Shown: positions 1-39,110 of the stretch, in pieces | Numbering within the stretch: the first letter of the stretch is position 1 | Layout of the letters: every line of letters begins with the position of its first letter | DNA from: Sphingomonadales bacterium | GTDB taxonomy: Bacteria > Pseudomonadota > Alphaproteobacteria > Sphingomonadales > Sphingomonadaceae | Direction of reading: 5' to 3' | NCBI GenBank assembly: GCA_005773165.1 | Contig: SXHP01000059.1 | Coordinates: forward strand, 1 to 39,110 | DNA length: 39,110 nt | The notes under the pieces: generated by a model | Seen by the model: the letters and a program-made list of their open reading frames with translations, nothing else | What the model was told of the DNA's origin: nothing | The model's database searches: none | Translations under genes and position numbers: made by a program

Positions 1-1480
1 GGTGTGAATCATCGTGCCGTTTGGCGCCGGCGGACCGACCGATGTGTTCACCCGTGCCATCGCCGAGGAAGTAGCCCGTCCGAAAGCGCGCACCGTCCTC
101 GGCCAGCGTCAGCCCGACGCCCTCGCGATCAGGGCTGAAGCTGCCGGGCAGGAATTGGCTCCAGGCGTGCCCCGCATAGACGACGGTCTCGAGCTGGGCG
201 GCCGAGAGAAGGCGGGCCGAGACGACCTGCTCGGGCAGGTGCGGCACGTGGCCGGGAACGGGTGCCGGGATCGAGCCCATCGCCACGGACTCGACCAGCG
301 GCGTCGGGTGATCGCCGGCGCTGCCGAACGCGATCCGGCTCGGTCGATACGCGAGATAGATGCCGGCGGGCTCGCCGACCGGCGCGGGATCGTCGAGGCG
401 TGCATAGTCGACCGGCAGGACCTCGTTGCGCGCGGGCGCGTGAAAGCTGCGCGGCGGCGGTACCGGCCGACTTCGGACGGCACGGAACAGCGACACGCTC
501 GAGCTGCGCTTGGCGCTGACCGGATCAACTGCGGCGGCGATGGGCAGTCGCCCGGGGACGATCAGCGCGTCGATCAGATCTGCCACGCGCTCACGGTCGA
601 TCGTTTCCGACGACGAGATCCCCTCCCCACGGTCGATGACGTAGATCCGGACGCAGACGGACGTGCCGTGCTTGCGGAACGCGCGATGCAGGCGGATCGA
701 GGTGCGGACGGCGCAACCCGCGATCGATGTCTCGAACAGCCCGTCCGGCCGGCCCTCGGGCGCGAAGCCCTCGGGCATGATCGCTACCATGCGACCTCCG
801 GGCCGCAGCTGCGCCAGCGCGGCGCGGAGATGCCGGATCGCCGCCACATCGTCCCGGCCGCGTCCAAGCGACCGTGCGAAGGGCGGGTTCATCACGACCA
901 GCGAGGGACGCCCGCCGGGCGGCAGCCACGCGCCGATCGTCGCCGCGTCAACGCCGGTGACGACCGCTTGCGGGAACAGCGCCTCGAGTCGCGCGCGGCG
1001 CCGTGGGTCGATCTCGTTCAGCCGCAGTCCGGCGACGGCGGGAAGCAGCGCGGCGAGAAGGCCGTTGCCCGCGCTCGGTTCGAGGACGTGGTCGTCGGGC
1101 CGCGGCTGAGCGAGGAGCGCGATGAGTCCGGCGAGGTCCACCGGGGTCGAGAACTGCTGCAGGTCTACCTGCGCCTCGCTGCGCACCGTCTGGGTGGGCA
1201 GCCGGTCGAGGAGCGCGGTGAGCGGCGTGAGATCGCCGGGGCAGAGGATCGTGCCGGCACGGAGTTGCAAGTGGCGCACGAGCGCGAACTCGAGGAGCTC
1301 GAAGCTGTCGCGCTGGGACCAGGCGCCGCAGGCGTCGTTGCCACCGGTCGCGGCGACCATCGCCTCGTTGAGCATGGCCCTGGTAATCGGCACGCCTGCC
1401 TCCAGGGAGGGCGCTAGGCAATCGGCGACGGAATTGGCGTGCCGGATGGCGCTGGTGGCGAGGTCTTGCATGGGCGGCAT
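1..1480 (-). CDS. Strawberry-notch-like N6-adenine-type methyltransferase (N-terminal part; continues beyond window start)
   Basis: Open minus-strand frame from ATG at 1480 (MPPMQDLATSAIRHANSVADCLAPSLEAG...) to the window edge; missing from the ORF track because it has no stop in the window. Contains VLEPSAGNGLLAALLP (SAM-binding motif I) and VVMNPPFARS (NPPF catalytic motif IV). Confidence 0.8.
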   Translation of the reverse strand, partial: MPPMQDLATSAIRHANSVADCLAPSLEAGVPITRAMLNEAMVAATGGNDACGAWSQRDSFELLEFALVRHLQLRAGTILCPGDLTPLTALLDRLPTQTVRSEAQVDLQQFSTPVDLAGLIALLAQPRPDDHVLEPSAGNGLLAALLPAVAGLRLNEIDPRRRARLEALFPQAVVTGVDAATIGAWLPPGGRPSLVVMNPPFARSLGRGRDDVAAIRHLRAALAQLRPGGRMVAIMPEGFAPEGRPDGLFETSIAGCAVRTSIRLHRAFRKHGTSVCVRIYVIDRGEGISSSETIDRERVADLIDALIVPGRLPIAAAVDPVSAKRSSSVSLFRAVRSRPVPPPRSFHAPARNEVLPVDYARLDDPAPVGEPAGIYLAYRPSRIAFGSAGDHPTPLVESVAMGSIPAPVPGHVPHLPEQVVSARLLSAAQLETVVYAGHAWSQFLPGSFSPDREGVGLTLAEDGARFRTGYFLGDGTGEHIGRSAGAKRHDDSH

Positions 1481-1509
1481 CTCCGGTGGCGGCCGCCCTT
1501 CCGGCGGCG

Positions 1510-2370
1510 CTACCCCATCGACCCCCCTCCCCTCTTTACCTGGGCCTCGAGCACGGCCGCCCAGTCGTCGAAGGGCGAGGGCGGCGGGTGGCGAATGATG
1601 TCGAGGCCCGGCCGCGCATAGGCGATCATCGCTCGGGCTCCGGCCGCTTCGCCCTCGAGATCCCGGTCCTCGGCGATCACGAGCCGGGTCAGCGTCGTTG
1701 GTAAGACAAGGCGGTCGAGGCGGCGGCCGCCTAGCGACGACCAGGCCGGCACGCCGTGCAGCTGCGCATAGGCGGCGGCGGTTTCGAAGCCTTCCGCGAT
1801 CGCGATCACCTCGCCAGCCTCGGCACCCCGCCACGCCGCCGTCTCCGGCGTGCCGAGCATCAGCTTGGGCCCGGGAGCCCATGGACGATCGAGAAAGATG
1901 CGCTGGACGGCCACCAGCCGATCGCCGACCCGAACCGCAACCAGCAGCGCCGGCAGGAACCGCGTACGAGGTTTCGGGCCGAGCGGGCAGTTTGGTGCGA
2001 AGCGAATGTCACGCAGCGGAAGGACAAGGCCGCGGCGACCGAGATAGTCGGCGGCCGGCGTGCCGACGACCGGTAGCCCTGCATCCCAGAGACGGCGCAC
2101 CGCACTACCGGCCGGCCTGTGGCTTGTCGGGGGTGGCGCGGCATGGCGGACGGGGTCCAGTCGTCGTAATGCCCTCAGGACATCGGTGCTGTCACAGCCG
2201 GCGAAACAGGTCACCAGGATCCCGCGATCTCCCTGGCGCAGCGAAAGGCTTGGCGTTCGGTCGTCGTGACTCGGACAGCAGCACATCGCGTGGTAGCCGT
2301 GCCAGCGACCTCCCAGCGCCGCCACGATGCCAAGCAGCTCGGATCCGGGCCTCAGGGCGGTCAACGGCAT
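1510..2370 (-). CDS. Toprim domain protein with CHC2-like zinc finger (plasmid primase-like)
   Basis: MPLTALRPGSELLGIVAALGGRWHGYHAMCCCPSHDDRTPSLSLRQGDRGILVTCFAGC: CxCP-SHDD...CFAGC zinc-finger pattern, then VIAIAEGFETAAAYAQLHGVPAWSSLG and LVIAEDRDLEG Toprim-like motifs. Start at 2370 is more likely than the ORF-track start at 2421. Confidence 0.8.
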   Translation of the reverse strand: MPLTALRPGSELLGIVAALGGRWHGYHAMCCCPSHDDRTPSLSLRQGDRGILVTCFAGCDSTDVLRALRRLDPVRHAAPPPTSHRPAGSAVRRLWDAGLPVVGTPAADYLGRRGLVLPLRDIRFAPNCPLGPKPRTRFLPALLVAVRVGDRLVAVQRIFLDRPWAPGPKLMLGTPETAAWRGAEAGEVIAIAEGFETAAAYAQLHGVPAWSSLGGRRLDRLVLPTTLTRLVIAEDRDLEGEAAGARAMIAYARPGLDIIRHPPPSPFDDWAAVLEAQVKRGGGSMG

Positions 2371-2449
2371 GGCAGGTCTCCTCTGCCCTGCCGACCCCCC
2401 TCCCCTTTGCTGGCGGCTCACTTCTTCCTAAAAACATCCCTCAAAACCA

Positions 2450-2466
2450 CCGCTGCCCCGCAGCGG
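2450..2466. repeat. Perfect 7-bp hairpin CCGCTGC-CCC-GCAGCGG upstream of the iterons
   Basis: Read directly from sequence. Confidence 0.6.
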
Positions 2467-2541
2467 AAGCAATTCCTGATTCAAGAGATTCTGATTCAGG
2501 GCCGCGAGAGCCGCGGAAAACCGCGAGTCACGAGCCCTCAT

Positions 2542-2661
2542 CCTGACGTCGTGGGGGAAGTAGCCTGACAGGACGGGGGCTTCTTCCTGCCGAATCGGGG
2601 GCGTTTGCCTGACCGTACGGGGGTATCCTGACCGATTGGGGGCATCCTGACCTCATGGGGG
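2542..2661 (+). repeat. oriV: Six iterons, core CCTGAC-N5-GGGGG (one CCTGCC variant): candidate oriV
   Basis: Cores start at 2542, 2564, 2586, 2608, 2627 and 2646 (spacing 22, 22, 22, 19, 19), directly upstream of a replication initiator gene. Confidence 0.85.
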
Positions 2662-2679
2662 ACCCATCAGGCCCGTTAT

Positions 2680-2718
2680 CCTGACCTGACTTGACGGTGG
2701 CGACCGAGTCAGGTCAGG
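2680..2718. promoter_or_regulatory. 12-bp perfect inverted repeat CCTGACCTGACT-N15-AGTCAGGTCAGG: candidate Rep autorepression operator
   Basis: Arms at 2680-2691 and 2707-2718; each contains the iteron half-site CCTGAC; located at the start of repA. Confidence 0.7.
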
Positions 2719-3974
2719 ATGGAGGTGTGGCCAAGGCACTTGAACCTGAAAGCGGCCTCGTCGTCGATCTCGTCGACGACGAAGCGGAAGATTCGGCGAT
2801 CGTCGGTCGTGCCATGCGGGTGTCTTCCGCCTTGTCGGCACGCCGTACGGAGCAGTTCGCCAAGCCCGGCCGGCTCGTCGAGGTTCGCTTCGTCAAGGGC
2901 CAATCGCTCAGTCTCACCGCCTCCCGCCTCCTCGCGCTGATGATCCTTGCCGCGGGCGGCGAAGCGTGGCGGGACACGCCGCACCGGATGCGCAAGGTCG
3001 ACATTCGGCGCGGGCACAAGGGCAACGAGCGGATTTCCGACATGCTCGAGGAGCTGCACCGCACGCTATTCGCTGAGGACGACCGAAGCTGGCGTGGCAA
3101 GAAGGCGACGCGCAAGTTCTCGCTCATCCAGATGTCGAAGGAAGAGGCCGATGACGAGGATGGCGTCGAGGCAGGCTGGATCGAGTGGCAGTTCACGCCC
3201 GACGCGCGGAGGCTAATTCAGGAATCGGAGACCTATGCCGTCCTGAACCGGCAGGCGGTGCTCAAGTTTCGATCGGCCTATGCATTGAAGCTGTATGAGC
3301 TCGGGGCGTTGCGTATCCACCGGCGCCAGCCCGTCTGGCGCTGCGACATGCCAGCGTTGCGCGCCGCGCTCGGAATCGCGCCGGAGATCTACAAGGATTT
3401 CGCGCAGCTACGGCGCAAGGTGCTCGAGACGGCCAAGGCCGAGATTGACCAGCTCGCGCATTTCCAGGTCGAGTGGAAGGAAGTGCGACAGGGGCGAACC
3501 GTTGTCGAGCTCGAGTTCCGCTTCGTCGCCAAAGATCCCCCGGCGCAGATCGACACCGTCGACGAGCTGTCGCGCCATTCGGTCGGGCGACGGCCTCGCC
3601 GCGAAGGCAGTGTCGAGACCCTTGCGATCGCGGCTGTTCCGACAGACGAAGACGACAACGACGATCGGGTGCCTCCCGGCACAATCGACGCGGTTGTCGC
3701 CAAGGTGGCGAGCGCCATGTCCGCGCAGGCCAGGAAGCCCTTCCCTGCCCCGAGCCCCGCGACCTTCCCAACCGGGACGCTGCGGTGGGCGGGTGGCGAG
3801 GAGTTCCTCAAGATCGGGCGCGACTATGCGGGCGGGTGGGATGTGGACCTCGTGGCCGACGCATATCGCTCCCACATGGGCGAGCGGCTGGAGCGGTTGA
3901 CCGGCGCGAAACTCCTCAAGAGTTGGCAGGGCTTTTGCGAAAGCTATGTCGCGCGAAAGGGTCGTCCGCACTGA
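2691..3974 (+). CDS. repA: Plasmid replication initiator, Rep_3/RepB-like winged-helix protein
   Basis: ORF downstream of the iterons. LKFRSAYALKLYELGALRIHRRQ and MPALRAALGIAPEIYKDFAQLRRKVLETAKAEI match Rep_3-type winged-helix architecture. Start uncertain (TTG 2691, GTG 2727 or ATG 2817). Confidence 0.8.
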   Translation: MTVATESGQDGGVAKALEPESGLVVDLVDDEAEDSAIVGRAMRVSSALSARRTEQFAKPGRLVEVRFVKGQSLSLTASRLLALMILAAGGEAWRDTPHRMRKVDIRRGHKGNERISDMLEELHRTLFAEDDRSWRGKKATRKFSLIQMSKEEADDEDGVEAGWIEWQFTPDARRLIQESETYAVLNRQAVLKFRSAYALKLYELGALRIHRRQPVWRCDMPALRAALGIAPEIYKDFAQLRRKVLETAKAEIDQLAHFQVEWKEVRQGRTVVELEFRFVAKDPPAQIDTVDELSRHSVGRRPRREGSVETLAIAAVPTDEDDNDDRVPPGTIDAVVAKVASAMSAQARKPFPAPSPATFPTGTLRWAGGEEFLKIGRDYAGGWDVDLVADAYRSHMGERLERLTGAKLLKSWQGFCESYVARKGRPH

Positions 3975-3975
3975 A

Positions 3976-3991
3976 TTTGCACCGGTGCAAA
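3976..3991. promoter_or_regulatory. Perfect 16-bp palindrome TTTGCACCGGTGCAAA (copy 1): candidate parS or par operator
   Basis: Self-reverse-complementary; same core as 5353-5370. Confidence 0.6.
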
Positions 3992-4016
3992 ACGGCCTGA
4001 CGGTGCGGCCGAACCT

Positions 4017-4033
4017 GCCCCCATCGGGTCAGG
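4017..4033 (-). repeat. Inverted-orientation iteron (CCTGACCCGATGGGGGC on minus strand)
   Basis: Exact CCTGAC-N5-GGGGG match between repA and parA; a plus-strand CCTGAC half-site lies at 3996-4001. Confidence 0.7.
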
Positions 4034-4126
4034 CGGCCATCACTTAGGGCCTATAGGACCTCCCTTTTGCACAAATCGGGCTACCGTTGACCTAAAAGCG
4101 CAAATGCAGCATGACCTCTCCGTGAA

Positions 4127-5344
4127 GTGGAAGGGGGAAGGGTGGCAGGATCGCTGAGGCTTGCAAGCCACGCCGACCGGGATCGGGTGGCGGCGCTTGC
4201 GGAACGCTCGTCGGCAATCCTCGAGAAGCTGCGCGACAGCGCGCAGAGCAAGCGGGCGGACGAACGTCGTGAGCCGCTGTTCACGATCGGCAAGGCGGCC
4301 GAGCTGGTGGGCCGTACCTCCGCCGCGATACGTGAGGCCGAGAAGGACGGCCGGCTTCCGGTCGTCGATCGGACCGAAAGCAACCGGCGCGTGGGCTATA
4401 CGCTCGGCCAGCTGAACGACATGCGAGGCGTGTTCCAGACCCGTCCTTGGCGGCTGCCTGAGGATCCTTGCGCGATCGTGGCGGTGCAGAACTTCAAGGG
4501 CGGTGTCGGCAAGTCGACGCTGTCGGTCCACCTCGCGCAGTATCTCGCGATGCGAGGCTACCGCGTCCTGCTCGTCGACTGTGACAGCCAGGCATCGGCG
4601 ACGACCTTATTCGGGTACGTGCCCGATCTCGACCTCGACGAGTCGCAAACGCTGTATCCGTTCCTCCGCGAGGACGAGCGCACGTCGCTCGATTATGCGA
4701 TCAGGCGCACTCACTTCGACGGTCTCGACCTGATCCCGTCCAACCTGCGGCTGTTCCAGTCGGAATATGAGCTCGCCGCACGCATGGCGCGGGGGCAAGG
4801 AGCGCTCCTGGATCGGCTTCAGCAGGGTATCGCTTCGGTCGCCGACCGCTATGATATCGTCGTCATCGATCCGCCACCCGCACTTGGCGCGATCTCGCTG
4901 TCGGTTCTTCGTGCCGCCAACGCGCTGGTGGTCCCGGTGCCGCCCACGGTGATGGACTTCGCGTCGACCGCGGCGTTCCTCGCCATGCTCGACGAAACCA
5001 TGGAGGTGCTCGCAAACCACGGCATGGAGACCGAGCTCGCCTTTTTGCGCTTCGTCGCTTCCAAGGTCGACGAGAACAAGTCGATGCAGAAGGAGCTGAT
5101 GCGGCTGATGGGCCAGCTCTACGGTCAGTCGCTGGTGCGCACACCGCTCAAGGACTCCGCCGAGATCGACAATGCGAGCGCGCGGCTGATGACCGTCTAC
5201 GAGCTTGACGGTCCCACGACGAGCCGCTCCGTGCGCGATCGTTGCCTCGCCTATCTGGATGGCGTCAACGGCGAAATCGAGATCGACATCAGGTCGATGT
5301 GGCCAAGCCACGAGGCGCGGTTGCGGCGCGAGGGACTGGCATGA
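4127..5344 (+). CDS. parA: ParA partition ATPase with N-terminal HTH (P1 ParA-like)
   Basis: AVQNFKGGVGKSTLSVHLAQYLAMRGYRVLLVDCDSQASATTLFG (deviant Walker A) and DIVVIDPPPALG; N-terminal FTIGKAAELVGRTSAAIREAEKDGRLP MerR-like HTH. GTG start 4127 or 4142. Confidence 0.93.
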   Translation: MEGGRVAGSLRLASHADRDRVAALAERSSAILEKLRDSAQSKRADERREPLFTIGKAAELVGRTSAAIREAEKDGRLPVVDRTESNRRVGYTLGQLNDMRGVFQTRPWRLPEDPCAIVAVQNFKGGVGKSTLSVHLAQYLAMRGYRVLLVDCDSQASATTLFGYVPDLDLDESQTLYPFLREDERTSLDYAIRRTHFDGLDLIPSNLRLFQSEYELAARMARGQGALLDRLQQGIASVADRYDIVVIDPPPALGAISLSVLRAANALVVPVPPTVMDFASTAAFLAMLDETMEVLANHGMETELAFLRFVASKVDENKSMQKELMRLMGQLYGQSLVRTPLKDSAEIDNASARLMTVYELDGPTTSRSVRDRCLAYLDGVNGEIEIDIRSMWPSHEARLRREGLA

Positions 5345-5352
5345 GAAGCGAG

Positions 5353-5370
5353 TTTTGCACCGGTGCAAAA
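5353..5370. promoter_or_regulatory. Perfect 18-bp palindrome TTTTGCACCGGTGCAAAA (copy 2): candidate parS or par operator
   Basis: Self-reverse-complementary, in the parA-parB intergenic gap. Confidence 0.65.
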
Positions 5371-5390
5371 TCGGGATTTGAGGTGGCCGT

Positions 5391-6410
5391 ATGAGCGGAA
5401 AGAACAGCAGTTTCGCCGCCGACCTGGCGAACGCTATCGACACCCAGTCGGACCTGCCCGCGCGCCCCGCCAGACTGGCGACGGGTGTGCTCGCGGGTCG
5501 CGGCAACCGGCTCGCCGACCTCGCGTCCGGCTCGCTCGTCAACCGCGTTGTCGAGCTTGTAGACCCGGCGCGGTGCAGGATGTGGCCCGGTCACAACCGC
5601 GATTATGCCTCGCTCTCGGAGGAGCGTTGCCACGATCTGATTGAAAGCCTCAAGGCGCAGGGCAAGCAGGAGATGCCGGCGCTGGTGCGGCGCTTGCCGG
5701 GTGACCCGGATCATGAGTTCGAGGTGATCTCCGGGGCGCGGCGGCACTGGTCGGTCAGTTGGCTGCGCAGCCACAACTACGCGGACTTTCGCTTCCTGAT
5801 CGAGATCCGCGACCTAACCGACGAGGAAGCCTTCCGGCTCTCCGACCTCGAGAACCGCGCGCGCGTGGACATCTCGGATTTCGAGCGCGCGAGGGACTAC
5901 CTTCGCGCGCTGGACGAGTATTACGGCGGCAAGCAGGGAGCGATGGCCGAGCGGCTGAAGGTGAGCGGGAGCTGGATGAGCCGGTATCTCGATCTGGCGC
6001 GCCTGCCGCCCAGCATCCTTGCCGCGTTCGCCTCGCCACATGACCTCGGCATCAAGCATGTGACGATGCTGAAACCTTTGCTCAAGCCCGCCGATCGGCG
6101 AGCCCGAGTGGAGAGGGCAGCGACTGAGCTGGCGGCCCGACGCGGGGCAGGGGAGGGCGGGCCCTTCTCGCCACCCGAGGTCATCCGCTACCTCAAGGCG
6201 GCAGCCGACGCCCCCAAGAAGTCAGGCTCCCCCAAGAAGTCAGGATCGGGCAGTGTCATCGCGAACGCCAATGGCATGCCGGTTTTGCGCTTGGATCGGC
6301 AATCGAAAAAGTCAGTTACCTTGACGCTGCTGCCGCGCGACGGAGCGTCGCGGGCGGACGTGCAGACAGCGTTCAACGAGGTGCTCGACCGCCACTGGCC
6401 TGCCGACTGA
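5391..6410 (+). CDS. parB: ParB/Spo0J-like partition protein
   Basis: HEFEVISGARRHWSVSWLR, DLTDEEAFRLSDLENRARVDISDFERARDYLRALDEYYGG and QGAMAERLKVSGSWMSRYLDLARLPP: ParB nuclease-like and HTH motifs; adjacent to parA. Confidence 0.93.
   Translation: MSGKNSSFAADLANAIDTQSDLPARPARLATGVLAGRGNRLADLASGSLVNRVVELVDPARCRMWPGHNRDYASLSEERCHDLIESLKAQGKQEMPALVRRLPGDPDHEFEVISGARRHWSVSWLRSHNYADFRFLIEIRDLTDEEAFRLSDLENRARVDISDFERARDYLRALDEYYGGKQGAMAERLKVSGSWMSRYLDLARLPPSILAAFASPHDLGIKHVTMLKPLLKPADRRARVERAATELAARRGAGEGGPFSPPEVIRYLKAAADAPKKSGSPKKSGSGSVIANANGMPVLRLDRQSKKSVTLTLLPRDGASRADVQTAFNEVLDRHWPAD
6211..6244 (-). repeat. Two tandem iteron-core copies within parB (CCTGACTTCTTGGGGG on minus strand)
   Basis: cccccaagaagtcagg at 6211-6226 and 6229-6244, 18-bp period, encoding PKKSGS PKKSGS. 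Confidence 0.75.
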
Positions 6411-6507
6411 CTTCTCTCAGCTTACGCGGTGCCCTGAGGACAGGCTTTGGGCGGCTGCAAGGCCAAGCATGTCTCGGCGACCGTTTGGAACCACGCCCAG
6501 CCACTTC

Positions 6508-7368
6508 TCAGTCAGCGCCACTGAAACTAAATACGCGCGCGGTTCTGCCGCTGGTTGGCGTCCTTGTAGCAGTGGCAGCTGCGTCCGCGCGAAAGTCGAG
6601 GAGCGCGGCTTCGCGAACGACGCTCAAATGCCAACCACGCGTGACGCTGGACACGTAGCCTAGCGTCTCGCTGATGCGCGGCACCGCCCAGCGCGCCCTG
6701 ACCCGCCCAGGTCCCGCATTGTAGGCGGCGAGCGCGAGATCGACGCGCCCGAACGTCGTCAGCTGTTCGCGCAGATATCGCGCGCCCCCGCGCAGGTTCG
6801 ACAGCGCATCGAACGGATTGGCGACCGCCAGATAGCGCGCGGTCGCGGGCATCAGCTGCGACAGGCCGACAGCGCCCTTTGGCGACACGGCGGTCATGTC
6901 GTAGCGGCTCTCCTGCACGACCAGAGCGTCGAACAGCCCCACGGGCACGCCTGCCTCGCAGGCCGCTAGGGCGACGATCGGGAAGAGACGCGCGCGGCGC
7001 GCCTCGGTCGCGAGCGCCAGGTCGCGGCGTGGCCGGTAGGGTAGGGGATTGCAGCCGGCCGGCAGCTCGGGCCAGGTCGCTGCGAACAGGGAATGAGCCG
7101 CAGCGGGCCGCATCCAGCTCGGGACCCGGATGAAGGAAGGCGGCGGGGCCATCGGCACCACTGGAAGGCTCTGCTCGGCGAACGAGGTGATCAACGCCGG
7201 CTCCAGCGAGGACGGCTCGACACCTGGCGATGCCTCCTCCGCTGCGGGCGCATCGAAGGTGAGGAGCTCGACGCGCTGGGCGGCAGCCTGGTTGAACGGT
7301 GCGCCACACGCGAGCAGGGCGCCGCCGCCGTGCGCGATCGCGCGCGCAACCCAAAACCGATTGCTCAC
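6508..7368 (-). CDS. Lytic transglycosylase (SLT domain, VirB1-like)
   Basis: FDALVVQESRYDMTAVSPKGAVGLSQLMPATARYLAVANPFDALSNLRGGARYLREQL...LALAAYNAGPGRV is the SLT signature. GTG start at 7368 overlaps the upstream stop (GTGA). Confidence 0.92.
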   Translation of the reverse strand: MSNRFWVARAIAHGGGALLACGAPFNQAAAQRVELLTFDAPAAEEASPGVEPSSLEPALITSFAEQSLPVVPMAPPPSFIRVPSWMRPAAAHSLFAATWPELPAGCNPLPYRPRRDLALATEARRARLFPIVALAACEAGVPVGLFDALVVQESRYDMTAVSPKGAVGLSQLMPATARYLAVANPFDALSNLRGGARYLREQLTTFGRVDLALAAYNAGPGRVRARWAVPRISETLGYVSSVTRGWHLSVVREAALLDFRADAAATATRTPTSGRTARVFSFSGAD

Positions 7369-7859
7369 GCCGCCCTCCCGGTCTGCGCGAAGGGATCGAA
7401 CGCCGCGAACTGGTCGGCGAGCCGGGCGACCGCATGATGCGCCAGGGTCTCGCACCGTTCGCGCGTGAGCGCGGCGAGGATGATTCCGCAGTTGAGGTCG
7501 CCCGACTGTCTGGACATCATGACGATGTCAGCGAGCACCGTCTGCGCGTAGTAGCACAGGTTGCGGAAGGTGGGGTCGAAGTAGAGCTCGGGCGCACCCA
7601 TGACATCGACGGCCATTGCGAGTCGGCGCCGGTCGATATTGAGATAGTCGACCAGATCGTCGAGCGTGCGATCGGTCATCGGCCGCTCCCCGCGCCGGAC
7701 CTTGCCGAGATAGGAGCGATCGAGCGTCAAGGCCCGCGCCACCTCGGCATCTGAGAGTCGCTGGCGGCGCATGCACTCGGCAATCACCGTCCGGCAGCCT
7801 GCCAGGCGGTCATGTTTCGCGGTGTTCGGCGGCTCCGGTACGTCCGTGTCAGTCGTCAT
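7365..7859 (-). CDS. HTH (XRE-like) DNA-binding protein
   Basis: MRRQRLSDAEVARALTLDRSYLGKVRRGERPMTDRTLDDLVDYLNID HTH pattern; overlaps the transglycosylase gene. Confidence 0.7.
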   Translation of the reverse strand: MTTDTDVPEPPNTAKHDRLAGCRTVIAECMRRQRLSDAEVARALTLDRSYLGKVRRGERPMTDRTLDDLVDYLNIDRRRLAMAVDVMGAPELYFDPTFRNLCYYAQTVLADIVMMSRQSGDLNCGIILAALTRERCETLAHHAVARLADQFAAFDPFAQTGRAA

Positions 7860-7886
7860 CGGCGAATCCCCCCGGATTCGCGCCCT

Positions 7887-7914
7887 ATAATGTTTTATAG
7901 CGAAGTCGTGTCAA
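7887..7914 (-). promoter_or_regulatory. Sigma70-type promoter TTGACA-N16-CATTAT for the HTH/transglycosylase genes
   Basis: Minus strand: TTGACA (7914-7909), 16-bp spacer, CATTAT (7892-7887). Inverted repeat CTATAA-TGTT-TTATAG (7885-7900) covers the -10; a second hairpin GCGAATCC-CCCC-GGATTCGC (7862-7881) lies in the leader. Confidence 0.65.
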
Positions 7915-8276
7915 GCGCCGACTTCCGACTCTCCCGCCACAACAAGCACTTGCAGCATCACGGTCACGCATTCGCGAATCGCCAGCGATCGCCCCGCGGC
8001 TCTCTCGAGCCGCTCGCGCGACGAATGCCAGCTGTCCGACCAGCGTGAATCGATGCGCAGGCAGAAGTTAAGCGACGCCGGCGCCTTCGCGGCCTCTAGG
8101 ATGCCGTCGATCTCCGCTGCGGTGAAGTCGCGGACCGCGCACAACCGCGCGGCCCGCGCGCAAGCGGTGTGGACGCTCTCAAAGCGGCTAGTGCGACGCG
8201 AATAGGCCGCGATCGCGTTGGCGGCGAGGGTGAACAGCGCCTCGTTGGCCTGGATCCGGTGGATGCTGGTCGTCAC
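7911..8276 (-). CDS. Small hypothetical protein (related to the product of 28181..28540)
   Basis: Intact ORF, divergent from the tra operon; SIHRIQANEALFTLAANAI...RTSRF resembles SIFRLQVSEELFAMAIEAI...RTGRF of the other copy. Confidence 0.65.
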   Translation of the reverse strand: MTTSIHRIQANEALFTLAANAIAAYSRRTSRFESVHTACARAARLCAVRDFTAAEIDGILEAAKAPASLNFCLRIDSRWSDSWHSSRERLERAAGRSLAIRECVTVMLQVLVVAGESEVGA

Positions 8277-8592
8277 GAAGTGCGCGCGCGGAAGATGGAT
8301 ACAAGCGAATCGGGCATGTCACAGCATAACGGAGGAGTCGTCGACCTGCGCGGGTACCGGGCCGGTCAGGCCCGTGCTGGGTCGGCCAAGGCGGCGCTGC
8401 GGACTTGCCCAGAGCAGCTGCGGGCGGTCCGACCGCGTCCCGAAACAACCTGACCCGGACGGGGACCGTCGAGCAGCGAAGTGCGACGAAGCGATACGCC
8501 GGTACCTCCCAAACCATTGAAACACGACTTGGTTTCCGCCTGCTTAACGCTGCGGCGTCTGTCCGGACGCCGGCAGGAACGGGAGAAAGCGG

Positions 8593-8919
8593 ATGATTAC
8601 GAAAGCGGAAGAGAGGAGGGGAATCTCGCCGGAGATGCTGCTCCTCGCACTGGCGGTCCTGACGGTTGTCATGATCTTCGGGGCCGGCGCGGCCTTTGCC
8701 GGCACCGATGCCACCTTCGACACGGCGCTGACGAAATTCACCGATTTCCTCGAGGGGTCGGGCGGCAAGATCATCACCGTGCTGTCGCTCGCCGGCGGTC
8801 TCGTGGCGCTCGCCTCGGGACGGTTCAGCCTCGGCCAGGTCGCCGTCCCCGTCGCGGTCGGCGTCGGCTCGGGCACCGGCATCCCCATCGTCACGTCGAC
8901 GGTCACCGCGACGATCTGA
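8593..8919 (+). CDS. Conjugative pilin, TraA/TrbC/VirB2-like
   Basis: Short protein with N-terminal hydrophobic signal ending AFA|G and a second hydrophobic segment (IITVLSLAGGLVALASGRF), first gene before traL. Confidence 0.7.
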   Translation: MITKAEERRGISPEMLLLALAVLTVVMIFGAGAAFAGTDATFDTALTKFTDFLEGSGGKIITVLSLAGGLVALASGRFSLGQVAVPVAVGVGSGTGIPIVTSTVTATI

Positions 8920-8972
8920 CGGCCAACGTCCGGTCGCTCCCCGGCCGGACGCACCTGGAGGGTGGCACGACC

Positions 8973-9257
8973 ATGGACCGTTACTCGATCCCGCAGCATC
9001 TCGACGACCCGGAGCTGATCGGCTTCTGGACGCTCGACGAGTTCGTCGCGATGGCGCTCCCGTTCGTCTGGGGCATCCTCGCGCAACACGTGCTGATCGG
9101 GATCGGGCTTTCGCTGCTCGGCTGGTGGGGGTTCCGCAAACTCAAGGCAGGCAAGGCGGCCGCGTGGATCATCCACATGGCCTACTGGCACCTGCCCGCC
9201 GGTTTCACCGGGCTCAAGGCCGTGCCGCCCTCGCATCTTCGTCTGATGGTGGGTTGA
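8973..9257 (+). CDS. traL: F-type T4SS protein TraL
   Basis: MDRYSIPQHLDDPELIGFWTLDEFVAMALPFVWGI: TraL-like; position between pilin and TraE. Confidence 0.88.
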   Translation: MDRYSIPQHLDDPELIGFWTLDEFVAMALPFVWGILAQHVLIGIGLSLLGWWGFRKLKAGKAAAWIIHMAYWHLPAGFTGLKAVPPSHLRLMVG

Positions 9258-9258
9258 G

Positions 9259-9822
9259 ATGGATCACTCGCTCTCGCTCGCGACCGCGCAGCGCACGCTC
9301 AAGCAGCGCAACGCGCTGGGCCTCGCTTGCCTGGTGCTCGCCGGCGCGGTCGCGCTGCTACTGCTGGTCGGCGCGACCCGCGACCGCGAGGTGATCTTGC
9401 AGCCGATCGCGCGCAGCCCGCTCACGATCTCGTCGAGCGGCGTGTCGCGCGATTATCTCGAGATGGTCACCCGCGACACCGCGCTCATGACGCTCAACCG
9501 CAGCCCGGAAAACCTCCAATACTGGATGGATTCCGTGCTGGCGATCGCCACGCCCGAGAGCCACGGCGCGCTCAAGCGCGATTTGCTGAAGATCGTCGAC
9601 GAGCAGCGCGGCTCAAGCGTCGCGCAGTTCTTCACGATCGACGGCATGCGGGTCGACCCCGAGCGCCTGACCTCCGAGGTCAGCGGCACGCTTCACACGA
9701 TCGTCGGCTCGAAGGAGGTCTCCGCCGAGCCACGCCGCTTCCGCTATCACTGGGCCTATCGCGGGCTGAGCCTGCGCCTGCGCGGCTTCGGCATGGTCCA
9801 GTCTAAGGACAAGGAGGACTGA
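9259..9822 (+). CDS. traE: F-type T4SS protein TraE
   Basis: N-terminal TM then VSRDYLEMVTRDTALMTLNRSPENLQYWMDSVLAI; synteny. Confidence 0.88.
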   Translation: MDHSLSLATAQRTLKQRNALGLACLVLAGAVALLLLVGATRDREVILQPIARSPLTISSSGVSRDYLEMVTRDTALMTLNRSPENLQYWMDSVLAIATPESHGALKRDLLKIVDEQRGSSVAQFFTIDGMRVDPERLTSEVSGTLHTIVGSKEVSAEPRRFRYHWAYRGLSLRLRGFGMVQSKDKED

Positions 9823-9825
9823 CCC

Positions 9826-10620
9826 ATGTCGCCCTATGTTGTCGGCCTAGTCGGGATCGGCGCGGTCTTCGCCTCGCGCCAGCTCTGCATGATGTCGCGG
9901 TTCGCGGGTGCCGCCATGATCGGTGCCGGCCTGCTCATCGCCGCGTCACCGGCCTATGCCCGCGACGAGATACTGCTCGCCAAGGACAACAGCGAGGTCA
10001 ACTGCACGGTGTCGGCCAAGGGTCTGACCCGGATCAGCCTCAAGGACGACCGCTTCGCGACGCTGTCGAAGATGAGCACGGCCTCCGACCTCGACGACTT
10101 CGAGGTGGTCAATGAGCCGACCCGCGGAGACATCTACCTCTCGCTGCCCGATGGTTATGCCCGGCCCGACGTCTCGTTCTTCGGCACGACAGCGAAGGGG
10201 TATGTTTACAAGTTCGCCTGCCGCGTCGATGGCGCCGGCGCGCACCAGGTTTTCGTCGAGAACCGGGACCTGCTCCGCGACGCCGCGGTGCCCGCCGGCC
10301 GGGCGACCGCGGACGCGCCGATCGCGCTCGTCCAGGCGATGTACGCCGGCACCGCGCTCGACGGGTTCGACTTCCGGCAGCTGAGCCTCGACCCGGTCCG
10401 CGTCGGCGCGCTCAAGGTGCGGATGGTCTCGGAGTATCGCGGGCCCGACCTCTCGGGCCGCGTGCTCCGGATTGAGAACGTCGGCGGCGCCGACGTCACG
10501 CTCGACGAGACCGTGATCGCGCCCTCGAACGCGGTGGCGGTCAGCGTGTCCGCGCCCAAGCTCAAGCCCGGCGAGGTCACCACCGCCTTCATCGTCCTGC
10601 CCACGGGAGCCGTGAAATGA
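9826..10620 (+). CDS. traK: F-type T4SS secretin-like TraK
   Basis: Signal peptide, DRFATLSKMSTASDLDDFEVVNEPTRGDIYLSLPDGYARP; synteny between TraE and TraB. Confidence 0.85.
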   Translation: MSPYVVGLVGIGAVFASRQLCMMSRFAGAAMIGAGLLIAASPAYARDEILLAKDNSEVNCTVSAKGLTRISLKDDRFATLSKMSTASDLDDFEVVNEPTRGDIYLSLPDGYARPDVSFFGTTAKGYVYKFACRVDGAGAHQVFVENRDLLRDAAVPAGRATADAPIALVQAMYAGTALDGFDFRQLSLDPVRVGALKVRMVSEYRGPDLSGRVLRIENVGGADVTLDETVIAPSNAVAVSVSAPKLKPGEVTTAFIVLPTGAVK

Positions 10621-11933
10621 GCCTCGCCGACCTCCTGCGTCGCAAGCCCAAGCAGCTCGACGCCGAACCGGAGGAGATGACCGAGCTCGACGCGAACGAG
10701 GCGGTGCGCCGTCGGCAGTTGCTCTACCTTTCGGGCGCGGGCGCGGTCGCGCTGGTGCTGGGTTCGCTCTACATCTTCGATGGCGACGACGCTCCTGCGC
10801 CCGAGGCCGACGGCGGCAGCGAGATCGCCGTCTCCGCCGACGACCTCGTCAACCGCAACATGTCGCAGCGCGAGTGGATGGCGGCGTCGGAAGGACGGCT
10901 CCAGTCGATCGATAACCGTTTGAAGGCCGTCGACGGGCAGACCGCGCAGGTCCAGCAGCTGGAGGCGCAGCTCGCCCAGGTCCGCGCCGAGAACCAGGGC
11001 ATGGCCTCGGACGGTCAAAGGGTCATGTCGGCCTACCAGTCCGAGAACGACCAACTGCGCGCGGCGCTCTCTGCCGCCAAGTCGTCGCCGGTGACGGCTG
11101 GACCGGCAGCGATGTATGGTTCGGGCTCGCCGACCTACGCGCAGGCGGGTGCGGCGCAGGCCCCGGCCGGGCAGGCGGCGGCCGCGGCGGCTCCCGCGCG
11201 CCTGAACGCGGTAAAGCTCGTCAGCTTCGAAGGCGGCCCAGCGGGCAACGCGACCAGGATCTCGGGCGGGTCGACCAGCTACACCGACAGCCCGAACTAC
11301 CTGCCGCCGAACTCGATCGCGCGGGCGCGCGTCATCGTCGGCGTGGATGCGTCGGCGGGCGTCTCCTCGCAGAGCGACCCGTTGCCCGTGGTGCTCCGCA
11401 TCACCGGACCGGCGCGCTCGGTTTACGCCAAGGGCAAGCTGCTCTCGACGCGGATCGAGGGCTGCCTCGTCAACGGCGCGGCGCGCGGCGATCTCTCCTC
11501 GGAGAAGGTCTACATCAAGCTGCAGCGCATGACCTGCCCGCAGGCGAACGGCCGCTTCGCCGTCTCGGACGTCAAAGGCTTCATCGCCTTCGGCGGCAAG
11601 ACCGGGGTGAGGGGCAGGGTGGTGAGCCGCGAGGGTAGCCTCGCGAGCCAGGCGTTCTTCGCCGGCCTCGTCAGCAGCGCCGGAGGGGCTCTGAGCAGCG
11701 CCTTCAACGCGCCTGTCGCCACCATCAGGACGAACGGCGACGGGGGCCGCGACCATACGCCGGACCTCGGGAACGTCGGTCTGCGCGCCCTGGGCGGGGG
11801 CGCCGAGCAAAGCGGCAAGTCGGTGGCCGAATATCTGATCGAGCGGGCCGAGCAGTACCAGCCGGTCATCGAGATGCCGACGGGCGTCGATGTCGAGATC
11901 GTCTTTCTCGAGGGCGTGTTCATCCAGAACTGA
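10617..11933 (+). CDS. traB: F-type T4SS protein TraB (VirB10-like)
   Basis: N-terminal TM, coiled coil, then NYLPPNSIARARVIVGVDA and GCLVNGAARGDLSSEKVYIKLQRMTCP...VKGFIAFGGKTGVRGRVVSREG; ATGA overlap with traK. Confidence 0.93.
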   Translation: MSLADLLRRKPKQLDAEPEEMTELDANEAVRRRQLLYLSGAGAVALVLGSLYIFDGDDAPAPEADGGSEIAVSADDLVNRNMSQREWMAASEGRLQSIDNRLKAVDGQTAQVQQLEAQLAQVRAENQGMASDGQRVMSAYQSENDQLRAALSAAKSSPVTAGPAAMYGSGSPTYAQAGAAQAPAGQAAAAAAPARLNAVKLVSFEGGPAGNATRISGGSTSYTDSPNYLPPNSIARARVIVGVDASAGVSSQSDPLPVVLRITGPARSVYAKGKLLSTRIEGCLVNGAARGDLSSEKVYIKLQRMTCPQANGRFAVSDVKGFIAFGGKTGVRGRVVSREGSLASQAFFAGLVSSAGGALSSAFNAPVATIRTNGDGGRDHTPDLGNVGLRALGGGAEQSGKSVAEYLIERAEQYQPVIEMPTGVDVEIVFLEGVFIQN

Positions 11934-11944
11934 AGGGGCGCGAG

Positions 11945-12757
11945 ATGATCGAAGCATATAACGGATTGAATCTCGCGGCCGCCGCGATCGGCGCGGCGCT
12001 GCTGACCGGCTCGGCCGCGCCCGCGCCGGACCAGATGGTGCAGGCGGCGCTCAAGACGCGACTGCCCAAGACCGTGGTCACCAAGGTCGACTGCGCCAAG
12101 GTGAAGGGGCTCTGCGAGGTCACCAGCGGCGACAACCTGTTCTACGTCGATGCCCAGGCTCGTTACCTGGTCATCGGGCGCGTGTACGACCTCGAGACGC
12201 GCCAAGACCTGACCGCGGCGCGACTGCTCGAAATGAACCCCGACCTGCTCGTCGGCGGCGCGGCGAAGGCCAACGCCGCCGCGGCGGCGGGCGACGCGCC
12301 CGGGCCCGGCGGCGCACGGCAGGTGGTACGTGCGACGCCGACCAAGGTCGATCTGTCGAAGCTCAGCCGCGCCGGCGCGATCGAGTGGGGCAGGGGAGGG
12401 CCAGCGGTCACCGTCTTCTCGGATTTTCACTGCGGCTACTGCCGCGCGCTTGCGAAAGAGCTCGCCAGGATGGACGTGCGGGTGATCGAGCGGCCGATCT
12501 CGGTGTTGGGGAGCCGCGAAGTGGCCAACCAGGTGCTGTGCGCGCGCGACCGTGCGGCCGCCGTCCATGCCGCCTATGCAGGTGCGCCGATCGCGTCGAA
12601 ACTCTGCGACACGCGCGGCCTCGATGAGAACGAGGCCTTTGCCCGCGCGCATGGCTTTACCGGCACGCCGGTCATCGTCCGCGCCGACGGGGCCGTGATC
12701 GAGGGCTTCCGTCCGGCTCCGGCGCTCGAAGCCTGGCTGAAGGGGTCCGCCTCGTGA
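11945..12757 (+). CDS. DsbC-like thiol:disulfide interchange protein
   Basis: VTVFSDFHCGYCRALAKEL (CGYC), C-terminal GFTGTPVIVRADGAVIEGF thioredoxin cis-Pro; N-terminal DsbC dimerisation-like region. Confidence 0.9.
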   Translation: MIEAYNGLNLAAAAIGAALLTGSAAPAPDQMVQAALKTRLPKTVVTKVDCAKVKGLCEVTSGDNLFYVDAQARYLVIGRVYDLETRQDLTAARLLEMNPDLLVGGAAKANAAAAAGDAPGPGGARQVVRATPTKVDLSKLSRAGAIEWGRGGPAVTVFSDFHCGYCRALAKELARMDVRVIERPISVLGSREVANQVLCARDRAAAVHAAYAGAPIASKLCDTRGLDENEAFARAHGFTGTPVIVRADGAVIEGFRPAPALEAWLKGSAS

Positions 12758-13326
12758 TCCGCGCCGCGCCCATCCTCGGCCTAGCGGCGTTGGTTGGCGG
12801 CTGCACGACCTTCGGCACCAATGTGAAGGGTAGCTTCTCCTGCCAGGCTCCCGACGGGCTGTGCGCGCCCTCGTCGGTGATCGACGACCGCGCGCTCGCG
12901 ATCATCGCGGGCGAGGTGGCCGCCCCGGTGGTTGCGCCCGCCGCGGACCTCGCCATCCTGCGCACGCCCGCGCTCAGCAAGGGCGTCGTGGCGCGCAGCG
13001 ACCAGAAGGTGCTCCGCATCGTCTTCCCGGCGCATGTCGACGCGCGCGGTCGTTACCACGAGCAGAGCGTGGTCCGGGCGTTGGTCGATCCCGGCACCTG
13101 GCTGGCGGCGGCGCCGCCGGCACAGCCCGCGACCGCCGCGGCGGGGGAGGCGACCGAAGTCGCCGCCGCCCCGGCGCCGAGCATTGATGCGGTGCTCGCC
13201 GCGCGCGCCCGCGCGAAGCCGGCACCACTGTCACGCGAGGCGCTCGCCGCCGAAGTCGACACGGTGCTTGGCCGGCCCGTGTCGACCAACGCGCCGGCGT
13301 CGTTCCCCGCCCGGGTTGAGGACTGA
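12754..13326 (+). CDS. traV: TraV-like lipoprotein
   Basis: Lipobox LVGGC; GSFSCQAPDGLCAPSSVIDDRA typical TraV N-terminus. Confidence 0.85.
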   Translation: MIRAAPILGLAALVGGCTTFGTNVKGSFSCQAPDGLCAPSSVIDDRALAIIAGEVAAPVVAPAADLAILRTPALSKGVVARSDQKVLRIVFPAHVDARGRYHEQSVVRALVDPGTWLAAAPPAQPATAAAGEATEVAAAPAPSIDAVLAARARAKPAPLSREALAAEVDTVLGRPVSTNAPASFPARVED

Positions 13327-13330
13327 GGCG

Positions 13331-15859
13331 ATGGCGAGCCGGCCCGGCATCATCGCCCGCCTGCTCGGCGATACCGCCGAGCCCGAGCGCGAGCAGGCGG
13401 CGCACGGCGTGCCGATGCTCGCGCACTGGCTGCCCTACCGCAGCTACGACCCGGCGACGGGCATCCTCTACAACACCCGCTCGATCGGCTGGGGGCTGGA
13501 AGTCGCCCCCTTGCTCGGCGCCGACGAGCGAACGGGCGAGATCCTGACCCAGTTCTTCTCGGACGGCGTCCCCGCGAACGCCCGCGTCCAGATCCTCGCG
13601 TTCCAGTCCCCGCGCGTCGGCGACATCATCGGCCGCTACGCGATGCCGCGGTTCCGCGCCGGTGGCGTGTTCCGCAAGATCGCCGAGCATCGCGCCCAGG
13701 CCTTGAAGGCGGGCGCGTGGACGTCGCTGTCGAAGGACGGCGCTTTCCATGTCCGCCACCACCGCATCTTCCTCTCGGTCTCGGCGCAAGTGGGCAAGGT
13801 CGACGCGGCCGAGCTCGTCGCCTTGCGCGACGGCGTCGTCTCGGCGCTTCAGTCGATCGGGGTGGCGAGCCAGCGCCTGACGCCCGTCGAGCTCATCCAG
13901 CTGATCGACGACGTGATCGCGCCCGCCTTCGACGTCTCGGACCACCCGAGTGAATACAGCGCGCTCGACCCGATCGCCGACCAGTGCCTACGCCGCGACG
14001 TCCAGACCCAGGTCCAGGCCGACCGCCTGCTCGTATCGGTTGAGCCGCTGCGCGCGGTCACCACGCTCGCCGGCGAGACCGAGGTCGCCGAGATCAAGCC
14101 CGATACCTTCGACTACCGCTTCTTCTCGGTCAGAAACTTCCCCGCCCGCTGGGCGCCATGGGACGTCCAAAAAGTCATCGGGGACATGTTCTCCGACAAG
14201 CTACGGCCGGGTTGCCCGACGCTCACCTCGCTGTGCCTCGCTTATGGCGACGAGGATTCCGCCTCGAGCCGTGCGGGCTACAAGTTTATGCGAACGACGA
14301 GTCTCGCCGACAGCAAGTCGGCGCGGCTGCTCCCCCAGCTCAAGGACCAGAGCCGCGAATGGGAGCATGTCGCGCAGGAACTCAAGCTCGGCCGCAAACT
14401 CGTCCAAGCCTATTACGCGGTCGGCATCATCTCGCCCAAGGGCCGAGGCGACGCCAACGAGCGGCTGATCAAGGCAATCTACAAGGCGGCGGGCTGGGAC
14501 CTGCTCGACGAACGCTACCTCCAGGTGGCGGCGCTGCTCGCCTGCCTGCCGGTGACACTCGCCAACGGCCTCGACAGCGACCTGAAGCGCATGAAGCGCT
14601 TCCGCACCATGCTGACGACCACGGCGTCGGCGATCGCGCCGCTCCAGGGCGAGTATCTCGGCGGCGCGACGCCGCATCTGCTGCTGATCGGGCGGCGCGG
14701 CCAGCCGTTCTTCTGGAGCCCGTTCCAGAACGCGGCCGGCAACCACAACGTCGCGGTGTTCGGCAAGAGCGGCAGCGGCAAGTCGGTCGCGCTGCAGGAG
14801 CTTTGCGCCGCGCTCGCCGGCGTCGGCTCCAAGGTGATCGTCATCGACGACGGCCGCTCGTTCGAGCACATGGCGCGTATCCTAGGCGGCGCGTTCGTCG
14901 AATTCCGGCTTCGCGACGGCTTCTCGCTCAACCCGTTCAGCATGATCGACTCGGGCCTGATCGCCGAGGACGAGGACTATCTCGTCGATGCGCTCGCGAT
15001 GCTGAAGTCGATCGTCGGGCAGATGGCGCGCCACGTCGAGCGGCTGAACGACACCGAGCGCGGGCTGATCGACAGCGCCGTCAACCGCGTGTGGGAGGCC
15101 AGGGGCAGGGCCGGGGCGATCGACGACGTGATCGCCGCGTTGCGTGAGGAGGGCAACCCGCAGGCCGACGACCTCGCCGTCGCTATGTACCCCTTCTCGG
15201 GCGGCGGCACCTATGGCCGCTTCTTCATCGGCGAGGCCTCGGTGGACATGTCGGCCGGCCTCACCGTCTTCGAACTGTCCGACCTTTCCGCCCGCGAGGA
15301 ACTGCGGTCGGTCATTCTGACGGCGGTCATGTTCCTTTCGTCGCAGACGATGCGGCGGCTCGATCGCGAGCTGCCCAAGGCCCTGCTCATCGACGAGGCT
15401 TGGCAGATGCTTCGCGGCGGCTCGATGGCCGACTTCGTCGAAACCTATTCCCGCACCTGCCGCAAGTATGGCGCGAGCCTCATCACCGCGACTCAGTCGC
15501 TCAACGACTATTACAAGTCGGACGGGTCGCGCGCGGCGCTTGAGAACTCGGACTGGTCGATAATCCTCCAGCAGAAGCCGGAGACGATCAGCGACTTCGC
15601 CAAGCACGACCGTTTCGACATGGACGCCTACACCGAGGCGCTGCTCCGATCGCTCAAGCGCAGCGGCAGCGAGTATTCCGACGTGCTCATCAAGGGGCCG
15701 GAGACGCTGGCGGTGGGCCGTCTCGTGCTCGACCCCTATTCGGCGACGCTTTACTCGTCGAGCCCGCGCGTCTTCGCCGCGATCGAGCGGCTGTTGGGCG
15801 AGGGCGTCTCGATCGACGAGGCGATCGAGCGCGTCGCGGCGGGGGAGGGCCTGCAGTGA
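13331..15859 (+). CDS. traC: TraC conjugation ATPase (VirB4-like)
   Basis: VFGKSGSGKSVALQELCAAL Walker A, KALLIDEAWQML Walker B, SLITATQSLNDYY; full-length F-type TraC. True start ATG 13331, not the ORF-track 12932. Confidence 0.95.
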   Translation: MASRPGIIARLLGDTAEPEREQAAHGVPMLAHWLPYRSYDPATGILYNTRSIGWGLEVAPLLGADERTGEILTQFFSDGVPANARVQILAFQSPRVGDIIGRYAMPRFRAGGVFRKIAEHRAQALKAGAWTSLSKDGAFHVRHHRIFLSVSAQVGKVDAAELVALRDGVVSALQSIGVASQRLTPVELIQLIDDVIAPAFDVSDHPSEYSALDPIADQCLRRDVQTQVQADRLLVSVEPLRAVTTLAGETEVAEIKPDTFDYRFFSVRNFPARWAPWDVQKVIGDMFSDKLRPGCPTLTSLCLAYGDEDSASSRAGYKFMRTTSLADSKSARLLPQLKDQSREWEHVAQELKLGRKLVQAYYAVGIISPKGRGDANERLIKAIYKAAGWDLLDERYLQVAALLACLPVTLANGLDSDLKRMKRFRTMLTTTASAIAPLQGEYLGGATPHLLLIGRRGQPFFWSPFQNAAGNHNVAVFGKSGSGKSVALQELCAALAGVGSKVIVIDDGRSFEHMARILGGAFVEFRLRDGFSLNPFSMIDSGLIAEDEDYLVDALAMLKSIVGQMARHVERLNDTERGLIDSAVNRVWEARGRAGAIDDVIAALREEGNPQADDLAVAMYPFSGGGTYGRFFIGEASVDMSAGLTVFELSDLSAREELRSVILTAVMFLSSQTMRRLDRELPKALLIDEAWQMLRGGSMADFVETYSRTCRKYGASLITATQSLNDYYKSDGSRAALENSDWSIILQQKPETISDFAKHDRFDMDAYTEALLRSLKRSGSEYSDVLIKGPETLAVGRLVLDPYSATLYSSSPRVFAAIERLLGEGVSIDEAIERVAAGEGLQ

Positions 15860-16191
15860 GCGCCGCCGCCCTTCGCGCCCGGCTTAAGGCGACCGGTCCC
15901 GACGCATGCCTCCTCCTGCTCCGCCTTTCCGGCTGGAGCGCGGTGACGCTGCTTGCGACCGCGGGCTGCGCGGTGCTGCTCTTCGCGGCGCTCGGCGGCT
16001 TCACCGTCGAAGGCTTCTTCGCCCATCTCGACAATCTCGCTTCCCGCTTCGTCGCCGCCGGCCCCGAGCGGCGCGAGAGCTTCGTCGGCCTCGTCCGGCT
16101 GAGCTCCGCGGGACTGCTCGCGGTGATCGTGCTGTGCCGCTGGCGCTCGCTCGCCGCCGTCTTCGTCCTGCCACCGGAGCCTTCGCGATGA
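15856..16191 (+). CDS. Hypothetical membrane protein in the T4SS operon
   Basis: ORF translationally overlapping traC and the TrbI-like gene; two hydrophobic segments. Confidence 0.6.
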   Translation: MSAAALRARLKATGPDACLLLLRLSGWSAVTLLATAGCAVLLFAALGGFTVEGFFAHLDNLASRFVAAGPERRESFVGLVRLSSAGLLAVIVLCRWRSLAAVFVLPPEPSR

Positions 16192-16667
16192 CCGTGCCGC
16201 GTCCCCAGCCCGCCGCCAGCGGCGATCTCTTCGAACCCGCGCCGGTCGCCCGCCGCTCGCACGCCCCGAAGCCTGGCATACCGCCCTGGCTCGTCGCCGC
16301 GGCCGCGCTCGGCGTCGCGGCGCTGCTCTGGGCGGCGTGGGTCACCAAGACGGTGCTCGTGGACGGGGCGGCTCGCCCCGCCTTCGCGTCGGTCCGGCTG
16401 CAGCCGATCGTCGAGGAATATGTCCAGGCCCAGGCGCGCACGCAAAGCCCGGAAGCGCAGGTCACGCGCGAGACGCAGGCGTTCATGGCGCGGCTCGACG
16501 CCGAGCTGAAGCGACGCGGTCGCGACGGCACGACCGTGCTCGTCGCCGAGGCGGTGCTGTCTAAGGACGTGCCCGACATCACCGCCGAGGTCCGCCGCGC
16601 GGTCCACGCCTCGTCGCCGCTGCCGGCGCCGGCCGGAGCATCGGGAGTTCCCGGTGCCGCGCGCTGA
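16188..16667 (+). CDS. trbI: TrbI (F-type)-like protein
   Basis: N-terminal TM, DAELKRRGRDGTTVLVAEAVLSKDVPDITAEVRRAV; position between TraC and TraW. Confidence 0.7.
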   Translation: MTVPRPQPAASGDLFEPAPVARRSHAPKPGIPPWLVAAAALGVAALLWAAWVTKTVLVDGAARPAFASVRLQPIVEEYVQAQARTQSPEAQVTRETQAFMARLDAELKRRGRDGTTVLVAEAVLSKDVPDITAEVRRAVHASSPLPAPAGASGVPGAAR

Positions 16668-17169
16668 CGCCACCGCGCGACCCGCTCGCTGGCTCGGCGT
16701 CGTCGCGCTCGCCGCGATGCTCGCCGGCTACCAGGCGATCGAGACCTGGCGGTCGGGGCACGCCGTGCTCATCAACATGTCCGACTCGCTTCCGAATTGG
16801 GCGTTCCTCCTTACCAAGGGCTCGGCTCCGGCATTCGGCGACCACGTCTTCTTCGAGGCGCCGCGCAGCCAGCTTCTCGCCGCGCATTTCGGGCCGCGCC
16901 CCGCACCGTTCGGCAAGCGCGTGCTCGGCATGCCCGGGGAGGTCGTCCGTCATCATCACCGCCTCGTGACGGTCGGCGTGCGGGTGGTCGGCTGGACCAA
17001 GCCTGTCACCCGCACCGGGATGCCGCTCGCGCGCGGGCCGCAGGGCCGCATCCCGCCCGGCTGCTACTATGTCGGCACCGATCATCCCGACGGCTTCGAC
17101 AGCCGCTACGCGGCGATCGGCTTCGTCTGCCGCCGACAGATTCTGGGCGTGGGAACCCCGGTCCTGTGA
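16654..17169 (+). CDS. S26 family (TraF/TrhP-like) signal peptidase
   Basis: NMSDSLPNWAFLL (putative Ser region), FGKRVLGMPGEVV (Lys region), GRIPPGCYYVGTDHPDGFDSRYAAIGFV. GTG start, overlaps preceding ORF. Confidence 0.85.
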   Translation: MPRADATARPARWLGVVALAAMLAGYQAIETWRSGHAVLINMSDSLPNWAFLLTKGSAPAFGDHVFFEAPRSQLLAAHFGPRPAPFGKRVLGMPGEVVRHHHRLVTVGVRVVGWTKPVTRTGMPLARGPQGRIPPGCYYVGTDHPDGFDSRYAAIGFVCRRQILGVGTPVL

Positions 17170-17828
17170 CCCCCGCGCGGCACCTCCTGATCGCGCCCGT
17201 GTTATTGGCGCTCGTCGGGCTGCCGCTGCTCGTGCCAGCGCGCCAGTCGTGGGCGCGCGATTTCGGGGTGATGGGTCAGACCTGGGATATCGCCGAGCCA
17301 GACCTGCTCGCGACGATCTCGGGCCGCCTCGCCGCGATGCAGGCGAACGGCGGCATCGCGCGCATGCAGGCGAGGCTCACGGCGCAGGCCGAGGCGCGGG
17401 TCCGCCGTCCCGCCGCGGTCGTCGGGATCGGCCACGCCGAGGAGGCGCGGCGCTGGCTGCACGACCCCTCGATCGTGGTCGAGGCCGACGTGCGCGACCA
17501 CAAGGGCGCGCTGATCGCCGCGGCGGGCACGCGCGTCAATCCGCTCGCCTTCGTCCGCCTGACGCAGGATCTCGTCTTCGTCGACGGCGACGACGAAGCG
17601 CAGGTCCGCTGGGCGCTCGCCCGCTGGCCGGCGGCGACGGCCAAGATCATCCTCGTCGACGGCTCGCCGTTCGACCTGATGAAGGAGCACCAGCGCCGCT
17701 TCTTCTTCGATCAGCGTGGAAGCCTCACGCGCAAGTTCGGGATCGGGCACGTCCCCGCGGTCGTGCGCGCCGATGGCGAGGCGCTCGCGGTCGAGGAGAT
17801 CGTGCTGCCCGGAAAGGCGGCGTCGTGA
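17166..17828 (+). CDS. traW: F-type T4SS protein TraW
   Basis: MGQTWDIAEPDLLATI; KIILVDGSPFDLMKEHQRRFFFDQRGSLTRKFGIGHVPAVV. GTG start in the GTGA overlap. Confidence 0.93.
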   Translation: MTPARHLLIAPVLLALVGLPLLVPARQSWARDFGVMGQTWDIAEPDLLATISGRLAAMQANGGIARMQARLTAQAEARVRRPAAVVGIGHAEEARRWLHDPSIVVEADVRDHKGALIAAAGTRVNPLAFVRLTQDLVFVDGDDEAQVRWALARWPAATAKIILVDGSPFDLMKEHQRRFFFDQRGSLTRKFGIGHVPAVVRADGEALAVEEIVLPGKAAS

Positions 17829-18100
17829 CGCCGCTCTGGCTCGAGCTGCTGATGACGCCGATGGCGGCGCCCGAGACCGCCTGGCGTCGCGCGATGCGGC
17901 TCAGCATCGTCACCATCGCCCCGATCGTGGCGGTGGCCGCGAGCCAGATCGACCGGCTGCAGCGCTGGTTCGGCATCGTTGGTATGGCCATGCTCCTCGG
18001 CCTCTGCCTGACGCTCGTAGGTCTGTGCCTCGTCTACGCCGTCGTCAAGCACCGCGCCGATGCCGCGCATCTCGAGCGACTGACAGGGAAAGAACGATGA
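17825..18100 (+). CDS. Hypothetical small membrane protein in the T4SS operon
   Basis: GTG start overlapping traW stop; two TM segments (LSIVTIAPIVAVAA; GIVGMAMLLGLCLTLVGLCLVY). Confidence 0.6.
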   Translation: MTPLWLELLMTPMAAPETAWRRAMRLSIVTIAPIVAVAASQIDRLQRWFGIVGMAMLLGLCLTLVGLCLVYAVVKHRADAAHLERLTGKER

Positions 18101-19104
18101 GGCTGCTCGTCATCCTCGCGGCTGCGCTGGCGGCGCTGCTGGCGGTCCCCGCCGCGGCGCAGGCACCCTCGCGCTGCACGGGCAAGTTCGTCAATCCGGT
18201 GACCGACATCTGCTGGTCGTGCCTGTTCCCGCTGTCGGTCGGCGGCCTCAAGATCTGGCCGTCGGACCGGCCGGACACGCCGAATCCGGCTTCGCCGATC
18301 TGCGCGTGCGGGTCGCCGATCCCGCGCATCGGCATCGCGGTCGGCTTCTGGGAGCCGGCGCGGCTGGTCGACGTCACCGCCAAGCCCTGGTGCTTTCCAA
18401 ACCTGGGCGGGCTCAAGCTCGATCCCGGGTTCGACATCGGCATGGGGCAGGCGACCGGTCCGCTGATGAACGGCGGCCGCACCGCCGGGACCGCCAACTG
18501 GCACGTCCATTGGTACGTCTATCCGCTGCTGCACTGGCTCGAGATCCTGACCGACTTCGCCTGTTTCGAGCAGACGACCTTCGACATCGCCTATGTGACC
18601 GAGGTCGATCCGACCTGGAACGACGACGTGCTGACCACGCTCATCAACCCCGAGGTCGCGCTGTTCGCCAACCCGATCGCCAAGGCGGCCTGCGCCGGCG
18701 ACTGCGCGGCCGCAACCGCGCACCTGCCGATCGACCAGCTCTTCTGGTGCGCGGGCTGCCAGGGCTCGCTCTACCCGATGAACGGCAACATTGCCGCGCA
18801 CGTCGCCCGCGTCCAGTCCTCGCGCCTCGCCGCCGAGCGGATGCTCTACAAGATGCACCGGATGGGGCTCGCCTGGGGAACGGCGGGATCGAAGGCGCTG
18901 TGCGGCAGATACCTGATGCCGATCCTCAAGAAGTCGCAATACCGGATCCAGATGACCAATCCGACGCCGACGGTCAGCGGGCGGTTCGCCTGCTCGACGA
19001 TCGGCGCATCCTCGCTGCCGCCCGACGCCGGCCGGCATTATCCCGTCGGCGGCGAGGACATGGGCTACCTCATCTGGCGCAAGCGCAACTGCTGCATGCT
19101 ATGA
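18097..19104 (+). CDS. traU: F-type T4SS protein TraU
   Basis: Signal peptide, KFVNPVTDICWSCLFPLSVGGLKIW; Cys-rich; ATGA overlap. Confidence 0.95.
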   Translation: MRLLVILAAALAALLAVPAAAQAPSRCTGKFVNPVTDICWSCLFPLSVGGLKIWPSDRPDTPNPASPICACGSPIPRIGIAVGFWEPARLVDVTAKPWCFPNLGGLKLDPGFDIGMGQATGPLMNGGRTAGTANWHVHWYVYPLLHWLEILTDFACFEQTTFDIAYVTEVDPTWNDDVLTTLINPEVALFANPIAKAACAGDCAAATAHLPIDQLFWCAGCQGSLYPMNGNIAAHVARVQSSRLAAERMLYKMHRMGLAWGTAGSKALCGRYLMPILKKSQYRIQMTNPTPTVSGRFACSTIGASSLPPDAGRHYPVGGEDMGYLIWRKRNCCML

Positions 19105-19856
19105 GACGTCGTCACCTCCCGCTTCCGGCGCTGGCGATCGCAGGTGTAGGTCTGCTCGCGACCGTCGCCCTGGCGCAGACGGTCGACGGTCTCGACATCG
19201 GGGCGATCCGCTCCCGCTCGCAGGCCAGCGCCGCCGAGGCGGCGCAGCTGAGCGAGGAGGTCAAGCGACGTACCGCTGCCGTCCGCGACGACGCGGCCGC
19301 CTCTGTGGCGGATGCTACCAAGGCGGTGCAGCGTATCGACCCGCGCAGGCTGCCGAAGGGACCGGCGGGCGTGGTCGACTTTGACGAGCTGCTCGCGGGC
19401 GCCGCCGCGAACGCGAAGGGGGAGCATGGCTCGGCGCCGCTGGTCATGGTCTTCGTCAGCCTCTCGATGCCGGAGGCGGCGCTGAGGCCCATCATCCGCG
19501 ACGTAAGCCGCGCGGGCGGGGTGGTGGTGTTCCGCGGCTTCCCGAACAACTCGGCCAAGGCGTTCGTCACTGGACTGTCCAGGGTGGCGGGCGACGGGCG
19601 CGAGCTTGCAAGCATCGGCGTCGACCCGCGGCTGTTCCGCGCCTTCGACGTGAAGGCGGTCCCGACCTACGTCGTCGCCTCGACCGGCTTCGATCTGTGC
19701 GATGGCCTGGCCTGCCGCACCATGCCCCCGCCCCACGACGCGATCACCGGCAACGTCACGGTCGATCACGCGCTCGAGGCGATTGTCGAGGGCAGGGGGC
19801 CGGGGGCGCCTACCGCGGCGGTGGCGCTCGCCAACCTGCGGAAGGGCGTGCGATGA
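19101..19856 (+). CDS. trbC: F-type TrbC (periplasmic, thioredoxin-like)
   Basis: PLVMVFVSLSMPEAALRPIIRDVSRAGGVVVFRGF; FDVKAVPTYVV; synteny. Confidence 0.92.
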   Translation: MRRRHLPLPALAIAGVGLLATVALAQTVDGLDIGAIRSRSQASAAEAAQLSEEVKRRTAAVRDDAAASVADATKAVQRIDPRRLPKGPAGVVDFDELLAGAAANAKGEHGSAPLVMVFVSLSMPEAALRPIIRDVSRAGGVVVFRGFPNNSAKAFVTGLSRVAGDGRELASIGVDPRLFRAFDVKAVPTYVVASTGFDLCDGLACRTMPPPHDAITGNVTVDHALEAIVEGRGPGAPTAAVALANLRKGVR

Positions 19857-21910
19857 GGACGCGAGCCTTGCTGCCCGTGCTGGCGGCGCTGGCCGCCGCC
19901 TCGCCCGCGCAGGCGCAGACGCGCGCCCAGCAGGATTTCTACGAGCTCGGCGACTACGACCTGTTCGCGGAGCCGAGGGCGAGCCAGCCGGCCCGGCCCC
20001 CGGCCACTTCCACTCCGGCGCAGCCCGTGTCTGCCGGTTCGCCACAAGCGCAGCCCGTCATGACCGTCCCGCCGTCTGCCGCCGCACGGGTCGCGGTGGC
20101 GCGATCGACCGGACCCGCTGCCGCGTACGAGAAGGGCGATCTCGCCGCCGCCCGCGCCGAGGCCAAGGCGTTGGCGAGTCCGGCGCGCGCCGGCGCCGCC
20201 GTGCTGCCGACTGCGGCCGGGGCCCCGGCGCAGGTGCCCGGCTACGCCGGAACCGCGCTCCCGCAATCGACGCTGTTCGACGATCCCGACGCGCTCGTGT
20301 CGCAGGGTACCGCCGCGAGCGTCGCCAGCGATCCCTATCGCGCGGTGATCGACCCCGATCGCGCGACGGTTCGCGTCGACCGGGCCGAGCTCGCCCGGGC
20401 TACCGCGATCGAGCACGATCCAGACGGGTTCCTGACCGACCAGAACCTGGACGGCGCGGCAGCGTCGTGTCGCCCGCTGCCACCTGCCACGACGGGCACC
20501 GGCATCTATGAGGCCACCTGTAACACGGGCACCAAGGTCGAGCGGCGGACGCTCTCCTGCGCGCCTGCAATGGTGCCGCACGTCACGGACACGCGACGGT
20601 TTCTCTACTACGGCACCGACCCGGACAAGACCGGCTACGGCTTCGCCTCCAGCGCCGTGCTCACCGGCCGCGGCTGCCAGCCGACTGGCGTCGTCCGCCA
20701 CATCTGCGACGCGCAGGTCGAGCTCGGCGCCGGCGGCGACGACGTCGCCGGCTATCTGCGCTTCTGCCGCCGCAACGTGCGCGGCAACGCCACGCAGATG
20801 TCGTGCGCGGCCGAGGTGCCGCACGCCGAGATCCCCGACCACTTCAACTACGCCACCGGCACCGTGTATCTGCGCAGCGAGGGGACGCGCAGCGTCGAGC
20901 TGCGCCGCGATGACGCCAGCTGCGCCGCGCTCGTCGCCGACGCGGCGTGCCGGTTCGAGGCGGAGACCTGCACGTCGAGCGACCCCGTCACGCGCGTGAT
21001 CGAGGGCGTCGCCGTCACCGCGCCGTGCTGGGCCTGGTCGCGAAGCTACACTTGCGCGGCGTTCACCCAGGCGACCGACTGCGCCGAGCTCGACGGTCGG
21101 GCATCGTGCCGCTTCCTGCGCGAGAGCTGCCTCGACGATCCGCAGGTCGGCACCTGCAACGTCCGGGAGCGCGTGTACCAGTGTCCGGTGCCGGGCGGCG
21201 AGACCGCTGGCGGACCCGAGTACATCTGCGGCGACGACGTGTATTGCATCAACGGCGAGTGCGAGCCGATCGAGCGCGAGGCGTCGACTGAGTTCAAGGA
21301 CGCGTTGGTCGGCCTCCACACGCTGGGCCAGGCCAAGGCCGAGTTCGACGAGGCGACGCTCACCCTGTTCTCGGGAACGCGGGAGAGCTGCCACAAGCCT
21401 GTGTTCGGGTTGGTCAACTGCTGCGCGGGCAAGACCAGCGGCGTTCTCACCGCCGCCGCCGGGCTCGGCGCGATCGCCGGCGGGCCCACCGCCATCGCTG
21501 CGCTCGCGACCCCGTTCCTGTCGATGTTCATGTGCTCCACCGCCGAGAAGACCTTGGACATCAAGGACCGCATGGGCTTCTGCCACAAGGTCGGTACTTG
21601 GTGCTCGGACAGCTTCCTCGGCGTCTGCACGTCCAAGCGAACCGCCTATTGCTGCTTCGAGTCCAAGCTCTCGCGCATCCTGCAGGAACAGGGCCGCGAG
21701 CAGCTCGGCAAGCCCTGGGGCGAGCCGAAGAGGGAGCAGTGCCGCGGCTTCTTGGTCGACGAGTTCGCCCGCCTCGACCTCTCGCGCATGGACTTCCGCG
21801 AAGTCTATGCCGAATTCGTCGACGCGGCGAAGCTGCCCGACGAGCTCGCCACCGCCGCCGCGATCCAGGAGCGGATCGAGGCCTATTACCGCACGCAAGG
21901 CCCGAAATGA
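19853..21910 (+). CDS. traN: TraN mating-pair stabilisation protein
   Basis: Signal peptide, large Cys-rich protein with typical TraN C-terminus (NCCAGK...CCFESKLSRILQEQGREQLGKPWGEPKREQCRGFLVDEFARLDLSRMDFREVYAEF). Confidence 0.95.
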   Translation: MRTRALLPVLAALAAASPAQAQTRAQQDFYELGDYDLFAEPRASQPARPPATSTPAQPVSAGSPQAQPVMTVPPSAAARVAVARSTGPAAAYEKGDLAAARAEAKALASPARAGAAVLPTAAGAPAQVPGYAGTALPQSTLFDDPDALVSQGTAASVASDPYRAVIDPDRATVRVDRAELARATAIEHDPDGFLTDQNLDGAAASCRPLPPATTGTGIYEATCNTGTKVERRTLSCAPAMVPHVTDTRRFLYYGTDPDKTGYGFASSAVLTGRGCQPTGVVRHICDAQVELGAGGDDVAGYLRFCRRNVRGNATQMSCAAEVPHAEIPDHFNYATGTVYLRSEGTRSVELRRDDASCAALVADAACRFEAETCTSSDPVTRVIEGVAVTAPCWAWSRSYTCAAFTQATDCAELDGRASCRFLRESCLDDPQVGTCNVRERVYQCPVPGGETAGGPEYICGDDVYCINGECEPIEREASTEFKDALVGLHTLGQAKAEFDEATLTLFSGTRESCHKPVFGLVNCCAGKTSGVLTAAAGLGAIAGGPTAIAALATPFLSMFMCSTAEKTLDIKDRMGFCHKVGTWCSDSFLGVCTSKRTAYCCFESKLSRILQEQGREQLGKPWGEPKREQCRGFLVDEFARLDLSRMDFREVYAEFVDAAKLPDELATAAAIQERIEAYYRTQGPK

Positions 21911-22293
21911 CGGCGCGCGGCCTCTCTGCCCTTCTGGCGACGGGACCGGCCGGCGCCCCGACGCTGCCGGACATGACGGTGGTCGAGTTGTCGCTCGTCA
22001 TCGCGCTGCTCCGCGACGGCGCGGCGGGAGCCGAGCGGATCGCCGGCACGGTCGCTGGCTGGTACGCGCGGCCCGTCCGGTCGCGCGACCTCGCACCCAG
22101 CATCGCGCGCCTGACCGCGCGGGGCTGGCTTGTCGCAGGGAGCGACGGGGCGCTTTCGCCGACGCCGCGCGCGCACCAGCCGACAAGTCTGCTCTACGCC
22201 TGCGTCATCCGCATGATCGGCGATGCCGAACGCGAGGGGAACGACGGCCGCCAGCTGCACCTGATCGACCTGACCTCGGGGGAGACGATATGA
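21907..22293 (+). CDS. Hypothetical protein, possibly winged-helix
   Basis: ATGA overlap with traN; DLAPSIARLTARGWLVAGSDGALSPTPRA resembles the PadR/winged-helix wing region. Confidence 0.6.
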   Translation: MTARGLSALLATGPAGAPTLPDMTVVELSLVIALLRDGAAGAERIAGTVAGWYARPVRSRDLAPSIARLTARGWLVAGSDGALSPTPRAHQPTSLLYACVIRMIGDAEREGNDGRQLHLIDLTSGETI

Positions 22294-23102
22294 ACCGCCG
22301 CATCCATGCTTTCGTCGCGCTGGCCCTGTTCGCCGCGCCGAGCGGGTCAGCCGCGCAGCATGCGCCGGTCGACGCCGCCACCGGCGTCGCGCAGTCCGGC
22401 GACGCCTTCTATTGCCAGGAGCGCCGGCTCGGCACCTGGTTCTACTGCGACCGGCCAAAGCCCGATCCGAAAACGGCCGCGCCGACGGCGCCCGAGCCCG
22501 CGGCGGCGCGGCTCAAGGCGATCGGCGCCGAGCTGGAAGAGCTAAAGGCCAAGGCGATCCTCGAGCCGACCCCGGAGAACGTCTCGGCCTACATTGCCTA
22601 CCAGCGCGAGCAGCTCGACCGCGCCTCGAGCTTCGCCGACGTCTGGCGCCGCGCCGTGTGGCAGAATCCCGAGCTCGACTACACGCTGCAGCGTCCGGTG
22701 AACCTCCTGGGCAAGCGCGCGTGGCTCGACCAGCGCCGACAGGACCGCGAGCAGGTCATGACCTCCATCGCGCGGCGCTACGGCGTGTTCTACTTCTACT
22801 CGTCCACCTGCGCGGCATGCGAGGTGTTCGCGCCGATCATGCGCGGCATCGCCGACCGCTTCGGCATCAGCGTCATGGCGGTGTCGATGGACGGCGGTCC
22901 TTCGGCGGCGTTCCCGCATTTCCTCGTCAACACAGGCCAGTACGAGGCGATGGGGCTAACCGGCAAGCAGGTGCCCGCGCTCGTGCTGTTCGACGTCGCG
23001 ACCAAGCGCCCGACCCCAATCGGCTACGGGGTCATGGCGGCCGATGAGGTCATGGACCGCATCTTCACGCTCACCCACGTCAAGCCCGGAACGGACTTCT
23101 GA
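22290..23102 (+). CDS. traF: F-type T4SS protein TraF (thioredoxin-fold)
   Basis: FYCQERRLGTWFYCDRP; YGVFYFYSSTCAACEVFAPIMRGIADRFG (CAAC). Confidence 0.93.
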   Translation: MNRRIHAFVALALFAAPSGSAAQHAPVDAATGVAQSGDAFYCQERRLGTWFYCDRPKPDPKTAAPTAPEPAAARLKAIGAELEELKAKAILEPTPENVSAYIAYQREQLDRASSFADVWRRAVWQNPELDYTLQRPVNLLGKRAWLDQRRQDREQVMTSIARRYGVFYFYSSTCAACEVFAPIMRGIADRFGISVMAVSMDGGPSAAFPHFLVNTGQYEAMGLTGKQVPALVLFDVATKRPTPIGYGVMAADEVMDRIFTLTHVKPGTDF

Positions 23103-24544
23103 TGGCCCGGCTTATCCCGCGCGCCGGAAGGCGTTTCGCGCGCGGCGTCGCGATCGTCGCCGCCGCTCACTTCGCCGCCGCGCCCGCGCTCGCGCAGGGC
23201 GTGCAGGGTGAGATGAACAGCTTCTTCAACTCGGCCGGCGCGGCGGCGAACGCGACCGGGCCGACCGCCTACTCGGGTCAGTCCGCAGGCTATTACTCGG
23301 GCGGCAGTCTGTGGACGCGCTTCCCGTCCAAGACGGTCAACCCGGTCAACCTGCAGCTTCCGTCGGCGCGTGCGGGCTGCGGCGGCATCGACCTGTTCGC
23401 GGGATCCTTCAGCTTCATCAACGTCGATGAGATCGTCGCCATGCTTAAGGCGACCGCCAACAACGCCATCGGATTCGCCTTCCAGCTCGCGATCGACAGC
23501 ATCTCGGCCGAGATCGGCGGGGTGATGAAGGACATGGCGCACCGCGCCCAGGCCATCAACCAGTTCAACATGAACAGCTGCGAGCAGGCGCAGGCGGCGG
23601 TCGGCGCGCTCTGGCCGAGGATGGACGGGGCGAGCGCCACCATCTGCCAGCAGGTGGGCATGGGGGAGGGCATCTTCTCCGACGCGGCGCGCGCGCGGCA
23701 CGGCTGCACCACCGGCGGCGAGCGGAACACGACGCTCGCCGGCGACAAGCCCGGCACGGAACTCGTCTCGAACCGCAACTATACCTGGCATGCGCTGATG
23801 TCGAAGAGCGTCACCAAACCGTCGGTGGAGTACGCCGAGTTCCTGATGACGATGGTCGGGACCGTCATCTACGTGAAGTCCGACGATGCCGACAGCCTCG
23901 GCGACTTCCGCTTCATCGCGCCTGCGTCCTGGGATACCTACACCGCGCTGCTCGACGGCACCGCCGCGGCACCGGCGAAGATCCTGAAGTGCGACACCAC
24001 CGACGATCTCGGGTGCCTCAACCCCACGACGCAGACGCTGAGCATCGCCGAAAGCGCCAGCTTCCGCGCGCGGGTGCGGACGATGATGGCGAGCATGGCG
24101 GCCAAGATCCGCTCGAACGCGGCGCTCTCGGGCGAGGAAATCAGCCTGCTCGGCATGTCGTCGATCCCGCTCTACAAGATCCTGGTCGTGAACGAGGCGG
24201 CGGCGTTCCGGCTCGCCGACAGCGACATGAACAGCCTTGCCGAAATCGTCGCGGTCGACGTGCTGGTCGCGCAGATCGACCGCATGCTCGACGACGTCGC
24301 CCGCGCGCAGTCCGGCACGCAATTCGTGTCGGCCGAGGAGTTCCGCGCCTGGCGCGACCAGGTCGCGACCGTGAAGACCGAGCTCTCGCGCAAGTCGGCC
24401 GCGATGGCGAACACGCTGTCGAACACCTACCGCATCATCGAGCGCACCCGGATGCTCGAGGCGACGCTCAAGAACGCGATGTCGCCCCAGCTTTCGGCGT
24501 CGCTCAAGTTCGGCCGCGGGCTCTCCGCGCAGGGCCTGCGGTAG
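23102..24544 (+). CDS. traH: F-type T4SS protein TraH
   Basis: AGCGGIDLFAGSFSFINVDEIVAMLKATANNAIGFAFQLAID; FNMNSCEQAQ; canonical TraH. Confidence 0.95.
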   Translation: MARLIPRAGRRFARGVAIVAAAHFAAAPALAQGVQGEMNSFFNSAGAAANATGPTAYSGQSAGYYSGGSLWTRFPSKTVNPVNLQLPSARAGCGGIDLFAGSFSFINVDEIVAMLKATANNAIGFAFQLAIDSISAEIGGVMKDMAHRAQAINQFNMNSCEQAQAAVGALWPRMDGASATICQQVGMGEGIFSDAARARHGCTTGGERNTTLAGDKPGTELVSNRNYTWHALMSKSVTKPSVEYAEFLMTMVGTVIYVKSDDADSLGDFRFIAPASWDTYTALLDGTAAAPAKILKCDTTDDLGCLNPTTQTLSIAESASFRARVRTMMASMAAKIRSNAALSGEEISLLGMSSIPLYKILVVNEAAAFRLADSDMNSLAEIVAVDVLVAQIDRMLDDVARAQSGTQFVSAEEFRAWRDQVATVKTELSRKSAAMANTLSNTYRIIERTRMLEATLKNAMSPQLSASLKFGRGLSAQGLR

Positions 24545-24554
24545 GCGGCGGGCG

Positions 24555-27347
24555 ATGCTCGAGGTCTTCACCGTCGGCGGCGGCGAGTATATCGTCAACG
24601 TCCTGAACGCGGTCGCGGCATGGAGCGGGGGAGGGGGCTACCGCTCCATGCTTCAGGTCGTGATGGCGATGGGGCTCGCTTATTCGCTGGTCGTCGTCGC
24701 CTTCTCGCTCGACTGGCGCGCCTGGCTGAACTGGTTCCTGCAGGCGACGCTCATCTACATGATGCTGCTCGTGCCGACGGTTTCGGTGAAGGTTACCGAC
24801 CGCATCGACCCGAGCCTCGCGCCGGCGACGGTGGACAACGTACCGCTTGGGCTCGGCGTGATGGCCTCCTTCACCAGCCAGATCGGGGATTGGATGACGC
24901 GGACCGCCGAGACGGTCTTCGTCATGCCCAACGCTCTCGCCCTGTCCTCGAACGGCATGGTTTATGGCGCCCGCCTCTTCGACAAGGCGCAAAGCTTCCA
25001 GATCACCGACGCCCAATTCCGCGCCAACCTCGACGAGCACATGAAGCAGTGCGTGTTCTACGACGTGCTGCTCGGCTTCAAGTCGATGGACACGCTGGCG
25101 AAGTCCGCCGACCTGTGGACCGCGATCGGCCCGGGCAGCCCCGCGCGCGGCCAGAAATGGACGGTCCGCAACGGCGACGGCACGACGTCGAGCACGGTGA
25201 TCCCCTGCAACGAGGCCTACGGCAATCTCGGCGCGGCGTTCGAGGCCGAGGTCGACAAGGACATCCTGCCGTTCGCGCGCCAGGCTTATCCCAGCCTAGC
25301 CAACGACGTCGCGGCCGCGAAGCTCAAGACCGAGCTGCCGATCACCGCCGGCCACCTGCACGGCGCGACGCCAGCGAGCGCCTTCGCATATCTCAGGCAG
25401 GTGTCGATGATCGACGCCTTCCGCGCGGCGCGGGAGAGCTTCTCGGACGCGAGCTGGGACGCATACGCCTCGCAGCGCGCCGACGCGCAGGCCCGCAACA
25501 CCTACACTTCCATCGCGCAGCAGGCGATGACCTGGGTGCCGCTCCTCAACATCGTGCTGACGGTCGTCTTCTACGCGATGTTCCCGGTGCTGTTCCCGCT
25601 GTTCCTGTTCCCGCGCACCGGCGTCGCCGCCCTCAAGGGCTACGCGACCGGCTTCTTCTACCTGGCGGCATGGGGACCGCTGTACGTCGTCCTGCACATG
25701 TTCGTGATGAGCCGGGCGGCCGACGCGGTCGCCGCCGTCTCGCCCACGGGCCCGACCCTGCTAGTCAGCGACGGCATCCAGGCCGTGAACAACGATGTCG
25801 CGACGATCGCGGGCTTCCTGATGATGTCGGTGCCGTTCCTCGCCGCCGGCATGGCGCGGGGAGCGCTGGCGATCGCCGGGCAGGCGACTTCGATGCTGGC
25901 GCCGGCGCAGGCGGCGGCAGAAGCGGCGGCGGTCGAGCGGACCACGGGCAACTACGCCTATGGCAACCTGTCGTTCGCGAACACGACGGCCAACCAGCTC
26001 CAGGCGAACAAGTGGGACACGACGCCGACCTTCGGCTCGGGTTTCGCAAACGACAATTTCCGCAACGCCGACGGAACCGCGACCGGCTTCGTGTCGAGCG
26101 GAGCGACGGTCTTCAACTCGACCGGCGGCATGAGCGTGCTGCCATTCAAGCCCAATGTCACGCGTGGCCAGGTCGCCGAGATGCGCGAGAGCGCGTCGGA
26201 AAGCTGGATGGAGGCGCAGCAGCTCCGGAACTCGGCGCAGGAGGCCTGGGCGGCGGGCGACCGGCTCAACCATGCGGTCCAGAGCGGCTTTCGGTCCTCG
26301 AATGGGTTCCAGTCGTCCGCAGGCGTCGAGCAGGGGTCGAGCACGACGCTCTACGATCGGCGGGGGACGTCGGCGACGGACGGCTCGAGCCAGTCTCGCG
26401 ACATTGGGCAGTCCGTGTCGCGATCGGAAAGCGCGCGCGATCAGTATGTCGCGCGCGAGTCGGCCAACGCCGGCGGCACGGCCGGTGTCGGTGGTGGCCG
26501 CGGCAGAAATGGCAGCAGGGGAGGGCTGGGAGGCTTGCTCTCCGGAGGGCTGTCATTGGGCTACAATCGCGACGCCGCTGATGGGGTGGCGTGGGACGTC
26601 GGCACTTCCTCTAACCGGTCAGACAGCTCTTCGCAGGGCCAGAGCAGCTCATTACAGGATCAGCATGCCAACGGGCGCGACGTTCAGGCGACCGACGGCA
26701 CCTACAGCCGGTCGGGCTCGTTCGCGCAGAACGAGAGCTTCTCGTCCGATACCCGCACCGCGGAGCAGTTCTACGAGCACTCGCGTCGGCTTAGCCGGGA
26801 AGCGGCAGAGGTTGAGGAGCACGCCCGTCGACTCGAGCAGGCCGCGAGCTACGCCGAGAGCCACGGCTTTTCGCTCAGCGAAGATCTGAGCCAGTTCTTG
26901 GCAAGCCGCTACATTGAGAGGCAAACTGGCGAGTTGCGCGATCTCAACCTGCCCGATCTCTACCGGACCGACCTATCGGCGGATCAGCGCGCGGCGCGCG
27001 ATTTCGCAGTTCGCCAGATTCTCGACGAGTTCATCCGCGAGCCGCGCGAGAGCGTCGCCGAGCAGCTCGTGCCGCCCGACCTCGTCAATCCGACAGCTCC
27101 CTCAAAGTTCGACATCGCTGAACTGCGTGGGTCGGTGGCGGTGCCGGCCGATGGTGCGGCCGCTGGCGGGACGCCCGGAACCGGACGGGCGGGGCGCATC
27201 GTCGAAGTGGAAGCGGGTCGCGGTGAGCTCAACGATCAACGGGACCGGGCGGGAGCGATGCGCGGCCAAACCGTCGATGCGGCATCCGATCTTGATGCCG
27301 AGCACGGTAGGCGCACAAACAAGGCGTGGTTCAGCGAGCGACGGTAG
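24555..27347 (+). CDS. traG: TraG mating-pair stabilisation/entry exclusion-like protein
   Basis: Multiple N-terminal TM segments (VFTVGGGEYIVNVLNAVAAWSG...), last gene after traH; Ser/Gln-rich C-terminus. Confidence 0.93.
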   Translation: MLEVFTVGGGEYIVNVLNAVAAWSGGGGYRSMLQVVMAMGLAYSLVVVAFSLDWRAWLNWFLQATLIYMMLLVPTVSVKVTDRIDPSLAPATVDNVPLGLGVMASFTSQIGDWMTRTAETVFVMPNALALSSNGMVYGARLFDKAQSFQITDAQFRANLDEHMKQCVFYDVLLGFKSMDTLAKSADLWTAIGPGSPARGQKWTVRNGDGTTSSTVIPCNEAYGNLGAAFEAEVDKDILPFARQAYPSLANDVAAAKLKTELPITAGHLHGATPASAFAYLRQVSMIDAFRAARESFSDASWDAYASQRADAQARNTYTSIAQQAMTWVPLLNIVLTVVFYAMFPVLFPLFLFPRTGVAALKGYATGFFYLAAWGPLYVVLHMFVMSRAADAVAAVSPTGPTLLVSDGIQAVNNDVATIAGFLMMSVPFLAAGMARGALAIAGQATSMLAPAQAAAEAAAVERTTGNYAYGNLSFANTTANQLQANKWDTTPTFGSGFANDNFRNADGTATGFVSSGATVFNSTGGMSVLPFKPNVTRGQVAEMRESASESWMEAQQLRNSAQEAWAAGDRLNHAVQSGFRSSNGFQSSAGVEQGSSTTLYDRRGTSATDGSSQSRDIGQSVSRSESARDQYVARESANAGGTAGVGGGRGRNGSRGGLGGLLSGGLSLGYNRDAADGVAWDVGTSSNRSDSSSQGQSSSLQDQHANGRDVQATDGTYSRSGSFAQNESFSSDTRTAEQFYEHSRRLSREAAEVEEHARRLEQAASYAESHGFSLSEDLSQFLASRYIERQTGELRDLNLPDLYRTDLSADQRAARDFAVRQILDEFIREPRESVAEQLVPPDLVNPTAPSKFDIAELRGSVAVPADGAAAGGTPGTGRAGRIVEVEAGRGELNDQRDRAGAMRGQTVDAASDLDAEHGRRTNKAWFSERR

Positions 27348-27588
27348 AGAGCAACATCTCCGGCGCGAACAGCAATCCTAGTATCAGGAGCGCAAGAAGC
27401 GCTGCAATCAACACCTGCCACCAATGAACAGGTCTAACGGTAGGCGCCTCGCGCAGCTCGTCGAGCTGGGGCAGGCTGGCGTAATGTCGCTCGAACGACG
27501 GATCCGACAATCCGCCACTCTCGAAGTCACTAGTCGGATAGAATCCGCTGGACGTTACGAATGGGTCGCGAGGCTCCAACTTGGCCAT
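27331..27588 (-). CDS. Small hypothetical membrane protein
   Basis: MAKLEPRDPFVTSSGFYPTSDFESGGLSDPSFERHYASLPQLDELREAPTVRPVHWWQVLIAALLALLILGLLFAPEMLL: C-terminal TM; convergent with traG, 17-bp overlap. Confidence 0.6.
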   Translation of the reverse strand: MAKLEPRDPFVTSSGFYPTSDFESGGLSDPSFERHYASLPQLDELREAPTVRPVHWWQVLIAALLALLILGLLFAPEMLLSTVAR

Positions 27589-27648
27589 ACCCTGATCATA
27601 GCACGTCCGCGCTGGCGGCACACTCTACCCGTCGAACGTATCGGGCAT

Positions 27649-27834
27649 TTAATCAGCCTTCGTCGATGACTTCAAACGCGGTGAGGCCACGGCCAAATCG
27701 CCTAGCCCGATTTCGATCGCGGCATTCAGATGACGAGCCACAGGGCCAGCTTTGCCCCCCGCTGCATCGATCAGCCCGAGCGCCATCTTCATCAGCAGCA
27801 AAGCGGTCTCGGGCACCTGGTTTGCACTTGTCAT
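27649..27834 (-). CDS. Small hypothetical protein
   Basis: 61-aa ORF MTSANQVPETALLLMKMALGLIDAAGGKAGPVARHLNAAIEIG; short, so low confidence. Confidence 0.4.
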   Translation of the reverse strand: MTSANQVPETALLLMKMALGLIDAAGGKAGPVARHLNAAIEIGLGDLAVASPRLKSSTKAD

Positions 27835-27889
27835 CTCGTCACCCCAAAGAAGCCGGCGACGCCCCTTGCAGGGCGTCGTCGCTTCGGAA

Positions 27890-28011
27890 CCGGGTGCTGA
27901 AAACCTAGGATAAGCTAGGCGCGAACGCCTTTAGCCGGGTGGCCTGGACATACGCGTCCGCCACCCGGTCGATCGAACCGGCTCTTATCCTACGGAGTTT
28001 TCAGGCCCCGG
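27890..28011. other. Long-stem, multibranched inverted repeat (candidate structured RNA, oriT or recombination site)
   Basis: Outer stem CCGGGTGCTGAAAAC-CTAGGATAAG / CTTATCCTAC-GGA-GTTTTCAGGCCCCGG encloses CTAGGCG-CGAA-CGCCTTTAG and CCGGGTGGC-CT-GGAC...GTCC-GCCACCCGG. A further hairpin GACGCCC-CTTGCA-GGGCGTC lies at 27858-27877. Confidence 0.7.
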
Positions 28012-28180
28012 CCGCGTCGCCGCAGCAGGTGCGTTCTACAACCTCCTTGCGAGGCTGAGCAACTCATTCGGCTTGCACATGCCGCAGACGTCGGTGTCGG
28101 GTCCGTTCACCAAAGCTGTTACATAAGGGCAGCGGGCAATTTGGCGGGCCCGCGACGCGGCGACCGGAGGCGGTTGGGAC

Positions 28181-28540
28181 TTGGGAATTTCAATCTTTCG
28201 ATTGCAGGTCAGCGAGGAGCTATTCGCAATGGCGATCGAGGCCATACGCTTCGAGTCAGTCAGAACCGGGCGGTTTCTGACATTATCCGAGGTCGTTCGG
28301 AGCGCGTGCGAGCGCATGGCGAGTACGTCGCTGCCGGATCATGTGCTCGAAGTTGCCGAAGCTATAGTGCTTTACGGCAAGGTGCCGATCACCCTTATAG
28401 TTCGCGAGCGTTGGCGGCGCGACTACGAGATGGCTCGCGATCTGGTCGCGCAGCGACTGGGCGCCGAACCGACCGCGCGCCAAATGCTTGCGATCACGGC
28501 GCGTGTGACAGTGGAGACGGGGCCGGGCGGCAAAGCCTGA
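28181..28540 (+). CDS. Small hypothetical protein (related to the product of 7911..8276)
   Basis: MGISIFRLQVSEELFAMAIEAIRFESVRTGRFLTLSEVVRSACERM; similar size and N-terminus to the other copy. Confidence 0.6.
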   Translation: MGISIFRLQVSEELFAMAIEAIRFESVRTGRFLTLSEVVRSACERMASTSLPDHVLEVAEAIVLYGKVPITLIVRERWRRDYEMARDLVAQRLGAEPTARQMLAITARVTVETGPGGKA

Positions 28541-28931
28541 TGAGGAAACCGTTGGGATCGCGCAGGAAAGCCACCCTGGCGCCGTTCGCTTCGTCATGCG
28601 GTGATCGGACCGGAAGGCCCCCGGATTGCGTCGCCAAGCCGTAGGTCTGCTCGATATCGGTGATCTCGATCGCCAGGACCACTTCGCTGCCCTGCGGGAT
28701 CGACGTCAGCGGCGCCTCCACGTCGGGAAGGTCGAGCTCCTCGATCGCCGACACGTCGGTAAAATGGAGAGCGTCCTTGCCGACGACCACCCGCGCCGAC
28801 GAGCCACCGTCGTCATGCTCGGACACGAAGCCGAACGCTTGCCGATAGAAAGCGAGCGTCTCGGCAAGATCGTCGACGTAGAGCTTGACCCAAGCGCGAG
28901 GTAGGGACCCCTCCGCTCCCGTGATGATCAT
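28494..28931 (-). CDS. VOC/glyoxalase-bleomycin resistance family protein
   Basis: WVKLYVDDLAETLAFYRQAFGF...VAFLRDPNGFLIRLCRP; VOC fold motifs. Confidence 0.85.
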   Translation of the reverse strand: MIITGAEGSLPRAWVKLYVDDLAETLAFYRQAFGFVSEHDDGGSSARVVVGKDALHFTDVSAIEELDLPDVEAPLTSIPQGSEVVLAIEITDIEQTYGLATQSGGLPVRSPHDEANGARVAFLRDPNGFLIRLCRPAPSPLSHAP

Positions 28932-28951
28932 CTGCGATCCCGTCCTATTCT

Positions 28952-29968
28952 TTACGTCGTCGGAAAGCGTCGGCCGAGTTCGTCGCAGGTCCTGGCCAAC
29001 TCGATCAACTTGAGACCCATGATCGCATCGTCGATGGAGACCGGCGGGGGCCCCCCTTTCGCGATGCAACCTTCGACGCCCATGTAGAATTCGCGATAGT
29101 CGCCCTTCTGGGTCGCGACGGCCTCCTCACGGCTGTCGCAACTCAGGGTGCCGAAGCTCAACGCGCTCTCCTGGTGCAGCCCCGGCGCCCCGCCGTCCTT
29201 GAGCCATTGCTCCTGCGGGTCGAGGTCGCGCTTAACGAAGGCTCCGAGCGTCCCACGGACCGCGAACCGCGGGCGCGCCGCGGCGGCGAGCAGGCTTGCC
29301 GAAAGGATCACGCGCCGATTGTCGTAGGCGAGGGTGAGTTCGAAATAGTCGTCCGCCCTCGCGCCAGGCCGCTGCGTGGCGATGTCGGCGCTGATCTCAT
29401 CCGGCACGCCGAACAGGACCAGCGCCTGATCGATCAGGTGCGGCCCGAGGTCCGCCAGTAATCCCGATCCCGGCCGGTCATCTTCACGCCAAGTCAGCTT
29501 CACCTCGGGCCGGAAGCGATCCCAGCGCGCCTCGTAGAGCGCTACATCGCCGAGCGTGCCTTCGTCGATCAGCCGCTTTACGGTGAGGAAGTCGCCGTCC
29601 CAGCGCCGGTTGAGGAACGGGCAGAGCATCAGGCCGCGCTCGGTGGCCAGGGTTGCCAAGGTCGCGGCTTCAGCCGACGTGGTCGTGAGCGGCTTGTCGA
29701 CGACGACGTGCTTGCCGGCGAGCAGGGCGGCCTGCGCCAGCGGGAAGTGCGTCTCGTTGGGCGTCGAAATGACGACCAGATCGATGCTGTGGTCGGCGAT
29801 CAGCTGCTGAGCATCGGTGACCTGGACCTGCGGATACGCCGAGCAGACCTCGGCCGCGCGCGACGTGGCGACCGCCGCCAACTCGAGCCCGTCCACCGCG
29901 GAGATGAGCGGGGCATGGAACACGCGTCCGCCGAGGCCGTAGCCGACCAGTCCTGCCCGGATCTTCAT
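28952..29968 (-). CDS. Gfo/Idh/MocA family oxidoreductase
   Basis: IRAGLVGYGLGGRVFHAPLISAVDGLELAAV; DLVVISTPNETHFPLAQAALLAGKHVVVDKPLTTTSAEA. Confidence 0.95.
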   Translation of the reverse strand: MKIRAGLVGYGLGGRVFHAPLISAVDGLELAAVATSRAAEVCSAYPQVQVTDAQQLIADHSIDLVVISTPNETHFPLAQAALLAGKHVVVDKPLTTTSAEAATLATLATERGLMLCPFLNRRWDGDFLTVKRLIDEGTLGDVALYEARWDRFRPEVKLTWREDDRPGSGLLADLGPHLIDQALVLFGVPDEISADIATQRPGARADDYFELTLAYDNRRVILSASLLAAAARPRFAVRGTLGAFVKRDLDPQEQWLKDGGAPGLHQESALSFGTLSCDSREEAVATQKGDYREFYMGVEGCIAKGGPPPVSIDDAIMGLKLIELARTCDELGRRFPTT

Positions 29969-30005
29969 GACGTGCAGCCATTCGATCGGCCGCCGGTTGC
30001 CTCGA

Positions 30006-31028
30006 TCAAAGACGCTCGGAGATCGGCACCGAGTCGGGCTGGGTCTCGAGTAGATGCTCGATAAAGCGCTTTGCGACGCTGCGCATCGGCCGGTTGGCGG
30101 TCGTGAAGATCGAGGTCTCGTACTCGAGCACGGGATCGAGCGGGATGAAGCGCAGGTCGAAGCGCGAGTCTAGGATGACCGGGAAGGGGTTGACCACGGC
30201 GACGCCCTGCCCGGAGCTCACATATTCCATCGCCGTGATCGTGTCCGAGGTCTCCATGACGATGTTGGGCGGGCTGCCCGATCGCCACAGCACCCGGTCG
30301 AGGACGGCACGCAGCGGATTGCGCTGGACGAGCGCCACCATCGGTTCGCTGCCGAACTCGGCGGACCCGATCACGGTCTTCGTTGCCCAGCGATGGTCCG
30401 GTCGGACCGCCACCACAAGGCTGGACCGCCGGAAGGCCCGGGCGTCGACTCCGAAGTCCCCTTGCGGCACCTCCGCGATGCCGACGTCGACCACGCCGGT
30501 CGCCACCGTCCTGATCACGTCCATCGACGACTGGATGTCGATCGTGACGCGCACGTCCGGGTAGCGGGCCCGGAACGAGGTCACAGTCTCGGGCAACCAG
30601 CAGTGCGCCAATGTCGGAGCCGTCACGATGCCGAGCCGCTCCTCGCTGTCGTCGAGCCAGCGCAGGTCCTGCAGGTCCGCGAGCGCGGAGAACACCTTCG
30701 CCGATGCCTCGTAGAGCTGCAGCGCCTCCGTCGTCGGCACGACCTGCACGCCGTCTCGCCGGAACAAGCTTCGGGCCGACTTCTCCTCGATCTGCGAGAT
30801 CGTCCGGCTGACCGCCGGCTGCGACACGCCAAGACTGCGCGCCGCAGACGAGATGCCGCCCTGCTCGATGACCGCCCGGAAGACCTCCAGGTCGCGCAGG
30901 CTCGCCCAGCTTCCCGACCAGGAAGAGCGGTGCGTTCGTTCGGACGCGGGCTGCGCATTGGGGTCGTCGACCATAGGGGTGGTATAACGGACTGCGTCCC
31001 TCGCGGGATAGTCCGCGCGTATCGTCAC
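30006..31028 (-). CDS. LysR family transcriptional regulator
   Basis: LRDLEVFRAVIEQGGISSAARSLGVSQPAVSRTISQIEEKSARSLFRRDG LysR HTH; effector-binding domain follows. Start GTG 31028 (GTGA overlap) or ATG 30974. Confidence 0.93.
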   Translation of the reverse strand: MTIRADYPARDAVRYTTPMVDDPNAQPASERTHRSSWSGSWASLRDLEVFRAVIEQGGISSAARSLGVSQPAVSRTISQIEEKSARSLFRRDGVQVVPTTEALQLYEASAKVFSALADLQDLRWLDDSEERLGIVTAPTLAHCWLPETVTSFRARYPDVRVTIDIQSSMDVIRTVATGVVDVGIAEVPQGDFGVDARAFRRSSLVVAVRPDHRWATKTVIGSAEFGSEPMVALVQRNPLRAVLDRVLWRSGSPPNIVMETSDTITAMEYVSSGQGVAVVNPFPVILDSRFDLRFIPLDPVLEYETSIFTTANRPMRSVAKRFIEHLLETQPDSVPISERL

Positions 31029-32377
31029 CCACGGCCCGCCGCCGACCCGTTGGTCGGCCGCTTCTCCGCGACCAGGGCCGCGACGACGTTATCGACCTCG
31101 CCGAGATAGTTCTCGGGCGCGAGCAGTGCCTTGACGTCGATGCCGGCGAGCTGAGGGCGTGAGGCGAGAACCTGTTCGAACGAGACGCCGTCGCGCAGAC
31201 ACTCCGCGGACGCCTCGCGCAGCAGATGGTGCGCCTCGCCGCGGCCCCGCGTGCGCGCCACCTCCATCATCACTGCCTCGCTTTGCATCATGCCGCCGGT
31301 GATGAGCGCGTTGCGGTGCATGGCATCCGCGTCCACCTCGATCTGTTCGAGCAGGCCGTCGAGGGCGGTCACGCACGACGCGACCAGCACTCCGAACTCG
31401 GGAAGGAAATAGTCGGAGACGTTGGTCGACACCGCATCGCCCTCATCGTCGCGCACCATGCAGTCCAGCGCCAGCGACACGCGCGAGCGCGCGAGCCGCG
31501 CCAGCCCCGCAGTCTTCTGCGCCTCGGCCGGATTGCGCTTCTGCGCCATGGTCGAGCTGCCCACCCGTCCGGCGTGGTGATCCTCATACACCTCGCCGAT
31601 CTCGGTGCGCTGCAGGAAGATCAGGTTGTCGGCGATCCGCTCGCATCCAGCGGCGAGCATGCCCAAGGCGCCGACCACTTCGGCCTGACGGTCAAAGTCA
31701 CCGCGGCCCCCCAGCCGCGGCGCCGTCAGGCCCAACCTGATGGCGAGTGCCGACTCGACCTCGCGCCCGCGACCGTCCATGCCGGCATAGGTGCCGGCAC
31801 CGCCGCCCGCCCGCGCGACGAACGCATGGTCGAAGAGTCCATACAGCCGCTCGACGTTGCGCCTCATTTCGTCGAGCCAGCCAGCGAGCTTGTAGCCCCA
31901 GCTGATCGGCAGCGCGTGCTGACCATGGGTACGTCCCGCCTGAACCGTGCTGGCGTATCTGGAGGCGTCGCGCGCGAGCCGATCGTTGATCGAACTCAGG
32001 CGGCCCAGAATGAGCTCGACGGTGGCCTTGAGCTGGAGCGCCTGCGTCGTGTCGAAGATGTTCTGCGTCGTTGCCCCCCAGTGCAGCCAGCCGCCGGCAC
32101 CTTCGGGGCACATGTCCTCGAATAGCTTCAGGAACGGCACGAACGGATGCTGCGCCACGCCGACCCGCTCGGCCAGATCGTCGAGGTCGAAGGCGTCGAC
32201 ATCGGCGCTGGCGGCGATGCCTTCGGCCGCGCTCTGCGGGATAACGCCGAGCTTGGCCTGAACCTCCGCAAGCGCGACCTCCACCTCAAGCCAGCGACCG
32301 AGCGTCGCGCGCTCGTCCCAGATCGCGACAGCCGCCGGGTCGAACCAATGCTTATTGTAGAAGGTTATGTTCATCAC
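31025..32377 (-). CDS. Aspartase/fumarase-superfamily lyase (adenylosuccinate lyase / 3-carboxy-cis,cis-muconate cycloisomerase-like)
   Basis: HWGATTQNIFDTTQALQLK, AGRTHGQHALPISWGYK and the signature GSSTMAQKRNPAEAQ. Substrate cannot be assigned. Confidence 0.85.
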   Translation of the reverse strand: MMNITFYNKHWFDPAAVAIWDERATLGRWLEVEVALAEVQAKLGVIPQSAAEGIAASADVDAFDLDDLAERVGVAQHPFVPFLKLFEDMCPEGAGGWLHWGATTQNIFDTTQALQLKATVELILGRLSSINDRLARDASRYASTVQAGRTHGQHALPISWGYKLAGWLDEMRRNVERLYGLFDHAFVARAGGGAGTYAGMDGRGREVESALAIRLGLTAPRLGGRGDFDRQAEVVGALGMLAAGCERIADNLIFLQRTEIGEVYEDHHAGRVGSSTMAQKRNPAEAQKTAGLARLARSRVSLALDCMVRDDEGDAVSTNVSDYFLPEFGVLVASCVTALDGLLEQIEVDADAMHRNALITGGMMQSEAVMMEVARTRGRGEAHHLLREASAECLRDGVSFEQVLASRPQLAGIDVKALLAPENYLGEVDNVVAALVAEKRPTNGSAAGRG

Positions 32378-32787
32378 TGGAGTCCTTTGACTGGTCGAAG
32401 GTCATGCGGTCGTCGTTGTGACGATCGCCAGGCCGAAGCCAGGACGTTGTTGGCGGAATGCCCGGCGAATTGGCGCGCGGGAGGACGCTCGACGCCAGTA
32501 GAGTTGGCGGCGCAATCCTCGAAAGCGACTCCTGCCTCGATCTTCCGGCGCGAGCTGGATTAGCAAATCGACTGGCAGCCGCTTCCCGCACCTCCGTCCG
32601 GGTAAACCCGTGTCCCGTCCCTACACCATCCCGCCCACGGCAGAGCGCCGGTTCTTCCACGTTGCCCATCCCCTCTCCTGCGCTACGCTTATTCATAATG
32701 TCCATGCTATACAACCAATAACACGAGACTTGACTCGATCCGGCCGTGCGGACAAGAAGCGGGCAAACAAGACGTAGGAGAGGGGTT

Positions 32788-35787
32788 ATGAGAGCAGGTT
32801 TCAAAGCCATGTGTTTGGCGGGCGTCATGAGCGGCGCGGTGTCGAGCGGAGCGGCGTGGGCGCAGGTCACGGAGCCCGCTCCGGAGACTGCCGCTGCGGC
32901 GGCGGCGGAGCCTTCCGAGCCGGCAGCGGCTGCTTCTGACATCGTCGTGACCGGCAGCCGCCTCACCACGGGCTTTACCGCCCCTACGCCGGTCACGGTG
33001 GCCTCGGCCGACGACCTCAAGGCCGCCTCGCCCAACAATCTCGCTGACGGTCTGGCGCAGTTGCCGCAATTCACGAGCAGCAACCGAACCGCCGTGGGCG
33101 TACCCTCGGTCGCCATCGGTACGACCGGTCAGAACCTCCTCAACCTGCGGGGGCTCGGCTTCAACCGCAACCTGGTGCTGCTCGACGGGCAGCGCATCGT
33201 CTCAACGAACCAGATCGGGTCGGTCGACGCGAACGTCCTCCCGCAGGGCATCGTCCGGCGCGTCGAGACGGTCACCGGCGGCGCATCGGCGGCCTATGGC
33301 TCGGACGCCATCTCGGGCGTCGTCAACTTCATCCTCGACCGCACGGTCGCGGGGCTGAAGGCCGAGGCCAATGCCGGCATTTCGACTTATGGCGACTTGC
33401 CGACCTATCTGGGTTCGCTGAGCTTCGGCAAGTCGTTCATGGAGGGCCGGCTGAACGTCGTCGTGAGCGGCGAATATTTCAACCAGGACGGTCTCGACGG
33501 CGATCGGCCGACGGGTCGCGACTGGTATGATCGCCCTGTCGGCCGCATCGCCAACCCGAACTTCAGCGCGACGATCAACCCTGCGACCGGGCTCCCGGTC
33601 AATGGTCCCCGCTTCCTGCTGGCCAACGACATTCGCGCTTCGGTCGGAGCTCCTGGCGGCGTCATAGTCGACGGGAGCGGCGTGCTGAGGACCGGGCCGC
33701 TCGCCTTCACCCGCTTTCTCCCAGGCGGCGCGACCACGCGCTACGACACCGGTTCGCTATTCGGCTCCGCGTTCCAATCAGGCGGCGATGGCGGCAAGGT
33801 CAACGTCTCGCTCGTTCCGAACCAGGAGCGCTACAACGTCTTCGCCGGGATCAATTACGAGTTCTCCGACGCGCTGTCGTTCCACGCCGATGTCATTCAC
33901 GCGCGCACCCACACCCTCCAGCGCGCCTTCACCGAACCCGAGACCGCGGCCGCGCGCTTCACCATCTTCCGCGATAACTTCTTCCTGCCCGCCGCCGTGC
34001 GTGCGCAGATGGTCGCGCTCAACCTCCAGTCGATCGGGGTCGGACGTTATGAGACCGATTTCCCGCTCGTCGAGTTGGAATATGACACCAAGCTCTATCG
34101 CGGCAGCTTCGGCTTCGATGGGAAGCTGGGCGGCCGGTGGAACTGGGACGCCAATTACAGCTACGGTCGCACGGACCAGCGTGCGACCGAGGGTAACAAC
34201 CCGATCAGCCGCAACCTCTACTCCGCCGCCGACGTCGTCGCCGACGCGAACGGCAACCCGGTCTGCCGCATCCGGACCCAACCGGTCCCGGCCGGGCTCG
34301 ATCCGGTGTTCGTCGCTCAGGATGCGGCCTGCGTGCCGCTCAACATCTTCGGCGAAGGCGCGCCGAGCGCGGCGGCCGTCGACTACGTCCTTGGCGATAC
34401 CTTCAAGGACCTGCGCCAGACCCAGCACAATGTCGCGGTCAACCTTCGCGGCGATCTCGGCGATTCGCTCAAGTTCTCCGCGACGCCGATCTCGCTCGCC
34501 TTCGGGGCGGAGTACCGGCAGGACAAGGCGAGCCAGACGGTCGACGACCTCTCGCTCCTGACCAATAACTTCGCCGGCCTGCGCGGCGCGCCCGCTGGCC
34601 AGAACAACCGTCAGGGCGCTTATCGGTTCTTCAATCCCCAGCCCTTCAACGGCAAGATCGAAGTCAAGGAAGCGTATGCGGAGATCGGCATACCGCTGGT
34701 CGAGGACAGCTTCTTCAGCCTGCTCGACGTCAACGCGGCGGTTCGCTACGCCGACTACAAGACGAGCGGGCTGTCACGCGCGATCGTCAATGGGGCGCTG
34801 ACCCCGCCGACCCAGGCGAGCAGCAACTTCAACGCGACGACCTGGAAGATCGGAGGCAATTTCGCGCCGATCGAGGACGTGCGGTTCCGCATCACGCGGT
34901 CGCGGGACATCCGGTCGCCCAACATCCTCGACCTCTATAATGGCAGCCAATTCTCGAGCAGCACGGCCACCTATGTCGCACCGCCGAACACCGTCGCGAC
35001 GACCGGACCCATCTTCCAGCTGACGATCGGCAACCCCAATCTGACGCCGGAAAAGGCCGACACGCTGACCTTCGGCGCGGTGCTCAAGCCGCGCTTCCTG
35101 CCCGGCTTCCAGGCCTCGGTCGACTTCTACGATATCAAGCTGAAGAACGCGATCGGCAGCCTTGCGGCTCAGCAGCAGATCAATCTGTGCGCTTCGGGCA
35201 ACCAGACCTTTTGCGCCTTGCAAAGCTTCGCGAACGGCGTGCTGACGGTGCTGACGCCGCCCCAGAACCTGAACGTCCAGCGCGTGCAGGGATATGACAT
35301 CGAAGCGCAGTACAACGTCGACACCGATGCGGGCCGGTTTGGCCTGCGAGGCTTCCTCAACATCAATACCAAGGACTTCATTCAGCCCGCCGTCGGCGCC
35401 CGCATCAACCTGCGCGGCGGCGGCGCGCAGACCACCTACCTTTGGCAGCTCAACCCGAAATGGCGCGCGACGGTCCAGTTCAATTATGAGGGGGAGACCT
35501 TCGGGCTGTTCGTCCAGGAGCGCTTCATCTCCAAGTCGAATATCGATGCCAACTTCGTCGAAGGCATCGATATCAACGAGAACGACATCCCGGCGATCGC
35601 CTATACCGACGTCACGGGCACGGCGAAGGTGAAGGGGCTCGGCGAGTTCTTCCTGACCATCACCAACCTGCTCGATACCGACCCGCCGGTTTCACCGCTC
35701 CCGACGACGACCTTCTCCGTCCCGTATGCCAGCACCTACGACGCCGTCGGTCGCACCTTCACCGTGGGCCTTCGGGTCAGGATGTGA
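32788..35787 (+). CDS. TonB-dependent outer-membrane receptor
   Basis: Signal peptide; plug motifs DIVVTGSRLTTGFTAPTPVTVASADDL, NLRGLGFNRNLVLLDGQRI, VETVTGGASAAYGSDAISGVVNFILD; long beta-barrel. Start ATG 32788 after AGGAGAGG. Confidence 0.95.
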   Translation: MRAGFKAMCLAGVMSGAVSSGAAWAQVTEPAPETAAAAAAEPSEPAAAASDIVVTGSRLTTGFTAPTPVTVASADDLKAASPNNLADGLAQLPQFTSSNRTAVGVPSVAIGTTGQNLLNLRGLGFNRNLVLLDGQRIVSTNQIGSVDANVLPQGIVRRVETVTGGASAAYGSDAISGVVNFILDRTVAGLKAEANAGISTYGDLPTYLGSLSFGKSFMEGRLNVVVSGEYFNQDGLDGDRPTGRDWYDRPVGRIANPNFSATINPATGLPVNGPRFLLANDIRASVGAPGGVIVDGSGVLRTGPLAFTRFLPGGATTRYDTGSLFGSAFQSGGDGGKVNVSLVPNQERYNVFAGINYEFSDALSFHADVIHARTHTLQRAFTEPETAAARFTIFRDNFFLPAAVRAQMVALNLQSIGVGRYETDFPLVELEYDTKLYRGSFGFDGKLGGRWNWDANYSYGRTDQRATEGNNPISRNLYSAADVVADANGNPVCRIRTQPVPAGLDPVFVAQDAACVPLNIFGEGAPSAAAVDYVLGDTFKDLRQTQHNVAVNLRGDLGDSLKFSATPISLAFGAEYRQDKASQTVDDLSLLTNNFAGLRGAPAGQNNRQGAYRFFNPQPFNGKIEVKEAYAEIGIPLVEDSFFSLLDVNAAVRYADYKTSGLSRAIVNGALTPPTQASSNFNATTWKIGGNFAPIEDVRFRITRSRDIRSPNILDLYNGSQFSSSTATYVAPPNTVATTGPIFQLTIGNPNLTPEKADTLTFGAVLKPRFLPGFQASVDFYDIKLKNAIGSLAAQQQINLCASGNQTFCALQSFANGVLTVLTPPQNLNVQRVQGYDIEAQYNVDTDAGRFGLRGFLNINTKDFIQPAVGARINLRGGGAQTTYLWQLNPKWRATVQFNYEGETFGLFVQERFISKSNIDANFVEGIDINENDIPAIAYTDVTGTAKVKGLGEFFLTITNLLDTDPPVSPLPTTTFSVPYASTYDAVGRTFTVGLRVRM

Positions 35788-35854
35788 GCTTCGAAAGGCG
35801 TCGTGGCCCCGCCGCACCCAAGTCCGCTGTGGCGAGCGTGATCGCATAAGGGGG

Positions 35855-35882
35855 ATCGGCCCGCCCGAAAGGGCGGGCCGAT
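35855..35882 (+). terminator. Strong hairpin after the TonB receptor gene (ATCGGCCCGCCC-GAAA-GGGCGGGCCGAT)
   Basis: Perfect 12-bp stem with GAAA tetraloop; no long T-tract follows, so intrinsic termination is likely but unproven. Confidence 0.6.
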
Positions 35883-35962
35883 TGATGTGAGCCGCCCTCC
35901 CACGTCGTAGTTTCAGGCACCGGCACAACAAGACTGAGAAGCCAAATCGTGAGATCGTCGGC

Positions 35963-36907
35963 ATGAGCGGTTTGGAGCAGATTGAAGCGAAGCTCGGCTC
36001 AGGACCTGATCGCGCCCGCGCGATCGTGGCGGAGATCTACGGTCCGGGCGCCCATTTCGCGGTGGCGGACGCGTCCGGTGTCCGGCTCGATTCCGTCTGG
36101 GAGGTTAATGCGGCCGAGCAGCCGACCTTCACGGGCGCGCTGCAGGCCTTCGCCGCGCGGACGAAGACCAGCTTGGCGCAATGCCCCCTTGCGATCTGCG
36201 CCGCGGGAGCGGTCAAGCCGGACGTCATCCGCATCACCAACGGCAGCTGGTTCGTATCGCGGGCGGGGCTGTGCGCGGTGACCGGCGGCGAGGTGCTCCT
36301 GCTCAACGACGTCGCCGCGATGGCCTGGGCCACCGCCGATGCGCCGCGGCACGCCTGCAAGCCGATCGGAGCGGGTCTCGCGGCGTCCGGCGGCCGGCCG
36401 CAGGTCATCCTCTGGGTCGGCAGCGGCGTTGGCGCCGCGGCCCTCGTGCGCGACGGCGATCGCGTGGCGCGGGTCATCGATACCGAGGCCGGGCACGTTT
36501 CGTTCGCGGCGGCGACGCCGGAAGAGTGGGCGGTGTCGGAGCAGTTGCGCAGGATACACGGGCACTGCTCGGCGGAGCGGATCATCGGTCTTTCGGTCCC
36601 GACATCGACCCGCATCGAGCTGCCGGCCGGAATCGTGATCGCCGATCTGCAGCTGGGCGCGCTCGCGTCTCTAGCGGGCGATCTCGTGCTCGCCTACGCC
36701 GCCTGGGGCGGCCTCTTCCTGGCGGGACCGGTTGCCGAACGGCTATCGGACGGCAGCCGCGCTGCTCGGTTCCGGGCCCGGTTCGCGGCCAAGGGCCGGA
36801 TGCGCAAGCTGCTCGACACTACGCCGATCTGGCTGCTGTCGGAACGCTATCTCGCGCTGCGCGGCGCGCTCGCCGCGCTTCGCGCACAGCAGTCGAGTGC
36901 CGCGTGA
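35963..36907 (+). CDS. glk: Glucokinase (Glk family) homolog with degenerate phosphate-1 motif
   Basis: ITNGSWFVS, LLLNDVAAMAWA, WVGSGVGAAALV, DTEAGHVSFAA and GHCSAERIIG match Glk landmarks. Confidence 0.8.
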   Translation: MSGLEQIEAKLGSGPDRARAIVAEIYGPGAHFAVADASGVRLDSVWEVNAAEQPTFTGALQAFAARTKTSLAQCPLAICAAGAVKPDVIRITNGSWFVSRAGLCAVTGGEVLLLNDVAAMAWATADAPRHACKPIGAGLAASGGRPQVILWVGSGVGAAALVRDGDRVARVIDTEAGHVSFAAATPEEWAVSEQLRRIHGHCSAERIIGLSVPTSTRIELPAGIVIADLQLGALASLAGDLVLAYAAWGGLFLAGPVAERLSDGSRAARFRARFAAKGRMRKLLDTTPIWLLSERYLALRGALAALRAQQSSAA

Positions 36908-38277
36908 CTAGGCTTCGGGCTGGAGCGGTGAGCGAGACGCTCGTCCTCTTCGGCGCGACGGGCGACCTCGCCCGGCGCATGCTGCTGCCGGCGCTCGCCG
37001 CGCTCGAGAACGATCGCGCGCTGCCCGCCGACTTCAGGATCGTCGCGACCGCGCGGGAGCCGCTCGACGGGGCGGCGTTCGCGGACCTCGTCGGTACGGC
37101 CGTGGCGAACTCGGGCGGTGCCGCACGGGTCACGCCCGAGGCGCTCGCAAGGCTGATTGCCCGCATAACATACATCGCCGCCGACCTCGCAGATACCGCT
37201 GAGCTCGGGCGGATCGCTGAAGCGGTCGAGGGGCGGCGGGCCGCGCTGTTCCTCTCGCTCGCGCCCGGCCTGTTCGAGCGGACCACCGCAGCCCTAGTCG
37301 AATACGGCCTCGCCGGCGACACGACGCGGCTCGCACTCGAGAAGCCGCTCGGCTCCGATCTCGCGTCGAGCAGGGTCGTGAACGACGCGGCGGCGCGCGC
37401 CTTCGCGGAGGATCGCATCTTCCGCATCGACCAGGTCCAGATCACGGTGGCTGAGACGGTCGGGCTCGAAGGCCGGGGCGGGTACTTCGACGGGGCGGGC
37501 CTGCTGCGAGACATGGTCCAGAACCATCTCCTGCAGCTGCTGGCGCTCGTCGCGATGGAGCCGCCCGCGAGGCTCGCCGCCACTTCGATCCGCGACGAAA
37601 AGCTGAAGGTTCTGCAAGCCCTGCGGCCGATCGACGCGACGAGCCTGCCCGGCCACGCCGTGTTCGGTCAGTATGCCGCCGGCGCGGTCGCTGGCGAGCT
37701 CGCGTCGAGCTACGCCGACGACCTCGGCCGGGCCTCCAGAACCGAAACCTTCGTCGCGATCAAGGCGCATGTCGACAACTGGCGTTGGAAGGACGTGCCC
37801 TTCTACCTGCGCTCGGGAAAGCGGTTGCCGGTCCGCCGCTCGGAAATCCTGATCCAGCTCCGCGAGGTGCCGCACTCGATCTTCGCGGAGCATGGGGGAC
37901 GGGTCTGGCCGAACAAGATCGTTATCCGTCTGCAGCCCGACGAGAATGTGCAGATCCTCATGATGGCGAAGGAGCCGGGCCTCGATCGGGAGGGCGTACA
38001 GCTTCGCGAGGTGCCGCTCGATCTCGGCACGACAAATCCGTTCGCCACGGCGCAGCGCCGTCTCGCCTACGAGCGGCTGCTGCTCGACCTGATCGAGGGA
38101 GATCCCACGCTGTTCGTACGTCGGGACGAGATCGAGGCGCAGTGGACCTGGATCGACGGTATTCGCGACGCATGGCGCACGAACGCCATGCCGCTGCAAT
38201 CCTATGCAGCGGGAAGCTGGGGGCCGTCGGCGGGGATCGCTCTCATCGAACGCGACGGCAGGAGCTGGCATGACTGA
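36904..38277 (+). CDS. zwf: Glucose-6-phosphate dehydrogenase homolog, apparently lacking the active-site HYLGKE segment
   Basis: LVLFGATGDLARRMLLPAL, ALEKPLGSDLASS, VQITVAETVGLEGRGGYFDGAGLLRDMVQNHLLQLLALVAMEPP, DNWRWKDVPFYLRSGKRLP, YERLLLDLIEGDPTLFVRRDEIE. Start GTG 36904 (overlap with glk stop) or GTG 36928. Confidence 0.92.
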   Translation: MTRLRAGAVSETLVLFGATGDLARRMLLPALAALENDRALPADFRIVATAREPLDGAAFADLVGTAVANSGGAARVTPEALARLIARITYIAADLADTAELGRIAEAVEGRRAALFLSLAPGLFERTTAALVEYGLAGDTTRLALEKPLGSDLASSRVVNDAAARAFAEDRIFRIDQVQITVAETVGLEGRGGYFDGAGLLRDMVQNHLLQLLALVAMEPPARLAATSIRDEKLKVLQALRPIDATSLPGHAVFGQYAAGAVAGELASSYADDLGRASRTETFVAIKAHVDNWRWKDVPFYLRSGKRLPVRRSEILIQLREVPHSIFAEHGGRVWPNKIVIRLQPDENVQILMMAKEPGLDREGVQLREVPLDLGTTNPFATAQRRLAYERLLLDLIEGDPTLFVRRDEIEAQWTWIDGIRDAWRTNAMPLQSYAAGSWGPSAGIALIERDGRSWHD

Positions 38278-38884
38278 CCCCGTGCTGAGGCTTGACGCGA
38301 CGATCGACGCGATCGCCGCGCATGTGGTCGACAGGATAGTCCCGCACGCACGTCCGGCGATCGCGCTGACGGGCGGCGGAACACCGGTGCTCATCCTGGA
38401 AGAGCTCGCGCGCCGGCCCTTGCGGTGGGGGTCCGTCGAGATCACGCTCGTCGACGACCGGCTCGTCGAGCCGTCGCACCCGGCTAGCAATCTCGGCCTC
38501 CTGACGCGGCTTCTCGGCCCCACGGGCGCGCAGATCCGGCCGCTCGCGGAAGGTCCCATCGATCGCCTGTTCGACCTGGTCTGGTGCGGAATGGGCGCCG
38601 ACGGCCATGTGGCGTCCATCTTCCCGCAGCCTCCGCTGTCGGACGATGCGCCTCCTGCCGTGATACGGATCGTCCCGGACCCACTGCCCCCATCCGCGCC
38701 TTACCCGCGGCTCACCCTCAACATGGCGGCCCTGACCCGGACCCGCGAACTGTTGATCGTCGTGGCAGGCGAAGACAAGCGGCGCATGATCGATCGTGCT
38801 CTTGAGGGTGACCTGACGCTGCCCGTCGGGCGGCTGATCGCGCGGGCTGATTGTCCCATCACCATCTTCTGGAGTGCGCGATGA
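38270..38884 (+). CDS. pgl: 6-phosphogluconolactonase
   Basis: IALTGGGTPVLILEEL, ITLVDDRLVEPSHPASN, LVWCGMGADGHVASIFP; overlaps the zwf 3' end. About 204 aa, shorter than usual. Confidence 0.88.
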   Translation: MTDPVLRLDATIDAIAAHVVDRIVPHARPAIALTGGGTPVLILEELARRPLRWGSVEITLVDDRLVEPSHPASNLGLLTRLLGPTGAQIRPLAEGPIDRLFDLVWCGMGADGHVASIFPQPPLSDDAPPAVIRIVPDPLPPSAPYPRLTLNMAALTRTRELLIVVAGEDKRRMIDRALEGDLTLPVGRLIARADCPITIFWSAR

Positions 38885-39110
38885 GCATCCACCCCGTGGT
38901 CGCCGCGGTGACCGAGCGCATCGTCGATCGCAGCCGCGACAGCCGACGTGCCTATGTCGAGCTCATCGAGCGCGAGCGTGATCACGGCTTGAGCCGCCCG
39001 CGCCTGTCCTGCGGCAACCTGGCCCATGGCTTCGCCGCGGCCGAGAAGGACAAGCCGGCGATCCGTGGCGGCCGTGCTCCCAACATCGGCATAGTCACCG
39101 CCTACAACGA
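38881..39110 (+). CDS. edd: Phosphogluconate dehydratase (N-terminal fragment, runs off window)
   Basis: MSIHPVVAAVTERIVDRSRDSRRAYVELIERERDHGLSRPRLSCGNLAHGFAAAEKDKPAIRGGRAPNIGIVTAYNE; ATGA overlap with pgl. Confidence 0.9.
   Translation, partial: MSIHPVVAAVTERIVDRSRDSRRAYVELIERERDHGLSRPRLSCGNLAHGFAAAEKDKPAIRGGRAPNIGIVTAYN

Follow-up and report, generated by a model that had tools for sequence, protein, structure and literature searches.

The locus described here raises the question of why the coding sequence of a plasmid partition gene, parB, should hold two copies of the iteron core found at the plasmid's own replication origin. The window analysed was a stretch of 39,110 nucleotides, in which the pattern CCTGAC-N5-GGGGG matched exactly at eight sites compared with 0.01 expected from shuffled sequence. 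These sites were divided between oriV (five, plus strand), parB (two, minus strand) and the gap between rep and parA (one, minus strand). A preliminary description of this DNA had reported two exact matches to the oriV core on the minus strand of parB, encoding PKKSGS-PKKSGS, and had judged a chance match improbable. Both statements held. The copies were located at 6211-6226 and 6229-6244 (each CCTGACTTCTTGGGGG), spaced 18 bp apart and encoding (A)PKKSG and (S)PKKSG, respectively, with the product PKKSGS-PKKSGS corresponding to ParB residues 275-286 and the same codons conserved in relatives. A chance origin of the parB sites was ruled out by the shuffle expectation together with this conservation. 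As a tandem repeat the two copies are not independent of one another within a single sequence, and it is their conservation in relatives that provides independent evidence. The site in the rep-parA gap (4018-4033, minus strand; CCTGACCCGATGGGGG), a candidate control iteron 26 bp from a parS candidate, was additional to those previously described and was present again in most relatives. When two mismatches were tolerated, 24 sites were found in the window versus 19.8 expected; since this count is close to expectation, it is the exact core that carries information. Elsewhere in the 2.5-Mb draft assembly the pattern was present three more times, dispersed over other contigs.

The oriV array (2542-2661, plus strand) comprised exact copies at 2542, 2564, 2608, 2627 and 2646 as well as a sixth copy, a CCTGCC variant at 2586, with a spacing of 19-22 bp throughout. 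The rep ORF (2691-3974, plus strand) encodes a Rep3-family initiator with two winged-helix domains, matching Pfam PF01051 and PF21205 above cut-off. An inverted repeat at 2678-2720 (ATCCTGACCTGACT / AGTCAGGTCAGGAT), in which only the CCTGAC half of the iteron is repeated, is a candidate operator for Rep autorepression. A repeated iteron half of this kind is also seen in operators bound by initiator dimers, as in F and R6K. Under a strict pattern, the CCTG[AT]CCTG[AT]C..GTCAGG repeat was found in 34 of 61 relatives. The TTG listed as the rep start at 2691 falls within this inverted repeat, and the true start is therefore probably further downstream. A Rep3 gene beside the origin, a direct-repeat array upstream of rep and an operator-like inverted repeat sharing part of the iteron were thus all present, as is characteristic of iteron-controlled theta plasmids with Rep3 initiators. 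The AlphaFold model of Rep was of moderate quality (mean pLDDT 64.5), and its top 46 PDB matches were all iteron initiators, nearly all DNA-bound, including RepE with its iteron (1rep) and its operator (2z9o), pi with its iteron (2nra) and a further Rep-iteron complex (8aan); global TM-scores were low, so these matches inform family assignment and not geometry. The window Rep resembles RepE of F and pi of R6K in having two winged-helix domains (Pfam Rep3_N and Rep3_C) and a predicted fold matching 1rep, 2z9o and 2nra, but sequence identity to them is low (10-18 %), and a search by sequence found no solved structure related to it. The CCTGAC and GGGGG elements are 11 bp apart from start to start, approximately one helical turn, a distance that would suit one winged helix per half-site.

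Downstream of rep, parA (4127-5344, plus strand) encodes an AAA_31 ParA ATPase (PF13614) with a weak N-terminal MerR-like match, and parB (5391-6410, plus strand) encodes a SopB-type HTH centromere-binding protein (PF18090) whose model matched SopB, ParB and Noc structures. The combination of a ParA ATPase with a SopB/ParB-type protein is that of type Ia partition systems. The parB iterons fall in the linker between the HTH domain and the C-terminal domain, where residues 277-286, inside the repeat, had pLDDT values below 50, the sole such stretch beyond the N-terminal tail. Going by the model, the PKKSG-bearing linker is probably disordered, and such a low-confidence linker would be a permissive location for dual-use DNA. 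Two identical perfect palindromes (TTTGCACCGGTGCAAA) at 3976-3991 and 5354-5369, the latter beginning 37 bp before parB, are candidate parS sites. The positions of these candidates (approximately -37 and -1430 from parB) recurred in many but not all relatives, with sequences differing by about two bases or more. The iteron copies themselves were considered as parS and rejected, this palindrome being the better candidate.

Conservation of the repeat was assessed in ParB relatives drawn from PLSDB plasmids, 80 GTDB loci and Sphingomonadaceae genomes. The codon set comprised 67 parB genes, dereplicated and taken from sphingomonad and Caulobacterales plasmids, 63 of which were less than 93 % identical to each other at the nucleotide level (median pairwise identity 65 %), plus four distant ones. 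Nearly all ParBs about 60 % or more identical to that of the window had both iterons at the same codons; a site in the gap and an array on the plus strand ahead of rep were usual as well. Across the 67 sequences, the linker peptide P[KRNT][KRA][ST]G occurred in 126 copies. Its Pro was encoded by CCC in 126/126 (26.5 % elsewhere in the same genes), its Ser by TCA in 113/113 (5.8 % elsewhere in the same genes) and its Thr by ACA in 13/13 (11.5 % elsewhere). The codon for the second basic residue ended in G in all 126 copies (AAG, AGG or CGG, with a single Ala as GCG), and the codon preceding Pro ended in C in every copy. Codon positions outside the core varied, with AAA, AAG, AGA and AGG used in the spacer and GGA, GGC, GGT and GGG used for Gly. 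Comparison of the nucleotide motif with the peptide in homologues, a check proposed in the preliminary description, thus returned iteron codons in every copy and no instance of the peptide with non-iteron codons, the outcome which that description had named as refuting. Its suggestion that the parB copies may be Rep-binding control sites hidden in a coding region is supported by this result, and the function it proposed, copy-number control with a possible link to partition, would agree with the precedents of F incC, P1 incA and the V. cholerae 39-mers. The top six codon-conserved columns among 167 degenerate parB columns all lay within the repeat, which was also the strongest peak of synonymous conservation across rep, parA and parB (excess 0.27; runner-up 0.16). 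Parsimony reconstruction on the ParB tree gave 0-3 codon changes for the repeat's Pro and Ser columns, versus approximately 0.37 per sequence at other degenerate columns; one other column, Ser2, was about equally conserved by this measure. Judged by these codons, the parB motif is conserved through selection on the DNA letters across Sphingomonadales and Caulobacterales, in a family of large plasmids carried by Sphingomonas, Caulobacter and related bacteria. The parB sequences are very probably Rep sites selected at the DNA level, where we infer Rep binding from the sequence.

Variation among relatives was informative as to which parts of the arrangement are constrained. Spacer residues had changed with the core kept in L026 (PKASG), L058 (PTKSG) and L121 (PNKSG), whilst the spacing between copies was altered to 21 and 24 bp in L075 and L089, respectively, with both cores retained. 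In the four cases where a copy lacked the core (L041, L051, L068 and L088), the peptide was gone too. A single parB copy was present in these four and in L121-L123 and L125, and two copies are therefore not essential, given that several plasmids retain only one. The distant plasmids L122, L123 and L125 (ParB 55-57 % identical) carried one site within an otherwise different linker. The most common deviation in parB was A to T at position 5 (CCTGTC), which replaces Ser with Thr, and CCTGTC was also the most common interior deviation among one-mismatch oriV sites. CCTGTC sites were almost confined to oriV, the gap and parB, with one stray at W12:181669. Covariation of Ser/Thr with oriV base 5 was considered and set aside, as the trend was weak (CCTGTC in 21/233 oriV sites of the Ser clade and 5/19 of the Thr clade) and serves only to mark CCTGTC as a natural iteron variant. 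Inspection of the relatives by eye revealed no clear pattern of compensation between the numbers of gap and parB sites. In L121 (Brevundimonas sp. BH3 plasmid pBH3a), the oriV array was on the minus strand, unlike in the other relatives seen, with the strands of the gap and parB sites unchanged; given this inversion, orientation is seemingly not critical.

Presence of the motif in parB was closely associated with its presence at the origin. Of 135 loci longer than 5.5 kb, scored as positive outside parB when two or more motif copies lay there and as positive in parB when it held one or more, 91 had both, 41 had neither, three had the parB motif alone and none had the outside (origin) motif alone, an association that is partly phylogenetic as much of the negative class is a separate, more distant ParB clade with other initiators. 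Among the three parB-only loci, the record of L090 begins between oriV and rep, with the oriV sites at the other end of the circle (G687:C2:148442-148706); L164 has no cognate rep nearby; and L002 has rep split into two frames, no oriV iteron left and a second parB copy decayed to CCTATC. L002 is Sphingomonas sp. FARSPH plasmid p01, which also has a second parAB, and the decay of ACA to ATA in one of its parB iterons looks like site decay following replicon loss. The closest contrast within range was L124 from Komagataeibacter (ParB 54 % identical, no such rep adjacent), which was without the motif and without the peptide. Neither motif nor peptide was present in L126, a second parAB in the window's own genome (G000:C157) with an RPA-type initiator (PF10134), or in L127, which has another Rep3. 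In 12 complete plasmids of 70-383 kb, oriV, the gap and parB accounted for all exact CCTGAC sites; one replicon of 1.3 Mb contained a few extra sites, and reversed-pattern controls gave 0-1 per plasmid. No relatives were found among viral contigs.

We propose, at a probability of roughly 0.6, that the parB and gap sites are Rep-binding control iterons, a split set akin to incA and incC that would restrain copy number through handcuffing or titration. By the same analogy, we lean towards negative copy control as their main job. The plasmid's own Rep3 initiator would bind the two 16-bp parB sites and the gap site outside the origin. As at oriV, Rep monomers would recognize CCTGAC as one half-site and GGGGG as the other, with roughly one turn of the helix from one to the next. 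Rep bound at the parB and gap sites would then restrain re-initiation by pairing with Rep-bound oriV iterons, by looping in cis and handcuffing in trans, and also by titration of Rep; incC of F and incA of P1 act likewise. Since the sites lie inside parB and beside parS, they could lose their Rep to ParB loading at parS, which would tie initiation to partition. The replication and partition machinery of the plasmid are probably wired together. A stronger version holds that the parB iterons are a dedicated coupling device, by which Rep on the parB and gap sites would hold the origin in check until removed by ParB that has assembled on parS, allowing refiring only after uptake into partition, and that selection fixed two sites in coding sequence across two bacterial orders for this reason; we regard this version as tentative and rather doubtful.

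Known systems offer partial parallels. F incC contains five iterons downstream of repE that are thought to loop with ori iterons, and its deletion raises copy number (PMC13028717). The present locus is similar in that its non-origin iterons follow a Rep3-type initiator gene and adjoin a ParAB system, but in place of a five-iteron array downstream of the repE frame it has one gap site and two sites within the parB coding sequence. It also shares with P1 the gene order origin, repA, control iterons, parA and parB, the repA-parA interval of P1 containing nine incA iterons. The P1 annotation places all 14 iterons in incA or the origin, whereas here the element is partly inside parB; a matrix scan found no iteron in P1 parB, where the best match scored 4.2 versus 18-31 for the 14 real iterons. 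In the window and likewise in relatives, the motif recurred beyond the minimal origin, on the downstream side of rep and close to par, as in incA/incC-type layouts. A non-coding multi-iteron array between rep and parA was absent, the gap holding one exact site, and the small size of the set (two parB copies and one gap site), compared with five in F incC and nine in P1 incA, argues against the control-iteron reading. On chromosome 2 of Vibrio cholerae, ParB2 spreads into or binds 39-mers, out-competes the initiator RctB and promotes replication (PMC3688505). The resemblance lies in inhibitory initiator-binding sites near centromeres and in the competition between ParB2 and the initiator there (PMC3688505; PMC6090056). 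RctB is, however, a different initiator and the 39-mers differ in sequence from the iterons, whilst here a single motif is common to the gap, parB and origin sites and the initiator is of the Rep3 type.

Several alternatives to control iterons merit consideration. The Rep sites might mainly tune parAB expression, with the gap site repressing or tuning parA and the parB sites forming a roadblock, matching ParA and ParB to the level of Rep. The gap site does lie approximately 110-140 bp upstream of parA, even where rep is not beside parA (L123), and the parB sites come after about 80 % of the gene. A roadblock at that point would yield truncated ParB, however, the sites are full iterons and do not take the inverted-repeat form of an operator, and no promoter-like sequence was detected around the gap site by a sigma-70 scan, weak evidence in itself; we consider this explanation unlikely. 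We would also assign a low probability to a replication-partition checkpoint, in which ParB loads at adjacent parS, spreads and clears inhibitory iterons of Rep, or replication of these iterons resets Rep binding, such that initiation follows assembly of the partition complex. Candidate parS sites flank the gap iteron and parB, and competition between V. cholerae ParB2 and RctB provides a precedent (PMC3688505), but the evidence at this locus is positional and parS is deduced from a palindrome.

Selection at the peptide level, whereby ParB needs a basic PKKSG linker and the DNA match is a by-product, would account for a linker that is nearly always basic and for spacer-encoded residues that are mostly Lys or Arg. 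It is very improbable in view of the identical rare codons in all copies (elsewhere 6 % of Ser codons are TCA), the recurrence of the motif in the non-coding DNA of oriV and the gap, the single copies in otherwise different linkers of distant ParBs (L122, L123 and L125) and the lack of the motif in ParBs with other initiators. Codon use excludes peptide selection as a full explanation, and a dual constraint is possible: part of the constraint may act on the peptide, as the linker is nearly always basic though the spacer is free in oriV. A low-complexity or mRNA effect was ruled out, as the motif is also found in non-coding oriV and gap sequence, in most plasmids occupies the strand opposite to that of the oriV copies, and has a largely free N5 spacer. 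It is similarly hard to credit that ParB or a host factor, and not Rep, binds the sites. Rep is placed at the parB sites by sequence, which leaves room for another protein; yet the motif is identical to the oriV iteron, its CCTGAC half is shared with the repeat upstream of rep, the candidate parS is an unrelated palindrome, and the motif tracks Rep type and not ParB family as such.

No description of iterons in parB was found in the open literature searched, with most subscription journals outside coverage. Control iterons are already known, and it is the conserved pair inside the coding sequence of a partition gene that is, as far as searched, apparently undescribed in open literature. The known control iterons of F and P1 lie between rep and par, whereas those described here lie within the partition gene itself, and their carriers include pSLPG of Sphingobium sp. 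SYK-6 (L090). A parB transferred to a foreign replicon would bring the sites along, which may help explain the linkage of rep and par. Synonymous recoding would provide a clean test of whether initiator sites close to a centromere couple replication to partition, a question for which V. cholerae chromosome 2 has otherwise been the main system, and in vectors of this type a recoded or swapped parB may alter copy control.

Two further observations were made among the relatives. Different iterons (ACCGATGATCTC) mark a second family of Rep3 plasmids, represented at L161:3950-4410, L168:3955-4410 and L164:10128-10460; a 10-bp partial match to these iterons in the parB of that family apparently falls at conserved Glu-Val/Ile-Ile codons and was rejected as probably due to chance. 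L146 (G359:C1:2820513-2824526) encodes a close ParB, has two CCTGTC iterons in that gene and lies inside a 4.1-Mb contig, which suggests an integrated plasmid or a replicon fusion.
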